Source: Bifidobacterium commune
Lineage (GTDB): Bacteria > Actinomycetota > Actinomycetes > Actinomycetales > Bifidobacteriaceae
Assembly (NCBI RefSeq): GCF_900094885.1
Contig: NZ_FMBL01000003.1
Coordinates: 184,346 to 248,345 of the forward strand
Direction of reading: 5' to 3'
Length of the DNA stretch: 64,000 bases
Below are positions 1 to 64,000 of this stretch, in pieces; the first letter of the stretch is position 1, and each line of letters starts with the position of its first letter. Made by a program: the position numbers and the translations under genes. The notes below the pieces were generated by a model. That model was not told the origin of the DNA and made no database searches. It saw only the letters and a list, made by a program, of their open reading frames with translations.

Positions 1-383
1 AGTTTGGTGAGGTTTTGCAGCGGTGTGATGTCGCTGATCTGATTGCTGTGCGACTTGAGGCTGACGAGGTTGGTGAGGTGTTGGATGCCGGCAATGCTTG
101 TAATGGATTTTTCCGAGATATCAAGATGCTCGGTGTTGTCGATGAGGGTTTGGGTGAAGGTGTCGGTGGTTTGTTTCCCCCATCGTTCCGCCAAGTACGA
201 GGCCAAATTGGTGTCGGGGAAGCAGGTTGCGATGGTGCTGGTGCCCACGGTGCAGTTGTCGGTCTGGTCGGCTTGGGCGGCAACTGCCGTGCAAGCGAGT
301 GTGGCGAGTCCGGCGACGAGCGCCGTTGATCTGACGGCTACGGTACGTAGTCTCTGTTTCCATCCGGTATGGTTTTCGGTCAT
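1..383 (-). CDS. Leucine-rich-repeat secreted surface protein, N-terminal part only
   Basis: The gene reads leftward from an ATG at 383 and leaves the window at base 1, so only about 127 residues are visible. The N terminus is basic (KQRLR) followed by a hydrophobic segment ending near A-A-Q-A-D, a signal peptide with a likely cut around residue 37. A short region with three Cys follows. From about residue 85 the pattern is internalin-like: L-D-I-S at a strand, then LTNLVSLKSHSNQISDITPL, which matches the 22-residue LRR consensus. In Gram-positive bacteria such proteins are usually cell-wall adhesins. The anchor end is not visible. A pair of short palindromes lies in the upstream region. I am confident of the start and the secreted LRR nature, and not of any ligand. 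Confidence 0.8.
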   Translation of the reverse strand, partial: MTENHTGWKQRLRTVAVRSTALVAGLATLACTAVAAQADQTDNCTVGTSTIATCFPDTNLASYLAERWGKQTTDTFTQTLIDNTEHLDISEKSITSIAGIQHLTNLVSLKSHSNQISDITPLQNLTK

Positions 384-443
384 GATGCTCTCTTTCTCTT
401 TTATGTGGATGCTGCAAGGGCTGATGGGTTTGACCGGGCAACA

Positions 444-480
444 TGTATTACAAATATAACTTAACACAAATTGTATTACA
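444..480. promoter_or_regulatory. Two TGTATTACA palindromes upstream of the LRR gene
   Basis: TGTATTACA occurs at 444-452 and again at 472-480. Each is a TGTA-N-TACA palindrome, and the centres are 28 bases apart. They lie 61-97 bases upstream of the LRR start in the most AT-rich part of the spacer, where a promoter would be. A regulator binding pair is an inference; no regulator gene is beside it in the window. Confidence 0.35.
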
Positions 481-658
481 TATTTTGGCATCGGAGAACG
501 GTCGAACCATGGTTTTCGTTGTAAGCGGCGATGGTTTGATAAGGGTGCAAGGCATTGGTGCTTGCTTTTGGTGATGCAATGGCCGAACCGGGCATTCGCT
601 TGAAGTTCGACCATTGCGAGCGGTGTTCAGGATGCTAATCGATTCATCCGCTTGATTG

Positions 659-690
659 GCGTCCTCGCTCGTCTCGGTGAGCGAGGACGC
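659..690 (-). terminator. Hairpin after the sucrose hydrolase gene
   Basis: A 12-bp perfect stem (659-670 with 679-690) and an 8-base loop lie 24 bases downstream of the leftward cscA stop. No clear U-tract follows on the minus strand, so it may act as a terminator or as a 3' stabiliser. Confidence 0.55.
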
Positions 691-713
691 GTCTGCCGAA
701 CCAATATGAGAAT

Positions 714-2261
714 CTACTCGAGTCCGATGCTTTTCATGTCGTGCAGGGTGAGCTTGTTGACTGCGAGGGTTCCCGACTCGGCGGAAAGCTTTACGGCGCG
801 CTTGCCTTCGGACGGGTAGCTGTAGGAGCTCAGCACGTGACGACCGTCGTTGACGTAGGCCTCCACGGAACCGCGATCGACGTAGACGTGCAGCTTCAGC
901 TCGTCGGCGGACAGCTCCTCGTCGGTCAGCTTGGCGGCGCGATAGCCGCGGTCGCCACGGGCCGCGGCCTGGCGGTCAACGACCACGGTGCCTGCCTGAG
1001 CGTCGTACGCAACATAGGTGTAGGAGCCGTCTGGCGTGGTATGAACCTTCAGGCCGGCGCGCTCGGCGGTGGTGGCCTGAAGGTTGATGTTCAGCTCAAT
1101 CTCCACGGCTTCGGCGTCTTCGTCGACCAGCGCCTCCTCGTTGGCCTCGATGGGGCGTGCGACGTGATCGAACGTGTTGATGCGCAGCTTGTCGGTTTCC
1201 GGCACCGGTACGGTGTGCAGGTCACCGTCTTCGCCGAGGAAGCATTCGCGCGGCAGGGTCATTTGTCCGCACCAACCGTCGGACTGCATCGGGGCGTTCT
1301 CGGAGAACGGACTCATCCAGCCGTACATAATGCGGCGGCCATCGGCCTCGAAGGATTGCGGGGCGTAGTAGTTGGCACCGCAATCAAGCAGGCGGAACTC
1401 GGTTTCGGGCTTGAACGCCTCTCCCGGATTCCATGTTCCGATCATGTAGCCGGCGTTGTTTTCGTTGCGATTCATGTAGCCCTTGGCCTTCGAGCCCATA
1501 GCGGAAAAGACGATGACCCACTTGGTGTCACCGTTCTTGTCCTCCAGCGGGAAGAAATCCGGGCATTCGAGCATGAAGACATCCGGGTCCGGATCGTCGA
1601 ACACCACGTTCTGGAACGTCCAGTTGATCATGTCTTCGGAGGTGTAGTCCCAGATCTGACCGCGGTGGTCGGCGGTTGAGACGCCGTGGATCAGATGCCA
1701 GACGCCGTCCTGCTTCCAGACCTTCGGGTCGCGGAAGTGTGAATCGACCTTCTCGCGAGGGCAGTCAATGACCACACCCTTCTTTTCAAGTCCAATTGCG
1801 TCGTCATCCGTCGCATCGGCAAGCATCTGCACCTGCCACTGGCCGTCAGTGTCGTCCTTGCCGTTGTTCCAGCGATGGCCGGTGTAGTAGAACTTAAGCT
1901 TGCCCTCGTCGTCAATCACGGCCGATCCGGAGAATACGCCGTCCTTCTCTTCTTCAAGGCTGGGTGCCATTGCGATAGGGTCGTGACGCCAGGAGACCAT
2001 GTCGGCGCTGGAGACGTGCCCCCAGTGCATCGGGCCCCACTGAGTTCCGTAGGGGTGCAGCTGGTAGTAGACGTGCCAGCGACCCTTGTACCGGCACAAG
2101 CCGTTGGGGTCGTTGATCCAGCCCCCGTTGGATGCGATATGGAACTTGGGATACCAGCGGTCTTCGCGCTCGAGATCGAGCTGATCGACGCCAGTCTCGG
2201 CCTTGGCGAGTTCCTCGTCGTGGTTGCGAATCGGCGAGTAAACGGGATATGTAGTGCTCAT
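714..2261 (-). CDS. cscA: Beta-fructofuranosidase / sucrose-6-phosphate hydrolase (GH32)
   Basis: Cytoplasmic glycoside hydrolase family 32 enzyme that splits sucrose or short fructosides into fructose and an aldose. The 515 residues show the family signatures: WINDPNG at 48-54 with nucleophile Asp51, RDP at 177-179 for the transition-state Asp, and ECPD from 232 with acid/base Glu232. A C-terminal beta-sandwich follows. There is no signal peptide, so the substrate must be imported. The ATG at 2261 is preceded by AAAGG at a good distance. The gene lies just downstream of an MFS sugar permease on the same strand, with a LacI regulator above that, the usual bifidobacterial sucrose arrangement. 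Because the partner is a permease and not a PTS, free sucrose is the likely substrate. Confidence 0.93.
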   Translation of the reverse strand: MSTTYPVYSPIRNHDEELAKAETGVDQLDLEREDRWYPKFHIASNGGWINDPNGLCRYKGRWHVYYQLHPYGTQWGPMHWGHVSSADMVSWRHDPIAMAPSLEEEKDGVFSGSAVIDDEGKLKFYYTGHRWNNGKDDTDGQWQVQMLADATDDDAIGLEKKGVVIDCPREKVDSHFRDPKVWKQDGVWHLIHGVSTADHRGQIWDYTSEDMINWTFQNVVFDDPDPDVFMLECPDFFPLEDKNGDTKWVIVFSAMGSKAKGYMNRNENNAGYMIGTWNPGEAFKPETEFRLLDCGANYYAPQSFEADGRRIMYGWMSPFSENAPMQSDGWCGQMTLPRECFLGEDGDLHTVPVPETDKLRINTFDHVARPIEANEEALVDEDAEAVEIELNINLQATTAERAGLKVHTTPDGSYTYVAYDAQAGTVVVDRQAAARGDRGYRAAKLTDEELSADELKLHVYVDRGSVEAYVNDGRHVLSSYSYPSEGKRAVKLSAESGTLAVNKLTLHDMKSIGLE

Positions 2262-2338
2262 CGTTGATTGCCTTTCATTTGTGGCGATGGTCTGAAAACC
2301 AGTATGTCATTGGACTGAAAGTAACTGACATTATGCAT

Positions 2339-2383
2339 ATTGGGGATGCGGCGCTGATTGTTCAATCTGTGTCACATCCCCAA
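2339..2383. promoter_or_regulatory. Inverted repeat between cscB and cscA
   Basis: TTGGGGATG at 2340-2348 pairs with CATCCCCAA at 2375-2383. It lies 80-120 bases upstream of the cscA start, so it could be an operator or an attenuating hairpin in the cscB-cscA transcript. The role is not decided by sequence alone. Confidence 0.3.
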
Positions 2384-2404
2384 GAACTGCTGTTTATCGT
2401 AGGT

Positions 2405-2441
2405 TGTCAAGGTCCTCGGTCTATGGCTGAGGACCTTGACA
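2405..2441 (-). terminator. Hairpin after cscB
   Basis: A 13-bp perfect stem (2405-2417 with 2429-2441) with an 11-base loop sits 15 bases beyond the cscB stop. It lacks a strong U-tract, so it may terminate only part of the transcripts and allow some read-through into cscA. Confidence 0.5.
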
Positions 2442-2456
2442 TAACGGGCTGAAACG

Positions 2457-3791
2457 TCAGGCGGAAACTTGTGCCTGAGCCATTTCGGCGTTTTTCCGGT
2501 CCTTGATGCGGATGAACGGATCGCCGCCCACCTGCTGGTCGTCCGTCTTGATGACGAAGAAGCCATAGATCAGTGCGATAAGCACGATGCCGGAGATGGT
2601 GAGGAAGGTCTTCTGCGGGCCCAAAGCGTCGCGCAACATGCCCAATGGAGTGGACATGATGACCTGTCCGACCTGAGAAGCAATCTGGAAGCCGACCATG
2701 TATAACGTGGCCGAAAGCTTCGTGTCGTAATGCAGTGTGAAGTACCGGAACGCCGGTAGGCAGAAGAGCGGTGTCTCGATGGCGTGGAACATCTTGACCA
2801 CGGAGATCATCACTGGGTCGTGGAAGACGCCGCACAGACCGATACGCAGGAACATGGTCAGTGCGCCAAGCAGTAGGGCGTTGCGTACGCCGATGTGATC
2901 CATGATAATCGGCACGACGCCCATCATTGCGGATTCACAGAACACTTCCGCGGCGTTAAGAATGGAATACCACTCCGCACCCTGTTCCGGTGTGGCGAAC
3001 AGGCTCTTGAAGTAGCTCGGGAACATCTGCTGATCGAAGACCGTGTAGAACGTATTGGTGAAAAGCATGAAGACGATGAGCGCCCAGAGTGAACCCATGC
3101 CGAGTACGGCAATCATTTCTTTCGGGGTCGGGTTGGTGCGTGGAGCGTTCGGATCGGCTTCCTTCTTGAGCTCTTTCTTCTGCTCGGCCGGACGCCAGAA
3201 GAGGTAGATGCAGAGCATGCCGAGGCCGAACAGTGAACCGAGCCAGAAGTTCCAGCGCATATCGACGTTGAACAGCCAACCTGCAATCAGCGCGACGACG
3301 GCGTAGCCGAAGGAACCCCAAGCGCGGGACTGGCCGTATTCGAAACCGAAGTGACGGCTGTAGCGTTCGGTGAGGGCCTCGATGAGCGAGCAACCGGCCA
3401 TGAAGCCAGCGGAAAGAACTATAGAACCGATCAGGACACCGATAAACCTAGTGGTGCCGCCAGCCAGCAGCAGGGGCTTGTAGACGAACTGCGCGAACGG
3501 CCCGACGCAGGCTGCGATGGCAGAGACCACGATCACCAGACGGCGCTTGATGCCGAGGTTGTCCTGGATAATCCCGTAGAAGAACATGATGATTAGGGTG
3601 GCAAGTGAGTTGACAGAGTAAATCTGGCCTTGTTCTGCGGCTGTCATTCCCAGGCCCTTTGGAGCGGGGCTGGTAAGCCAGATTGAGAAGAAGGACCACC
3701 AAATGCCCCACGAGCAGAAGAACATGAAGATACCGGTCGAGCTCTGGAGATACGAGGGGTTCCGGTAAGTCTTGGCACCTGAAATCGCCAT
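2457..3791 (-). CDS. cscB: MFS oligosaccharide:H+ symporter, likely sucrose permease
   Basis: Inner-membrane transporter of 444 residues with about twelve hydrophobic segments, belonging to the LacY/CscB branch of the major facilitator superfamily. The first helix reads GIFMFFCSWGIWWSFFSIWL, and the conserved RXXGXXG-like loops and the central basic loop are present. The start is the ATG at 3791 because AGAAAGGTG lies just upstream; an in-frame ATG at 3833 would add 14 poorly coding residues. It is transcribed towards cscA, 195 bases away, and the lacI gene is upstream on the same strand. Sucrose import follows from that context; raffinose or other fructosides are possible. The gene order supports a sucrose regulon. 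Confidence 0.87.
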   Translation of the reverse strand: MAISGAKTYRNPSYLQSSTGIFMFFCSWGIWWSFFSIWLTSPAPKGLGMTAAEQGQIYSVNSLATLIIMFFYGIIQDNLGIKRRLVIVVSAIAACVGPFAQFVYKPLLLAGGTTRFIGVLIGSIVLSAGFMAGCSLIEALTERYSRHFGFEYGQSRAWGSFGYAVVALIAGWLFNVDMRWNFWLGSLFGLGMLCIYLFWRPAEQKKELKKEADPNAPRTNPTPKEMIAVLGMGSLWALIVFMLFTNTFYTVFDQQMFPSYFKSLFATPEQGAEWYSILNAAEVFCESAMMGVVPIIMDHIGVRNALLLGALTMFLRIGLCGVFHDPVMISVVKMFHAIETPLFCLPAFRYFTLHYDTKLSATLYMVGFQIASQVGQVIMSTPLGMLRDALGPQKTFLTISGIVLIALIYGFFVIKTDDQQVGGDPFIRIKDRKNAEMAQAQVSA

Positions 3792-4140
3792 TGTCGTCAC
3801 CTTTCTTTTGAGACCGCTGCCGCGCGGCATCATTTGAATTGCTGTTCTTGCTGATTTTGCGGCACTGCCTGAGCAAGAAACTGATAAAAATATATGGCAG
3901 GAATCGTTTTACGTCAAGTTGTAAATCGATTCCGGAGTTTTGTGTGATGATACGTGATTTATAGGTGCAGGCAGCTGAATATTGTCGAATATTGTGAGGC
4001 GACCATTACTGTCTGGTGTGCGGTGCGTGACGTGCTTCGCAATCCATCGACTCCGGGCCCTATGTGAGAAACGGCAGTGTTATCAACACCGGTGAGAAGT
4101 TCAAGCATAAACTGAGATGTTCCTGTTTCACAGCAGCTCT
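3792..4140. other. lacI-cscB intergenic control region
   Basis: No gene is present. It holds the cscB promoter region, with an AT-rich block at about 3880-3965, and two nearly identical 13-base elements in opposite orientation. Bases 4060-4140 contain only short imperfect repeats. Confidence 0.6.
3900..3933. promoter_or_regulatory. Paired LacI-type operator candidates of the sucrose locus
   Basis: GGAATCGTTTTAC on the plus strand (3900-3912) and GGAATCGATTTAC on the minus strand (3921-3933) differ at one base. Their centres are 21 bases apart, two helical turns. The second contains the perfect palindrome AATCGATT at 3924-3931 with the central CG step typical of LacI-family operators. They lie 109-142 bases upstream of the cscB start. 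Binding by the adjacent regulator is inferred. Confidence 0.55.
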
Positions 4141-5202
4141 TTACTCACGGTGGGACGCTTTGCTAGCGACGGACCCACGTTCGATTAAAGCGCAGCGGAT
4201 GAATACGGGATTTGGTGCATCGAGTTCAGGAATTTCGGCAACCATCCCAGTGGTGTCGATCGTCTTGAGTTCGCGGCCCTCGATAAGGGAAATCAGCTTG
4301 CGCGCACCCCAGTAGCCCATTTCGTAGTGAGGAAGTTCGATGGTGGTTGGGCGTGGTTCGAAGGTTTCTGAGACGATGCGGTTGTTGTCTACTCCGATAA
4401 GAGAAATATCGCGCCCGATTTGCAGACCCCGCTGTGCAGCACACTGGTAGATGTACCAAGTGCGAGCATCATTGAAGCAGAAAAATGCGTCGGGCTGTTG
4501 AGTGTCGAATAGTTCAGAGATGCGCTCGAGGCAGGGGCCGTCGTTCGGCACCCGTATCTCCAGGTTCGGATTCACGCTCATTCCCGCATCGGTAAGCGCC
4601 TGCTCGTAGCCTTTGCGACGCAACGGTTCGGCGATTAAGTCGTCGCTGCATCCGATGTAGGCGATACGCTTGGCTCCGGAGTCGATGAGCTTGGTTGTGG
4701 CATCGTAGCCGATGGCGACTTCGTCGGGGGTGATGTTCGGTACGTGATCTTTGGCATCACGGGCATTGATGAGTACGGTTTGCTCGTTGCTGAGACTGCG
4801 CGGGATGTTGGAAATCCTGTTATGCATTTTGGCATAAAGGAAGCCGTCGGCTCCGTAGCGTTTGAGCGAAGCAATTTCCTTGGCTTCGTCGGCTTTGCCG
4901 TCCGTGACGACCATCAGCATCATGTAGCCGAGTTCGCTTGCCGCGTCCTGCGCGCCGAGAATCAGCTCGCCTGCATAGGGGGTGGTGGCTATTTCTTCGC
5001 TGATGAAGCCGATGGTGCGGGTCCTGCTCGTGCGTAATGAGCGTGCCATCGGATTGGGGTGATATCCCAGTTTTTTAGCGGTTTTGCGGATGTGCTCCGC
5101 AAGTTCTTTGTTGACGTGACCATTTTCCCTATGGTTGAGCGACAGGGAAACGGCGGTAACCGATGCTCCAGCCTTCTCGGCTACTTCCTTAATCGTGGTC
5201 AT
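4141..5202 (-). CDS. LacI-family transcriptional regulator of the sucrose locus
   Basis: DNA-binding repressor of 353 residues. The N terminus has the family helix-turn-helix (TIKEVAEKAGASVTAVSLSL, residues 3-22) and the hinge helix around PMARSLR at 51-57. A periplasmic-binding-protein-like sugar sensor fills the rest, with the usual GFI, DG and GVDNNRI motifs. It reads in the same direction as cscB and cscA, which start 349 bases downstream, and probably represses them until a sucrose-derived ligand binds. Two matching operator candidates lie in that spacer. The start at 5202 is preceded by TATATA and seven bases, which suggests a leaderless message; AGGA touches the ATG directly. Role as the sucrose regulator is inferred from position. 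Confidence 0.85.
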   Translation of the reverse strand: MTTIKEVAEKAGASVTAVSLSLNHRENGHVNKELAEHIRKTAKKLGYHPNPMARSLRTSRTRTIGFISEEIATTPYAGELILGAQDAASELGYMMLMVVTDGKADEAKEIASLKRYGADGFLYAKMHNRISNIPRSLSNEQTVLINARDAKDHVPNITPDEVAIGYDATTKLIDSGAKRIAYIGCSDDLIAEPLRRKGYEQALTDAGMSVNPNLEIRVPNDGPCLERISELFDTQQPDAFFCFNDARTWYIYQCAAQRGLQIGRDISLIGVDNNRIVSETFEPRPTTIELPHYEMGYWGARKLISLIEGRELKTIDTTGMVAEIPELDAPNPVFIRCALIERGSVASKASHRE

Positions 5203-5209
5203 TCCTATT

Positions 5210-5215
5210 TATATA
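5210..5215 (-). promoter_or_regulatory. -10 element of lacI-type gene
   Basis: TATATA on the minus strand ends seven bases before the ATG at 5202, placing the transcription start at or next to the first codon. Confidence 0.5.
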
Positions 5216-5340
5216 CTCCCAGCGTCAGATGACCGATGCGTGCCACTCGCCATACGGATATATTCAATATGCCTGGTTGATGTTTTCGGTGTTGTCGTAC
5301 TTTTAACTTGACATGGTTGGGATTTATAGGTTCGGGGGCA

Positions 5341-5346
5341 TAGGAT
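5341..5346 (+). promoter_or_regulatory. -10 element of the HNH gene
   Basis: TAGGAT followed by seven bases and ATG at 5354. The spacing fits a leaderless transcript; the alternative GTG start at 5351 would be three bases closer. Confidence 0.4.
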
Positions 5347-5353
5347 ACGGGTG

Positions 5354-6151
5354 ATGAACATTGTTGAGAACCGTCGCCGGCGGCGGCGCAACGGGAACGT
5401 GAAAGCGCGGTTTTGGAGCGCATGCAGTGTGGCTCTTGTGGTGCTGGTGGCCGCGCTGTTTGAGGCGTTTCAGTCGAATGCTGGTCTTGTCGGCACGCGT
5501 GACGCCGGAAGTTCCGCAGGTGGGGGTGTGGTCGGGGCTGCCCCCAGCGGTGACGATGCAGTCGAGGCGCTCAACACGTTGCCGGTCAAGGGACGCACAC
5601 CTAAAACGGGGTACCGGCGTGAGAACTTCGGTCATGCTTGGGCGGATGTGGACCGCAACGGATGCGACACCCGCAACGACATTCTGCGGCGCGATTTGAA
5701 GGATGTGATATTCAAGCAGGGTACCGGCGACTGCAAGGTTGTGTCCGGTACGCTCGACGATCCGTATACTGGCACCTCCATCTACTTCAAAAAGAGCAAG
5801 AAAACCTCCGACAAGGTGCAGATCGACCATGTCGTCGCGCTTTCCAACGCCTGGCAGACCGGTGCGCAGAAGCTCAACGAGGAGCAACGCACGCAGTTCG
5901 CCAACGATCCTTACAACTTGCTGGCCGTGGACGGGCCGAGCAACCAACTCAAGGGCGATGCTGACGCGGCCACATGGCTGCCGGAAAACAAGTCGTACCG
6001 CTGTTCGTATGTCTCTCGACAGATTGGCGTGAAGCACAAGTACGGCCTTTGGGTCGCTCCGGGTGAGAAGGTCGCGATGCAACAGGTACTGGCGAGCTGT
6101 CCGACGCAGACAATCCCAGTTGACGACGGACCGTTTGCCGGGCGGAGATAG
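5354..6151 (+). CDS. Membrane-anchored or secreted HNH nuclease (DUF1524/GmrSD-C type)
   Basis: A 265-residue protein with a strongly basic N terminus (RRRRRR) followed by one hydrophobic segment at about 22-40, then a Gly/Ser/Ala linker, so the catalytic part faces outside the membrane. The nuclease signature is IDHVVALSNAW near residue 157 with the Asp-His of the HNH fold, followed by NDPYNLLAVDG..NQ.KGD near 183-200. Four Cys residues in the outer part could form disulfides. Similar exported HNH proteins occur widely in Actinobacteria and may degrade external DNA for nutrients. It is divergent from the LacI gene and otherwise alone. Start codon ATG 5354 or GTG 5351. Confidence 0.82.
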   Translation: MNIVENRRRRRRNGNVKARFWSACSVALVVLVAALFEAFQSNAGLVGTRDAGSSAGGGVVGAAPSGDDAVEALNTLPVKGRTPKTGYRRENFGHAWADVDRNGCDTRNDILRRDLKDVIFKQGTGDCKVVSGTLDDPYTGTSIYFKKSKKTSDKVQIDHVVALSNAWQTGAQKLNEEQRTQFANDPYNLLAVDGPSNQLKGDADAATWLPENKSYRCSYVSRQIGVKHKYGLWVAPGEKVAMQQVLASCPTQTIPVDDGPFAGRR

Positions 6152-6443
6152 ATGCATACGGCACGAACGAACCAGAACGATTTCGCTTCGCCGGCCGTGC
6201 ATCCCATGCTTAGCATGAGGTGTAATCGGTGTTTGTGAGCAACGTAACAAACGTCATCAAAGCGTTGGTATTTATGGTGTTTCGACGTTTTGACGAGATA
6301 ATAAAATGCGTTCTTGCGTGTCTTTTTTTCGGTATTGCGAGATAAAAGACGATAACATAACTGATGCGTATATTGATGATTCGCGCATTGATATTGAAAC
6401 TGTTTGTCAGAGTTGATAGAGCAGTCGAATTGAAAGGACAGCT

Positions 6444-7493
6444 ATGAAAGCCGTTGTATTTGAAGACTATAAGACTTTTCCCACGATAAAAGAAGTTGAG
6501 AGGCCTGTTGCCAAGGCTGGCGAAGTGCTGTTGAAGGTTGCCGGCGCAGGTTGCTGCCATTCCGATGTTTCCGTGTTCGCCAACGCAACCGCTGAAACCG
6601 GCAAGCAGACCAAGCCACCGTTCATCCTCGGCCACGAGACCTCGGGCTGGATCGAAGATGTTGGCGAGGGTGTCACCGGTTTCAACAAGGGCGATGCCTA
6701 TCTGGTCTACGGCCCAACCGGCTGCGGTCATTGCAAGCGTTGTGTCGCAGGCGAAGAGAACTACTGCGAGAACGCGGCCACCAACACGTCCATGGCACTG
6801 GGCCTCGGACGCAACGGCGGAATGGCCGAGTACATGGTAGCCCCCGCGCGCAATCTCGTGCCGCTGGGCAACGCGGAACCCATCGCCGCCGCACCGCTTG
6901 CCGATGCTGCACTGACGCCGTATCACGCAATCAAAGCCGCGCTCCCACATCTCAATGGCGGTGGCAAGTATGCGCTGGTCATCGGTCTTGGCGGCTTGGG
7001 GCAGATTGCCATACAGATCCTCAAGGCGCTCACCGGTGCGACCATTATCGCCACCGATATGAAGCCCGAAGCCATGGCGCAGGCCGAAGCCAAGGGCGCT
7101 ATCACGGTGCCAAGCGACGAGAATGAGGTCGCCAGGATTCGTGAAATCGCTGACGGCCGCGGTGTTGATGCTGCCTTCGATTTTGTTGGTTTTGCTCCGA
7201 CAATTGCTGCTGCACAGGCTTCATCCGCCGTAGATTCGCGCGTCACCATCGTCGGCATCGCCGGCGGCAAGGCCACGTACGATTGGTACAGCAACCCTCT
7301 GCAGCAGGAGCTCACCAGCGTTTACTGGGGTTCCATGACCGAGCTGCACGAGGTTGCAGCGATGTATCGTCAAGGCGTGATTACTCCTGAGGTCGAGCTC
7401 TACCCGATGGATTGCGCGCTCGACGCCTATCAGAATCTGGTCGACGGTAAACTCACCAAGCGCGCCGTAGTCGTTCCCCACATGGGTGAGTGA
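6444..7493 (+). CDS. Zinc-dependent alcohol dehydrogenase (MDR family)
   Basis: Cytoplasmic NAD(P)-dependent alcohol/aldehyde oxidoreductase of 349 residues, the normal length for the medium-chain family. Visible residues are catalytic-zinc ligand Cys38 in GCCHSD, His64-Glu65 in GHETSG, the structural-zinc quartet Cys94, Cys97, Cys100 and Cys108, and a Rossmann motif GLGGLGQ near 180. The ATG at 6444 follows AAAGGACAGCT, a good ribosome binding site. The gene stands alone, with a long terminator hairpin after it. Substrate cannot be fixed from sequence; ethanol or longer alcohols during fermentation, or a sugar alcohol, are plausible. Confidence 0.9.
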   Translation: MKAVVFEDYKTFPTIKEVERPVAKAGEVLLKVAGAGCCHSDVSVFANATAETGKQTKPPFILGHETSGWIEDVGEGVTGFNKGDAYLVYGPTGCGHCKRCVAGEENYCENAATNTSMALGLGRNGGMAEYMVAPARNLVPLGNAEPIAAAPLADAALTPYHAIKAALPHLNGGGKYALVIGLGGLGQIAIQILKALTGATIIATDMKPEAMAQAEAKGAITVPSDENEVARIREIADGRGVDAAFDFVGFAPTIAAAQASSAVDSRVTIVGIAGGKATYDWYSNPLQQELTSVYWGSMTELHEVAAMYRQGVITPEVELYPMDCALDAYQNLVDGKLTKRAVVVPHMGE

Positions 7494-7812
7494 GATAAAT
7501 CCTTTTCAAAACGAAACGTGGATGGCATGATGTTTCCGTGGGCATCGGCCATTCACGTTTCGTTGTGCGGGCAATGTCAGTGGCCTTCGTTCTTCCTTGT
7601 GTTGTGGGTCTTGCAGAATGATGCTGCCGAACTCTCATTCTCCTTTGCGGCATGGCCTCGCTGGGTGTACTGATCTCCTGATTTCTTTGGTGGTCGTGAG
7701 GTTCGGCTGGAACGGGAATACGCTCCCGATGAGTAATGATAGTGCAATCAGTGGGGTATAATTGAAAACGGAAGTGGCTCATTTCGAACACAATGATTGT
7801 GAGGAGCGCGTT
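7494..7812. other. Intergenic region after alcohol dehydrogenase
   Basis: The first 75 bases carry the terminator of the dehydrogenase gene. The rest to 7800 shows no gene with coding character and no recognisable RNA. Confidence 0.55.
7510..7564 (+). terminator. Long hairpin after alcohol dehydrogenase
   Basis: An 11-bp stem (7510-7520 with 7554-7564) is extended after one G-T pair by ATGGC/GCCAT. It starts 17 bases after the stop codon. TTGTG follows, so the U-tract is weak. Confidence 0.5.
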
Positions 7813-8184
7813 ATGATCTGGTCTTGGATGCATCTGATTGTCGGAGCAGTGTTGATTATTGCAGTGACCGTGGGGTTGTTGGGGCCCGCGCAGGTCACCA
7901 AAATCTGCGTGATGATTGCACGAGTGTGCTACATTCTCATTGTTTTCAGCGGTATCGTGATGATCGTCATGTCTCTGATGAACGGATCGGTGCGGCGCCC
8001 GGTGCTGTTGATTGTCAAACTGGTATTGGCGCTTGCCGTCATCGGCTTAATTGAAATCGGCTTTGCTCGGAAGAAGAAGGATGCCGTGTTGGCTATGGAT
8101 GTGTGGGCTCCTATCGTGTTGATTGTCGTGGTGGTTGTTCTCGGCTTCGTCTTGACCGGTGGTTTCCCGATCATCATGAAGTAG
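7813..8184 (+). CDS. Small membrane protein, YisL/DUF1516-like
   Basis: A 123-residue protein with four hydrophobic segments and almost no soluble loops, starting MIWSWMHL. The layout (His near the start, a short Arg-rich loop, a KKK loop between helices three and four) resembles the DUF1516/YisL family, whose function is unknown. The start is the ATG at 7813, six bases after GAGGAG; an upstream in-frame TTG has no support. It precedes tRNA-Lys and has no obvious functional partner. Family assignment is moderate, membrane location is firm. Confidence 0.7.
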   Translation: MIWSWMHLIVGAVLIIAVTVGLLGPAQVTKICVMIARVCYILIVFSGIVMIVMSLMNGSVRRPVLLIVKLVLALAVIGLIEIGFARKKKDAVLAMDVWAPIVLIVVVVVLGFVLTGGFPIIMK

Positions 8185-8204
8185 GCGCACGACACGAACG
8201 CTAT

Positions 8205-8231
8205 TTGCAAATCGACAAATAGTTGTATAAT
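8205..8231 (+). promoter_or_regulatory. Promoter of tRNA-Lys
   Basis: TTGCAA (8205-8210) and a perfect TATAAT (8226-8231) are separated by 15 bases and lie 11 bases before the mature tRNA 5' end. Confidence 0.6.
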
Positions 8232-8241
8232 AGTGTCTGTT

Positions 8242-8314
8242 GCCCCTCTGGCTCAATGGTTAGAGCAGCGTCCTTTTAAGTCGTGGGTTCTCGGTTCGAA
8301 TCCGAGGGGGGGCA
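8242..8314 (+). tRNA. tRNA-Lys (TTT)
   Basis: Full cloverleaf: acceptor GCCCCTC pairs with GGGGGGC, D arm GGCTCAATGGTTAGAGC, anticodon loop CTTTTAA with anticodon TTT, T arm CTCGG-TTCGAAT-CCGAG. CCA is not encoded. The anticodon stem has one T-T mismatch at the fourth pair, which does not change the call. Confidence 0.95.
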
Positions 8315-8319
8315 CAAGC

Positions 8320-8350
8320 AAGGTACCGGCGTCAGGCGGTACCTTTTTTC
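8320..8350 (+). terminator. Rho-independent terminator of tRNA-Lys
   Basis: AAGGTACCG (8320-8328) pairs with CGGTACCTT (8337-8345), followed by a run of T to 8349. Confidence 0.85.
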
Positions 8351-8854
8351 TATTTTAGACGAGGGCTTCAGGCGTGGTTCTCTGCCTCTGATATCAGAGT
8401 TTTGCTCCAAGTCGTATAGAGGCGACGTCAGAGCAGGCTGATTGCGATTTCCCGATGGACGAATCAGAAAGCTGTTCGTATGTGGTGGCTAGCGATCAGC
8501 AGGACCAGCGCGGTGGCGAAGAACTGTGTGCTGAGGGCTACGATGGTAGTGATGGCATTGCTTGTTTTCGCTGGTGTGTCGGGACTTGTAGCGTCAGCAA
8601 CTTGATTTTTACCGTTTTCTCGGCGTGTTGCCGAATTCCTGTTTCCGTTTTCGTGGTATCTCTAAGGAGAACGATGCAGCTGTTTAATGTTCAATTGTTA
8701 TACCGCAGGAAATTGGCATGTTTTCTGATATACTCCATTTGAATGGACAGAATAAAGAATGCTGTTTAGTTTGGATTGAGTGCTGAAATCACTTGGTCCG
8801 TGAGAAGAAGCACGGTGCAGTAGGTTGCTGTGCCATGTATTGAGGGGGATTACC
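8351..8854. other. Intergenic region before the RCC1 gene with a lone signal-peptide relic
   Basis: No intact gene is seen. The middle holds a short reading frame that encodes only a signal peptide. The last 150 bases are AT-richer and presumably contain the promoter of the RCC1 gene. Confidence 0.5.
8513..8605 (+). pseudogene. Relic signal peptide of a lost secreted protein
   Basis: GTG at 8513 opens a 30-codon frame: VAKNCVLRATM, then the hydrophobic core VVMALLVFAGVSGLV, then ASAT and TGA. This is a textbook Sec signal peptide with an A-S-A cleavage site and nothing after it. AGCAGGA lies about ten bases upstream. It resembles in style, not in sequence, the leader of the RCC1 protein 250 bases downstream. 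The best reading is the stump of a decayed secreted gene; a functional micropeptide is possible but unsupported. Confidence 0.4.
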
Positions 8855-11800
8855 GTGCGCAATTCGCGTATTGTTAGTGCCATTGTACTTGCGTTGGTGT
8901 GTGTCTTTGTTGGTGGTGGGCTGAGTTTAGCAAGTGCAGAGCCCGCCGGTATGTTGAAGTCGGGTGGTTTGACCCGTGGAGTGTCCTCAAATGGCGGTTT
9001 TACTCTTGAGCCTGATACGGGTAAAGTGGGTACTGAAGTGAAGATTACGCCGCCCAAGAGCAATGGTGGCAGTACTAGCGGCAGTACTGGCCAGTTTACG
9101 CAGGTTGATGCTTTCGGTGATTTTGCTTTGGCTCTTGGTGCCGATCAGTTGATTTATTCTTGGGGCGACAATGAGAATGGTGAGCTGGGTATAGGTACCA
9201 GTGGTGGCAATCGGAATACGCCTCAGTTGGTTAAGACACCAATTGGAGTGCGGTTCAAGGAGATTGGTGCTGGTGAGCATCATGGAATAGCTTTGGATAC
9301 AAGTGGAAATATTTGGACATGGGGCAAGAATAATAAGGGTCAGTTGGGCCTCCACAATACCACACCTCGCAACGTACCTCAGATGGTTCCGGATGAAAAT
9401 GGGAAGCCTAACAGCAATAAATTCAAAAAAGTTAGTGCCGGTGGTGAGCATAGCGCTGCTATAGATATGTCAGGGCAAGTGTGGTCTTGGGGCAGCAATA
9501 ATCACGGTCAGATTGGCATAGGCACTATGAATGAAATGCAGTGGCAGATAACGAAGACGAAGCCCTTCGTGGACAATGTGGACAAGAAGGAATATAAAGC
9601 AATCGATATTGATTGCGGTGGAGACCACACATTGGCTAGAGATACCGATCAGTATATGTGGTCATGGGGCAGGAATACGGAATATCAGCTGGGCGGAGAA
9701 ACTGACAATTCAGATCAATGGGCCCCCGTCTCCTTCCGACGGCCGGGCTGGTCGCCTTTATCTCAAATCGCTGCAGGCGGCCAGCACTCAGAGGTTGTTA
9801 GTGTTGATGGCTCTGCTGCTGGTTTTGGTTCGAATGAATTTACTCAGGCAGGAAATGCTGCTCAGAATCATTGGGACCGAGCCTTTCGGTTCCCGAGTGC
9901 AAGAGGTTTTAGCGGGGTGACGCAATTACCGTTTAGGTCCAATAGAGTACTTGATGAAAACGGTCTTGAGTGGAGCCCCGCCCCCTATGGCAAGGCTAAA
10001 TATGTGACCGCGGGATACTATCACTCTCTTGGAATCGCGCAGGATAGTAATAACAGTAGTTCTACTTACCAAGTTTGGGGTTGGGGAAAAAATGAAAAGG
10101 GTGAAATTGGTAGTGACGCTCATACCAATTATGAGAGGACCGTGCAAGGATACCCAGCCATTTCTTCTTCAGCGACCGCAAGAGATTTTAAAACGTTGGC
10201 AGCAGGAAAAAAATTCACTGTTGGTTTAACAAACAGTGGGAAAGTGTACACTTGGGGTGCGAATGATAAGGGTCAGCTTGCAAATGGTTCAAATAATGGC
10301 GATAAGCAAACCAACCCCACGTCAATTGCGACTACCTCGACGCCGGAAACTCCTCTTGAAATTGTAGAAGTCAAATTTGATGGTGTTAATGCACCTAAGA
10401 AGAGTGTCGATGCTTCGTCTGGTGCGTGGTACGTTAATGCCCCTAAGCCCAACCGGGCAATCGGTGCGAATAATTTGACGGTTGATGTTCTTGTTACATA
10501 TAAAGGTACAAATGGCAACAACGAGACCACTACGTTAAAATACACGTATCTCGGAAATCCAGATACCCCTAATCCGCCAACGCCACCTAACCCTCCTTCG
10601 CCGCCGCCAGTCGCTACTTGTACTGTTTCCTTTAATTTGGGTGGTGCCCCGGGGGCCATTCCGAGCCAATCAGTTCCGTGCGGCAGTCTTGTTAAGTGGC
10701 CTAATAATGCTAACCCAAAGTGGGACAATCGCTGGTTTAATGGTTGGTTGGTGCAGGGTACGAATCCAGCAGAATTATGGGACTTCAACAAACCTGTAAC
10801 CAAAAACATGACTTTGGTGGCACAGTGGGGAGGGCCTTACAGTTTCGATATGACCCCTAATAAAGGTCCTGTTGAAGGAGGTTCCACTGTTACGGTAAAG
10901 AGAAACCCAGGTAACCGTGTCAGTTTTAAGTATGTAAGCGTGAGTGCCGGTCAGGCTCATACGCTGGCTGTTGGTTCTGATGGTTACGTGTATTCGTGGG
11001 GTAATAATGATAGCGGTCAGTTGGGCGATGGAACAACTGTTACACGTTCTGCAGCTGTTCGCGTGCAGACCCCTCTTGACGTTCGTTTCTTGCAAGTTGC
11101 TGCTGGCGGTGGACATTCGTTGGCCTTAGATTCCAACGGAAATGTGTGGGGCTGGGGTCAAAATAATCATGGTCAGGTTGGGAATCAGAGCACTTCGACT
11201 CGTACTGTTCCCGTACAGGTCGATAGGATGAAAGCTGGTTCTGTCAAGTTTAAAGAAATTTCCGCAGGTGCCCAGCATTCACTGGCTGTTGATGTAAACG
11301 GTGATGCTTGGTCATGGGGATACAATACTGACGGTATTCTCGGCTTGGGCAACAGTGGCACTGATGAATGGCATCCTGAGAGGGTTTCCGGAGGTGTAAA
11401 ATTCGCTCATCTGAGTGCAGGTTATGACCATTCAGCTGGTGTCGATACCAGCGGTGAAGTATGGTCTTGGGGCAACAATGATAAAGGTCAACTTGGTAAT
11501 CAAGGCCGGGGGACTGATCAGTGGCATCCAGTAAAAATCGTGCGAAAGGTGAATGATAAGCCGCGTGAGGATTCGACAGGCGTTATCTTCAAGAGTGTAA
11601 GTGCCGGTAATAGATTCACCATTGCGCTTGCTGATGATGGCTATGCTTGGGGATGGGGCTATAATAAGGCAGGTCAGATTGGTAACAATTGGTATAATGA
11701 TGAATGGCATCCGGTAAGAGTTTACCCGTCGCAGGATAACAACGGCCAAGAAGTCAAGTTTAAAGAAGTGAGCGCCGGTGGTTGCCATGTGGTGGGTCTT

Positions 11801-12265
11801 GACAAGGATGACTGGCCTTACACTTGGGGGTGTAATGCAAATGGACGCCTTGGTCTAGCATCAATACCGTCGACTGATCAATGGTGGCCTCGGTCATTGG
11901 GTATCGGTTATACCCATGGCATAAGTGCAGGCGATGTTCACTCGGCGGCTATTGTGTGGCAAACTCAGGAGATGAAGACTTGGGGTGATTCGTCTCCGCA
12001 GCTCGGACGTGGGGATCCTGTTCAGGGTGAACCATCTTCGACGACGAGCGTCATTCCACCGATTGTTGATCTAGTTTCGGTCAAGTTTGATGGTCAATCA
12101 GCTCAATCAATAAATATCAGCAAGAGAAGCGATGGTGAGGCGGTGTGGGAAGTGAAAACCCCTCCGGCCCCAGCAAATTCCACTGGTCGTGTTGATGTCA
12201 CGTTCCAATGGACTCTTGGAGAAAATGATGTGCTGAAGAACAAATACCTGTACTTTGTACAGTAA
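8855..12265 (+). CDS. Secreted protein with two seven-repeat RCC1 propellers
   Basis: A 1136-residue exported protein. The GTG at 8855 is chosen because GAGGGGG lies seven bases upstream and the signal peptide (VRNSRIVSAIVLALVC.. to SLASA) starts there. A short TIG-like strand segment (GGFTLEPDTGKVGTEVKI) is followed by seven RCC1 repeats ending in WG.N..GQLG-type turns (about residues 90-490). Next come a VKFDG domain, a Pro-rich linker, a Listeria-Bacteroides-type repeat with two Cys, and a second TIG-like segment. Then seven more RCC1 repeats (about 690-1055) and a second VKFDG domain lead to the end. No LPXTG motif or transmembrane tail is seen, so it is released or held non-covalently. 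RCC1 propellers bind proteins or glycans; the partner is unknown. Third-base composition is less G+C-biased than neighbours. Confidence 0.88.
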   Translation: MRNSRIVSAIVLALVCVFVGGGLSLASAEPAGMLKSGGLTRGVSSNGGFTLEPDTGKVGTEVKITPPKSNGGSTSGSTGQFTQVDAFGDFALALGADQLIYSWGDNENGELGIGTSGGNRNTPQLVKTPIGVRFKEIGAGEHHGIALDTSGNIWTWGKNNKGQLGLHNTTPRNVPQMVPDENGKPNSNKFKKVSAGGEHSAAIDMSGQVWSWGSNNHGQIGIGTMNEMQWQITKTKPFVDNVDKKEYKAIDIDCGGDHTLARDTDQYMWSWGRNTEYQLGGETDNSDQWAPVSFRRPGWSPLSQIAAGGQHSEVVSVDGSAAGFGSNEFTQAGNAAQNHWDRAFRFPSARGFSGVTQLPFRSNRVLDENGLEWSPAPYGKAKYVTAGYYHSLGIAQDSNNSSSTYQVWGWGKNEKGEIGSDAHTNYERTVQGYPAISSSATARDFKTLAAGKKFTVGLTNSGKVYTWGANDKGQLANGSNNGDKQTNPTSIATTSTPETPLEIVEVKFDGVNAPKKSVDASSGAWYVNAPKPNRAIGANNLTVDVLVTYKGTNGNNETTTLKYTYLGNPDTPNPPTPPNPPSPPPVATCTVSFNLGGAPGAIPSQSVPCGSLVKWPNNANPKWDNRWFNGWLVQGTNPAELWDFNKPVTKNMTLVAQWGGPYSFDMTPNKGPVEGGSTVTVKRNPGNRVSFKYVSVSAGQAHTLAVGSDGYVYSWGNNDSGQLGDGTTVTRSAAVRVQTPLDVRFLQVAAGGGHSLALDSNGNVWGWGQNNHGQVGNQSTSTRTVPVQVDRMKAGSVKFKEISAGAQHSLAVDVNGDAWSWGYNTDGILGLGNSGTDEWHPERVSGGVKFAHLSAGYDHSAGVDTSGEVWSWGNNDKGQLGNQGRGTDQWHPVKIVRKVNDKPREDSTGVIFKSVSAGNRFTIALADDGYAWGWGYNKAGQIGNNWYNDEWHPVRVYPSQDNNGQEVKFKEVSAGGCHVVGLDKDDWPYTWGCNANGRLGLASIPSTDQWWPRSLGIGYTHGISAGDVHSAAIVWQTQEMKTWGDSSPQLGRGDPVQGEPSSTTSVIPPIVDLVSVKFDGQSAQSINISKRSDGEAVWEVKTPPAPANSTGRVDVTFQWTLGENDVLKNKYLYFVQ

Positions 12266-12335
12266 GATATGTAGGTGGAGGGAATAGAGAATAGATCGTA
12301 CTGATAATTGAAACTTTGTTTTCTGAATTGCATGT

Positions 12336-12370
12336 CGTCTAAACCTCGTTTCAATGATGAGGTTTAGACG
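12336..12370 (+). terminator. Hairpin after the RCC1 gene
   Basis: A perfect 12-bp stem (12336-12347 with 12359-12370) and an 11-base loop, 70 bases past the stop codon. No U-tract follows. Confidence 0.5.
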
Positions 12371-12473
12371 ATACCTACGACTCCAAAGTATGGCTTAACG
12401 TTCAATAGTAATTCTGTGTTGGAGAGGCTTCGTGGTTTACAAAGCGTAATCCGATTGAGGCTTTGAAAGAACG

Positions 12474-12504
12474 AAGGGTACCGCTGCAACAGCGGTACCC
12501 TTTC
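12474..12504. terminator. Tight GC-rich hairpin
   Basis: A perfect 13-bp stem AAGGGTACCGCTG (12474-12486) with 12490-12502 and a three-base loop, followed by TTCCC. It resembles the tRNA-Lys terminator stem and may be the main transcription end for this interval. Confidence 0.55.
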
Positions 12505-12683
12505 CCGTATTGCTCTCAAACAAGCATGTACCTAGTGGTGCCGTGAGGCTGTGCTTATCAATATGAAAACATCGATTGTCGTCTGATTCACAGTTTCCAG
12601 AATACTGGTCTGGTCAGGCAATACAGCGACTTTCTGATTCCCTGAATAGCAACGGCTTGAAACAGATCGAGAGCTATCTTGCG

Positions 12684-12977
12684 TTCAGAGCTGCCCGAGA
12701 GATTCCGAGCAAACTTGCATGCTCGTTGTCTCGGGTTCACAATCCCCTGGGGAGTGGTAGCCGAATACATGTTGATTTCTGTTCGAGCAATAATAGATGC
12801 ATTGTGGGTTTCCGTCAGTATGTTGTTTCAAAAGCGAATTTATCGGCGAATCGGTTGGATGAGTCAGTTGAAACCGATGACATGTTTCGCGACACGGTAG
12901 CCCATGCGGATGATCCAGCGGCCCAGCGGACCAGGAAGGTTGATGGCGCGTGAGGGCAGCTGACGACGCACGTCACG
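12684..12977 (-). pseudogene. Degenerate duplicate of the glutaredoxin and glycosyltransferase 3' ends
   Basis: Bases 12686-12707 repeat the last codons of the glutaredoxin gene (ESLGQL and stop; compare 16951-16972). Bases from 12772 align with those from 17301, loosely at first. Bases 12845-12977 match 17379-17511 over 133 positions with one difference (G12929 against A17463). That last block is the 3' end of the glycosyltransferase gene, including its TGA. The roughly 330 bases between the two parts at the right-hand site are shortened to about 65 here. The helicase gene lies exactly between the two copies. Confidence 0.85.
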
Positions 12978-13049
12978 TGCCGTGTGCTCGACCTACTCAA
13001 AGCAGAATGCACGGCATGCGGCAGTTCGAATGGTCCAGGGCTATCGGCT

Positions 13050-16000
13050 CTAGGACGGATTGCGTATGGGCAGTGAGCGAATGAGATACTCGGAATATTT
13101 ACCCGACTCCCAGTCGCGGACGTTGCCAATAACATATAGACGCCGTTTGGCACGTGAAACCGCGACGTTAAGCATATTCGGGCTGGAATTAACCCAGTCG
13201 CGAGAACCACAGCCTGGCTTGCCAGGTGTGCTACCCATAACAAGGAACACAATGTCGGCTTCTCGGCCTTGAGAGGTGTGGACGGTTCCCGCCTGATTTG
13301 CGGCAAGTTCGGCTGCCCGGCCGTGGCTGTAATGGCCGGATTGCTTGAGTGCGGACCGGAAGATGTCCTGAACCTTGTTGGCGCCCACTTTGAATGGAGC
13401 TATGACCAGTATCTGTTCAGGTGCGATGCCACCTTCAATAAGATCTGTCAGTCTGGCGTACAGTTCATGTCCCTCTTTGAGCCGCCATTTGTTCTTGCCG
13501 ATCTCGTCTGGTCCTGCGGGAATGTCGTACCAGCAAGATGGAGGTATCGCGATTCCTTCTTTGGTGCCTGCCATATACAAGCACGGTGTGTGCTCGGCAC
13601 CCGCCCGAACCATGCGTCCGGAATAAGCCATCTCATTGCAAATCGAGAACATGGGCTCTTCGCACCTCCTGTGAACCACCAGAGGCATTCCTACCCATTG
13701 CTCGGCTTCCAGGCCGTATCGTGTCTGATGGTCCACCATTTCCTGTACATTGTGAGATTCGCGTCCCATCACAATATTGTGGGTGTCGGCCAGTAGTTCA
13801 CGCATCTGGGCGGGAAGTGTGTCAATCGGTTCAAGCTGCATGGGATCGCCTACCGCTACCGCATGATGAACTCGCTGTAACAGTCCTGCAGCAGATTGAG
13901 GTGTGGCCTGGCCCGCTTCGTCAATGATCGCCCATCCCAGGCTTTCTTTACCCAGCCCCCTGAACATTCCGGATACCGAAGCGAACGACGATGAGATCAC
14001 CGGAACGACCAGAAACAGCGATTGCCAAGCGGCCAGTTGTGCTTGCTGGTCGAAGTGTCTCGGCTGCTGCATCACCTTGCATGCAAGGGTCAGGTTCTCG
14101 CGGAATTGCTGGACAGCACCTATTACCAGTTGTTGGTGGAGTCGCAGAGCCGCCATAAACAACTCGGTTCTGGCGGTATTCCACTCTTGGTCTATCCAGT
14201 CAAGACGCTCGTCGCTCAGCGTGGATATATGTTTGGGACGATTCTGATAGTCCTCCAGCTTAGCGTTGACTTCATTCAGCTGTGCTGACAGATTGCTTTC
14301 TCTGGTCGACAGCATTGATACTTCCGATGACTCAGTGTTTATCGTCGCGTTTAACCGAGCCAAAGAATAGTATTCGCTGTTGGCTGTATCGCACAAATTC
14401 TGCTTTTTTAATCGAGCTTGCTCCTTGGCTATATAGGCGCTTTTCTCGTCTTCCTTACGTTTTTTAAAGTGAATAAGCGATTCGAAAAAGTGCGTTGCCC
14501 AATATTGCTGATGCGCGTTATAGAAGATTTCAGCCTCTTGCCATGCATTGATGGCCTCGTCGCCTTTTCGACAACTTTCGTTGAGCTGAAGTTGTAAATC
14601 TTGGGCTTGCTCGCGGTTAGTGTCGAGATCTCGATTCTTTTTTTGCAGGCATATTTGAACTTCTCCCAGATCGTTTTTAAGTCGCTCTTGTGCGCGTAGT
14701 AAATCGGAAGGATCATGGTTCGCTATAAAAGCCGCTTCTCTGCGTTCGCAAAGTTCTGCTTCTTTTTGCAGCGCGGATTTGAACGCTTTTCGGGCTTCCC
14801 TCCAATTGTGGTTTGCTGATCTGTACTCAGCATTCGACAAATTCAAACGTTCTCTGATGAAACGGGATTCGAACGGGCCGATGAACTTGCTCTTGTTGGT
14901 CGCGTTGCCTAGGGTTGCGGCCAGGAGAGCCCATGCCGAAGGTGAATCGTCGTCCGTTTTGTTCGCCGTTGCTTCCTTTTTGCCATCAGATTTCAGGAGT
15001 TCTTCGGCGAGTTGGCGAAATGCATAATCCTTGGATTCCCTGCCGTATTCGTTCTCGATCCATGATTGCCAATCGGTCGCTAACGATTCGGTGCGGGGCA
15101 GGTCCTGGCTGATGTTTTCGACGGCTTTGTTGTTGCTGGACGCGACGACGATTTCGTATCCGATTACCGCTGGTTGCAACGTCCAGTAATTCAGGGGTCC
15201 GTTAGTAACATGGGTCTTGAATATATCCTCAGGTCGCTCGAAACGGGCCAGTTGGCTGGCGCGTGCCACAATGATTTCGGAGATGACATCCTTGAGTAAA
15301 GTTGTTTTGCCTGTTCCGGGAGGACCGTTGACACCCAATAGGTAATCGCCTTGTCCCGAATTTGCGGTCGCAGTTATCTGGTTGATGGCCAATTGTTGGG
15401 CAGTCGATTGGAACTGATTTGATTTGCTGGGCCAGCGGCCGTCGGGTATACGGTTAGGTTGCGTTAGCTTGTCAAGTAAGGCGCCGTCGGGATCTTCCGT
15501 CAGATCAAAGCGCTCGGGGTGGGTTTGAGAAAGGTATCGCTTCAGTGGCTCCGAGAACGTTTCTGAAGTGTGACTGCCCGAAGCGATTTCTTGGCATTTG
15601 ATATTATATAGTGCTTCTAGGTCACTGATATAGAACGAATCCATAAGAGGTGATTCGTTGGCATCGCCGCCCTTGACCAATCGACAGCTAACGGAATCTC
15701 TATCGATAAGGTTGCCGTCGGCTTGCTCGTAGACGGGGGACTGGCGTATCGTTTTGTCGTCCAATCCCAATTCGTTGGCAGCGGCATCGATAATGTAGTT
15801 CAGCGTGTTCCTGCTCACTCGTCTGGGTGAGCCATCGGGCGCCACGGCGCCAACGAGCTCGCTAAACATGATGCGAATCCGACGTTCGTTGTCGTCAAGT
15901 TGTTTGATGTCGGGCCATCCAGTCGGGCATGTCGGCCAGCAGTTGTGCGCGAATAGGCAGGAAACCGCCTTTGCATACTGGGAAATCGCCAAAGAAGAGT

Positions 16001-16892
16001 CCGGTCCCAAAGTGCCGTCATCGCGTACCTCAAAGCACATCATCGATGCCGTTGTTTTCTTCAGTGTGTAACGTTTCGCATCATCTCGCGTCGACGAACT
16101 CGGCAGCGTTTCTTCTTCTCTTACCTTTTCTGCAGGGGTGAATTCGCGTATCAATGTGGACGCGTTATGAAGAGCGTTGAACACTACTTGCTGGGACAGG
16201 CCCACCTGGATACAGAAGTATTCGTGATGCAGCCATGCCGATGTTTTTCGGTTTTTAGCGCTTGCATCCTTGGGTGGATTGGCCTTCATGTAGTACGGCT
16301 TCTCGCGGTACTTGTGAGGATAATTCTTGAGATAGATAGCCTGCACGCGTCCCGATCGATTTGTGGCGTGCGCCAAGTTTTCCATTGTGTCTACTAGAAG
16401 GCCGATCAAGGCATCTGAAACGAATGAGCCGGTAGGTAAAGTTTCCGAGCCGTATGTCAGTTCCAGCCACTCCTGATGGGCTTGTTGAATGATCGTCTGG
16501 ATGGGTGAATTGTTTTCGTAAGGCCAGGCGTTCTGCTTTTTCAGCCAGGTTTCCGTTGACTCAATGAAGGAAAGCGGTTGTTGCAGCCGGGCCTGCATGT
16601 TGGTTTGAATGTGATAACCCCCACCGAATTTCACCTGGCTATATTGTTCCTCGAACGAGGATCTTGTGCGCTGTGTCAAGCCGATGAACATGTCCGCGCG
16701 TAGGTCTTCCCATGGGAGGTTCTGGTATTGGGTGTTCTCGCTGTGTCCAACAGACTGCCGGAGGTTGATCTTCTGGGGATTTTTCCAAGACTGCGGAGAG
16801 AACAGCTCGACTGCGCACCAGTAGCCGAGAACGTCGAGTGAATACTGCGTTGCGGTCGTCATAACTTCCAGAATGCTGACCGGGGCAGACAT
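13050..16892 (-). CDS. Large UPF1-like superfamily 1 helicase with unknown N-terminal region
   Basis: A 1280-residue protein read from the ATG at 16892. About 500 N-terminal residues match nothing I recognise. The helicase core begins with Walker A GPPGTGKTT near residue 522. A long charged coiled coil (about 700-900, rich in E, K, Q, R) is inserted inside the core. Then come motif II DEAGQA near 988, GDPMQLEP near 1014, SQGREADIV, and motif VI VAVSRAKRRLYVIGN near 1247. This order is that of the AAA_11/AAA_12 (DNA2/NAM7/UPF1) group. Such solitary large helicases in bacteria are often accessory and some belong to phage defence. It is bracketed by duplicated flanks and has a more even base composition than neighbours, pointing to acquisition. 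Activity on DNA or RNA is not decided by sequence. Confidence 0.85.
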   Translation of the reverse strand: MSAPVSILEVMTTATQYSLDVLGYWCAVELFSPQSWKNPQKINLRQSVGHSENTQYQNLPWEDLRADMFIGLTQRTRSSFEEQYSQVKFGGGYHIQTNMQARLQQPLSFIESTETWLKKQNAWPYENNSPIQTIIQQAHQEWLELTYGSETLPTGSFVSDALIGLLVDTMENLAHATNRSGRVQAIYLKNYPHKYREKPYYMKANPPKDASAKNRKTSAWLHHEYFCIQVGLSQQVVFNALHNASTLIREFTPAEKVREEETLPSSSTRDDAKRYTLKKTTASMMCFEVRDDGTLGPDSSLAISQYAKAVSCLFAHNCWPTCPTGWPDIKQLDDNERRIRIMFSELVGAVAPDGSPRRVSRNTLNYIIDAAANELGLDDKTIRQSPVYEQADGNLIDRDSVSCRLVKGGDANESPLMDSFYISDLEALYNIKCQEIASGSHTSETFSEPLKRYLSQTHPERFDLTEDPDGALLDKLTQPNRIPDGRWPSKSNQFQSTAQQLAINQITATANSGQGDYLLGVNGPPGTGKTTLLKDVISEIIVARASQLARFERPEDIFKTHVTNGPLNYWTLQPAVIGYEIVVASSNNKAVENISQDLPRTESLATDWQSWIENEYGRESKDYAFRQLAEELLKSDGKKEATANKTDDDSPSAWALLAATLGNATNKSKFIGPFESRFIRERLNLSNAEYRSANHNWREARKAFKSALQKEAELCERREAAFIANHDPSDLLRAQERLKNDLGEVQICLQKKNRDLDTNREQAQDLQLQLNESCRKGDEAINAWQEAEIFYNAHQQYWATHFFESLIHFKKRKEDEKSAYIAKEQARLKKQNLCDTANSEYYSLARLNATINTESSEVSMLSTRESNLSAQLNEVNAKLEDYQNRPKHISTLSDERLDWIDQEWNTARTELFMAALRLHQQLVIGAVQQFRENLTLACKVMQQPRHFDQQAQLAAWQSLFLVVPVISSSFASVSGMFRGLGKESLGWAIIDEAGQATPQSAAGLLQRVHHAVAVGDPMQLEPIDTLPAQMRELLADTHNIVMGRESHNVQEMVDHQTRYGLEAEQWVGMPLVVHRRCEEPMFSICNEMAYSGRMVRAGAEHTPCLYMAGTKEGIAIPPSCWYDIPAGPDEIGKNKWRLKEGHELYARLTDLIEGGIAPEQILVIAPFKVGANKVQDIFRSALKQSGHYSHGRAAELAANQAGTVHTSQGREADIVFLVMGSTPGKPGCGSRDWVNSSPNMLNVAVSRAKRRLYVIGNVRDWESGKYSEYLIRSLPIRNPS

Positions 16893-16950
16893 TGCTAACT
16901 ACGCTCCCAGTTAAACCGCAGTGGATAAATCGGAGGCGAAAGCGACGTGC

Positions 16951-17205
16951 TCAGAGCTGCCCGAGAGATTCCAGTTTGGTCTTGAGATCTGTAGCGCTGG
17001 GCTCGACCTGGAAGCTGCCATCGGAGAAGAGCACGACCGGGATGTGTTTCTGTCCGCTGATTTCGATGGCTTTGGCTTCGGCACCGTCTTCATGCTCGAT
17101 GTCATGCCAGTTGTACCCCAGGCCGAAACGGTCGAGTGCGGCCTTTGCGCGCTTGCAATCGCCGCACCAATCGGCTCCGTAAACGTCGATGTTTGTATTT
17201 GCCAT
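16951..17205 (-). CDS. Glutaredoxin-like / mycoredoxin-like protein
   Basis: An 84-residue thioredoxin-fold redox protein of the cytoplasm. The active site is WCGDCKRAK at residues 12-20, a CxxC pair, with the cis-Pro loop at HIPVV and the C-terminal GSF motif typical of small glutaredoxins, NrdH and mycoredoxins. The ATG at 17205 follows AAAGGATTAATC; the longer frame from 17220 would skip this site. It lies 58 bases upstream of the helicase on the same strand, but that neighbour seems to be a newcomer. Electron donor (mycothiol is absent from bifidobacteria as far as known) is uncertain. Confidence 0.85.
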   Translation of the reverse strand: MANTNIDVYGADWCGDCKRAKAALDRFGLGYNWHDIEHEDGAEAKAIEISGQKHIPVVLFSDGSFQVEPSATDLKTKLESLGQL

Positions 17206-17397
17206 GATTAATCCTTTCAATTGACCTGTCCGAGCGTCGCCTGAAGAACATGCCTGCTTACGGCTTCAGAGCCGCAACCCCTCCTGCTGGCGGGCTAACA
17301 GGTGTTGATTCCTGTTCGCACAATGATAGATGTTTTGTGTCGGTCGGTTAGCATTTTGTTCCAAAGCGCAAACCTTTTGGCGAATCGGTTGGATGAG

Positions 17398-18435
17398 TCA
17401 GTTGAAACCGATGACATGTTTCGCGACACGGTAGCCCATGCGGATGATCCAGCGGCCCAGCGAACCAGGAAGGTTGATGGCGCGTGAGGGCAGCTGACGA
17501 CGCACGTCACGCGAGATGCTTGGCGACGTGGAGCGCAGGTTGTCCCAAAGTTCCTTCTTGATCTGATAGTTCGCCGGTTTCCGCGAGAGAATGAGAAAAA
17601 CGCTGGTCACCACGCTTTCGATAGAAAGAAAGTGGATCATATAGCGGTACAGTCCGTCAGGCACTGTGCCGCGCTCGGGGGTGGCGGCAACCATCGCGCG
17701 GTTGACGCGTACCAGTTGGTCAACCCGTCGGATCATCACGTTCGTCTGCACGCTCTGCCCGTCACGGCCGATGAAGTAGTGATAGAACGGAGTGTCGACA
17801 TACATCAGTGATCTGACCCACGGGAACGGCTGATAGGCGTAGATGAAATCCACGTAGAACGTGTGTTCGGGGAGTTCCGTCCGGGCCTGCCGCAAGACGT
17901 CCGTGCGGAAGGTGAGCGCATGCATGATCATGTATTGCGCGATCCCGAAATGTTTGAGGCCGTCCCAACTCAGGCGCTGGTCGGAGGTCATCACGTTGTG
18001 GAATTTGACGACATGCTTGTGCTTCTTGCCAACCTTGTCGTAGACGTAGTCGGTGACGAACAGGTCTATCGGCTCACTTGCCGTGCGCTGGCTGCGCATC
18101 GCATCAATCACCCGCGCCAGAGAGTCCGCGCCCACCCAGTCGTCGGCGTCGACGACTTTCAGATACATGCCCTGCGCGTTGGCGATGCCGGTATTGACCG
18201 CGCCGCCGTGACCTTTGTTGGTCTGATGAATGACGCGAACGATGTTCGGTTGCACCTGTGCAAGTCGGTCCGCAAGTTCAGAAGTGTCGTCAGACGAGCC
18301 GTCGTCTACGATCAGCACTTCGATGTCGTCGGGCTCGCGGATGGCGGTCAGCGACGATACACAACGTTCAAGGTAGGTGTCCATATTGAATGCAGGCACC
18401 ACAAAAGTGATCGTTTTCGAGCTAGTTTCCGGCAT
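17398..18435 (-). CDS. Family 2 glycosyltransferase
   Basis: A 345-residue GT-A fold enzyme, probably working on cell-surface polysaccharide at the cytoplasmic membrane face. The N terminus shows the nucleotide-sugar motifs ITFVVPAFNMDTYLERC, VLIVDDGSSDDT near 40-51 and KVVDADDW near 93-100 for metal binding, all as expected for GT2. The C-terminal 130 residues are basic and contain an amphipathic region but no clear transmembrane helix. The end of this gene is the part duplicated at 12845-12977. Donor and acceptor are unknown. The TetR gene follows upstream at 216 bases, same strand. Confidence 0.85.
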   Translation of the reverse strand: MPETSSKTITFVVPAFNMDTYLERCVSSLTAIREPDDIEVLIVDDGSSDDTSELADRLAQVQPNIVRVIHQTNKGHGGAVNTGIANAQGMYLKVVDADDWVGADSLARVIDAMRSQRTASEPIDLFVTDYVYDKVGKKHKHVVKFHNVMTSDQRLSWDGLKHFGIAQYMIMHALTFRTDVLRQARTELPEHTFYVDFIYAYQPFPWVRSLMYVDTPFYHYFIGRDGQSVQTNVMIRRVDQLVRVNRAMVAATPERGTVPDGLYRYMIHFLSIESVVTSVFLILSRKPANYQIKKELWDNLRSTSPSISRDVRRQLPSRAINLPGSLGRWIIRMGYRVAKHVIGFN

Positions 18436-18651
18436 GCTTCCTCATTTAGTTTTCGCGTCGTTATTGCTGCGAACAAAGACAATCTACCATGTAAACCTGA
18501 GAATGGAAGATTGTGGATTTCGCAAATTTCGGCATGTGTTGGTGGGCGGAATGTGTCGTTATCCGAACGGCTGTTTCGGGAGGGGAAGAGATGACGAGCG
18601 AATGTGCTTTTACTGTCGAACACTGCGCATGATCCGGGTTGTTGCTGCTGT

Positions 18652-19464
18652 TTATCTCACGTCGTTGCCGTTGCGCCGGTCGGTGTCGATATCGCCTTTA
18701 CGATTGTCGGCTTCGTTGGTATCGGCGATGTGCTTGCCAGTTACGTCGTTACTCGCATCGTTCCCTGTATCGTTACTCGGGTCATTCAGCGCATCGTTTC
18801 CTGCGCTGTCGCTTTCAACCTCCGTGTGTCTGTTAATGTCGGTGTTTGCGTATCGCAGTTTCGGCCGAGCCTCGAGGCGGGAGAGTCCGTGCCATGCCAA
18901 GTTGACGATGTGTGCGGCGAGCTGTTCCTTGCCGATTTTCTTCTGGTTGGCGGCCCAATATTGTCCGGTGAAGACGGTCATGCCGACGAGCATCTGCGCA
19001 TAATATGGGACGCCTTTTGCGGGCAGTTTGTGCTGTTTGAATGATTTGGTCAGGATTTCCTCTACGCGCATGCTCACGTCCCCGAGCAGCGAACTGAACG
19101 AACCGGCCGGATCTGTGCTGGGGGAGTCGCGCACGAGCACATTGAACCCCTCCGAGTTCTCTTCGATGTAGGTCAGCAGGGCCAGCGCCGTGCACTCCAC
19201 AATTTGCCGCGGGTGACTGTCGACGGCCGAAAGCGCGCCGATGAGCGTACTGGTCAGTTTCTGCATCTCGCGATCGACAATGACGGCATAAAGTCCCTCT
19301 TTTCCGCCGAAGTGTTCGTAAACAATGGGCTTTGATACCTTTGCGGCGGCGGCTATTTCTTCCACGCTCACCGCTTCGTATCCTTGTGTAGCGAAAAGCC
19401 TGCGACCCACGTTGATGAGTTGTTCGCGGCGTTGGTAGGAGGTCATCCTGGAAGCATTCGACAT
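18652..19464 (-). CDS. TetR-family transcriptional regulator with Asn/Asp-rich tail
   Basis: A 270-residue regulator. The N-terminal TetR helix-turn-helix is clear: GRRLFATQGYEAVSVEEIAA, then KVSKPIVYEHFGGKEGLY at about 40-57. A helical ligand-binding domain follows to about residue 215. The last 55 residues are an unusual low-complexity tail with repeats of GNDA-ND, DPSNDTGNDASND, ending RRNGNDVR, beyond the usual TetR length. The ATG at 19464 lies six bases after TACAAT, so the message is probably leaderless; a second ATG at 19446 is possible. The open frame runs on upstream to 21012 through antisense ftsY, which is not real coding. Target genes unknown. Confidence 0.82.
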   Translation of the reverse strand: MSNASRMTSYQRREQLINVGRRLFATQGYEAVSVEEIAAAAKVSKPIVYEHFGGKEGLYAVIVDREMQKLTSTLIGALSAVDSHPRQIVECTALALLTYIEENSEGFNVLVRDSPSTDPAGSFSSLLGDVSMRVEEILTKSFKQHKLPAKGVPYYAQMLVGMTVFTGQYWAANQKKIGKEQLAAHIVNLAWHGLSRLEARPKLRYANTDINRHTEVESDSAGNDALNDPSNDTGNDASNDVTGKHIADTNEADNRKGDIDTDRRNGNDVR

Positions 19465-19470
19465 AAGAAT

Positions 19471-19476
19471 ATTGTA
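19471..19476 (-). promoter_or_regulatory. -10 element of the tetR-type gene
   Basis: TACAAT on the minus strand ends six bases before the ATG at 19464; there is no ribosome binding site between them. Confidence 0.5.
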
Positions 19477-19708
19477 AGCCAGCGTGTACTGCGATGCGAT
19501 AGAGGGAGCGCCGCGAGATGTCGGGAGAAACCGCAGGGAGTCGTGAAGATTGTCGTGGATTGCCGGAGATCGAGGGCGGAGGCGAAAATCCGGAAGGAAA
19601 ATGGTGTCGCATTTTGCTGCTTGCCGGACGGCATCGCGATGAACGAGTGCAACGGTGTATTTCATTCCGCACCGTTTTGCGTCGGGTCTGGACCATATTC
19701 TTGAAGGC

Positions 19709-20956
19709 ATGACTTTAACTATGAATCCGATGCTTATCATTGCCGTGGTGGTGCTTGTCGCGGTCGTGGTCAGCGTTGTGGCGATGCTGATAATCCGACT
19801 CCGCAAGAACCACAACGAGCAAGCCGGAAGCAATGCCGTCGCAGCAAACCCGAAGAACGGTGACGCCGGCTCACCAAACAGTGCCGCAGGCGGGCAGGAT
19901 GCTGTCGGATCATCAGGTGCCGTTGAGAGTGTCGAACCATCAGCAAAAGCAAGCGATGCCAGTGTTTCCGACGACTCCGCCGAAAGCCCGCTTGCCACCG
20001 AGACCGCCACGACCGATGTGGAAATCCCCGAGCCCAAGGACTCACGCACGATCCGTCTCAAGGAGAAACTCAGCAAATCCTCGAACCCGTTCGGCCGTGT
20101 GCTTTTCAATATCCTCGCCAAGGACCAGCTCGCCGAATCCGACTGGGAGGACGTGGAAGATACCCTTCTGTTGGCTGATGTCGGCAGCGAAGCCAGCGAG
20201 AAGCTGGTGGACGAGCTGCGCAACGATGCCCGCATCACCGGCACCGCCGACCCCCAGGAAGTGCGCCAGAGCCTGCGTTCCAAGCTCGTTGATCTGGTTG
20301 ATTCCCAGTCCGACCGTGCGTTGAATGCCGAGAAGCCCGACGCGAAGAAGCCGAGCGTGATCATCATGGTCGGCGTCAACGGCACCGGCAAGACCACAAC
20401 AACCGGCAAACTGGCCCGCCTGTTCGTTTCCGAAGGCAAAAGCGTGATGCTTGCGGCCGCCGATACGTTCCGCGCCGCGGCTGCGGACCAGCTCGAAACA
20501 TGGGGACAGAAGGTCGGTGTGCCGGTCGTGCGCAGCGCCAGTGAAGGTGGCGATCCCGCTTCCGTAGCCTTCGAAGCGTCGAAGCAAGCCAAGGAACAGA
20601 ACGTTGACGTGCTCATCATCGACACGGCAGGACGCCTGCAAAACAAGGCAAACCTCATGGACGAGCTCGGCAAGATTCGCCGCGTGACCGAAAAGAACCT
20701 GCCCGTTGACGAGGTGCTGCTCGTGCTCGACGCGGTTACCGGCCAAAATGGTATGGCACAAGCCAAGGTCTTCGCGGAGGCCATCGGCATTACCGGCGTC
20801 GTGCTTTCCAAGCTCGACGGATCCGCCAAGGGCGGTATTGTTATCTCCGTGCAGCAGGAGCTGGGTGTACCGGTGAAACTGGTTGGCCTGGGTGAAGGCC
20901 CCGACGACCTCGCCTCCTTCGACGCGGACGGCTTCGTGGACGGCATCCTTGCCTGA
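19709..20956 (+). CDS. ftsY: Signal recognition particle receptor FtsY
   Basis: GTPase that docks ribosome-SRP complexes at the membrane. About 415 residues: an N-terminal transmembrane helix (PMLIIAVVVLVAVVVSVVAM), an acidic, Ala/Ser-rich A domain to about residue 110, then the NG domain. G motifs are visible: GVNGTGKTTTTGKLA, DTFRAAA, DTAGRLQNKANLMDEL and SKLDGSAKGG. The membrane helix is typical of actinobacterial FtsY. I choose the ATG at 19709 (GAAGG directly before it); the ATG at 19721 is the alternative and the longer frame from 19655 has no support. A G+C-rich terminator hairpin follows. Confidence 0.95.
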   Translation: MTLTMNPMLIIAVVVLVAVVVSVVAMLIIRLRKNHNEQAGSNAVAANPKNGDAGSPNSAAGGQDAVGSSGAVESVEPSAKASDASVSDDSAESPLATETATTDVEIPEPKDSRTIRLKEKLSKSSNPFGRVLFNILAKDQLAESDWEDVEDTLLLADVGSEASEKLVDELRNDARITGTADPQEVRQSLRSKLVDLVDSQSDRALNAEKPDAKKPSVIIMVGVNGTGKTTTTGKLARLFVSEGKSVMLAAADTFRAAAADQLETWGQKVGVPVVRSASEGGDPASVAFEASKQAKEQNVDVLIIDTAGRLQNKANLMDELGKIRRVTEKNLPVDEVLLVLDAVTGQNGMAQAKVFAEAIGITGVVLSKLDGSAKGGIVISVQQELGVPVKLVGLGEGPDDLASFDADGFVDGILA

Positions 20957-21305
20957 TCCCGTGCAACACTCAGGACGTTGCAGTCCCACGATTTGTATCT
21001 TGCGCCGCACATTAAAGCGTTCGCAGTGTCGCGCTTTGGTCACGTGCCGCATCTCAAGGCGTTGCTTGCGTCCTGAGTCGTGAGTGTGTAATTCGGGGCG
21101 CCACCAACCTGCGTCTAGCGTCCTGCATCTTCATCCGAGCCGCCGCCGAACCACGTAACCAATGTGTTTCGGCGGCGGCTTGCGTTTTACACTCCCGTAA
21201 TCCCACGTCAAACTTTCCCTTACTTGGTTCGTGTTGTATGTCCGTATACGGTTCAGGACGCATCGGGCCCCGATGCGCAGACGGTCGTAAGGGAAGAGGT
21301 GCGAA
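20957..21305. other. ftsY-amt intergenic region
   Basis: No gene seen. It carries the ftsY terminator hairpin at 21138-21180 and then the amt promoter region; no nitrogen-regulator site could be recognised with confidence. Confidence 0.5.
21138..21180 (+). terminator. Terminator of ftsY
   Basis: A perfect 13-bp G+C stem (21138-21150 with 21168-21180), a 17-base loop and a weak U-rich stretch (GCGTTTTAC). Confidence 0.6.
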
Positions 21306-22939
<1,634 letters not shown>

Positions 22940-22974
22940 CCATTTGTGCGGGCTGCCGCATCGATCCCAAACCA

Positions 22975-23035
22975 AAGGCCGGTCGATAGGAAGGCAAGGC
23001 AACGTACCGTTGCCGCGCCTCCGTCGGCCGGCCTT
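22975..23035 (+). terminator. Branched terminator of the amt-glnK operon
   Basis: An outer stem (22975-22986 with 23024-23035, one G-T pair) encloses an inner hairpin GGCAACG (22998-23004) with CGTTGCC (23008-23014). TTGCTTGTTT follows. Confidence 0.65.
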
Positions 23036-23312
23036 GCTTGTTTCTGGCGGATGTTGGCTCTGACGGGTCGGGTTGTGTTTCGGTCAGGTCACCGTTTGGT
23101 GGTCTGTGCTTGGCTTGCGGTGTGGCGTGCCTTGCGTCTGTGGTTGCGCGGGCTGTCGGCTGCGGCGGACAGAGTGATTTTCCATCGGTGTTCGGTGGTG
23201 CCGTCGTAGGGCAGGGTGTTGCCGGTGGTGTCCGTGGTTTCGGTGGTGGTGTCGGCGTGCATGTTGAGGGTGAGGGCGGTTGTGCGAGGGTGCGGCATGT
23301 GGCGTCGCGCGT

Positions 23313-23360
23313 CCGGTGCTCGGTATTCTTAATGGGACGTGTTTTATCGTATCGATGATA
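23313..23360. repeat. Dispersed repeat, copy A
   Basis: This 48-base stretch matches 59870-59915 apart from five substitutions and two single-base gaps. It contains CGGTATTCTTA and an inverted TATCG..CGAT motif. Weaker similarity continues for about 40 bases to the right (ATACGAGCGTAAA against ATACAAACGCAAA). Confidence 0.6.
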
Positions 23361-23454
23361 GATGAGGCGTGATACGAGCGTAAAAACCGGTACTTGCCGT
23401 ATCTCAATCTTTCTAGCAACTGAGAACTGCTGCTCGCGGTGTCTAGATATGAAG

Positions 23455-23479
23455 AAACCCCTTGAATATCAAGGGGTTT
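23455..23479 (-). terminator. Terminator of tRNA-Ser
   Basis: A perfect 11-bp stem (23455-23465 with 23469-23479) with a three-base loop, followed on the minus strand by TTTCTTC. Confidence 0.8.
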
Positions 23480-23485
23480 AGGTGG

Positions 23486-23570
23486 CGGAGAATACGAGAT
23501 TCGAACTCGTGAGGGCGTGAACCCAACACGCTTTCCAAGCGTGCGCCATAGACCACTAGGCGAATTCTCC
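23486..23570 (-). tRNA. tRNA-Ser (GGA)
   Basis: 85-base class II tRNA on the minus strand. Acceptor GGAGAAT pairs with ATTCTCC, anticodon stem CACGC/GCGTG with loop TTGGAAA (anticodon GGA), a long variable arm, and T arm with GTTCGAATC. CCA is not encoded. Confidence 0.95.
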
Positions 23571-23832
23571 AGCTTGCATATCGGTTAATCTGACAAAGCA
23601 GACGTCAATACACAACTTAAGTAGGATATCATGCCTGTTTGAGATTCGCAAACAATCAATTCTCGGCGTGGCGATGAATTAATCGTGTGATTGCGCGGCA
23701 ACCTCATTAACAGGGAAATCGTGTGGCAACTTCATCAATCGTGCGATCGCGCGGCAATTTCGTGGGAAAGGCGGCCGCATAGAAAGCGGCACGTCTCGCG
23801 TTGACCTTAGCAGGTCAATGCGAGACGTGCCG

Positions 23833-24255
23833 TCAATGTGGAGCGTTAACTGCACAGTCCTCTTTGAACGTAACGTTGAAATTACGGTCGTAGTGCAGGA
23901 ACATGGTGGCACCGTAGCGATCCACGTCGCGGTGGGTGAAGAGCATGCGGATTGCGAACGCAGTCTGCACGTCCTCCGGCAGAGCTTTGAACGCCGCGTG
24001 GGCATCCCAGTTTGGCGCCGCAATGGCGCGGTCGGGCACGTAAGCGTAGCCATAGCCGTCCTCGTCCACGTAACCCATGAACGGAAGGCCCCATGTGTCG
24101 TGGTCGGTCAGTTGCTTTTTGAAATCTTCGACCTGGGCGAGCGCGCCGTCCCCGATGCCGAACTTTCGAGCTACTGCATTTGCCGCTGCGGTTTTCTCTG
24201 CTGCGTTTTCGTTATAAAGCGTCGGATCCACTACAATCGTTTTGTCATCAGCCAT
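23833..24255 (-). CDS. Unknown 140-residue acidic cytoplasmic protein
   Basis: I do not recognise this family. The ATG at 24255 has an excellent ribosome binding site (GGAAGGA, nine bases upstream), and codon use matches real genes. There is no signal peptide, membrane segment or Cys-rich site; the single Cys is near the C terminus. The first part is helical and Ala-rich (ENAAEKTAAANAVARKFGIG). The middle contains a Gly/Tyr stretch, YVDEDGYGYAYVPDRA, and the end is strand-like and aromatic with two His-Arg-Asp/Tyr-Asp-Arg motifs (THRDVDRYGATMFLHYDRNF). It stands alone between tRNA-Ser and the divergent muramidase gene. A stress or nucleotide-binding role cannot be supported from what is visible. 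Confidence 0.75.
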   Translation of the reverse strand: MADDKTIVVDPTLYNENAAEKTAAANAVARKFGIGDGALAQVEDFKKQLTDHDTWGLPFMGYVDEDGYGYAYVPDRAIAAPNWDAHAAFKALPEDVQTAFAIRMLFTHRDVDRYGATMFLHYDRNFNVTFKEDCAVNAPH

Positions 24256-24919
24256 GATGCATTCCTTCCTATCGGTTTTGTCACCGATAGATAGCAAATC
24301 ATCTTGTAAAAAGGATGTTGTTATGAACATCATTTAGACAAGAGTGGCCTGTTCGAATATTTCCGACACTTTGAGGTGCCGACGGATTGATCCTATCACG
24401 GTGAGGACGAATAGAGGCTTTTATTTTTATATGATTTATCACATACTGTGTCGTTGATATTTTTCCGACATAAAAATTACTTGACTAGTCTATTGAGCGG
24501 TTATCTCGAACAAAGAGAACATCAAAGACGTTCGTTTTTAGTCTCGAATGTCAAACGCACACTGATTGTATCGACGCAAGTTAGCCATTCGTGATGGCTC
24601 AGGCCGTGGCGTAAGGTGTCTTTTCAATCGACGAAGTGACCACAAATAACGTGGGCGTTGTTCACTTTGATGTGGGTCGGCGGCGAAGTGTCATGATTTT
24701 GCTAATGTTTTGTTGCGGCAGGAATAGAAAGGGCGATGTTGTATTACTCTTGCAAGGGATGTCATGTTTCGTCTTGAAAGCGTGCTGCTGCCTGATTGAA
24801 AATAGACGATGCGCTAGGCGTGGCGGACAACGATGATGATTCGTCGGGGAACTCAGGTGAAGAGTGCGGGCAGTTTTCGGCCTTGTGTCCCGGCATACGA
24901 CGAAATGAAGGGCATGAAT
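24256..24919. other. Divergent intergenic region before the muramidase gene
   Basis: About 660 bases without a supported gene. It is AT-rich from about 24410 to 24500. TTGACT at 24481 with TTATCT 14 bases further is a weak promoter candidate for the rightward gene. Short frames at 24636-24836 and the extension 24833-24919 of the muramidase frame lack ribosome binding sites. Confidence 0.45.
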
Positions 24920-27610
24920 ATGCAGGGCAAGATGGTGGCTTGGGTCGTTAAGGGCACGTCCGTGCTGACTGCTTCAGCGCTGGGAATGGCGCTTACGGTG
25001 ATACCGGCGGTTGCTGCGACGGATACGAATTTGAGCGGCTTCGATGCAGCTGGTATCGAATCGCAGTCCTACAACTCGGGTACCGATGGACGATTTGGGA
25101 ATAAGGATCAGGCCAAGACCATTGGCAATCAGAAAATGGTGGCGAACGTCGAGGCGTCGAAGGATGCGATGCCGGACAATCCCAGCCAGCGGCTGCCGGA
25201 CAAGGTCAGTACCGCAGTGCCGGACGACGCGACGGTGATCTCGAAGGATTTGGCCGCGACCAAGGACGGCCAGGTCAAGGATCTGAAAACCGGCGAGGTA
25301 GTGACGGACCCGAAGTTGGTCGGAACCGAAGATACTCCGCCCGATCCGCTGGAGGTGACTGGCGGCAGGCGATTTATTCCTGTTGACGCTAGTGAGGTCA
25401 AGGAAGCGGTCGGAAAGAATGACGGCGATGCGAGTGCTGCCGCTGATGCCGGTGCCGCCGATTCTGCGGCTACTCCGTCGAAGGCAACGGACAAGGGCAA
25501 CGTGCACACCGCCGCTTTGCAGAACAACCAATATGGCGCTTACTGGGGTCGGCACAACAATACGCAGGCGTTCTTCGAACGTGGTGGCAACCTGTTTGTC
25601 CAGCAGGCTAAGGGGGTCGTCGATGTCTCAGAACACCAGGGCGGGATTGATTGGCAGACTGCGAAGAATTCCGGCGTCGAAGGTGCCATCATCCGCATCG
25701 GCTTCGGCTGGGGCAATCGTATGGACCGTCAGGCAGCGCGCAATGTTAGTGAGTGCAAGCGACTCGGCATCCCGTTCGGCGTCTATCTTTATTCGTACGC
25801 TTACGACAACAATTCAGCACGGGCTGAGGGCAATGACGTTGTCAACAAGCTCCGTCAACTCGGTGTGAGTCCTGGTGATCTTACCTTCCCCGTCTACTAC
25901 GATCTTGAACGTTGGTCGTGGACGGGGCACACGCCGCCGACCAATCCATGGGTTTACGACGGCATGGTCAACACTTGGTACGGCTGCCTGCAGAGCAATG
26001 GCTACAACAATCTATCCATATATTCCTACACCTCATACCTCAATACATCGTTGAACACGGGCAACATCCGCGCCAAAACCCGCTGGGTGGCAAGCTACGG
26101 TTCCCGCACCGGCTTTGGTTTCTCCTCCAACGATCGCGCTTGGCAGTACGCCGACAACGGTGGTATCAAGGGCATCAACGGCAACGTCGATCTCAATGCG
26201 TTTGGGAATTACAGCTATGTTTCAAGTGCCGCTGACATCAGTGGCCATCGGGCTGCTTCTCTCCCCAACGACACCTATTACATCAGTTCGTTGCTTAGGG
26301 ATTCTGCCGGCTTGGATATACCCGGCGGTTCAGGTACCAACGGTGCAAAGATTCAGCTTTACGATGCAAATCAGACTGCGGCGCAGCAGTACAAGCTGAC
26401 GCGCCACGGCGATGATGGCACGTATGAGATTCGTAACGTTAACTCTGGCAAGGCGCTCGATGTTCCTAGCGGGAACGCCTATCGAGGTGCCTCTGTCCAG
26501 CAATGGGATCCCAACGGTTCAAATGCCCAGCGTTGGTATTTGCGCAACACAGGCCAAGGCGGTATGTATATTCAGTCCAAGTTGGGCAACTTTGTCCTTG
26601 ACCTGCCCTGTGCTCGGACTGGCAACGGTACTGGTCTGAATTTGTGGGAGCCTAATTACAGCCAGGCCCAGCAGTTCCTGTTCAGTACGGTGGTTGATTT
26701 GCCCAGTGAATACTTGCGTTTCTCCTCTGTCATCAACAGCAGCGCTCTGATGGATGTTTCGGGTGCCTCTGAGTCTAATGGCGCACGTGTGCAGATGTAT
26801 GCGTTCAATGATACGGATGCGCAGAAGTTCCGCCTGCGCTTGGTCGGCAACTCGATTTATGAGATTATCAATGCCAATTCTGGCAAGGTGGTTGATTTGT
26901 CTGGTGCTTCGGTGGAGAATGGCACCCGAATCCAGCAATATACTCGCAACAACACCTGTTCGCAGCATTGGCTTGTCCGTCAACAGGGTGTCGGGCAGTA
27001 CTCCTTCTATTCAGGATGTGCTGCCGATAAGGTGATCGATATTCCTTCGGGCTGGGCGAAGAACGGTGTGGGGTTGCAGATTTATGATGGCAACGGCTCC
27101 GCTGCGCAGAAGTGGTGGTTGACGCCTGTCAAGACGAGTTGGCAGTATGCCGATGATCTCGCCGCGGCGCATCGCTCGGAGATTGCAGACGGTGTCTACA
27201 GCTTCGGTTCCAAGAACAGGTCGTCGCAGGTTCTGGATGTTTCTGGTGGCTCACTAGGCAATGGCGCACGCGTGCAGCTCTACGGTCGTAATGGCAGTGG
27301 TGCTCAAAGTTGGCGAATCAGCCACGATTCGACTGGGTATGTCACGCTTACCAATACGCAATCAGGCAAGGCTTTGGACATCCCCGGAGCGTTGGGTAAG
27401 GCGGGTGTCGCTTTGCAGCAGTACCAGCCCAACGACACTCGTGCCCAGAAGTGGATTGTCGTTAAGGATGGCGATGCCTATAAGTTCATGTCCGCCACGG
27501 ATACAAACCTGGTGCTTGACATCAGTCGCGGTTTGACAGCAAACGGTACGGCTCTCCAGCTTTACTACAACAACGACACTGGCGCACAGCGTTGGGTTTC
27601 GGTGAAGTAA
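24920..27610 (+). CDS. Secreted GH25 muramidase with three ricin-type lectin domains
   Basis: Exported cell-wall hydrolase of about 896 residues. AAGGG lies seven bases before the ATG at 24920; an ATG at 24914 is possible. The signal peptide (MQGKMVAWVVKGTSVLT.. to AVAAT) is followed by about 200 residues rich in Asp, Ala and Lys, probably a spacer. The GH25 barrel spans about 231-433, with KGVVDVSEHQG at its start and catalytic DxE in PVYYDLERW near 325. The remaining 450 residues are nine QxW-type repeats (LDIPGG..NGAKIQLYD..N..AQQY and relatives), which equals three complete beta-trefoils. It should cut N-acetylmuramyl bonds, in its own wall or a competitor's, while the lectins bind sugar. 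No wall anchor is present. Confidence 0.92.
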   Translation: MQGKMVAWVVKGTSVLTASALGMALTVIPAVAATDTNLSGFDAAGIESQSYNSGTDGRFGNKDQAKTIGNQKMVANVEASKDAMPDNPSQRLPDKVSTAVPDDATVISKDLAATKDGQVKDLKTGEVVTDPKLVGTEDTPPDPLEVTGGRRFIPVDASEVKEAVGKNDGDASAAADAGAADSAATPSKATDKGNVHTAALQNNQYGAYWGRHNNTQAFFERGGNLFVQQAKGVVDVSEHQGGIDWQTAKNSGVEGAIIRIGFGWGNRMDRQAARNVSECKRLGIPFGVYLYSYAYDNNSARAEGNDVVNKLRQLGVSPGDLTFPVYYDLERWSWTGHTPPTNPWVYDGMVNTWYGCLQSNGYNNLSIYSYTSYLNTSLNTGNIRAKTRWVASYGSRTGFGFSSNDRAWQYADNGGIKGINGNVDLNAFGNYSYVSSAADISGHRAASLPNDTYYISSLLRDSAGLDIPGGSGTNGAKIQLYDANQTAAQQYKLTRHGDDGTYEIRNVNSGKALDVPSGNAYRGASVQQWDPNGSNAQRWYLRNTGQGGMYIQSKLGNFVLDLPCARTGNGTGLNLWEPNYSQAQQFLFSTVVDLPSEYLRFSSVINSSALMDVSGASESNGARVQMYAFNDTDAQKFRLRLVGNSIYEIINANSGKVVDLSGASVENGTRIQQYTRNNTCSQHWLVRQQGVGQYSFYSGCAADKVIDIPSGWAKNGVGLQIYDGNGSAAQKWWLTPVKTSWQYADDLAAAHRSEIADGVYSFGSKNRSSQVLDVSGGSLGNGARVQLYGRNGSGAQSWRISHDSTGYVTLTNTQSGKALDIPGALGKAGVALQQYQPNDTRAQKWIVVKDGDAYKFMSATDTNLVLDISRGLTANGTALQLYYNNDTGAQRWVSVK

Positions 27611-27679
27611 TCATCGTTGTCCGTAGTGGTCAAAATGATTAGCTGCGGCTCTTGGCTGTCTAACCGAGGTAAGACGAGA

Positions 27680-27715
27680 TTGGGGTGTTCCGGATTCTTC
27701 CGAAATACCCCAACT
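27680..27715 (+). terminator. Hairpin after the muramidase gene
   Basis: TTGGGGT/ACCCCAA closes a 14-position stem (27680-27693 with 27700-27713) with one mismatch and one G-T pair. It lies 70 bases past the stop codon, facing the end of the convergent glycosyltransferase gene. Confidence 0.5.
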
Positions 27716-27773
27716 GCTATTCCGCAGAAACTCCAAATATCCCTGCGAGGTCACTTTTTATGCCGGTGAGCGA

Positions 27774-28721
27774 TCACTTCGTAAGGTCGCGCCGAAGCAG
27801 TGAGAACTTGTTAGAGTCCAGAATGAAGGTTTTTCGCTCGTTTTTGGCGATGACGTCAAGAATGATGCCGGTGATGATCAGCAGTAGTCCGGCAATCACG
27901 AGCATCACCGCGCCGATAAGCGTGGGGAAGCGCGCGACCATTCCTGTTTTCCAGAAGTCAAACATCACGCTTAGCAGGAATCCCAGTCCTATAAGCGATA
28001 CCGCGCTTCCGATGCCTCCGAAGAATGGCAGTGGCTTGTACTCGCGAATCATCTGGAAGATGGTCTTGAGCACTTTGACGCCGTCGCCCACCGTATCGAG
28101 CTTGCTCACTGATCCCTCGGGCCGATCTCGGTACTGAACAGGCATTTCATAGATGCGCAAGTTGTTGTTGAGGCTGTGAATTGTCATTTCGGTTTCGATC
28201 TCGAACCCGTGTGAAAGAACCGGATAGGTCTTGACGAATGTAAAGGAAAATGCCCGGTAGCCAGTCATAATGTCATGAACGTGCGCGCCGAAGAGGAAGT
28301 TGATCGAATCACGTACGAGACGGTTTCCGAAATTATGGAAGGGTCTTTTGTTTTCTTCGAAGTAAGTGGAGCTCAGACGGTCTCCGATTACCATGTCATA
28401 ACCTTCGGTGATTTTCTGGACCATTTCCAGTGCCGATTCTGCCGGGTACGTGTCATCTCCGTCAGCCATCACATAGACGTCGGCGTCGATGTCCTGAAAC
28501 ATGGCGCGAATGACGTTACCTTTGCCCTGTCGCGGTTCCGTGCGTACTATGGCCCCGGCCGCCTCAGCGATTTCGGCTGTTTTATCGGTAGAATTGTTGT
28601 CATAGACGTAAATGTCTGCTTGCGGTAACGACTGTTTGAAGTCGCGGACAACTTTTCCTATGGTGACCTCTTCGTTGTAGCAAGGCAGAAGAACAGCGAG
28701 AGTCTGATGAATATTCGGCAT
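27774..28721 (-). CDS. Polyprenyl-phosphate glycosyltransferase (GtrB / dolichol-P-mannose synthase type)
   Basis: A 315-residue GT2 membrane enzyme expected to move a sugar from a nucleotide donor to a polyprenyl phosphate on the inner face. The catalytic part shows VLLPCYNEEVTIGKVV at the start, YDNNSTDKT, and MADGDDTYP for metal binding, then the signature GSVSKLDT. Two C-terminal transmembrane helices follow, as in GtrB. The ATG at 28721 is chosen: TATAGT ends seven bases before it, which suggests a leaderless transcript. It diverges from the DUF6020 gene 130 bases away; a GtrA flippase lies at 42473. Sugar identity unknown. Confidence 0.85.
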   Translation of the reverse strand: MPNIHQTLAVLLPCYNEEVTIGKVVRDFKQSLPQADIYVYDNNSTDKTAEIAEAAGAIVRTEPRQGKGNVIRAMFQDIDADVYVMADGDDTYPAESALEMVQKITEGYDMVIGDRLSSTYFEENKRPFHNFGNRLVRDSINFLFGAHVHDIMTGYRAFSFTFVKTYPVLSHGFEIETEMTIHSLNNNLRIYEMPVQYRDRPEGSVSKLDTVGDGVKVLKTIFQMIREYKPLPFFGGIGSAVSLIGLGFLLSVMFDFWKTGMVARFPTLIGAVMLVIAGLLLIITGIILDVIAKNERKTFILDSNKFSLLRRDLTK

Positions 28722-28728
28722 ATTGACC

Positions 28729-28734
28729 ACTATA
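28729..28734 (-). promoter_or_regulatory. -10 element of the GtrB-like gene
   Basis: TATAGT on the minus strand, seven bases before the ATG at 28721, with no ribosome binding site between. Confidence 0.45.
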
Positions 28735-28852
28735 CTGAATAGTCCTCCCGAGAGCATAGAAAATTCTATGTTTCATGCTACTTTGTCAGTAATATCGCTA
28801 TTTTTTAGAAAGTCATTAAACCGGTTTTGCTTATGTTTGAGGATGGGTCGTT

Positions 28853-30886
28853 ATGGAGCAGGAAATGACCGACGAATATTCTGAGAAGGCAAATACGGGT
28901 CTTGCCCTGCTCAGTATCGTCATATCCCTCTTTGCCGCAACGCTGACAACCGTCATTGTACTGCCGGGGCTGGGGTCGGTTCAGCAAGGTTCCGATCTTC
29001 ATGAAATATTGAATTCTGCCATCGCCGGTGTTGCCTCGGCCGGGGCGTTGACCACGTTCATGGTATGGGCGGGTTGTGTTTATCTGTATTGTTCTGGGAT
29101 CAAGGCGTTTGTTCTGCGGTCAGTGTATGAACGTTGCATATTCGCCGTGGTCGCGATCCTGCTGTCCGCAACGGTTTGCTTTACCGGTACTTGGGCCAGT
29201 CTGGATGGTGAAAATGCCGGATATCCTTGGTATTCCAACGGTATGTATCCGTTCGGCAGGCCAGCGTTTACCGGTTTCTTTATCGTGAGGTTGCTTGCGG
29301 TCGCTTCGTTGCTGCTGATGGTCTGGGCGTTGATTGTCGCCATGATCGAGCGGTGCGGTGGCAGTGGTGCGGAGCTTTTCCAATTTTCCGGCAAACTGCG
29401 GGGTTCGAAAGTTTTGGCTGTTGCAGACTGGCTGAAGCGGTATGTGACTCCTTTGCGCTTGAATGTGCGTAGGGTTGCGACGTATACAGCGTTGGTGACG
29501 GTTTGCTGGCTGCCAATTCTTTATATCAACGGTCCAGTGATCGTCAACATCGATACCGTACTCCAGCTCATCCAAGGCCGCGGTTCGAGAATTTGGGACC
29601 CGATGACCATGCAGTGGCTTGACGGATACGCGCTGCAGGATCATCACCCTGTTCTCGATACTCTTATTTACGTTGCTTTTGACCGGTTCGGGCTACTTAT
29701 GGGGCATGAGATTGTGGGCCTACAAGTTCTTGTTCTGCTGCAGGCGATGGTCACCGCGTTTGCCGTTGTTCTAAGCCTTGCTTGGGTTTTCAGCCGGGTA
29801 AAAGTGCCTGGTTTGGTTCAGATGTGCTGCGTTGTTTTCGTGATTGTTGTTCCGACATTCTCCACGGTTTCCACGATTATTGTCAAAGACAGCACGTGGG
29901 CGCCCCTGTTCCTGTTGTGGGCGATCACCTTCGCAGAATTTATTTATCGCAAACAATCGGAAATGCCGGTGAGCTGGAAACTCGTCGCTTTGCTCATTGT
30001 GCTGGCTGTTTTCGCCGGACTGACCAAGAAGACCTCGATCTATATCAGCACCGGAGCCACGTTCCTGGTGTTGATGTTCATGAGTGGGCGTCTCAAGACT
30101 TTGGTTGCCACGTTGGTGCCCGCAGGAATATGTGTGGTGTTGATTCCCGGTCTGTTGTTTCCCGCGTTCCGCATCGCTCCCGGCGGCCCACAAGAGCCGT
30201 TGGCCATGCCAATTCAGCAGGTCACCAAAGTGCTGATCGATCATCAGGACGAGCTGTCCCAGGAAGATCTGCAAGTCATCTCGAAAGTTATAAACGTCAA
30301 TAAAGCCAAGGAAAACTGGAACCCGGTAAGTGCTGATTTCGCCAAGCATTATGGCTACAAGCCTTCAGCAACCAAGGCGGATAGGTCGGCGTTCGAAAAG
30401 TTGTGGGTGATTTTAGCGTTCCGTTACCCTGGCTCCTATGTTGACTCTATATCCTATGTACGCAATCCATTCGTTCTTGGTGAGACGTACTACCAAACTG
30501 GTCCCGTCAAGTGTGGTTGGGAAGGTTCGGGCACGAATAATGTTGAGGTGCTCCCCGGGTTCGAGAGCTGTACGTTTTCCGCGCAACAGAACCGTCTGGG
30601 CAGGCCCTTCGTCAATGTGATGAACCGAATTCCGCCGTTCTCGCTGCTCGGAGCCGAAGTGCTCTACGTTGTATGGGTTCCGTTGCTGGCATTGGCGTTG
30701 GTTATTGTACGCAAGCGTTGGAAGTCCTTGCTGTATTTCTCGCCGGTGCTTATGCAACTTCTGGTGCAGTTCATGGTTCCTTCGTACCAGAACCGTTACA
30801 CGCTCGGTTTGCTGTTCACGGTGTTCCTGACCATGTCGATACCGTTCCTGAATCCTGAACGAGCAGAGAAAAGCATCAGTCGGTGA
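28853..30886 (+). CDS. Large polytopic membrane protein, DUF6020 family
   Basis: A 677-residue membrane protein with about 12-14 hydrophobic segments and two larger outside loops. It matches the DUF6020 proteins found across bifidobacteria (I recognise the family style from motifs such as INGPVIVNIDTVLQLIQG and DHHPVLDTLIY). The overall plan, an N-terminal polytopic half, Asp-containing first loops and a soluble C-terminal loop, resembles GT-C glycosyltransferases that use polyprenyl-linked sugars outside the membrane. The gene diverges from the GtrB-like gene, which fits a donor-user pair. GGATGGG lies nine bases upstream of the ATG at 28853. Enzymatic role is inferred, not shown. Confidence 0.75.
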   Translation: MEQEMTDEYSEKANTGLALLSIVISLFAATLTTVIVLPGLGSVQQGSDLHEILNSAIAGVASAGALTTFMVWAGCVYLYCSGIKAFVLRSVYERCIFAVVAILLSATVCFTGTWASLDGENAGYPWYSNGMYPFGRPAFTGFFIVRLLAVASLLLMVWALIVAMIERCGGSGAELFQFSGKLRGSKVLAVADWLKRYVTPLRLNVRRVATYTALVTVCWLPILYINGPVIVNIDTVLQLIQGRGSRIWDPMTMQWLDGYALQDHHPVLDTLIYVAFDRFGLLMGHEIVGLQVLVLLQAMVTAFAVVLSLAWVFSRVKVPGLVQMCCVVFVIVVPTFSTVSTIIVKDSTWAPLFLLWAITFAEFIYRKQSEMPVSWKLVALLIVLAVFAGLTKKTSIYISTGATFLVLMFMSGRLKTLVATLVPAGICVVLIPGLLFPAFRIAPGGPQEPLAMPIQQVTKVLIDHQDELSQEDLQVISKVINVNKAKENWNPVSADFAKHYGYKPSATKADRSAFEKLWVILAFRYPGSYVDSISYVRNPFVLGETYYQTGPVKCGWEGSGTNNVEVLPGFESCTFSAQQNRLGRPFVNVMNRIPPFSLLGAEVLYVVWVPLLALALVIVRKRWKSLLYFSPVLMQLLVQFMVPSYQNRYTLGLLFTVFLTMSIPFLNPERAEKSISR

Positions 30887-31055
30887 ACATCGCCGAAGAT
30901 GCCGAGACTGTCAACCCCCTAAAACCGTCGAGTAGCATCTGGCGGTACTTGGATTCGGCGAATAATATATGAGACTCGAAGGGGGTGTCCCCTCCCCGGA
31001 ACCTGGAGTGGCCGAAAAGATCGAGTAGTGAAAAAGATGTGCAAACCGGCGAATC

Positions 31056-32174
31056 TCAGTGTGCAAACACGAGTATTCTGCGTTCCAGCGGATGCATGAT
31101 AAGGGTGTCAATCAAGAACGCGATTAACGATGTTGTCACGTAGACAATCAGTACACAGGCCACCAAGAGCAAGCCCTTTGACCACATGGAGTTCGGCACG
31201 GGGACTATCCTAGTTACAGCCGGCCAAATGAGGCGGTATAAAAACATGTTCTCGTGCAGTAGGTAGACGCCGAACGTCGAAGCGGCGAGCTTGAGCGTGA
31301 ATGTCTGGATGCCTTGCGGGACGCTTGTCATATTAACTCGGTTGACCAGAATGAAGATCGCTGCGCCGATGATCATGGGAATGGATTGGACTCCCGGTCG
31401 TGCTTGGCCACGCCAGCCAAGCAGCATCACCAGACCGGAATCGCTCATTAAGACATGGTTGAAAAGAACAAGAAACAGCGTCGAACCGATGATGGCTAAC
31501 CACAGATAGCCGGTTTTCAACAATCGAGTGTGTTGATCGCCGTATTTGCGAATCCATCCGCCAACCATGTAGCCGAGAATGGCATACGTAACATCGTTCC
31601 AACCTCCAACGCGCCCGAAGAAAATCCCCCAGATTCCGAACATGGCCAGAATTGCGATGAATGCGCCTATATAATGCTCTGAGAGATTGTCAAACAGAGT
31701 GTTGAGGAACGGTAGGAGCAACAGCATGCAGATATAGGCGGTGATGAACCAGTATGTACCATAGAAGAACGGTGTGATGATTGCGAACGCGGTGCGGATC
31801 AGGTCGTCTCCATGGAACAGCTCGGCGATATCTGACGGAAGGATTGTTAAAGACGAGGCAATCGTAATTGCCGCGAGAACCAGCGCGCCGTAGCAGAACA
31901 TCTGGAACCAAGTTTTAAAGATGCGTGTCCAATTGAATGTCTTATTGACGAGGAAAAACCCGGAAATGATGAAGAAGATGGATACGCCCACTTGTCCGTA
32001 TTGCACGATCAGGTAAGTTAGCGAAGATTTCCATCCCGGTTTGTAAATGGATTCATGATCTGCATTAAGCAACCAAGTGATGTGCAGCATCCCGTGACAT
32101 GCCACAATCAGTACCATCGCAAAAATACGAAGTATCTCTATGTTCAGATTGCGTACCCGTTTAGTTTTTTCCAA
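31056..32174 (-). CDS. Membrane acyltransferase family 3 (OafA-like)
   Basis: A 372-residue membrane protein with about ten hydrophobic helices. The N terminus NLNIEILRIFAMVLIVACHG carries the R-x-F-A..H pattern of acyltransferase-3 enzymes, with the catalytic His in the first helix. Such enzymes transfer acetyl or succinyl groups to surface polysaccharides. It ends by convergence with the DUF6020 gene and diverges from the GT4 gene. The target is probably the glycan made by the neighbouring glycosyltransferases, an inference from position only. Confidence 0.87.
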   Translation of the reverse strand: MEKTKRVRNLNIEILRIFAMVLIVACHGMLHITWLLNADHESIYKPGWKSSLTYLIVQYGQVGVSIFFIISGFFLVNKTFNWTRIFKTWFQMFCYGALVLAAITIASSLTILPSDIAELFHGDDLIRTAFAIITPFFYGTYWFITAYICMLLLLPFLNTLFDNLSEHYIGAFIAILAMFGIWGIFFGRVGGWNDVTYAILGYMVGGWIRKYGDQHTRLLKTGYLWLAIIGSTLFLVLFNHVLMSDSGLVMLLGWRGQARPGVQSIPMIIGAAIFILVNRVNMTSVPQGIQTFTLKLAASTFGVYLLHENMFLYRLIWPAVTRIVPVPNSMWSKGLLLVACVLIVYVTTSLIAFLIDTLIMHPLERRILVFAH

Positions 32175-32419
32175 GATTCCTCATTGGTTGTTGTGAATCG
32201 ACTATGGCGTATTCGCTATTCGTTACAATACCTTCAGGCTGGTATAAATCGAACAAGCTAGCAGGTGAAAGAAGACCGGTTTACGGCCTGGGCGATAGTT
32301 GCGGAGAAGAATGCATATTATGCTAGATTGTGTTTAGATATATAGATAGTGCGAAGTATTGGTATTCATATTTCGTATAGCAAACGGTTTTTAAATGCCT
32401 TCTAGTATCATCGTTAGTT

Positions 32420-34111
32420 ATGTGTGATTTTTTCAGGATTTCGGCAGGCGATCAGGCCAAGCTTGACTCGCTGAGTGAACGGTTGCGGCGTCTCGTTGTG
32501 GGATCGATAAATTACAACGCATTGATTCAACCGGGCAGAACCCTTGTTTTCCGCTTGTATATGGGCGAGAAGTGGCAATATCCGAGGTTGACAGATTTGA
32601 CTACGCTCAGCGGTCTGTTGACTCGAGACGAGGGTCTGGAGCCCTTCGAAGAGTTGACGGTCACCTCGACAGTTTCTCCGCTTTCCGCATACCCTCCCCA
32701 GTACTTTGATGGGCACGATCAGATAGTTGACACTGGGGTTCGTTATCTGTTGCTCACCCCCGATGACGCCACCGACAAGGATGTGGAACAAAAGCATCCT
32801 AATGATAGTGCGAAATCGAAGCTCTATGACATCCTTGAATTGTCTGCGCCGTCCCAGTTCGATGTATTCCGGGATACCAAGCGTAGCATTCGCGAATATC
32901 TCAGCAAGAAACCAATAGAACCATGGATTCCGTCGACGGTTGAAAAAGAGAACGCTTCACCGCACCGTCATCATCCAGTCGTCGAGATTAAACCTGGTGA
33001 GGCTCCCGCTGGTTCGCCGAAGGCCGTCATCATCGCGATGCACTGGTTCCAGGCAGGAGGTGCGGAACGTTGGGCCTTGGAGACCGTTCGATTGGTGAAA
33101 GAAGCGGGTCTTTACCCGGTCGTCATCACCGATAGGGATGGGCATCAGCCATGGATCAATCGTCCTGAATTCGATGATGCGTTGCTGCTACCGCTTACAG
33201 CCCCGTTGCAGGAGCGCCCTGGTGATGCACCACTGCTGCGTGCGCTCTTCGAGCATTTCGACATCAAAGGAGTTCTGATTCATCATTCCCAATGGATGTA
33301 CGACCGGGCATGGTGGGTTAAGAAGTACTTCCCGCAGACTGAAATCATCGATTCTTTGCACATTGTGGAGTATTTCTTCCGCGGCGGTTATCCCCACGAG
33401 TCTGTTATGCGCGATAAATGGATTGATCTTCATCATGTCATTTCGCCCCAGTTGCAGCACTGGATGGTTGACGTTCATCATGTCAACCCCAAGAAGGTTG
33501 TGGTTGCTCCATTGGTCGGTTTGACTGCAGACCATGAAAAGGCAACATTCAAGACAAGAGATACCAGCAAGCCCCTTACTGTAGCTTTTGTTGGGCGTAT
33601 GGTTCGTCAGAAGCGCCCCGAGGCGTTCATTCTTACGGCCCATGCGCTGCAGCAGGCATATCCAGGTAAGTTTAAGTTCATTATGCAGGGCAACGGCGAT
33701 ATGGATATCTTCGCCGATACGCTGATTGAGCGTTATGGTCTCGGCGAAGTTCTAGAAATGCGTCCGATGACAACGCCTGTGGCCAAGACTTATCAGGATG
33801 CCGATGTGTTGCTGATTTCCTCGATCAACGAAGGTATAACGCTTACGACCATCGAGGCGCTTTCGGCCGGTATTCCGGTGATTTCCGCCGATGTTGGCTC
33901 ACAGTCCACGCTGGTGCCGAAGCAGGGACTGTTGCGCCGTATGACTTCGAAGATGGTTCATGACGCCAAATCGGCGCTGGTGCATCTGGCCAATAATGAA
34001 GATGACCGTAAACAACTGTGGGCGCTTGAGGAGAACCGATTGGAGAAGTTCTCGCAGCTCGAGCCCGCGGATCACCTGTTTGCACGAACGTTAGAGGGGT
34101 GGAACAAGTAA
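32420..34111 (+). CDS. GT4-family glycosyltransferase with extra N-terminal domain
   Basis: A 563-residue enzyme. Residues 1-185 form a region I cannot assign. From about 193 a GT-B fold begins with AVIIAMHWFQAGGAERWALE, followed in the second half by VAFVGRMVRQKRPE and the donor-binding EGITLTTIEALSAGIPVIS near residue 475. This is typical of GT4 retaining transferases. One base separates its stop from the start of the galactofuranosyltransferase gene (TAAGATG), so the two are co-transcribed. A role in building the same cell-surface polysaccharide is likely. The start at 32420 has no strong ribosome binding site. Confidence 0.85.
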   Translation: MCDFFRISAGDQAKLDSLSERLRRLVVGSINYNALIQPGRTLVFRLYMGEKWQYPRLTDLTTLSGLLTRDEGLEPFEELTVTSTVSPLSAYPPQYFDGHDQIVDTGVRYLLLTPDDATDKDVEQKHPNDSAKSKLYDILELSAPSQFDVFRDTKRSIREYLSKKPIEPWIPSTVEKENASPHRHHPVVEIKPGEAPAGSPKAVIIAMHWFQAGGAERWALETVRLVKEAGLYPVVITDRDGHQPWINRPEFDDALLLPLTAPLQERPGDAPLLRALFEHFDIKGVLIHHSQWMYDRAWWVKKYFPQTEIIDSLHIVEYFFRGGYPHESVMRDKWIDLHHVISPQLQHWMVDVHHVNPKKVVVAPLVGLTADHEKATFKTRDTSKPLTVAFVGRMVRQKRPEAFILTAHALQQAYPGKFKFIMQGNGDMDIFADTLIERYGLGEVLEMRPMTTPVAKTYQDADVLLISSINEGITLTTIEALSAGIPVISADVGSQSTLVPKQGLLRRMTSKMVHDAKSALVHLANNEDDRKQLWALEENRLEKFSQLEPADHLFARTLEGWNK

Positions 34112-34112
34112 G

Positions 34113-35048
34113 ATGGCTGAAGACAAGCGGAAAATAGCCGCGGTGGTAGTTACCTATAACCGCCTTGACAAACTGAAGACCGTACTGCGTTGCATGGAAG
34201 AGCAGACCCGTCTGCCTGAGCAGCTCATCATCGTCAACAATGCCGCCACCGACGGCACCGACCAGTACCTGGCGGAATACAAGGCGAATTTCAAGTTTGC
34301 TGACAAGATTCAGCTTGACATCGTCACACTGCCAACCAATGAAGGCGGCGCAGGCGGATTCTCTGCCGGTATGCGTCGTTCCTACGAGCTGGGTGCCGAT
34401 TTTGCTTGGATCTTCGATGATGACGGTTATCCGGAACCGGATGCGTTGGAGAAGTTGGTGGACGGGTACGATGCCGCTTCCGCAAAGCTGGGCACCAACA
34501 TCCCGTTCGCGTGCTCGTTGGTCAAGTTCATTGACGGTAACATCTCGGAGATGAACAACCCCATGACCACGTGGGATTGGGGCCGCTTGATGGCACAGGG
34601 TCTCAACATTGCTTTGGTCAGCCGCTGCTCGTTCGTCTCTGTGCTCATTCCGCGCTGGGTGATGGAATCCTACGGTCTGCCGTACAAGGAATACTTCATT
34701 TGGTTCGATGACGCTGAATACACCATCCGTATCACTGACGGCTGCCCGGGCATCCAGGTTATGGACAGTGTCGTGTTGCACGATATGGGTTCAAACAAGG
34801 GTGTCAACTATTCGATGATCGATGAAAAGAACATTTGGAAATTCGAATATGGCGCACGCAACGAGGGTTCCTATCACCTGCATCACGAAGGCATGTACCA
34901 GTACTTGCGTTTCTGCGCGATGGTGATGAACCATATGCGTCGCGGAGGTGTTGCGAAACCGCTGCAGAAGAGGATTTACAAGAAGCTCATCGAAGCATGG
35001 AACTTCAATCCGAAAATCGACTATCCGCAGGTTCCAGTCAAGGACTGA
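34113..35048 (+). CDS. glfT1: Galactofuranosyltransferase GlfT1-like (or rhamnosyltransferase)
   Basis: A 311-residue GT2 enzyme, close in length to mycobacterial GlfT1. It starts AAVVVTYNRLDKLKTVL, has the galactofuranosyltransferase-type signature NEGGAGGFSAGM at 76-87 and metal motif DDD at 102-104 in FDDDGYP. It ends with a pair of His in SYHLHHEGMYQYLRF. In mycobacteria GlfT1 primes the galactan chain on a lipid-linked GlcNAc-rhamnose unit. Here it sits beside wzt and wzm, as in Mycobacterium, which supports the same role. RfbF-type rhamnosyltransferases share the motif, so that is the main alternative. Confidence 0.82.
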   Translation: MAEDKRKIAAVVVTYNRLDKLKTVLRCMEEQTRLPEQLIIVNNAATDGTDQYLAEYKANFKFADKIQLDIVTLPTNEGGAGGFSAGMRRSYELGADFAWIFDDDGYPEPDALEKLVDGYDAASAKLGTNIPFACSLVKFIDGNISEMNNPMTTWDWGRLMAQGLNIALVSRCSFVSVLIPRWVMESYGLPYKEYFIWFDDAEYTIRITDGCPGIQVMDSVVLHDMGSNKGVNYSMIDEKNIWKFEYGARNEGSYHLHHEGMYQYLRFCAMVMNHMRRGGVAKPLQKRIYKKLIEAWNFNPKIDYPQVPVKD

Positions 35049-35097
35049 ACGTTTTACTGACGCGGCCGCGATGACGAACGTCATTGAAGATCGGCCG

Positions 35098-35156
35098 CCG
35101 ATACGAAGAAGGGTTCTGAAATCCTATAGCGATTTCAGAACCCTTCTTCGTATCGG
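35098..35156. terminator. Bidirectional terminator between glfT1 and wzt
   Basis: A perfect 26-bp stem (35098-35123 with 35131-35156) with a seven-base loop lies between two convergent genes, 50 bases past glfT1 and 20 bases past wzt. Its length is exceptional compared with the other hairpins here. Confidence 0.9.
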
Positions 35157-35176
35157 TGTATTTGCCGTTAAAAGAC

Positions 35177-36490
35177 TTAACGCGGCGAACCGACTTGGGA
35201 GATTTGCATAACCCGGTCGTTGATTAACGCGTAATCCTTGTTTCTGGAGTCTCTGATGGCGAACGCGCACGAATTTGCATCGTTGGTGAACGCGACCATG
35301 TCCGTGATTTCGGTGTTTTTCTTGGACAGCGTACGCAACGAGGCGACCAGTCTGAAATCGCCGTTGTTGAACAGGTTGAGGGGCAGCTCAAACTCAACGG
35401 TTCGATGGCCGTGCTCCGTGTATTTCAGTCTTTTTTCACCGGTGTCGAACGCCACGCCGCCACGCCGAAGATCGTGCAGTGCGATGGCGAGGTAGAAATC
35501 TTCAGCCTCGTTGAACTCGTATTCCACCTCGAAGCGGAACGTGTCGGAGCTCTTGCATATCTGGCTAGAAAGCGGCTTTACCTTCAGTAACGGGCAACGG
35601 CTGTTGAGGCCGTCTGCATATTCGCCTTTGCGCAGTTGGGTTTCTTTCTTTTCCACCTGAAGGTTTTCAAGAGTGTATTGATTGGCTGCTTCCTCGGTGT
35701 TGCCGTTGACGATGACGTCGCCATTCTTAATGAGAATGGCTCGGTTGCAGTACTTTTTTACGGAATCCATGCTGTGGGTGACGAGGATGACTGTCTTGTT
35801 CGGGTCCTTTTTCACTTCGGCGAAATAGTCGTCGCATTTCTGCTGAAATGCCTCGTCTCCGACAGCAAGCACCTCGTCAAGTACAAGGACGTCGCCTTGG
35901 GCTTTGATGGCTACGGAGAAGGCCAAACGAACCTGCATGCCGCTTGAATAATTCTTCAGCTTTTGGTCCATGAAGTCATCAAGTTCGGCAAAATCGACGA
36001 TGTCGTCGTACATGTCCTCGATTTCCTCTCGGGTGAAGCCCAACAGGGCACCGTTGAGGAATACGTTCTCACGGCCGGTCAATTCTGGGTTGAAGCCGAC
36101 TCCGAGTTCGATGAACGGCACCAGTTTTCCCTTGACGTTGACTGTGCCGGCATCCGGTACGTAGATACCGGAGATGATTTTCAGCAGGGTTGATTTTCCG
36201 GACCCGTTACGGCCGACGATACCGAAAAAGTCGCCGCGGTGGACGTCGAACGTAATATCGTTGAGTACCTGCTGTTTTTTGTAGCCCTTGATACCTTTGG
36301 TCCAGTTGATAAACGCCTGTTTCAGACCGCTCGCTTGCTCGGTGGGGAGTTGAAAATACTTGCCGACGTGATTGACCGAAAGTACCACTTCGGGGCTTCT
36401 TGAAGAGTTGCTTGAAGCTCCGATAAGCGAGGAATCGTCACGAGTGTCTGATGAGTTGGTCATGGAAACCATTGATTTTGAAGAAGTCAT
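35177..36490 (-). CDS. wzt: ABC polysaccharide exporter, ATP-binding protein with C-terminal sugar-binding domain
   Basis: A 437-residue Wzt-type ATPase on the inner face of the membrane. Walker A GRNGSGKSTLL is near residue 92, the signature YSSGMQVRLAF near 180 and Walker B LVLDEVLAVGD near 203. The last 150 residues form an extra beta-rich domain (FRFEVEYEFNEAEDFYLAIA..) like the Wzt C-terminal domain that reads the glycan end in some exporters. The ATG at 36490 follows AGGGG at a good distance and avoids 22 poorly coding residues from 36556. It ends the message that starts with wzm, 13 bases upstream. It is expected to power export of the galactan. Confidence 0.9.
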   Translation of the reverse strand: MTSSKSMVSMTNSSDTRDDSSLIGASSNSSRSPEVVLSVNHVGKYFQLPTEQASGLKQAFINWTKGIKGYKKQQVLNDITFDVHRGDFFGIVGRNGSGKSTLLKIISGIYVPDAGTVNVKGKLVPFIELGVGFNPELTGRENVFLNGALLGFTREEIEDMYDDIVDFAELDDFMDQKLKNYSSGMQVRLAFSVAIKAQGDVLVLDEVLAVGDEAFQQKCDDYFAEVKKDPNKTVILVTHSMDSVKKYCNRAILIKNGDVIVNGNTEEAANQYTLENLQVEKKETQLRKGEYADGLNSRCPLLKVKPLSSQICKSSDTFRFEVEYEFNEAEDFYLAIALHDLRRGGVAFDTGEKRLKYTEHGHRTVEFELPLNLFNNGDFRLVASLRTLSKKNTEITDMVAFTNDANSCAFAIRDSRNKDYALINDRVMQISQVGSPR

Positions 36491-36503
36491 GGTGGTTCGC
36501 CCC

Positions 36504-37340
36504 TTACATGATTTCCGCAAATTTACGGCTGTGCTTGCGGAAGACATACACGCCAAGGATCAGGAATATGACCGAAAGGGCATACGGGATAAGGCATATA
36601 AGCGGGTTGTTAACTTCGTTCCAGATAGTCTGAACATTGTGGGGATCTACAAGATTGTGCCGCGCATCTTGGAACGTCTGGGCTATCGGACTCAGAAGCA
36701 TGATTTTGGAGATGATCGGGTAATTGTTCTTGACCATGGAAAGCGGGTAAATAATAGGCGTCGCATAGAAGATAATCTGACTGATGACTTCCCAGATATG
36801 CAGAATGTCACGGAAGTGAACATATATCGTGGAAAGCAGCAGAGCGCAGCCTAAAGCGAAGATGTAAAGCTCGATGAGGTTGAATGGCAGGAGAAGCACG
36901 CGCCAGGTGAACTGTGCTCCGTTGAGTATGGCGAACATCAGAATGACGACGAGGTTGATGCCCAGGCTGATTAGGGCTCCACACGTTGCGGAAACAACGA
37001 TAACGTAGTTGGGGAAATGGATTTTCCTCAGGATGTCACCGCGGTCGACAATGGAACGAAGGCCGGTTCCGGTCGCTTCGGCGAAGAACTGCCAAAGGCA
37101 GTTGCCCATCAACAGAACTACCGGGTATTGCGGTGTGCCGTCAGTGAAGTGCAGGAAGCGTACAAACACCATATACATGATGCCGAACAGCATGAGCGGT
37201 TTGATGACCGACCAAGCAATACCAAGGAACGAACCCTGATAACGCAGCTTGAAATCGGTTTTCACCAGCTCGTTCAGAACGACCCACGAATAGTGATATC
37301 GATCCTTGAGATTTTTGGCTAATGTCTTCACAAAGCCCAT
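36504..37340 (-). CDS. wzm: ABC polysaccharide exporter, permease
   Basis: A 278-residue ABC-2 type permease with six predicted membrane helices. It begins with an amphipathic region ending DFKLRYQGSFLGIAWSVIKPL, the hallmark of Wzm/TagG/RfbA exporters. Motifs YPVVLLMGNCLWQFF and IIFYATPIIYP match the family. It pairs with the Wzt ATPase 13 bases downstream and moves a polyprenyl-linked polysaccharide across the membrane. The divergent neighbour is the polymerising galactosyltransferase. No ribosome binding site is seen before the ATG at 37340. Confidence 0.92.
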   Translation of the reverse strand: MGFVKTLAKNLKDRYHYSWVVLNELVKTDFKLRYQGSFLGIAWSVIKPLMLFGIMYMVFVRFLHFTDGTPQYPVVLLMGNCLWQFFAEATGTGLRSIVDRGDILRKIHFPNYVIVVSATCGALISLGINLVVILMFAILNGAQFTWRVLLLPFNLIELYIFALGCALLLSTIYVHFRDILHIWEVISQIIFYATPIIYPLSMVKNNYPIISKIMLLSPIAQTFQDARHNLVDPHNVQTIWNEVNNPLICLIPYALSVIFLILGVYVFRKHSRKFAEIM

Positions 37341-37427
37341 AGTTTAGCAATGACCGTGGGCTTATTCGCCGATAAAGACCGTTCTGCATAAGGTTTACGC
37401 ACTTGTGCCGTTTTGTCATCGTGCAGT

Positions 37428-37433
37428 TATACT
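37428..37433 (+). promoter_or_regulatory. -10 element of glfT2
   Basis: TATACT lies seven bases before the ATG at 37441, with no ribosome binding site between; the shared 100-base spacer also serves wzm. Confidence 0.5.
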
Positions 37434-37440
37434 GAAAACC

Positions 37441-39600
37441 ATGGCTCAACCAACTACCGTGCAATCTCAATGGGAAACCGTCAACCGTGTTGTATTTCCT
37501 GTAGTGGACTCAGAATCGATCATGCCGCTTTATGCGGTGCGTTGGACGCGGCCTCATGTGCAGGAGTCGGCTTTCGACAGCGTTTCGCAATTGCGCCGGG
37601 CCGATGTGGGCGCGTTGAATTCCGTTGGTTTTGACAGGGCGTTGCGTGAAGTAGGCGCGGGTACTGGTTTCGCGGGCGATGAGTGCGTCGATTTGACCGT
37701 GCTGTCTCGGCGTTCGGTACGTCTTGAGTCTGGCGCCCATATTTCTTTCTGCACCTATTTCAATGCTTTTCCTGCCTCATATTGGCAGCGTTGGACCAAC
37801 GCGTCCTCCGTACGGTTTGTTGCGCAGGTACGCGGCACGGGCGAGATCAGGGTTTTTCAATCCACAGCGCGAGGGCTGTTCTCCGCAGTCAAGACAATTT
37901 CACTTTCTGGTTCCGATTCGAAGAACGATGGGGTGGTCCAAGTTGGTGATGATTGGGTGGCAATTGACGTCGAGATTCCGCTTTCCGGGATGCTGGACGG
38001 CGGCTACTTGTGGTTCGATGCCTCGTGTGTGCCTCGCCACAGTGGCGCCGAAGTTGATGCTGAACAAGCGCTGACGATCCGTGACGCCGAGTGGCAGGTT
38101 CCTGTTGCCGATCGCGTCCAGAGTGGGCAAGGCGATGGCGAAAGCGATGCTGCTGATGGCGGCGATCCTCGGAATGCCGGCGCTGTGCACAGTGGTGGTG
38201 CCTGTGCTGACACGACCTGTTCCGTCGCCATCACAACGTACAACCGGCCGTCTTATTGCTTGGGGCAGTTGAAGGCGATTGCCGGCGAAACCGAATTGCG
38301 CAGGAGGCTGGATACCGTCTACTGCGTCGACCAAGGCACGGACAAGGTCTGTAATCAAGAAGACTTCAATGCGGTTTCCTTGGATTTGGGCGATCAGCTT
38401 ACCTACATTCAGCAGAGCAATATCGGCGGATCGGGCGGTTTTTCACGCGGGATGCTCGAGTCGGTCGATGCGGGACGAAGTGCGTACACCATCCTGCTCG
38501 ATGACGACGCGATCATGGAGCCGGAATCCTTGTTGCGCTCGATTCAATTCGAGGATTATGCCAAACGACCTGTGCTGGTCGGCGGCGGTATGTTCCATCT
38601 TGACGGCCGGACGATGCTGCACGTGCAGGGAGAGCGTTTTGACCGTGGCTCGTTGAAGCCGTGCCCGCCAGCCGGGGCCAGCTACAACCACGATTTTGCC
38701 GTATCCCCGCTTCGCGATGCTCCTGAACTGCACAGCCGTTTCGATTGCGATTACAGCGGGTGGTGGATGTGCCTGATTCCCAATTCGGTGATTCGTGAAA
38801 TCGGTTTGTCGCTGCCGTTGTTCATCAAATATGACGATGTGGAATACGGTCTGCGGGCTCGCGAACATGGCTATCCCACAGTAGGGCTTCCCGGTGTGGC
38901 GGTGTGGCATCAGGGTTGGCACGACAAGGATATTTCCCGAACGTGGGAAGAATACTATGCGCAGCGCAATCGTTGGATCTGTGCGCTGCTGCATTTCCCG
39001 AACGCGGGCAAACGCTATATGTTCCGCATGATGTACGAAGACGCTCATCTGGGTGTCAAGCTGATGTATTCGGGCATGGCGCTGCATCACATGGCGTTGC
39101 GCGATGTGATGCGCGGGCCGACGTATCTCATGGAAACTCTTTCCACCAAGCTTGCGGAGGTTCGAGCGGCACGTGAAGGGTACGCCGATAGCGAGGTCAG
39201 CGATGACGTCGAATCGTTCCCTGCTCCTGTCGCCGTATTCGAGAACCGGCGTTCCGCGCTTTCTGGTTCTGAACTTGCCAAAACTGCGGCGAAGGAAGTT
39301 GTCAAGGCAGTGTTCTCGCGCCAGGACGGAACCCATGACGATGCACCGCAGGTCGCCATGAAGTCCAAGGATGCGGTCTGGCCGTCGTTCGCCGGCGTCA
39401 GTTCGGCGTTGGTCACGACTTCGGATGGCAACGGGGCTGCCTGGCTCAAGCGCGATAGCAAGCTGTACCGTCGTAATTTGTGGGAATGTCGTCGTATTGC
39501 GTCGTCGCTGGTCCGTCGTTGGAATCAGCTTTCGGAGCTCTACGGTGCTGCGGATTTGTCGAGCCTCGAATCGTGGCGTGGAGTATTTTCTCGGTTGTAG
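37441..39600 (+). CDS. glfT2: Polymerising galactofuranosyltransferase GlfT2-like
   Basis: A 719-residue GT2 enzyme with a large N-terminal beta-sandwich (about 1-230), as in mycobacterial GlfT2 (637 residues). A short acidic linker follows, then the catalytic domain: VAITTYNRPSYCLGQL, NIGGSGGFSRGML near 326, metal motif DDDA near 352, WWMCLIPNSVI, DDVEYGLRAREHGY and WHDKDISRTWEEYYAQRNRW. The C-terminal 190 residues are helical. GlfT2 builds the galactofuranose chain with alternating linkages in mycobacteria. The extra length here is in the linker between sandwich and catalytic core and in the tail. UDP-galactopyranose mutase, needed for the donor, is not in the window. Confidence 0.88.
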   Translation: MAQPTTVQSQWETVNRVVFPVVDSESIMPLYAVRWTRPHVQESAFDSVSQLRRADVGALNSVGFDRALREVGAGTGFAGDECVDLTVLSRRSVRLESGAHISFCTYFNAFPASYWQRWTNASSVRFVAQVRGTGEIRVFQSTARGLFSAVKTISLSGSDSKNDGVVQVGDDWVAIDVEIPLSGMLDGGYLWFDASCVPRHSGAEVDAEQALTIRDAEWQVPVADRVQSGQGDGESDAADGGDPRNAGAVHSGGACADTTCSVAITTYNRPSYCLGQLKAIAGETELRRRLDTVYCVDQGTDKVCNQEDFNAVSLDLGDQLTYIQQSNIGGSGGFSRGMLESVDAGRSAYTILLDDDAIMEPESLLRSIQFEDYAKRPVLVGGGMFHLDGRTMLHVQGERFDRGSLKPCPPAGASYNHDFAVSPLRDAPELHSRFDCDYSGWWMCLIPNSVIREIGLSLPLFIKYDDVEYGLRAREHGYPTVGLPGVAVWHQGWHDKDISRTWEEYYAQRNRWICALLHFPNAGKRYMFRMMYEDAHLGVKLMYSGMALHHMALRDVMRGPTYLMETLSTKLAEVRAAREGYADSEVSDDVESFPAPVAVFENRRSALSGSELAKTAAKEVVKAVFSRQDGTHDDAPQVAMKSKDAVWPSFAGVSSALVTTSDGNGAAWLKRDSKLYRRNLWECRRIASSLVRRWNQLSELYGAADLSSLESWRGVFSRL

Positions 39601-39880
39601 TGCTGCATTGTGCCGTATCTCCCTAAATAAACTCGTGTCTTCGCATTATCTTCACCTTCATTCGCGCACGGTTCACAAATCAATTTCTAGACTCTAAAGA
39701 CAGTGGGCGTCCTGTGGCACGGTGGTGATGACCGTAAGGGGTCATGGTCGGCACGGGTACAGGGGCTCCGTTTGTCGCTTGGTGAATGTGCACTGGGCCT
39801 GCATAAAGAGTCGGGCATTGTGTCGTGTGGCGTTAGAGGATTAAGAGTCGCGTAGGATGCGTGAAAGGTGATGGTGGCGG
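39601..39880. other. glfT2-mvk intergenic region
   Basis: About 280 bases without a gene. Bases 39705-39770 are rich in short GC inverted repeats (for example ATGACC..GGTCAT at 39727-39745) and could fold in the mvk leader; nothing matches a known RNA family. Confidence 0.35.
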
Positions 39881-40903
39881 ATGGTACACATGGGATATGG
39901 CGAGACTTGGGCGAAGGTCATTCTCATGGGCGAGCATTCCGTGGTTTACGGCTATCCCGCTGTCGCCGCACCGCTGCCTTCGCTCAAGATGCGGGCATGG
40001 GTCACGCCTGCCGGGCTGTGCGCAACCTCATGCATACGCACGCTCAAAGCCCTGAACTACGAAGGTTCGCTGTCGGCCGCTGGTGATCGGTTCGGGGGGT
40101 TGGAGTGCGCCGTCAAGGTCGCGACGGAGTTCGCCGGCTACCCCGGTCTTGCATTCGATGTCGTTACGGACAGCTCGTTCCCTGCCGGTCGTGGCATGGG
40201 CTCTTCTGCGGCTAGTGCCGGAGCGGTAATCCGCGCGATTCTTGACGCCTGCGATGTTCGGGCGAGTGAGCAAGAGATTTTGCGTCTTACCAACGAAGCC
40301 GAAGTTATCACGCACGGCAACCCTTCCGGTCTTGATGCGGTGACCACATGCTCGCGTGACATTGTTACGTTCCAGTCCGGGCAGATGCAGTATATGCGCG
40401 TTGATATGCCGGCCTATCTGGTGATTGCTGATTCCGGCATCGCCGGCAGCACACGTGAGGCCGTGGGCAATGTTCGTAAGGCAGACGAAAAGAATCACCC
40501 ATATGTCAGGTCCGTTATGGACGAACTGGGCGAGCTGGCATTGGCTTCCGAAACCGATCTGGAGCTTGGCGCTGTCAACATGCTGGGTGAACGAATGAAC
40601 CGCGCACATGAGCTGCTCAGCCAGCTTGATGTCAGCCATCCCTTGGTCGATCATCTGGTCGATGTGGCGCGGAATGCCGGGGCAAACGGCGCGAAGATGA
40701 CAGGCGGCGGGTTGGGTGGCTGCCTGATCGCGTTCGCTGAAGATGCCGATACTGCCCAGAACATCAGCCGCGCTTTGTTATGCGAAGGCGCTTGCAAGGC
40801 TTGGATTCACTCGCTTAGCGCTAAGTCTAACGAGCAATTTGATGAAGAGTTGGTTGAGGGTCGTCGTTACGAGCTCGATAATCGCTCTCTCGTTGCTGCG
40901 TAG
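39881..40903 (+). CDS. mvk: Mevalonate kinase
   Basis: GHMP-family kinase of about 340 residues that phosphorylates mevalonate in isoprenoid synthesis. The motifs are GEHSVVYGYPA near 18, PAGRGMGSSAASAGAV near 100 for ATP binding, the catalytic region HGNPSGLDAVTT, and TGGGLGGCLI near 270. Bifidobacteria make isoprenoids by this pathway in place of the MEP route. The start may be the ATG at 39881 or at 39890. The last codons merge into a 38-base tandem repeat. The decarboxylase of the same pathway follows after 218 bases. Confidence 0.93.
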   Translation: MVHMGYGETWAKVILMGEHSVVYGYPAVAAPLPSLKMRAWVTPAGLCATSCIRTLKALNYEGSLSAAGDRFGGLECAVKVATEFAGYPGLAFDVVTDSSFPAGRGMGSSAASAGAVIRAILDACDVRASEQEILRLTNEAEVITHGNPSGLDAVTTCSRDIVTFQSGQMQYMRVDMPAYLVIADSGIAGSTREAVGNVRKADEKNHPYVRSVMDELGELALASETDLELGAVNMLGERMNRAHELLSQLDVSHPLVDHLVDVARNAGANGAKMTGGGLGGCLIAFAEDADTAQNISRALLCEGACKAWIHSLSAKSNEQFDEELVEGRRYELDNRSLVAA

Positions 40904-40992
40904 TTTCAGCGTTGCTGTGTGGTTGCGGTGTCACTGTGTAGTTTCAGCGTTGCTGTGTGGTTGCGGTGTTCCTGCGTAGTTGTGGTGTTGCC
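40897..40992. repeat. 38-base tandem repeat spanning the mvk stop codon
   Basis: Units at 40897-40934 and 40935-40972 differ at four positions; a shortened third copy runs 40973-40992. The first unit contains the last codon and TAG stop of mvk. Each unit includes GTAGTTTCAGCGTTGCTGTG. Replication slippage is the simplest origin. Confidence 0.85.
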
Positions 40993-41121
40993 GATGTCTT
41001 TAACCATGCGCGTATTGTCGTGACGGTTTCACAATGTCATGGGTGCTTAATTCTGCGGGTTTGGTGGATAGTAACCGTTTTGCGCCATTCCGCATGCCAA
41101 AGCACGGTAGAGTTTTGAATT

Positions 41122-42201
41122 GTGAAGATCGGTAAATCGGATATGACGAACACGCCAGAAGCGCGGGCGGCAGGCGATTGTGCCCCACAACCCTCCCGCA
41201 TGAGTGCGGAAAGTGACGGTTCACTCGCCGCGTCTCGGTGCGCTACGGCCGTTGCCAACTCCAATATCGCACTGATCAAATACTGGGGTAAAGCCGACGA
41301 GCGGCTGATTATTCCGCGGGCTTCGAGCCTTTCGCTTACGCTTGATGGGCTCTCAACGTCCACCACTGTCCAATTCGGTGCATCAGATGCCGACAGCCTG
41401 ACCATAGACGGCACAACGCAGCAAGGAACGGCTCTGAACCGAGTTTCCGCTTTCCTTGACATCATCCGCGAAAAAGCCGGCATCAACCTCCCGGCGAGGG
41501 TCACCTCCGCCAACACCGTGCCGTATGGTGCGGGGTTGGCCAGTTCGGCTTCGGCTTTCGCGGCGCTCGCCGGTGCGGCTTGCGAAGCGGCTGGTCTTGA
41601 TGCAACCCCCCGCGAGCTCTCTCGTTTGGCCCGTCGTGGCTCCGGATCGGCCTGCCGTTCGATTTTTGGTGGACTGGTGAAATGGAATGCCGGGCATGAC
41701 GATGAAAGTTCCTACGCCGAACCGGTTGATTCGGGAGACATGGACCTCGCGGTTATCGTCGTCCTTATTTCCGGTGAAAAAAAGCCGATTTCAAGTCGTG
41801 AAGCCATGCGGCGGACCGTCGTTACTTCGCCGCTGTATGATGCGTGGATTGATTCGTGTCAGGATGACTTGGATGCTGCGTTGGCGGCGATACGTCAAGG
41901 TGACGTCGAGCGTTTCGGGGAGCTGACCGAAGCCAATTCGTTCGGCATGCATGCTTCGATGATGGCCTCGCGCCCTGCTGTGCTCTACTGGCTTCCGGAG
42001 ACGGTGTCCGCGCTTAATGCCGTCACGTCCATTCGCGATGGAGGGTTGGGTGCATGGTCAACGATGGATGCCGGTCCGAACGTCAAGGTGCTTACCGATG
42101 GACGCGACGCCGAGCGTGTGGCCGATGAGTTGCGCAATCGCCTGCCGGATTGCGAGGTGCAAATCCATCGCCCCGGTGATGGCCTGCGTTTTGTGCGATA
42201 G
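41122..42201 (+). CDS. mvaD: Diphosphomevalonate decarboxylase
   Basis: GHMP-superfamily enzyme of 359 residues that converts mevalonate diphosphate to isopentenyl diphosphate. The signatures are ANSNIALIKYWGK near 45-57, SSLSLTLDG, PYGAGLASSASAFAALA near 133 and SGSACRSIFGG. The first 40 residues are extra and unstructured-looking. GTG at 41122 lies eight bases after TAGAGT, which could be a leaderless start; the ATG at 41143 is the alternative. Phosphomevalonate kinase, which acts between this enzyme and mevalonate kinase, is not adjacent. Confidence 0.93.
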   Translation: MKIGKSDMTNTPEARAAGDCAPQPSRMSAESDGSLAASRCATAVANSNIALIKYWGKADERLIIPRASSLSLTLDGLSTSTTVQFGASDADSLTIDGTTQQGTALNRVSAFLDIIREKAGINLPARVTSANTVPYGAGLASSASAFAALAGAACEAAGLDATPRELSRLARRGSGSACRSIFGGLVKWNAGHDDESSYAEPVDSGDMDLAVIVVLISGEKKPISSREAMRRTVVTSPLYDAWIDSCQDDLDAALAAIRQGDVERFGELTEANSFGMHASMMASRPAVLYWLPETVSALNAVTSIRDGGLGAWSTMDAGPNVKVLTDGRDAERVADELRNRLPDCEVQIHRPGDGLRFVR

Positions 42202-42472
42202 TGTGCTGCTTGTCATTGGCGCACTGAATGAGGTGAATGGCCGCCGGTAGCAGTGCGGTCGTCACTTTGCGGATATCTGCCCAGTTGTAAAACGTGTGCA
42301 TGCATACCTCCAGTAGCGGCGCTGCCGTCACGCCATAAATGTTCGCCCGGTCGTAAACGTATCCACGAAAGTGCACGAGTGCCCTTTACCGCCGTCGATA
42401 CATGCGATGAATCAGTGGTAATTGCGCACTATCGCAGATAATTGGCATGTTCATATAGTTAAATGGGCTGTT

Positions 42473-43057
42473 GTGAAAAAGCTGATTGAACAACTCGTGA
42501 AATTCGGACTGGTCGGTGTCGTTGCCTTTGTGATCGACGAGGCCATCATGAACCTCCTGATTTTCATACACACCAACAACGTGGTGGCAAGCACTGTTTC
42601 GTTCTTGATTTCCTTAGTATTCAACTACTGGGCAAGCATGAAGTATGTCTTCAAACACCGTCAAGACATGGCTCGCTGGATGGAAGCTCTGATTTTCCTG
42701 GTTTCTGCGATTGTCGGCTTGGGAATTAACGAGTGGATTATCTGGATGAGCACGCTCGGCATGCCGGCCGATGCCGTCACCACTCAGCACGGTGTGTATA
42801 TCCTGCGCTCGAACATCGGCAAGCTCGTTGCCACCGTGGTGGTCGCCATCTGGAACTTCATCATCCGTAAGTGGCTGCTCGACAACCGTTCCGCTTCTGG
42901 AAGCTCGGCTTCCGAGACGTCGGATGTTGAGAATATGGCTGTTTCCGGAAGTGCCGCTGGTTCCGATGGGTCCGTGATACCTACTTCGGTTCGCAAGACC
43001 TTCGCTCAAAAACTCGGTGAGTGGTCGATTGCCCACACTCCCGAGGGATGGCAATAA
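42473..43057 (+). CDS. GtrA-family membrane protein (polyprenyl-sugar flippase type)
   Basis: A 194-residue protein with four transmembrane helices in the GtrA pattern: QLVKFGLVGVVAFVIDEAIM, then SFLISLVFNYWASMKYVFKH, then a third and fourth helix ending NFIIRKWLL. The C-terminal 60 residues are hydrophilic and Ser/Ala-rich and are not part of the usual domain. GtrA proteins are thought to flip polyprenyl-phosphate sugars made by GtrB. A GtrB-like gene lies at 27774. GTG at 42473 (VKKLIEQL) is the most likely start; an upstream TTG at 42422 would add 17 residues without family character. Confidence 0.85.
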   Translation: MKKLIEQLVKFGLVGVVAFVIDEAIMNLLIFIHTNNVVASTVSFLISLVFNYWASMKYVFKHRQDMARWMEALIFLVSAIVGLGINEWIIWMSTLGMPADAVTTQHGVYILRSNIGKLVATVVVAIWNFIIRKWLLDNRSASGSSASETSDVENMAVSGSAAGSDGSVIPTSVRKTFAQKLGEWSIAHTPEGWQ

Positions 43058-43067
43058 TAAGTCATCG

Positions 43068-43134
43068 AAAACGAACGTGCCTTCGCACTCACCAGCTTGG
43101 GAAATGGATGAGAGTACGAAGGCACGTTCGTTTT
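43068..43134. terminator. Bidirectional terminator between gtrA and the MFS gene
   Basis: A perfect 18-bp stem (43068-43085 with 43117-43134), rich in A on one arm and T on the other, enclosing a 31-base loop, ten bases past the gtrA stop. Confidence 0.8.
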
Positions 43135-43218
43135 GGGTTATCCGCATCGCCTCGTAAGGCGGCGCGTCGGCGATTTTTCCTTGCTATGTTCGACTGGAAA
43201 CCGCGCAATCGACGCGCA

Positions 43219-44577
43219 TCAGATCTCGACTGCGGTGAGCATCGGGGTTTCGGTGCTTTGCTTGATCTGCTTGAAGCCCGTGAAGGAAAGAGCGAGCGAA
43301 GTCAGTGCCAGAATCGTCACCACGAGGAATCCGCCGTGTGAGCCCATCTGGTCGATGAACAACCCGGCAATGGCCGAGCCCGCGGATCCGCCGATTGAGT
43401 TCATTGCGCTGGTCCACGCCATACCTTCGGTGAAACGGGTCGGCGGAACGAGATGCAGCATCAACTGGTTGCCGTTGATCCAAGTCGGTGCTTGGCAGAC
43501 GCCGATAATCAGGTAGATGACCATAATCGTCCAGATATTATGGGCGAACATGAATGAGCCGATTCCTAGATTGACAACAAGCAGGCAGAAATAGAAGCGT
43601 TTCCATAGCGGAATCGTCCAGTTTTTTGCACCGTAGAAAATCGCGCCGACCATCGAAGAGAACGAGAAGCAGGCGAAGACGAAGCCTGTGTACTGCTTCA
43701 TGTTCTGTTCGGTGGCGAACGAGATGATCGAAATCGACGCGGCGGACTGGAAGGCTCCGAGGCCAAACCATGTCACGCACATCGCAATGAGGCCGGGGCC
43801 CCAGATGGATTGCCCGGATTTAAACAGCCCAGCCTTTTCTTCGGCCGCTTCTTCCTTGCCCCGCAACCTGGCTGCTTTCAAGGCTTCGCGTTGACGGTAT
43901 TCTTTGCGTGAAATGCCGGCCTTGCGTGCGAGTTCGGTCTGTGAGGGTGGTTCGGTGCTCAGTTCGGTCAGGAACATTAGTGCGCCGACGATGACACACA
44001 TACCGGTCACCGAAAACGCAAGTACGCCGGAAATGACGGCCAGTGTTGAGGCGAGTGGATTGCCGATAACCCACATCGCTTCGTCGAAGACGCCGGAAAG
44101 AGACAAGGCGCGGTCGGTGCGTACCGGGTCGCCCCGCAGCAGGTTGGTCCAGCGGCTCCGGGACATTGCTCCCCACGGTGGTATGGCGGCCATGAAGGGG
44201 ACGATGACGAAGAGAATCCACGCTGGCACTCGAGCGGCAATGCAGGACACCAACGCCGTTGCAGCCACTATCCAGACGATGATGGTGGGGATGGAAACCT
44301 GTCGTTGCCCGAACTTGTCGACCAACTTGCCAAGCACTGGGCTCATAATCGCCAGCGCAATGGCTTGGACCGCGCTCAGTGCACCCGCAAGCGTGTAGTT
44401 GCCGTAGTAGTGCTGCACGGAAATGGTAATGGTCATGCCGACCATTGGGAAAGGCATGCATGCGATAACCGATCCTACTGCGAAACGCGCGGTATGTGGC
44501 ATGCGCAGTAGTTCGGCGTAGCCGTCAAAAAGTCGATGTGCGACGTCCTTGAAACCGGAAAAAGGTATGGGGCGCAT
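43219..44577 (-). CDS. Major facilitator superfamily transporter
   Basis: A 452-residue transporter with twelve hydrophobic segments and a charged central loop of about 60 residues containing RKAGISRKEYRQREALKAARLRGKEEAAEEKAG. The motif GKLVDKFGQRQ between helices two and three is the MFS motif A. It resembles drug or metabolite exporters of unknown specificity in bifidobacteria. No regulator or enzyme is next to it. The start at 44577 is preceded by only a weak ribosome binding site (AAGGA at 13 bases). Substrate not assignable. Confidence 0.85.
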   Translation of the reverse strand: MRPIPFSGFKDVAHRLFDGYAELLRMPHTARFAVGSVIACMPFPMVGMTITISVQHYYGNYTLAGALSAVQAIALAIMSPVLGKLVDKFGQRQVSIPTIIVWIVAATALVSCIAARVPAWILFVIVPFMAAIPPWGAMSRSRWTNLLRGDPVRTDRALSLSGVFDEAMWVIGNPLASTLAVISGVLAFSVTGMCVIVGALMFLTELSTEPPSQTELARKAGISRKEYRQREALKAARLRGKEEAAEEKAGLFKSGQSIWGPGLIAMCVTWFGLGAFQSAASISIISFATEQNMKQYTGFVFACFSFSSMVGAIFYGAKNWTIPLWKRFYFCLLVVNLGIGSFMFAHNIWTIMVIYLIIGVCQAPTWINGNQLMLHLVPPTRFTEGMAWTSAMNSIGGSAGSAIAGLFIDQMGSHGGFLVVTILALTSLALSFTGFKQIKQSTETPMLTAVEI

Positions 44578-44710
44578 TGGCTACAAGTATCCTTCCAAGA
44601 TATAGAGGTGGGTGTTATTCATGTGGGCGCAGTACAGTTCGTTGGTTTTCGGGCGCCATACGTACCGCCGCAAAACGTTCCGCTTTAAACGAGCTGTGGG
44701 AGCAAAAGTC

Positions 44711-44739
44711 TTGAAATCACTTCTTTCAGTTTTGATACT
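44711..44739 (+). promoter_or_regulatory. Promoter upstream of the histidine phosphatase gene
   Basis: TTGAAA (44711-44716) and GATACT (44734-44739) are 17 bases apart. The phosphatase starts 316 bases downstream, leaving a long leader. Confidence 0.5.
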
Positions 44740-44748
44740 CTAGTCGTC

Positions 44749-44799
44749 ATGCATCCTCAACACGCGGTAGTTGAGCCATGGGAAAACGCTGAAAGGTAA
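44749..44799 (+). CDS. Possible 16-residue leader peptide
   Basis: ATG at 44749, nine bases after GATACT, encodes MHPQHAVVEPWENAER and ends in TAA. The next codon is ATG (44800), preceded by GAAAGG within the small frame. A leader or regulatory micro-ORF is possible; no repeated regulatory codons or attenuator hairpin were found. Weak evidence. Confidence 0.2.
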   Translation: MHPQHAVVEPWENAER

Positions 44800-45055
44800 A
44801 TGTTTCGCAAACGTCTGCCAGGGTGCGCTGTGGGCTGTCTCATGGTCGGCATTTCAATGGTCGGCAAGCTGCGAAATTGTGGCAAATCTCCGTTGGTAAG
44901 ATTGGTCGGACGGTGTTCACAATGGTTGACGAGCGATGGAATCGCAGTGGTCTCGGGTGACGCTCGGGCGTGCCTGCCCGCTGGTAGGCTGTTGAAGGAA
45001 TTGCCCAGATCGCGAAATTTCGCGCCAATCGTTGTATGGACAAGGAGAGACATCC

Positions 45056-45715
45056 ATGCCGCAGACCACACTGCATTTCGTCCGTCACGGCAAGGTCGAG
45101 AACCCCGATCATCTGCTTTACGAACGTCTTCCGAATTTCCACCTTTCGGCTGTCGGGGTGCGCATGGCCCAAGCCACCGCGCGATACATCGCCATGGATT
45201 CTGAGATGAGCCAGACGGTTGCGTTGTATTCCTCGCCGCTGGACCGCACGCGTGAGACGGCCCAGGTGATACTTGATGATCTCAACGGGATAAGGCAGGC
45301 ACGGGGTGATGTGGCATTGACGGTGCAGACCGACCGGCGACTCATCGAGGCTGGCAATGAGTTTCGCGGTTTGCGCATAGGCCACGGCAAGGCAGCCCTC
45401 TGGCGTTCGCGCAGTCTTAAGCTGCTTCGCAACCTTTGGCGGCCGAGCTGGGGCGAGAGTTATCGGCACATCGCCGATCGTGTCAGCGATTTCGCGCAGG
45501 AAACGGTACGCAACCATCCCGGCGAGCAGGTCATCGTCGTCAGCCATGAATCGCCAATCTGGAGCTATCGGCACATGCTTGAAACCGGACATCCCGAACA
45601 CAATATGCTGTTGCGTCATACGGCGCTCGCATCGATAACTTCGATTACCTACGACAGTGAAACCGGCAAGGTGCTGCATATCGCTTATGTCGATCCCGCG
45701 GCAGATGTGCAATGA
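45056..45715 (+). CDS. Histidine phosphatase superfamily protein (phosphoglycerate mutase-like)
   Basis: A 219-residue cytoplasmic phosphohydrolase. The catalytic RHG is at residues 10-12 (LHFVRHGKVEN), the second Arg in SSPLDRTRETA near 65, and the second His in VVSHESPIW near 165. Substrate could be a phosphorylated metabolite; the family name overstates mutase activity. The ATG at 45056 follows AAGGAGAG at eight bases. The next gene starts 120 bases downstream on the same strand and may be co-transcribed. Confidence 0.87.
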   Translation: MPQTTLHFVRHGKVENPDHLLYERLPNFHLSAVGVRMAQATARYIAMDSEMSQTVALYSSPLDRTRETAQVILDDLNGIRQARGDVALTVQTDRRLIEAGNEFRGLRIGHGKAALWRSRSLKLLRNLWRPSWGESYRHIADRVSDFAQETVRNHPGEQVIVVSHESPIWSYRHMLETGHPEHNMLLRHTALASITSITYDSETGKVLHIAYVDPAADVQ

Positions 45716-45835
45716 CGCATCGCAGTCGTTTTTATGGTTGTATGTGACCGCGATGCGGTGTTATGGCGGCAGCGATGCCGTGAATAGATTACGATAGAGT
45801 CGAACAGTCGGTTGACGGTATGGCGAAGGAGCAAT

Positions 45836-46807
45836 ATGGCGGTCGATATTGGCGGCGGCATCATCAGCGGCGGCATCATCAGCGACGGTGAATTGGCGCG
45901 CTTGGCGTTGATGCCCGAGGTACGCGACGCTGCGCAGGCCGGAGCCGAGCTTATCGGTTTATGGCCGCTGCAGACCGCGCAGCAACTGGCCAATGACGCG
46001 AAATACGCCGAGGACCTGCAGGTGCGGGTGGGGCGTTCTGCCGCTCAAGTGCTTACCGACGAAGACATATCGATGGCGGACGCGGAGTTCGTTTACGAAG
46101 GTGCCGTTGATATTCCGGGGCGCTCGCAATCCATAGTGGATGCGCTGCTTGACGTTTACGACGCGTATGAGCAGATGGAAGGATATTCGAGCACTGGTGA
46201 CACGTCGCTGGTGATGGCCGGCTCCGGTGACCTGCGCGTCGACTGGGACGAGCGGACGGTGGAAGCCGTGGCCCAAGGACTTGAGCAGATTGAGACCACC
46301 GTTCTTTCCGGTTCGTTGACCGGTTCGGAGCAGGATGGCAGCGGGGAACGTCCGAATGAAGCGGATGTGGAAAGCGTGACACAGCGACTTGCCGTGGTGT
46401 TAGCCGCGGTGGGGGCGTTGTTTGAAGTGATTGATACGGTCGGCGGTTTTGACAAGCCTTCGGTTCGTGATACCGCTCACAACTTCATCCCGGTGATGCT
46501 GTATATCAACGAGCTGTGCGAGCGCATAGCGATTCCGCGCATCTACCTTTCAAGCCGCCAGTTCGAAGATGCCTTGGACAAGCATCGGCAACGCTCCGGG
46601 GAGAATTCCACCGCCGATGCATTGACATCGTTCGTCGCGCCTATCGTCAAGGCTGAATGGGAGAAGCATCGTAACGATGTCATGTTCGATCCTGTGGCTG
46701 TCAAGCAGGCTGAGAAGGAAAAGGAAGAGAAGCTTAAAAAAGACAAGCTGGCCGAAAAGTTCAAGGATGTTCCGGAGGACAAAGATAAGCCGCCGGTGGA
46801 GCTGTAA
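45836..46807 (+). CDS. Unknown 323-residue protein with charged C-terminal tail
   Basis: I do not recognise the family. The ATG at 45836 has a good ribosome binding site (GAAGGAG, five bases upstream). The protein starts with a Gly/Ile repeat (DIGGGIISGGIISDGE), is acidic and mostly helical, with no signal peptide or transmembrane segment. The last 45 residues are alternating Lys and Glu (KQAEKEKEEKLKKDKLAEKF), a single charged helix ending DKPPVEL. A Gln/Glu-rich linker lies near 165-185. It follows the phosphatase gene and precedes a strong terminator. Possibly a cytoskeletal or scaffold protein, but this is not supported by a motif. Confidence 0.7.
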   Translation: MAVDIGGGIISGGIISDGELARLALMPEVRDAAQAGAELIGLWPLQTAQQLANDAKYAEDLQVRVGRSAAQVLTDEDISMADAEFVYEGAVDIPGRSQSIVDALLDVYDAYEQMEGYSSTGDTSLVMAGSGDLRVDWDERTVEAVAQGLEQIETTVLSGSLTGSEQDGSGERPNEADVESVTQRLAVVLAAVGALFEVIDTVGGFDKPSVRDTAHNFIPVMLYINELCERIAIPRIYLSSRQFEDALDKHRQRSGENSTADALTSFVAPIVKAEWEKHRNDVMFDPVAVKQAEKEKEEKLKKDKLAEKFKDVPEDKDKPPVEL

Positions 46808-46847
46808 ATGTTGCGGGACCGCGCATCTTGACAAAGTAGCATTATGA

Positions 46848-46889
46848 ATTGGGCCCTGTCTCTGATTGATTTCGGAGACAGGGCCCAAT
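46848..46889. terminator. Bidirectional terminator between the unknown gene and the DUF805 gene
   Basis: A perfect 15-bp stem (46848-46862 with 46875-46889) with a 12-base loop between convergent genes. Confidence 0.75.
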
Positions 46890-46924
46890 GGTTGCGTGCC
46901 GTTGTGATGGCAGCCTACTGGAGG

Positions 46925-48007
46925 TTACTGCTGGTTGCTTCCGTTGCCGTTCATGAACGGGGGCTGGAAGTCGCTGGTGTTGTTGCCATTGCTAGGGGCA
47001 ACGTTCGGTTGCTGAATCGGCATGCTCGCGGGTTGCGCCGGTACGTAAGGCTGTTCACCTGATGCGCTCGGCATGTCAGGCTGCGCGCTCATCTCGGTCG
47101 GCATGCCGGGCTGTTGATTGTACGAAGCTGCGGGAGTTTCCTGACCGCTCTGTGGCATGGTCTCGTTTGTGGATCTGAAGGACTGCTGGTTCATGGGCGG
47201 CCTCTGCTCACCTTGCATCATGCTCTGCATTACAGGCTGTGCCGGTGTGATTTCGTCGTATCGGACACCTTCGGGTTTTTGCGCTATTGACATGAATACG
47301 ATATAGATGACAAAGCTTGCAAGATAGCAGATCAGCAGAATGAAGGCTCCGATGATCAATCCGATTGCGGCGCTGTTAGCTATATCTTGAGCAATGTCGG
47401 TGTCGCTCAGTGAGCTGACATGGTAACCGGCGAAAAGCAGTAAGACGACCATTGTAACAGTGCAGACAAACGTTATGGCCGCCGGGAGCAGCAGCCACCA
47501 GCCCGACTTGTTCGTATCGTGGAGACGGCGAACGTTGAGGGACAAAAACGGAATGAAAATCGCGATTGACCAGATGGTGTCGATGAAGCTTTCGTCCGTG
47601 TCCAGAATGATTGAATTGATCAGACTGATGATGATTTTGACGACGAAGATGAATAGGATGATCCACCAGAATTCGCTACGGCTTGCGCGTCCTTTGAAGT
47701 TGGCGTATTTGACAAAGAAACGTTTGATTGCCTCCGGCGGCGGACATCCGTAGAACGGCTTGTTCAGGGGAACTTCCACTGCGGCCGGGGCTCCGTAGTT
47801 ACCACCTTGGTTGTATTGCGGGTTGGGGTTGATCGGTTGGGCCGGGGCTTCTGCCGTCGGCTGATATGGAGGAATGTCAGTGCCTAACTGTTGCGGGGCC
47901 GCGTTGTTTTGCTGCGTCTGTTGGGTGGCTCCATAAGGGTTCTGGTTGGGATTTGCCGGATCTATGTTTGGATCGTTCGCGCCGTTCATGGCGTTCATGT
48001 CGTTCAT
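46925..48007 (-). CDS. DUF805 membrane protein with Pro/Gln/Asn-rich ends
   Basis: A 360-residue protein. The N-terminal 85 residues are low-complexity (N, P, Q, A) and the C-terminal 110 are similar (Q, P, M, S), flanking a DUF805 core of about 150 residues with four membrane helices. The core shows KYANFKGRASRSEFWW, SLNVRRLHDTNKSGWW and a third helix pair. DUF805 proteins (YhaH-like) have no known function. The ATG at 48007 follows GAGAGGA. It is alone, downstream of a short spacer from the transporter genes, which read in the same direction but have their own end. Confidence 0.85.
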   Translation of the reverse strand: MNDMNAMNGANDPNIDPANPNQNPYGATQQTQQNNAAPQQLGTDIPPYQPTAEAPAQPINPNPQYNQGGNYGAPAAVEVPLNKPFYGCPPPEAIKRFFVKYANFKGRASRSEFWWIILFIFVVKIIISLINSIILDTDESFIDTIWSIAIFIPFLSLNVRRLHDTNKSGWWLLLPAAITFVCTVTMVVLLLFAGYHVSSLSDTDIAQDIANSAAIGLIIGAFILLICYLASFVIYIVFMSIAQKPEGVRYDEITPAQPVMQSMMQGEQRPPMNQQSFRSTNETMPQSGQETPAASYNQQPGMPTEMSAQPDMPSASGEQPYVPAQPASMPIQQPNVAPSNGNNTSDFQPPFMNGNGSNQQ

Positions 48008-48350
48008 TGATATCCTCTCTTCTGTTGAATCAGTTGTCAGTGTTTGAATCCTGACGAACTACACATTCACGGAGTTGAAGCGTCGCGAATAGTGATTCAA
48101 TACAACTTCAACACTTAGTCTATGCAGTCAATATCAATTAAATCATGTTTGCGGGATGGTCGCTTTCGTGCATTTCCGTTGTTGTTCGAAAATGGGGCAA
48201 GGTAATGCTTGGTTCTCGGCGCTGTTGGGTGCAGTGTACTGTTGGTTCGGTGTGGCTGAAACGGTCTGATGAAGGACGTTGCATTGTTGCGGATGGGGTT
48301 AATCAAGTCTCGCTTGTTGTCGGAGTCTGTTGGCCGATGGCGTCGCACGT
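48008..48350. other. Spacer between the ThiX-like and DUF805 genes
   Basis: About 340 bases with no gene. There is no trace of an ABC ATPase gene here, although one would be expected for the transporter. No terminator with a clear stem was found. Confidence 0.5.
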
Positions 48351-49169
48351 TCACATCTCGCTTAGGTCCAGCGATACGGCATCATCCTTTTCGGCGGGGC
48401 CGAGCAGTAAGTGTTCGGTAAAAGAGACGAGGGCTAGCAACAGGCCGGTGAGGGCAACCACCACAACGGCCGCCGAGAAGATCAGAGCCGTTTGAAATGA
48501 GTTGAACGCGCTTTGCAGCCATACGCCGAGGCCGTTGGTCGCTCCGAGGTATTCGGCTGTGACGGCGGTGCCGAAAACGTAAGCGGCGGAGATGCGGATG
48601 CCGGAGAAAATCTGGCGTGCGGCGACGCGAAGTTTCACATGAAACAGTGTCCACGTTTTCGTTGCCCCGCACGTCAGGGCCACATCCTCATAGAAACGAG
48701 GCACCGCGGTCAGACCCCGCGAGGTTTCGACGGCTATGGAAAAAACGCTGAAAACGGCGACGAGCGCGATTTTGCCAACGAAGCTGAATCCGAACCAAAT
48801 CATGAATAGCGGGGCTATGGTGATGATCGGGACGGTTTGGGCCGCCACCAGCAATGGGTAGAAGGCGCGATTGGCGGTTTTTGAAACGTATAGGCCGGCG
48901 CCGATGGCAATACCGGCGACCACCGAAATGATGAAACCGGCCAGTGCTTCGCCGGTCGTCACCGCGGCAGCGCTCATCAGGTCGGGCCACGTGGCGATCA
49001 TCGACGAGATGATGGTCGCCGGTGAGGAGAGCGTGAGTTCGGAGACAAGGCCCGTATCCGCTGCGATTTGCCAAAACGCCAACACCGCACCGATGGTGAT
49101 TGCCGGCGGCAACATCTTGTGCAGCCAACTCTGAGGCTCCCTCGTCTTATGCTCCCGTTTCGTTGACAT
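48351..49169 (-). CDS. ABC transporter permease (ThiX/SsuC type)
   Basis: A 272-residue permease with six hydrophobic helices and the EAA-loop signature (EDVALTCGATKTWTLFHVKL) about 170-190, where an ATPase would dock. It is 87 bases downstream of the substrate-binding lipoprotein gene on the same strand. The pair resembles ThiXY, which imports thiamine pyrimidine precursors such as HMP, and also riboflavin RibXY. No ATPase gene accompanies it in the window. GTG/ATG choice: ATG at 49169 follows AAGAGCA. Confidence 0.82.
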   Translation of the reverse strand: MSTKREHKTREPQSWLHKMLPPAITIGAVLAFWQIAADTGLVSELTLSSPATIISSMIATWPDLMSAAAVTTGEALAGFIISVVAGIAIGAGLYVSKTANRAFYPLLVAAQTVPIITIAPLFMIWFGFSFVGKIALVAVFSVFSIAVETSRGLTAVPRFYEDVALTCGATKTWTLFHVKLRVAARQIFSGIRISAAYVFGTAVTAEYLGATNGLGVWLQSAFNSFQTALIFSAAVVVVALTGLLLALVSFTEHLLLGPAEKDDAVSLDLSEM

Positions 49170-49256
49170 TGCTCTTCTTTCGCTGTATTCCGGTGGTCGC
49201 TAGTTTCTTGGCTGCCCTATCGCTCGCTGACGGACGATAGACTTTGCCAGTCGGTC

Positions 49257-50432
49257 TTAGCGCACGTATTCGTTGGTCGATAGTTTGCTGACCTGGGGCG
49301 CGCGCGCAAGCTTCTTCTTGTGTGAATCGGTGTAGGTGCCGGCATCGAATTGGAAGTCCAGATATTTTTGGCCGTCTTCCGTATTGATGGCAGAGGTTAC
49401 CTTCTGGTTGGGCTTGCCGTTGGTTGTGGTGTCGTCCATGCCGTTGCCGCTCCAATAGCCCTCGTCGACGATCTTCTTCATCGACGCGTGGGCGAGTTTC
49501 GGATCGAGATGCGCGGTTTTGTTCTGCTCCACCAGGATGTCGGCCGCTTTGTCCGGGTTGGACAGTGCGTAGTCATATCCGCGGCGCGCCGCCTTGATGA
49601 ACTTCTTGAGGTTCTCTGCGTTCTGGGGGTCCTTGACCCAGGAGTTTTTCACCATGAAGCCAATCTGATCGGGGTTGCCCGGCACACCCCACTTGTCGGC
49701 GGCGAAGCAGTTGAGCGCCGGGCCGTTGAGCTGCGACTCCACCTCTTCCCAATTGGCGTAGAAGCCCGCAAAATCACCCTTTCCGCTGGTCAGCGTGCGG
49801 AAGGTGTTGGTGCCTGCGGTTGCGGTCTTGAAGCCGCCGGAGCCGCCGGCGTAACGAATCATCTGACGAACTGAGGCGCTCTGTTCCGCGGAACCGAAAC
49901 TTACGAAGGTCTTATCCGCAAAGTCTTTGGGTGTTCTAATGTCGGTGCGGCTTGCAAGGCTGCACCAACGAGCGATTGGCTTCTGCGTGAGGTTGAACAC
50001 GAGTTTAAGATCGGCGCCTTGCGAATTGGTGTTCGCCAGGTCCGTCAGCTTGGAGAAACCTATGTTCGCCACGCCGTTCTGCACGCTGGTTTCCGCACCG
50101 GCCTGAGCGGTGGGAAGGATCTTCACGTTGATGCCGGCATCCTTGAAATAACCAAGCTGTTGCGCCACATACAGTCCGATATGGTTCGTGTTCGGCGTCC
50201 AATCAAGCATGAACGTCAGGGTCGGTTTGCCGTCCGCATTGTTTGCGCTCTTGGCGCTGTCGGAAGAACCGCACGCCGTAAGGGAAAGACCCAGCGCCGC
50301 AACGCCCAGCATCGCTGCCGTTTTGTGTAACGTTCCCCGAAGCGCGTTGCGGCAGTCATTGCGGTTGGCTGATGTGCTGCCGAGACGGTTGATAATTTCG
50401 CGAATATGCGTAAAGCCCGTAGTGAAGCTCAT
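49257..50432 (-). CDS. ABC transporter substrate-binding lipoprotein (NMT1/THI5-like)
   Basis: A 391-residue lipoprotein. A 35-residue basic leader ends in AALGLSLTAC, a lipobox with Cys54, so it is tethered to the outer membrane face. The mature part matches the NMT1/THI5 fold: TFMLDWTPNTNHIGLYVAQQ, then AGINVKILPTAQAG and NGVANIGFS. Known members bind thiamine-related pyrimidines; riboflavin and similar ligands are alternatives. No TPP riboswitch was recognised in the 320 bases upstream. The ATG at 50432 follows AGGTGATTTACA. It reads into the permease gene. Confidence 0.85.
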   Translation of the reverse strand: MSFTTGFTHIREIINRLGSTSANRNDCRNALRGTLHKTAAMLGVAALGLSLTACGSSDSAKSANNADGKPTLTFMLDWTPNTNHIGLYVAQQLGYFKDAGINVKILPTAQAGAETSVQNGVANIGFSKLTDLANTNSQGADLKLVFNLTQKPIARWCSLASRTDIRTPKDFADKTFVSFGSAEQSASVRQMIRYAGGSGGFKTATAGTNTFRTLTSGKGDFAGFYANWEEVESQLNGPALNCFAADKWGVPGNPDQIGFMVKNSWVKDPQNAENLKKFIKAARRGYDYALSNPDKAADILVEQNKTAHLDPKLAHASMKKIVDEGYWSGNGMDDTTTNGKPNQKVTSAINTEDGQKYLDFQFDAGTYTDSHKKKLARAPQVSKLSTNEYVR

Positions 50433-50752
50433 TGTAAATCACCTTATCTGTCGTGCGGCTTGAAACGGCGTCGACGGAAAGGTGAGGAGTCCGCGCGACG
50501 AATCAAGCCGATACGTTGGTGTGCGGTAAAGCCGTCGGAAACGAACGAAGGTGCCATTTCACACCATTCTTTGGATCCGTACTGCGTTGTCACCGCACGC
50601 GTTATGGTTGTCGTCTTGGCGCAGCTGCTGCCACCAACCGCGCGAACGGATTCAAGTATAGCCGTGAGGGTTCGCAATTCCCCGCGTTCCGAAGGTGATG
50701 AAACGCTCGGGTGGGTCTTTCGAGGTGCGTCTTGATGCGATAGTCTAGAACC
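50433..50752. other. Divergent promoter region of the ThiY-like gene and fprA
   Basis: About 320 bases with no gene. The right edge carries the fprA -10. I looked for the conserved TPP- and FMN-riboswitch core motifs on the minus strand and did not find them. Confidence 0.5.
50741..50746 (+). promoter_or_regulatory. -10 element of fprA
   Basis: TAGTCT lies six bases before the ATG at 50753, no ribosome binding site between. Confidence 0.5.
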
Positions 50753-52237
50753 ATGAGCGAAAACAACAGCAACCAACTCCGTATTGCCGTCGTCGGTGCC
50801 GGCCCGGCGGGAGTGTATTCATCCGATATTTTCCTGCGCGAACTGAAGAAGAAGGGGGAGTCGCTTAGATTGCCCGACAACGCGCGCATTGACCTGTTCG
50901 AGAAGCTGCCGGTGCCGTTCGGTTTGGTGCGTTACGGTGTCGCGCCGGATCATCCGGCCATCAAATTCATCGCCGACGCGCTGGAAAAAACGCTTGATAA
51001 CCCTGATATTCACCTTTACTGCGACGTGGAATTGGGGCGCGATCTGGACCTTGACGACCTGATGGAACGGTATGATGCGGTGCTGTTCGCCACCGGAGCG
51101 GTAGCCGATAAGCCGCTGACCATCGCCGGGTCTGATCTGGAAGGCGTTTACGGCGCCGCACGTTTCGTGGAATGGTATGACGGCTATCCCACCGGCGCTC
51201 GCACTTGGCCGCTGGAAGCCGAAACGGTGGCGGTCATCGGCGGGGGCAACGTGGCGATGGATGTTTCGCGTGAGCTGGTGCGCAATGCCGACGATCTCAA
51301 GGTCCGCACCGATATTCCGGACAATGTCTACGAGGGCATCAAGGAGAACAAGGCTCGGGAATTGCACCTGTTCGTCCGCCGTGGCGTGGCTCAGGCCAAG
51401 TTCAGCGTTCAGGAACTGCGCGAACTCGAGAAGCTGCCGGGCGTGCAGATCATCATCAACGAGGACGATTTCGAGCTTGACGAAGAAACCGTGGAGCAGG
51501 CCGGCAGCGACAAGCTCACTCGCCAGATGGTGGAGGAGCTGTTCGTGATTCGCGACATGGCCGAAGACATGGAAGACGGTGGCGGTGTTGATTTCGAAGG
51601 CAATCCTGCCACCAAGAAGTACTACATTCACTTCAATTCCGCACCTACCGAGGTATTGGGAGAAGACGGCGAGGTCGTCGGTTTGCATGTTGAGCGTACC
51701 GAGACCAGCGCCGACGGTGTGATGCGCCATACCGGTGAGTTCACGAATTATCCCGTCCAGGCCGTTTACCACGCCATCGGCTACAAGCCTGCCTCTGTGC
51801 CCGGCGTCGCTTATGATGAGCAGCGTCATGTGCTCGCCAACGAGGGTGGCCGCATTCTCGCAGAGCCCGCGTTTACCGCCGAGACCGGCACGAGCACGGT
51901 TCGTCCGCGTCTCTATGCGACGGGCTGGGCCAAGCGTGGGCCGGTCGGCCTGATCGGTTCCACCAAGTCCGATGCGTTGCTCATCGTCGGCAACATGCTT
52001 GAGGACCTTGCCAACGCCGAGGTCGCTGATGGCGAGAGCGGGGCAAAGGGCTGCATCGCGCCTGATCGCGATCCTGAATCTATCGATCGCCTGCTTGCCG
52101 AACGCGGTGTGAAGCCCATCGATTTCGCCGGCTGGAAGAAGATTGACGCGTATGAGCGTGCCGAAGGCGCGAAGGAAGGCCGCGAGCACAAGAAGGTCAT
52201 CGATCCGAGTCAGATGCGCGAACTTGCACTTGGCTGA
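50753..52237 (+). CDS. fprA: Ferredoxin/flavodoxin-NADP reductase FprA-like
   Basis: A 494-residue cytoplasmic flavoprotein of the adrenodoxin-reductase type. The FAD motif is VVGAGPAGVYSSDIF at 13-27, the NADP motif VIGGGNVAMDVSREL near 162-176, and the conserved GLVRYGVAPDHP at about 58-69 is family-specific. The C-terminal GWAKRGPVGLIGSTKSDA is the expected FAD/NADP junction. It transfers electrons between NADPH and ferredoxin or flavodoxin. The start is probably leaderless. The C-terminal 80 residues are more divergent. Its role with the neighbouring transporter is not evident. Confidence 0.93.
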   Translation: MSENNSNQLRIAVVGAGPAGVYSSDIFLRELKKKGESLRLPDNARIDLFEKLPVPFGLVRYGVAPDHPAIKFIADALEKTLDNPDIHLYCDVELGRDLDLDDLMERYDAVLFATGAVADKPLTIAGSDLEGVYGAARFVEWYDGYPTGARTWPLEAETVAVIGGGNVAMDVSRELVRNADDLKVRTDIPDNVYEGIKENKARELHLFVRRGVAQAKFSVQELRELEKLPGVQIIINEDDFELDEETVEQAGSDKLTRQMVEELFVIRDMAEDMEDGGGVDFEGNPATKKYYIHFNSAPTEVLGEDGEVVGLHVERTETSADGVMRHTGEFTNYPVQAVYHAIGYKPASVPGVAYDEQRHVLANEGGRILAEPAFTAETGTSTVRPRLYATGWAKRGPVGLIGSTKSDALLIVGNMLEDLANAEVADGESGAKGCIAPDRDPESIDRLLAERGVKPIDFAGWKKIDAYERAEGAKEGREHKKVIDPSQMRELALG

Positions 52238-52391
52238 ACGCACGTTGTCGTGAGATGCGCTGGAATCTGCTGAGATGCACTGAAATGCACTGAAATGATG
52301 CGCTAAGACTCGATGAACTGCGCGGTTTCCGTAATCAGGACCGCGCTTTTTGCTTTCAGCCACAATTCAGCAAACTGCCAGATTCGGTCCC

Positions 52392-52397
52392 TACACT
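52392..52397 (+). promoter_or_regulatory. -10 element of htpX
   Basis: TACACT lies seven bases before the ATG at 52405. Confidence 0.45.
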
Positions 52398-52404
52398 TCT
52401 ATCT

Positions 52405-53373
52405 ATGGATGGCAATATGAAAGTTCATGGACATCTCAACGGTCTCAAGACGACGCTGCTTTTCGCCTTGATGTGGGCCATTATCATGTTGATTTGGTGG
52501 ACCACGGGCGCCAGCAGCGGCACGCTTGTCTATTACATTTGCATTGGTCTGGCCACGACGTTCGTGTCTTATTGGTTTTCCGACCGCATCTCCATAGCGT
52601 CGATGGGCGCACGCCAGGTCTCCGAAACCGAGGCGCCCGAGCTCTACCGCATTGTCCGCGAGCTCTCCGCCCGTGCCGGCAAGCCTATGCCGCGTATCTA
52701 CATCGCACCGACCATGAGCCCCAACGCCTTCGCCACCGGCCGCAACGAGCGGCATGCGGCGGTCTGCTGTACGCAGGGCATTCTGCACATGCTCAACGAA
52801 CGCGAATTGAGGGGCGTGCTCGGCCACGAGCTGATGCACGTCTACAACCATGACATTCTCACTTCGGCCGTTGCCAGCGCGATGGCGACGGTGATCACCT
52901 ACCTCGGTTACATGCTGATGTACTTCGGCGGTGGGCAGCGCGACGATGAGCAACGATCGGGCGCGCTTGGTTTGGTGGGCGTCGTTCTGAGTTCGATTCT
53001 CGCGCCGATTGGCGCCTCGCTGATTCAGATGGCCATCTCGCGCACCCGCGAATACGACGCTGATGAAGATGGCAGCAGGCTCACCGGTGACCCGGCCGCG
53101 CTGGCATCGGCGTTGAGCAAGATTACCGCTGGGGCGCAGGCCAACCCGATGCCGCAGACCGCCGGTACGCAGTCGGCTGCCGCGATGATGATCGCGAACC
53201 CGTTCTCCAACGAGGGTTTCAGCCGTCTGTTCTCCACCCATCCGCCCACCCGAGACCGCATCAACCGCCTGATGCAGATGGCCCAGGAGATGCAGATGAT
53301 TCCCGCTGGGGCCAGCAGCGGGTCGAGCCGAAATCGTTCAGGTTCCACCCAGCCCGCGCAGGTTGCATACTAA
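52405..53373 (+). CDS. htpX: HtpX-like membrane zinc protease (M48)
   Basis: A 322-residue integral membrane metalloprotease that removes misfolded membrane proteins. Two N-terminal helices (about 16-32 and 41-58) precede the catalytic HELMH at 141-145, with His141 and His145 as zinc ligands and Glu142 as catalyst; the third ligand Glu is in TREYDADEDG near 213. A third and fourth helix lie between. The C-terminal tail is Met/Ser-rich. Motif TMSPNAFATGRNERHAAVC is the family signature. The start is probably leaderless. tRNA-Gly follows 68 bases after the stop. Confidence 0.93.
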   Translation: MDGNMKVHGHLNGLKTTLLFALMWAIIMLIWWTTGASSGTLVYYICIGLATTFVSYWFSDRISIASMGARQVSETEAPELYRIVRELSARAGKPMPRIYIAPTMSPNAFATGRNERHAAVCCTQGILHMLNERELRGVLGHELMHVYNHDILTSAVASAMATVITYLGYMLMYFGGGQRDDEQRSGALGLVGVVLSSILAPIGASLIQMAISRTREYDADEDGSRLTGDPAALASALSKITAGAQANPMPQTAGTQSAAAMMIANPFSNEGFSRLFSTHPPTRDRINRLMQMAQEMQMIPAGASSGSSRNRSGSTQPAQVAY

Positions 53374-53441
53374 AAATCGGCGCGTGGCTCACAATCCTGT
53401 GCTAAAATCAATTTTGTTGTGCGTTATTGTATATAACCACT

Positions 53442-53512
53442 GCGGATGTAGTTCATCGGTAGAATGGAAGCTTCCCAAGCTTCAGAGGCGGGTTCGACTC
53501 CCGTCATCCGCT
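53442..53512 (+). tRNA. tRNA-Gly (CCC)
   Basis: 71 bases. Acceptor GCGGATG pairs with CATCCGC; anticodon loop TTCCCAA with anticodon CCC; T arm with GTTCGACTC. A TATATAAC -10-like stretch lies just upstream. CCA is not encoded. A gene remnant begins about 50 bases after its 3' end. Confidence 0.95.
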
Positions 53513-53559
53513 CTTTCAGATTCCTTCTTCAAACAATCCAGTTCTTTGCTGAGTCTATA

Positions 53560-53896
53560 CGCTCTGATGCGATGTGTGCTTATGGCTTTTGTTGAGCTGT
53601 TCGGCGTGAAGTCCGCCTTCCACGGTCCCACGGATGTCTCGCCAGTGGGCATGGCAGCGAACCTGCACCTCGATCTCGCCATTCTGAACTTCGGTATCCA
53701 GGAATACATGAAACATAGTGACGAGACGCTTGAGGTTTTCCATACCTCCTACACCTTCGAGGACGGCTACCTGCACCCAGGAAACAAGCCGGATCTCAGT
53801 GTTGGCTTCGATGAGAAGCTCTCTGCGAAGCATCTCTACCAGTCCGCCCCGTTGCCGGTGGGCAGGCTGCTTGATGGCACCATGCACGAATGGTGA
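53560..53896 (+). pseudogene. C-terminal remnant of a mannonate/sugar-acid dehydratase (RspA/ManD type)
   Basis: About 112 codons encode the C-terminal end of an enolase-superfamily ManD/RspA protein: FHGPTDVSPVGMAANLHLDL, FGIQEYMKHSDETLEVF, SYTFEDGYLHPGNKP, then VGRLLDGTMHEW and TGA. Full-length relatives have about 400 residues, so roughly 290 N-terminal residues, including most metal ligands, are missing. No start codon or ribosome binding site serves this piece. It lies between tRNA-Gly and the gluconokinase gene, so it may be what remains of a hexonate catabolic operon whose kinase survived. Confidence 0.85.
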
Positions 53897-53903
53897 TGGT
53901 GAC

Positions 53904-54422
53904 ATGGGAAAGAAGGAGACCGTAAGTATTGTCGTTATGGGCGTAGCTGGCACTGGGAAGACGACACTTGCCGAAGAGCTTGCCAAGCACTTGAAATGGC
54001 CGTACGCCGAGGCCGACGATTTCCACCCCAAAGCCAATATTGAGAAGATGGCTGCAGGGCACCCGCTTACCGACGAGGACCGTTGGCCTTGGCTGCAAGC
54101 CCTTCGTGACTGGATCAGTGAGCAATCGGCTCAGGGACACTGCACCTTGGTCACGTGTTCGGCGCTCAAGAGAGTTTACCGCGATGTGCTGCGCCAGGCC
54201 AAGAGTCGGGTCGTCTTCGTCGAACTGGACCTCGACAAGGACGATCTGCGCAGGCGAATGACCCAGCGTGCCCACTTCATGCCCATTTCATTGCTTGATT
54301 CCCAGTTGCAGACCTTGGAACCGCTCGAGTCCGACGAAGATGGTTTCAAACTCTTGTCTTCGCCGGCTCCGGATATTTTGGCGGATACGGTGATGGATCG
54401 GTTGTCGCTGAGGGTTTCGTAA
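53904..54422 (+). CDS. gntK: Gluconokinase
   Basis: A 172-residue small-molecule kinase of the GntK family. The P-loop GVAGTGKTT sits at 13-21, followed by AEADDFHPKANIEKMAAGHPLTDEDRWPWL, the signature of gluconate kinases, and CSALKRVYRDVLR. It phosphorylates gluconate to 6-phosphogluconate. The ATG at 53904 lies eight bases after the ManD remnant stop, and its ribosome binding site is weak (GGTGATGGTGAC), as if formerly coupled to that gene. Catabolic route after 6-phosphogluconate is not shown in the window. Confidence 0.92.
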   Translation: MGKKETVSIVVMGVAGTGKTTLAEELAKHLKWPYAEADDFHPKANIEKMAAGHPLTDEDRWPWLQALRDWISEQSAQGHCTLVTCSALKRVYRDVLRQAKSRVVFVELDLDKDDLRRRMTQRAHFMPISLLDSQLQTLEPLESDEDGFKLLSSPAPDILADTVMDRLSLRVS

Positions 54423-54566
54423 GTCTTCACCAGCAAGGGTTTTTGGCGTCCAGTGATGTTGTTTCGATTGGCAATGCTTCCAATGCTGTCAATACCGGCA
54501 ATGCGGCGGCTGGCATCGCTTGGGGCGGTTGAATTGAAGCGACGCACGAATGGCGAGAGTCGCGGT

Positions 54567-54572
54567 CATAAT
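54567..54572 (+). promoter_or_regulatory. -10 element of fba
   Basis: CATAAT lies six bases before the ATG at 54579; AAGG in the gap is too close to serve as a normal ribosome binding site. Confidence 0.45.
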
Positions 54573-54578
54573 AAGGTT

Positions 54579-55652
54579 ATGACTATTGCGAATCCTGAGC
54601 GGTATCGGCAGATGTTGGAATCGGCGCGGAAGAACGGCTATGCATACCCTGCAATCAACGTGTCCAGCACCCAGACGCTGAACGCGGCGTTGCAGGGGTT
54701 CGCGGACGCGGAATCGGACGGCATCATCCAAGTGTCGGTGGGTGCGGCCTCCTATCTGTCGGGTCAGAGGGTGGAAGATCGTGTCGCCGGTTCGCTCGCT
54801 TTCGCGGCTTTCGCGCATGAGGTTGCGGCGAAATATTCGAACATTACCATCGCTCTGCACACCGATCACTGCGCCAAGCAGTACCTTGACGGGTGGGTGC
54901 GGCCGTTGCTCGCCAGGGATGCGGACGAGGTCGCCCACGGCCGAGAGCCGATATTTCAATCGCATATGTGGGACGGGTCAACGGTCCCGCTGGGCGAGAA
55001 CCTTGACATTGCCGAGGATTTGTTGGAACTTTCGGACAAAGCGCACACCGTTCTGGAGATCGAAATCGGTGCCGTCGGCGGCGAAGAAGACGGCCATCGC
55101 GCGGATATTGACGAGAAGCTGTATTCCACCCCGGCTGATGGCGTCGAGGTCGCCCGCCGGCTCGGTCTGGGCGAGCGCGGCAACTACATGGCCGCGTTCA
55201 CATTCGGCAACGTGCACGGTGCGTACAAGCCGGGGGTGGTGAAGTTGCGCCCGGAACTGCTCGGGGAGATCCAGCGCGAGGTCGCGTCCGCCGCGGAGTC
55301 CGGAACGCTTGGAAATGGGCGAAAATATGCGGCCGGCACTCTTCATGACGGCAAGCCGTTCATGCTTGTGTTCCACGGCGGTTCGGGTTCGTCGGCCGAC
55401 GACATCGCCGCCGCGGTGCGCCACGGCGTGGTGAAAATGAACGTTGACACCGACACCCAGTACGCCTTCACCCGCGTGGTCGCCGGCCACATGTTCGAAC
55501 ACTACGATTCCGTCCTCAAGGTGGACGGCGAAGTGGGCGAAAAACGCTACTATGACCCTCGTTCTTGGGGTCGAGAAGCGGAGGATGCGATGGCCAAGCG
55601 CGTGGTCGAGGCCTGTGTGCAGCTCGGCTCCGCTGGAAAAGCGCTGAAATAA
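54579..55652 (+). CDS. fba: Class II fructose-bisphosphate aldolase
   Basis: A 357-residue zinc-dependent aldolase for fructose-1,6-bisphosphate. Zinc and substrate motifs are HTDHCAKQYLDGW near 95-107, EIEIGAVGGEEDGH near 158-171, FGNVHGAYKPG near 210, and HGGSGSSADDI near 270 with the loop NVDTDTQYAF. Bifidobacteria use mainly the fructose-6-phosphate phosphoketolase route but keep aldolase. The start is the ATG at 54579; the upstream extension from 54453 shows no coding character. A decayed beta-galactosidase follows within 50 bases. Confidence 0.95.
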   Translation: MTIANPERYRQMLESARKNGYAYPAINVSSTQTLNAALQGFADAESDGIIQVSVGAASYLSGQRVEDRVAGSLAFAAFAHEVAAKYSNITIALHTDHCAKQYLDGWVRPLLARDADEVAHGREPIFQSHMWDGSTVPLGENLDIAEDLLELSDKAHTVLEIEIGAVGGEEDGHRADIDEKLYSTPADGVEVARRLGLGERGNYMAAFTFGNVHGAYKPGVVKLRPELLGEIQREVASAAESGTLGNGRKYAAGTLHDGKPFMLVFHGGSGSSADDIAAAVRHGVVKMNVDTDTQYAFTRVVAGHMFEHYDSVLKVDGEVGEKRYYDPRSWGREAEDAMAKRVVEACVQLGSAGKALK

Positions 55653-55689
55653 GCTGTCGAGACGCGGCCGACACAGGTTCTCGGGCAGT

Positions 55690-57814
55690 CGCAATTCGTG
55701 TACGCCGGTCCGACGAACGAAGGTGCGGCGGATTCGCGAGGCCGGCAAGGCCTATCAAGAACAGACCGCCTTCGATTCGGTCGAAGTGCCATCGGTATGG
55801 CAATGCAACGGGTATGACAAACCGCAATATACCAATTTCCGCTATCCGTTCCCGTTCGATCCGCCGCGCGTTCCCAAAGACAACCCCTGTGCGTTGTACA
55901 TGCGAGATTTCGAATATAGCAGGAACGAAGACGCTCCCCGTGTGTCTCTTGATTTCGAAGGCGTCGACTCCTGCTTATACGTGTGGGTGAACGGCCGGTT
56001 GGTGGACTATAGCCAGGTTTCGCGCTCAATCAGCGAATTTGATGTAACCGACGTTCTGCGCGAGGGTGCTAACCGTATGGTCGTGCTGGTTCTGAAATGG
56101 TGCGACGGAAGCTATCTTGAGGATCGGGACAAGTTCCGTATGAGTGGCATTTTCCGCAGTGTGTACCTTCTGGAACGCCCGCAGGACGCGATTCGCGACT
56201 TTTTCGTTCATGCGAAGCTAGGCGATGGCCTTAGACAAGCCACGATTACGGTCGATTTTGACTTTTTGCATCGAGTGATACCGATGTGACCGTTTCGTTG
56301 CTGGGCGCGTCCGGTCATATGTTGCAGACGGTGCACAGCTAGACCCATCACGACAGCGAGGGCTTTGAGTCCGAGGCAAGGGCGACGTTGAACTTGGACC
56401 GTCCGCACCTGTGGAACGCCGAAGATCCTTACCTTTACTTGTTTGTACTTTTTCACTGGGCTGCCGGGGAAGGGCGAAATGATCGTCGATAGTGTCGGTG
56501 TACGCGCTGTTGACATCGATGCGGGGGTTCTGCGTGTTAACCACAGGCCGGTGAAGCTGCACGGCGTCAACCGACATGATTCTGAACCCGATACGGGTTT
56601 CGCAGTAACGCGTGCGCAGATGCTGCGGGATCTGAGAATCATGAAGAAACACAACGTCAACGCGATAAGAACTGTGCATGCGGGCCTTAAGGAATTCAAG
56701 AACGTATTCAGGCCGCTTCGCGTCGTCGCGTTCGACCAGCAAACGCGCTCGCTGACGCTGTATAAGTACATGGATTTCCGGAATTCCTCCGATGTCGTCG
56801 TCACCTGGCGTCTGCTTGTGGACGGGAAAACGGTGAACGAAGGCAAGGTCGATGCCGCCGGTTTGCGGATTGAGCCGCACGAAAAGGGAACGGTTCGTCT
56901 GAACGATATCTCGGTTCCCGATTAGGGCAAGGCCACGTTGTTCGTCTGCTATGCCACGGCCAAGGCAAGCCTCGTGCTTCCTGCCGGTTACCCTTTGGAC
57001 TTCGACGAGGTGCCGATGGATAACGCTGATGGTCGCAACCTGCTCGCCGCACGCCTGCTCGAGCAGAGCCATGAGGCCGCGGATGACGTGCTGATTGACG
57101 AGGATGCAAGGCAAATTTGTGTCGGCGGCGCGCAATGGCAGTACGTATGCGATAAAAGAACCGGCATGTTCTCCTCGATGGTCTTCCACAACTGCCAGCT
57201 TATCGACAGGCCGATGGAAGTAAATATCTGGCGCACACCGACCGATAATGACATGTTTGTCAGGAAAGACCGGGAGGCCGCCGGTTACGGCTACGTCATG
57301 ACGCGGGCGGACGAGGTTCATGTGTTGCCGGTGCCGGCATCGGCAACGTTGCAATCAGCGCGTATCTGACGCTGGTGGCCCCTGCGGTGCAGGTTGTGCT
57401 TGAGGCCGATACGACCTGGACGATTCACCGTGACGGGGCCGTCTCATTGGCCATGCATGTTATACGTGACCAAACGCTGCAGTTCCTGCCGCGGTTCGGT
57501 CTTCGTCTGTTCATGCCAAAGGCAATGGGACGTGTGGTGTATTGCGGATATGGCCCGAACGAAAGCGACGTCGACAAGCATCGTTCCAGCTGCTGCCCTT
57601 CACCCAAGAGGAGCTGACCGCCAAAAGGCACTGCTATGAGCTTGAGCCGTGCGAATCCAACGTGTTGTGCCTTGATTATGTGCAGAGTGGTTTGGGTTCC
57701 AACGGCTGCGGCCCCGATCTTGCCGAGCGCTATCGATTGGACGACACCGACTTCATGTTTGAGTTGCAGTTGGTACCGAGGCAACGCCCTTCCCGTCAAT
57801 CTCGCGCGGCATAA
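55690..57814 (+). pseudogene. Decayed beta-galactosidase (GH2, LacZ type), catalytic domain deleted
   Basis: Six pieces in changing frames read as one GH2 protein: sugar-binding domain (GYDKPQYTNFRYPFPFDPP.., 55740-56280), a frameshift near 56275, an in-frame TAG at 56340, another shift near 56440. Then GVNRHDSEPDTGFAVT and IMKKHNVNAIRT, and an abrupt jump near 56685 to LKEFKNVFRPLRVV. The jump removes the catalytic barrel with both catalytic Glu. After it come a TAG at 56924, NIWRTPTDNDM, a shift near 57330, YCGYGPNESDVDKH, a last shift near 57590, and [18 protein letters not shown] before TAA at 57812. About 60 N-terminal residues are also absent. It cannot be functional. Confidence 0.92.
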
Positions 57815-57815
57815 T
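57810..57815 (+). promoter_or_regulatory. -10 element of gltX
   Basis: CATAAT lies six bases before the ATG at 57822 and overlaps the last codon and stop of the decayed beta-galactosidase. Confidence 0.5.
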
Positions 57816-57821
57816 GGGAAT

Positions 57822-59345
57822 ATGACTGAAAATGCAACTGATTCCAGACCTGAACTGCCCAAAGACGTGCGGGTGCGCTTTTGCCCGTCGCCTACAGGCA
57901 CGCCGCACGTTGGCATGGTGCGCACCGCCCTCTTCAACTGGGCGGAGGCGCGACATACGCACGGCACGTTCGTGTTCCGCATCGAGGACACCGACCACGA
58001 GCGCGATTCCGAGGAAAGCTACAACCAGATCATCGACGCGCTCAAATGGCTGCATCTCGATTGGGACGAGGGTGTTGAGGTCGGAGGGCCCAACGGACCG
58101 TACCGCCAGTCCGAGCGCAACGACATCTATAAGGACGTCGCCGGCAAGCTGGTCGCCGCGGGCTATGCCTACGAGTCGTATTCGACCCCCGAAGAGATCG
58201 AGGCGCGAAACGTGGCGGCTGGCCGCCCCAAGGCTTTCGGCTATGATGGCTACGACCGCAACCTGACCGACGAGCAGGTCGCCCAGTTCAAGGCCGAGGG
58301 CCGCAAGCCCGCCCTGCGTGTACGTATGCCCGATGAAGACATTGCCTTCGACGATCTGGTTCGCGGACATATCGAGTTCAAGGCCGGCAGCGTCCCGGAC
58401 TTCATCATCGTGCGTCCCAACGGCGATCCGCTCTACACGCTCACCAACCCGGTTGATGATGCGCTCATGGGCATCAACGTCGTGCTGCGCGGCGAGGATC
58501 TGCTCAGCTCCACGCCTCGCCAGGTGGTGTTGTACCGCTACCTCATCGAGCTTGGCATCGCCAAGGAGATGCCGGTATTCGGTCACATGCCTTACGTTAT
58601 GGGCAAAGGCAAGAAGAAGCTCTCCAAGCGCGACCCGGAGTCCAACCTGTTCCTGCACCGCGAGAACGGCTTCATTTACGAGGGTCTGCTCAACTATCTG
58701 GCGCTGCTCGGTTGGTCGATCGCGCCGGACCGCGACGTGTTCAGCATGGAAGAAATGATCGAGAAGTTTGACATTCGCGACGTGAAGGCCAACCCAGCCC
58801 ACTTCGACATCGACAAGGCCATCGCCATCAACGCCGAGCACATCCGCATGCTCGATCAGCAGGACTTCCTGAATCGTTCCGTGCCGTATCTGCACCGCGA
58901 CGGCGTAGTTTCCGCCGATTCATGGGATGCGCTCACCGACCGCGAACGCACGGTGCTCACCGAGGCCGCACCCCTGGTCCAGCCGCGCGTGCGACTGCTG
59001 GGCGAGGTTGCGGGCATGGTCGGCAGCCTCCTGGGTGACGAGGAATACATCGAGCCCGAGGACGACGCCCGCAAGACGCTCAAGGAATCAGCCGCCGAAG
59101 TGCTCGACAAGGCCATCGAGGCGCTCGACGGTGTGTCCGAGGTCGATTGGGTGACCGACAGCCTCCACGAGACACTCAACACCGCGCTCGTCGAGCAGGG
59201 CGGATACAAGCCGCGCCTGGCATTCGGCCCGGTGCGTGTGGCGATGTCTGGCCGCCGAGTTTCCCCTCCGCTGTTCGAGTCGATGGAAATCGTAGGCAAG
59301 CCGCTGACCCTCGCTCGTCTAAAGGGCCTGCGCGAGCACCTGTAA
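57822..59345 (+). CDS. gltX: Glutamyl-tRNA synthetase
   Basis: A 507-residue class I synthetase that charges tRNA-Glu, and in organisms lacking GlnRS also tRNA-Gln. The HIGH-like motif is [20 protein letters not shown] near 20-39 (HVG in place of HIG), and KMSKS appears as [12 protein letters not shown] near 265. [10 protein letters not shown] and [16 protein letters not shown] are family motifs. The start is the ATG at 57822, probably leaderless; the longer frame from 57636 runs through the pseudogene. tRNA-Glu and tRNA-Gln genes lie 760 and 880 bases downstream. Confidence 0.96.
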
Positions 59346-59392
59346 ACCAAGACCCCGCCTTCGCGCAACTGCGTGCGGGGGGGGCAAACCCC

Positions 59393-59443
59393 AAGAGTCC
59401 GTTTTATCAACGCACAACAGTGCCGTTGATAAAACGGACTCTT
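59393..59443 (+). terminator. Terminator of gltX
   Basis: A perfect 20-bp stem (59393-59412 with 59424-59443) and an 11-base loop, 48 bases past the gltX stop; TTGCTGT follows. Confidence 0.85.
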
Positions 59444-59734
59444 GCTGTATGCAGAGGCTTGTTGTGAGCAAGGTTTCTGGTCACGGGTATGTACCTGTGA
59501 ATGGCGAGATACTACGAGTTTTCATGTGGCAGCCAGAGAGTTCATCGTTATGGAGATTCATAAAAGCAGAGGCATCGTTGCCCGTGCATTTACACACTGA
59601 TTGTGTAGTGCCGGCTGCCCGCACGTGGGTGTTTTGGGTGTTTTTCATGCGGGCAACCAGCTGTGGTTCCCGTCCAGTCCGAGTTTTGGGTATATGAACC
59701 GGGCGGGAAGTCTAGTTGTGCCGGTCGGCGGTCG

Positions 59735-59821
59735 TTAGTCCGTCGGCCGAGCGGGGGTGGGGGCGCCTATTGCCGTGGTTATACACAGTGCTGTGGTGAT
59801 GATGGTATTGAGGATACCCAC
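59735..59821 (-). pseudogene. Short hydrophobic frame, possible secreted-gene relic
   Basis: GTG at 59821 encodes VGILNTIITTALCITTAIGA and eight more residues before TAA, preceded by GAAGGAAGGCAAGG. Repeat copy B lies just upstream on this strand. It looks like the stump of a signal peptide or membrane helix. Evidence is weak. Confidence 0.25.
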
Positions 59822-59869
59822 GGTTGCCTTGCCTTCCTTCTCCTGAAAGCCCTTGCCCTGGTCGTGTGA

Positions 59870-59915
59870 CCGGTGCGCGGTATTCTTATGTGACGTGCTT
59901 TATCGTTCGATAATA
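59870..59915. repeat. Dispersed repeat, copy B
   Basis: Partner of 23313-23360, differing by five substitutions and two single-base gaps. It includes the perfect inverted element TTATCG-TT-CGATAA. It lies upstream of the short minus-strand frame. Confidence 0.6.
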
Positions 59916-60108
59916 ACCTTGGTTCAATACAAACGCAAATCGGGTACCGCGCTTTGATGTTGGGGTGAGGCTCTGATTGGGAATTCTTGGGGTGTTTTTT
60001 GGCTGCTATGGCGACGGATATATGCTCATAGCAACACGCCGGGTTGCGTGGGGGTGCAAAGTTCGCTAAAGTGTAAGCTTGTTGTGTTGTGAAAGCAGCA
60101 ACAAGTTA

Positions 60109-60181
60109 GCCTCCATCGTCTAGCGGCCTAGGACTACGCCCTCTCACGGCGCCAACACCGGTTCAAATCCGGTTGGAGGTA
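60109..60181 (+). tRNA. tRNA-Glu (CTC)
   Basis: Acceptor GCCTCCA pairs with TGGAGGT (first pair G-T), D arm GTCTAGCGGCCTAGGAC, anticodon loop CTCTCAC with anticodon CTC, T arm ACCGG-TTCAAAT-CCGGT. CCA is not encoded. Confidence 0.95.
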
Positions 60182-60223
60182 CGAAGTGCTATAGTTGCTA
60201 ACCGGCTACGGCACCAAGCCAAT

Positions 60224-60295
60224 TGGGGTATGGTGTAATTGGCAACACGGCTGATTCTGGTTCAGTTGTTCTTGGTTCGAGTCCAGGTACCCCAG
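60224..60295 (+). tRNA. tRNA-Gln (CTG)
   Basis: Acceptor TGGGGTA pairs with TACCCCA, anticodon stem GCTGA/TCAGT, loop TTCTGGT with anticodon CTG, T arm with GTTCGAGTC. It is 42 bases after tRNA-Glu and probably in the same transcript. Confidence 0.95.
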
Positions 60296-60306
60296 CAAAG
60301 ATTTAA

Positions 60307-60340
60307 AAGTCTCGCAGCTCGTCGCTTGCGGGGCTTTTTG
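60307..60340 (+). terminator. Terminator of the tRNA-Glu/Gln transcript
   Basis: AAGTCTCGCA (60307-60316) pairs with TGCGGGGCTT (60327-60336) including two G-T pairs, then T to 60339. Confidence 0.8.
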
Positions 60341-60556
60341 GTATCCGGAACCAAGAGTCCGTGCGGCATGGCAGATTTCGGGGCCTGAGCGCCAATTGCA
60401 TGGGCTATACGCCAAAATATGGTCTGCTAGTCGTCTGGGTTTATATGCAATTGCACGTGTTTTGATCTGCGGTGCTGGTGTAAGTCCCGAAGCGTGTGCA
60501 TCGGGGTATGCTGGATGAAGAAAAGCTACGGTAGCGCCAGGGAAAAGGTTGAGGTA

Positions 60557-61897
60557 ATGACTGATCTAACGCACGCGGCCAGGGACTCGGCAGGTTTGGC
60601 TTCTGCGCCGCGCATCCAGCACACTCATTCGGGCGGTGGTCGGCCGGTGTCCGTTTCGGCTCGTCTTGGGCGGTTGCAATTCCATGATTCCGGCAAGTTC
60701 CGCGTGCTGGTTCTGTCAGATATCCAGGACGGGCCGAACGTCAGCTCGGACACCATCAAGCTGATTGAAGCCGCGCTCGACGGCTCTCGACCGGATATCG
60801 TCATCTTCACCGGCAACCAGATCGCCGGGTACGACAAGGGCTACGCCGGCACGTTCCACAAGCGCACGTGGACGCCGCAGAAGTGGTCGATGGGTAGCGC
60901 GGCGGCCAAGCGGCGGTCGGCTGAGCTGGAACATACGCGTGAACTGGTGCGCGGGTGCATCGCGCAGTTTGTAGCGCCGCTGAACGAGCGCCACATTCCG
61001 TGGGCCGTGACTTACGGCAACCATGATTTCCAGTGCGGTCTTTCCAACGTTGAGCTGGACGAGATTTATCGGGAATTTCCCGGATGCCTCAACCCCGAGC
61101 CGACCAAAAAACGTTCCGATCGGCCGCGCAAGCAGCCTGGCAGCGGTCTGCCCGACCAGTACATCTACCCCTGCGAGGCAGGCACGTTTGCGCTGCCGGT
61201 GGGGCAGACGCACGAGCGCGGCAATGTGCTGGGGCTGGTGCTGTTCAACTCGGGCGATTACGGCAAGCTGGGCGGTTACGGCGCGCCGAGCCAGAAGGCG
61301 CTTGAGTTCCTCAAGGTCGCGCCGGGCTTGGTGGGCGCCAAATCGATGGTGTTCCAGCATATCCCGGTGCCGCAGTATTACGACCTGCTCAAGGAGGTGC
61401 CGGGCACGGCAGCGCACGCCGTGGAAGGCTACCGCACGTTTGCTGGTCGCAACTACGTTATCGACGAGTCCAAGACCATACCTGGCAGTTTTTTGGGGGA
61501 GGGTGTGAGCTGCCCCGACACCGACACCGGCGAGTTCGATATTATGCAGGCGACCGACGGCTATTTCGCGTTGCTTGCCGGGCACGACCACCGCAACCGT
61601 TTCGCCGGGTCCGTTGACGGCTTGATGCTGATCGCGACGCCGACCTGCGGGTTCGGTTCATACGGCCCCGCGCCGGCCCAGCGTGCGGCAAGGCTGCTGG
61701 AATTTGACATTCGCCACCCCCATGAGCCGCGCACGCAGTTGCTTGAGTTTGGTGAGTTGGTGGGCAAGGCGAGTTCCAACAAGGTCTATACCTATGCGCT
61801 TAACGGCACTCCCGATGCCGCGAAGGAAGGCACGAATCTTCTGCGCCACCCCAATCGCTTTGCCCAGATCCTGCGCCGTATGCACCTGAAGAAGTAA
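60557..61897 (+). CDS. Calcineurin-like metallophosphoesterase
   Basis: A 446-residue phosphoesterase without signal peptide. The motifs are VLVLSDIQDGPN near 54-65, IVIFTGNQIAGYD near 88-100, VTYGNHDFQ near 152-160, VFQHIPVPQYY, and the C-terminal LLAGHDHRN. Two family positions differ: the usual D-x-H is D-x-Q and the GD of motif II is GN, so metal binding may be altered. GNHD and GHDH are intact. Relatives include Dcr2-type phosphatases. The ATG at 60557 is chosen because GGAAAAGGTTGAGG precedes it; ATG at 60515 is the alternative. Substrate is unknown. Confidence 0.88.
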   Translation: MTDLTHAARDSAGLASAPRIQHTHSGGGRPVSVSARLGRLQFHDSGKFRVLVLSDIQDGPNVSSDTIKLIEAALDGSRPDIVIFTGNQIAGYDKGYAGTFHKRTWTPQKWSMGSAAAKRRSAELEHTRELVRGCIAQFVAPLNERHIPWAVTYGNHDFQCGLSNVELDEIYREFPGCLNPEPTKKRSDRPRKQPGSGLPDQYIYPCEAGTFALPVGQTHERGNVLGLVLFNSGDYGKLGGYGAPSQKALEFLKVAPGLVGAKSMVFQHIPVPQYYDLLKEVPGTAAHAVEGYRTFAGRNYVIDESKTIPGSFLGEGVSCPDTDTGEFDIMQATDGYFALLAGHDHRNRFAGSVDGLMLIATPTCGFGSYGPAPAQRAARLLEFDIRHPHEPRTQLLEFGELVGKASSNKVYTYALNGTPDAAKEGTNLLRHPNRFAQILRRMHLKK

Positions 61898-61913
61898 CGG
61901 TTTTTGTGACATC

Positions 61914-61954
61914 AAAATGGGCGGCCGCACAAACTCAGTGCGGCCGCCCATTTT
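61914..61954. terminator. Bidirectional terminator between phosphoesterase and IclR genes
   Basis: A perfect 17-bp stem with A-rich and T-rich ends (61914-61930 with 61938-61954), seven-base loop, between convergent genes. Confidence 0.9.
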
Positions 61955-62004
61955 TACTATCGTGCGTTTCAAGCGTCTTAAACGAAACGCTGTGGTGCAG
62001 AGGA

Positions 62005-62829
62005 TTACCTGCCGGTGCTAGCCTTCATAAGGGCATCGCTGAGGTATTTGCCGCCGGCCATCACATACGGTGCATAGCGTCGGCCCGGCGTCGAACTCAT
62101 GCGTCCGGACGGGCCGGAGATGGAAATGGCCGCGATGACCTGGCCGGAGGAATTGCGGATCGGCGCGGAGACCGAGCACACGCCTTCTTCTCGTTCGTTG
62201 ACGGAATCTGCCCAGCCTCGGCGGCGCACGGCGGCCAGGGTGGCCGTGGTGAATTTCGCGTGACGCAGGCTCTGGTGCAGGCGCTCGGAATCTTCCCAAG
62301 CGACGAGAATCTGCGCCGCACTGCCTGCCTTCATCGAAAGCATGGCCCCCACGGGGATTGAATCATGCAGGCCGCTGGTTCGTTCGACGGCGGCGATGCA
62401 CACACGCTGGTCGCCTTGGCGGCGATAGATCTGAGCGGATTCACCGGTGCGATCGAGCAACGTTTGCAGAATCGGTCCGGCAGCGGTCAGCAGCTTGTCT
62501 TCGCCGGCGGCCGTGGCCAATTCGGCGAAACGAGAGCCCAGAATAAAACGTCCATGCTGGTCGCGCAATACGAAACGATGGCGTTCCAGTGCTATTGCCA
62601 GCCGGTGCGCGGTGGGGCGTGCGAGCCCGGTTGCGGCCACGAGCTGTCCCAGTGTGGATGGCCCGTTTTCAAGGGCGTCGAGAATTTTGACGGCTTTATC
62701 GAGAACTCCGACACCGGAATGAATTTCGTCATGGTCTGAGCCATGTTCCAAATTCTGGTCGGCAGTGTCGGTTGCTTGGGACGCGTTTGAGACTCGTGTC
62801 GCTTGAGGGCCCGTCGATAATGATTCCAT
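62005..62829 (-). CDS. IclR-family regulator divergent from leuC (NdgR/LeuR-like)
   Basis: A 274-residue regulator. An extra N terminus of about 45 residues (Ser/Thr/Asp-rich) precedes the winged helix-turn-helix [20 protein letters not shown] to [17 protein letters not shown], then the IclR ligand domain with [20 protein letters not shown] and [19 protein letters not shown]. Divergent placement from leuC matches actinobacterial NdgR/LtbR, which controls leucine synthesis and related genes. The ATG at 62829 lies six bases after TATTAT, so it is probably leaderless; the frame is open up to 62895. Confidence 0.88.
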
Positions 62830-62835
62830 ATGCAA

Positions 62836-62841
62836 ATAATA
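62836..62841 (-). promoter_or_regulatory. -10 element of the iclR-type gene
   Basis: TATTAT on the minus strand, six bases before the ATG at 62829. Confidence 0.5.
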
Positions 62842-62899
62842 TACAGTGGGGTCTATCGGATCATATATCTCACCATTCGAACCGGAGATGTTCATATAG

Positions 62900-62929
62900 T
62901 TGACAAGCGGCCATACTCGGGACTGTACA
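62900..62929 (+). promoter_or_regulatory. Promoter of leuC
   Basis: TTGACA (62900-62905) and TGTACA (62924-62929) with 18 bases between; the leuC ATG is 69 bases further. The overlap with the divergent regulator's upstream region is where its operator should lie. Confidence 0.45.
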
Positions 62930-62997
62930 GGGCCGCGACGTTTTTGCGGCCTGCATCGAACGGAAAGCGATCAGAAAGAGTGACGGTAGGAGGTCGT

Positions 62998-64000
62998 ATG
63001 GCAAGCACATTGGCAGAAAAGGTCTGGGCTGACCATCTGGTGCGCCAGGGCAAAGACGGTGCCCCAGATCTGATCTACATCGATCTTATGCTCATGCATG
63101 AGGTCACCAGTCCGCAAGCGTTCGAAGGGCTGCGCCTGGCGGGACGCAAGCCGCGCCACACTGACCTGCTCATCGCCACCGAAGATCACAACACACCCAC
63201 GATCGACATCGACAAGCCGAACCCGGACGAAATCTCAGCCAAGCAGCTGAGCACGTTGGAGAAGAACTGTAAGGAGTTCGGAGTGCGTCTGCATCCGCTG
63301 GGCGATGCCGACCAGGGCATCGTGCACGCCTTCGCTCCCAATCTCGGGTTGACACAGCCTGGCATGACTATCGTCTGCGGTGATTCTCACACTTCCACGC
63401 ACGGTGCGTTCGGGGCGCTGGCGTTCGGCATTGGCACCAGCGAAGTCGAGCACGTCATGGCGACGCAGACTTTATCGCTCAAGCCGTTCAAGACCATGGC
63501 TATCAACGTCGAAGGCAAGTTACCGGAAGGTGTGAGCGCTAAGGACATCATTCTCGCCATCATCGCCAAAATTGGTACCGGTGGCGGCCAAGGGCACGTT
63601 CTTGAGTACCGCGGCGAGGCCATCCGTTCGCTTTCGATGGAAGCACGCATGACCATCTGCAACATGTCCATTGAGGCGGGTGCACGAGCGGGCATGATCG
63701 CTCCCGACGAGACTACGTTCGAGTACTTGAAGGGCCGTCCGCACGCGCCCAGCGGCGAGATGTGGGACCAGGCAGTGGCCTACTGGAAGACGCTGAAGAC
63801 CGACGATGATGTGACGTTCGACCGCGAAATCACCATCAATGCAAGCGATTTGGCGCCGTTTGTCACGTGGGGCACCAACCCTGGGCAGGGCGTGCCGATC
63901 ACTGCCGATGTGCCCGACCCGGAGACGATTGCCGACGCAGAGCAGCGGCAGGCGGCCCAGTCCGCGCTCGAATACATGGGCCTCAAGCCGGGCACACCGA
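62998..64000 (+). CDS. leuC: 3-isopropylmalate dehydratase large subunit, N-terminal 334 residues
   Basis: Aconitase-family enzyme that isomerises 2- to 3-isopropylmalate in leucine synthesis, working with LeuD. The gene starts at the ATG 62998 after AGGAGG and runs off the right end, so the three Cys that bind the iron-sulfur cluster (expected beyond residue 340) are not visible. Seen are [70 protein letters not shown] and [20 protein letters not shown], all typical. leuD presumably follows outside the window. Confidence 0.95.

What the first reader, a model, noticed from the sequence alone, without database searches (positions are those of the whole stretch)
12684..17511. Helicase gene is bracketed by a direct duplication of two neighbouring gene ends
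Left copy 12686-12977 carries the last codons of the glutaredoxin gene and the 3' end of the glycosyltransferase gene, in the same order and orientation as at 16951-17511 but with about 260 bases missing between them. The 1280-residue helicase lies between the copies. The simplest history is arrival of the helicase by recombination or insertion at the glutaredoxin 3' end, with duplication of the target flank. This makes the locus a likely swap site between strains, where defence genes often sit.
Basis: partly seen in the sequence, partly recalled or inferred. Interest (0 to 1): 0.72.

Follow-up and report, generated by a model that had tools for sequence, protein, structure and literature searches.

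The report
Recombination scar in a defence-gene hotspot
A bacterium, thought to be a bifidobacterium, carries a large helicase that is probably an anti-virus gene at a chromosomal spot where its relatives keep exchanging defence genes, and the repeated gene ends beside it look like the decayed scar of such an exchange rather than a special signal.

Summary
The duplication is real. 12834-12977 matches 17368-17511 (96%; one difference in the inner 133 bases), and 12685-12706 equals 16951-16972, the glutaredoxin end. The spacer between them is homologous but ~23% diverged, and the glutaredoxin body is missing on the left. A single clean target duplication does not explain this mosaic.

The true boundary is wider. 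In relatives the glycosyltransferase lies near tRNA-Lys(ttt), as close as ~90 bp. Here 9.1 kb separate them: an RCC1-repeat gene, the scar, the helicase and the native glutaredoxin. Ten helicase orthologues in a sister genus also lie 0.5-16 kb 3' of tRNA-Lys(ttt), several beside known defence genes. Four genomes keep 3' copies of that tRNA downstream; in two of these integrase sequence lies in between. Congener G154 has the helicase at this site without the duplication.

The helicase has a Mokosh type II-like core but no PLD nuclease. In the sister genus its central ~750 codons occur as two alleles exchanged between near-identical ends.

The hotspot is well supported, though without a random-locus control. 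Defence function is likely but untested. The scar's mechanism is inferred.

The parts
8242..8315 (+). tRNA-Lys(ttt), one edge of the variable interval
   Evidence: ARAGORN and Rfam; lies near the glycosyltransferase in relatives
8825..12265 (+). RCC1-repeat protein, 1146 aa, cargo gene
   Evidence: Pfam RCC1/RLD; no orthologue-like match in 112 genus genomes, only repeat matches in 6 others at E <= 1e-20
12685..12706 (-). left scar: last 22 nt of a second glutaredoxin gene
   Evidence: exact match to 16951-16972
12770..12977 (-). left scar: diverged spacer (12770-12844) and glycosyltransferase 3' end fragment (12845-12977, one mismatch)
13050..16892 (-). SF1-type helicase, 1280 aa, Mokosh type II-like core, no PLD domain
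16951..17220 (-). intact glutaredoxin (mycoredoxin-like), 89 aa, native to the locus
   Evidence: NCBIfam TIGR02200 above cut-off; synteny
17303..17511 (-). right copy: spacer and glycosyltransferase 3' end
17398..18435 (-). glycosyltransferase family 2, 345 aa, other edge of the variable interval
   Evidence: Pfam PF00535; conserved neighbour in relatives

Best explanation
Shown: the stretch between tRNA-Lys(ttt) (8242-8315) and the native glutaredoxin/glycosyltransferase pair is a variable cargo site; in related species it is nearly empty or carries other genes, and in a sister genus the same helicase family sits 3' of the same tRNA among anti-phage genes. The left 'copy' is a partial second version of the glycosyltransferase-glutaredoxin junction and is mosaic. 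Inferred: a recombination with one homologous and one illegitimate end joined two versions of the locus and left a second glycosyltransferase end, spacer and glutaredoxin beside the helicase; the spare glutaredoxin body was then lost, perhaps between the similar 12-mers at its start and end; and the glycosyltransferase ends were made alike by gene conversion. Inferred: the helicase is a solitary defence gene, an ATP-driven sensor or remodeller of phage nucleic acid, that is kept, broken or replaced as phages change.
For: Near-empty site in G117 (~90 bp between tRNA-Lys and glycosyltransferase) and other content in other species. Helicase in none of the 11 closest relatives, in G154 at the same place without scar, and 0.5-16.3 kb 3' of tRNA-Lys(ttt) in 10 of 10 g15 orthologues. 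PADLOC matches in 10 of 20 hand-picked ORFs of those islands. tRNA 3' copies downstream in G155, G078, G079, G080, with integrase matches in between in G155 and G078. Intragenic allele exchange in the helicase. Mosaic scar. MkoC match E 1.6e-72.
Against: No integrase or tRNA copy was found in the window. The RCC1 gene has no PADLOC match, so the window's own block holds no second defence gene. The helicase of G154 is about as diverged as its glycosyltransferase and FtsY (60-70% vs 71-72%), so it may be inherited rather than newly arrived. The islands were found through the helicase and no random-locus control was made. G155 has it 25 kb away, the distant G090 relative is by a tRNA-Ser, and in G181 no tRNA-Lys was found on the 17 kb read. 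In G154 the helicase is on the tRNA's strand, in the window and g15 on the opposite one. Gene conversion is assumed, not shown. No defence test exists.
Confidence: 0.6

Rival explanations
1. Tandem duplication of a unit (glycosyltransferase end, glutaredoxin, helicase) followed by deletion of most of the second unit, leaving the scar.
For: Same order and strand in both copies, spacing 4534; needs no donor.
Against: The spacers differ by 23% while the glycosyltransferase ends differ by under 1%, so it too needs later gene conversion; nothing of a second helicase is seen at 12266-12836.
Confidence: 0.2
2. Insertion of the helicase at the glutaredoxin 3' end with a target-site or attachment-site duplication (the 22-mer).
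For: The 22-mer is exact and starts at the glutaredoxin stop codon.
Against: Does not account for the glycosyltransferase end and spacer in the left copy; no recombinase was recognised in the block; G154 has the helicase without it.
Confidence: 0.12
3. Old fixed arrangement inherited with the helicase.
For: The helicase occupies the same neighbourhood in G154.
Against: No scar in G154; no helicase in 11 closer relatives.
Confidence: 0.05
4. Assembly artefact.
For: Repeats within 5 kb can be misjoined.
Against: The copies differ at many places and the region lies inside a 318-kb contig of a 4-contig assembly.
Confidence: 0.02

Closest known systems
Mokosh type II anti-phage system (MkoC)
   Same: Helicase core: PADLOC MkoC, E 1.6e-72, residues 484-1261; the relatives tested match it too.
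   Different: No PLD domain in this protein or in 8 relatives; PMC10952713 lists a PLD-like domain for Mokosh I and II (passage). Residues 1-480 are not covered by the match.
UPF1/IGHMBP2-like SF1 helicases
   Same: AAA_11/AAA_12 domains; weak profile match to human UPF1 structures, E 2.4e-4 over columns 1127-1254.
   Different: Far below the NCBIfam cut-off for TIGR00376 (37 vs 348.9 bits); much larger, with a long poorly conserved stretch between core parts.
tRNA-anchored defence islands and integrative elements
   Same: Variable cargo 3' of a tRNA gene; tRNA 3' copies and integrases in some relatives. PMC3218068 reports actinobacterial elements in tRNA-Lys genes of Frankia (passage).
   Different: The window itself has lost, or never had, the integrase and the second tRNA copy.

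Membership tests
Mokosh type II | MkoC-like SF1 helicase core | tested here: met
   PADLOC MkoC E 1.6e-72, residues 484-1261
Mokosh type II | PLD-type nuclease domain | tested here: not met
   no PLD match in Pfam; the MkoC match stops at profile position 947 of 1136
Mokosh type II | anti-phage activity | not testable with these tools
   needs an experiment
IGHMBP2/UPF1 family (TIGR00376) | score above the family cut-off | tested here: not met
   37 bits against 348.9
Integrative element in tRNA-Lys(ttt) | integrase next to the tRNA | tested here: not met
   none recognised in the window block (ORFs read, only five of them scanned with Pfam); present in G155 and as a remnant in G078
Integrative element in tRNA-Lys(ttt) | copy of the tRNA 3' end at the far side | tested here: not met
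   none in the window or by exact pattern in the genome; present in G155, G078, G079, G080
Defence island | several defence genes together | tested here: inconclusive
   not in the window block (the RCC1 gene has no match); met in several g15 loci at the same tRNA, without a random-locus control
Transposition or simple target-site duplication | uniform exact flanking repeats | tested here: not met
   the repeat is composite and mosaic

The most novel reading that the evidence does not exclude
A solitary, PLD-less Mokosh-like helicase is a defence gene whose central ~750 residues act as an exchangeable specificity cassette. Species trade the centre by homologous recombination through the conserved gene ends, at a tRNA-Lys hotspot shared by two genera. 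The scar in the window is a by-product of the same kind of exchange acting through the neighbouring glycosyltransferase gene.
Probability: 0.3. Interest if true: 0.7.

Novelty: new member of a known kind. Interest (0 to 1): 0.45.

Why it matters
It points to a defence-gene hotspot at tRNA-Lys(ttt) in two genera of one family, and to a recurrent large helicase there that lacks the nuclease of its closest described relative. The two natural alleles of the helicase centre offer a ready test of which part of such a helicase decides what it recognises. It also shows that a flanking duplication alone should not be read as the signature of an insertion.

Tried and rejected
The fold of residues 1-480 from one sequence had mean pLDDT 35.9; unusable, and no fold search was run. 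A scan of viral contigs with the helicase alignment confirmed no relative (41 pattern stretches, 0 confirmed). The genome-contig scan gave one distant hit, 38% over residues 955-1022. Plasmids (709 records) and phages (4 records) match mainly the helicase core; no record covers 80% of the protein, and the rows listed show 22-68% coverage at 26-35% identity, so no close mobile carrier was found. 12266-12836 occurs in the window genome only, of 112 genus genomes, so no donor of the left spacer is known. A 22-bp attachment site at the glutaredoxin end was considered and put low. Literature: searches (0 papers) listed no paper whose title or abstract describes a tRNA-Lys defence hotspot in bifidobacteria; one search searched Mokosh. 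Of papers I saw listings, and passages of PMC10952713, PMC11291487, PMC3218068 and PMC4449606; none was read whole.
Full report
OBSERVATION. The repeat is present as described. The glycosyltransferase (GT) end 17368-17511 recurs at 12834-12977 (96%), and the last 22 nt of the glutaredoxin gene (GRX), 16951-16972, recur exactly at 12685-12706. The left copy is 268 bases shorter, essentially by the GRX body. The copies are mosaic: one mismatch in 12845-12977, then 77% identity over the spacer (90 of 117 aligned bases). The near part of the spacer is far above shuffles (0 of 2000); the far part is not (314 of 2000). At the inner mismatch 11 of the 12 relatives aligned carry the base of the right copy and G110 that of the left (read by eye), so the left copy probably has the derived base. 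By BLAST no spacer of these 12 relatives aligns with either copy beyond the first ~8 nt after the GT stop.

REAL BOUNDARIES. A tRNA-Lys(ttt) lies at 8242-8315. In relatives it lies near GT. Of the 11 relatives with the most similar GT gene (79-82% DNA identity: G176, G085, G175, G174, G108, G101, G137, G148, G117, G150, G147), 8 have tRNA-Lys and GT in the stretch fetched, with intervals of ~90 bp (G117), 0.6 (G176), 1.6 (G147, with GRX), 2.8 (G174), 3.3 (G148), 3.5 (G137), 3.9 (G175) and 8.6 kb (G108). In G150, G085 and G101 the tRNA was not in the stretch. Contents differ, though a similar ~600-aa ORF recurs in G148, G137 and G101 (G174-G176 were not listed there). The window has 9.1 kb. GT, GRX and tRNA-Lys occur in this order in G147, G151, G173, G109, G177 and G119, so GRX is native; inserts lie between GRX and the tRNA, between GT and GRX, or both. 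The RCC1-repeat gene 8825-12265 has only repeat matches in 6 other genus genomes of 112 at E <= 1e-20. 12266-12836 occurs in no other of 112. The names TetR, FtsY, ammonium transporter, alcohol dehydrogenase and membrane protein used here for neighbours are read from the sequence by eye, not from a family search.

HELICASE DISTRIBUTION. In the genus 8 of 112 genomes match at E <= 0.001. The window, G154 (70% over residues 291-1277, 61% over 1-297, interrupted) and G155 (50%) match over nearly the whole length. G181 has a diverged 1279-codon frame (37-54% over pieces from residue 211 on) and G179 a shorter one; G125, G053 and G120 match weakly. In sister genus g15, 12 of 27 genomes match: ten have the 1280-aa type, G090 a distant relative (36% over 413-1271), G078 remnants. 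In the class sample 42 of 394 match; in the rows listed none but the window reaches residues before 336 in one piece. Of the 13 long orthologues (ten g15, window, G154, G155), those of G154, G065, G080 and G039 are interrupted; sequencing error is possible.

THE SITE IS SHARED. In G154 the order is FtsY, TetR, GT, tRNA-Lys, helicase, membrane gene, alcohol dehydrogenase, and no second GT end was found. There the helicase is on the tRNA's strand; in the window it is on the other. In g15, 10 of 10 orthologues lie 3' of tRNA-Lys(ttt), on the opposite strand, 0.5 to 16.3 kb away (distances worked out by hand). These ten are related, not independent. Exceptions: in G155 the helicase is 25 kb 3' of the tRNA; no tRNA-Lys was found in the 17 kb read of G181 nor in the 18 kb of G179; G090's relative is next to a tRNA-Ser. 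Between tRNA-Lys and helicase lie AbiH and YafQ/RelB (G076), a SIR2-HerA pair (G062), a PifA/KAP NTPase and an AIPR protein (G065), a NucC-like nuclease (G049) and a DUF6932/PDC-M63A protein (G096); just beyond the helicase remnant of G078 lie type I restriction-modification and Mrr genes. In all, 10 of 20 ORFs that I picked by hand had a PADLOC match. The loci were chosen by the helicase and no random-locus control was made. Copies of the 3' part of tRNA-Lys lie 3-9 kb downstream on the tRNA's strand in G155, G078, G079 and G080 (44 loci plus window scanned; a further copy in G150's stretch, where no full tRNA-Lys was found). Between tRNA and copy G155 has an integrase (phrog_1, E 4e-30) and a remnant (E 5e-5), and G078 a remnant (E 4e-5) (Pfam gave no match for the last). 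No such copy was found in the window, nor by exact pattern in its genome.

EXCHANGE INSIDE THE HELICASE GENE. In g15 the gene falls into class A (G096, G076, G049, G039, G074, G065, G080) and class B (G062, G068); G102 is distant from both (48-61%). Across classes the first 300 columns are 92-99% alike, the last ~1140 columns 91-93%, the centre (columns 331-2600, ~750 codons) only 63-65%; within a class the centre is 91-96%. G062 and G068 share the centre at 96%, although the gene next to the helicase (a P-type ATPase by its DKTGTLT motif, recalled) is 88.9% alike between them and GT 92.0%. The centre has therefore probably moved between species by homologous recombination through conserved ends. 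dN/dS over the whole gene is 0.13-0.15 for three class A pairs and 0.26-0.29 for three cross-class pairs (centre dS 1.4-1.7, near saturation); it is 0.18 for residues 292-1280 of window vs G154. In the first 110 codons it is 0.4-0.9 with dS only 0.02-0.05, which says little about selection and hints at recent exchange of that end.

WHAT THE HELICASE IS. Pfam AAA_11/AAA_12; PADLOC MkoC E 1.6e-72; far below the IGHMBP2 cut-off; weak match to UPF1 structures. The GPPGTGKTT, DEAGQ and NVAVSRA segments are invariant in seven sequences; their reading as helicase motifs is recalled. No PLD domain was found in it or in 8 relatives; PMC10952713 lists one for Mokosh I and II (passage). PMC11291487 says Mokosh degrades viral transcripts (passage). 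It may work like a Mokosh helicase, but by this test it is not a Mokosh type II member. No partner gene travels with it in the loci compared: its neighbours differ.

MECHANISM OF THE SCAR (inferred). One homologous and one illegitimate junction joining two versions of the locus would leave a second GT end, spacer and GRX next to the helicase. The non-homologous junction is at 12977/12978, beside a hairpin after the helicase. The GRX body may have been lost between CTCGGACAGGTC near its start and CTCGGGCAGCTC at its end. Near-identical GT ends next to a 23% diverged spacer need gene conversion or an earlier recombination at that point; without other strains I cannot say which, nor which copy is the resident one.

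VERDICT. The duplication is real but is a decayed scar, so far seen in this genome only. The more informative facts are the shared tRNA-Lys hotspot and its recurrent helicase with an exchangeable centre.

Noticed in passing
L097-L105 (g15 helicase genes): Two allele classes with a 64% identical centre between ends over 90% alike; the class B centre is shared by G062 and G068 at 96% although flanking genes are less alike.
   Followed up: yes
window 8242-8315 and L096:3468-3541: The T-stem of tRNA-Lys is CTCGG/CCGAG in the window and in G102; of 27 tRNA-Lys genes read, 24 have GTGGG, 2 GTCGG (G175, G155) and 1 CTCGG (G102). This may be a footprint of 3' end replacement by integrating elements.
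   Followed up: partly
L138:9460-9496, L107:11882-11915, L072:5497-5533, L105:1552-1584, L094:18045-18089: Partial tRNA-Lys 3' copies, likely attachment-site scars; integrase next to the one in G155.
   Followed up: partly
L100, L104, L105, L135: Helicase genes interrupted in G039, G065, G080 and G154; frequent inactivation or sequencing error.
   Followed up: partly
loci L061-L092: tRNA-Lys lies on either strand relative to the glycosyltransferase in different species of the genus, which suggests repeated local inversion.
   Followed up: no
L094 (G150): Glutaredoxin lies far from the glycosyltransferase here, near a tRNA-Lys 3' copy and ORFs with weak similarity to the middle of the RCC1 protein (residues 588-668).
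   Followed up: no
L090 (G175): TetR-like and FtsY-like matches are each split into two frames; frameshifts or assembly errors.
   Followed up: no
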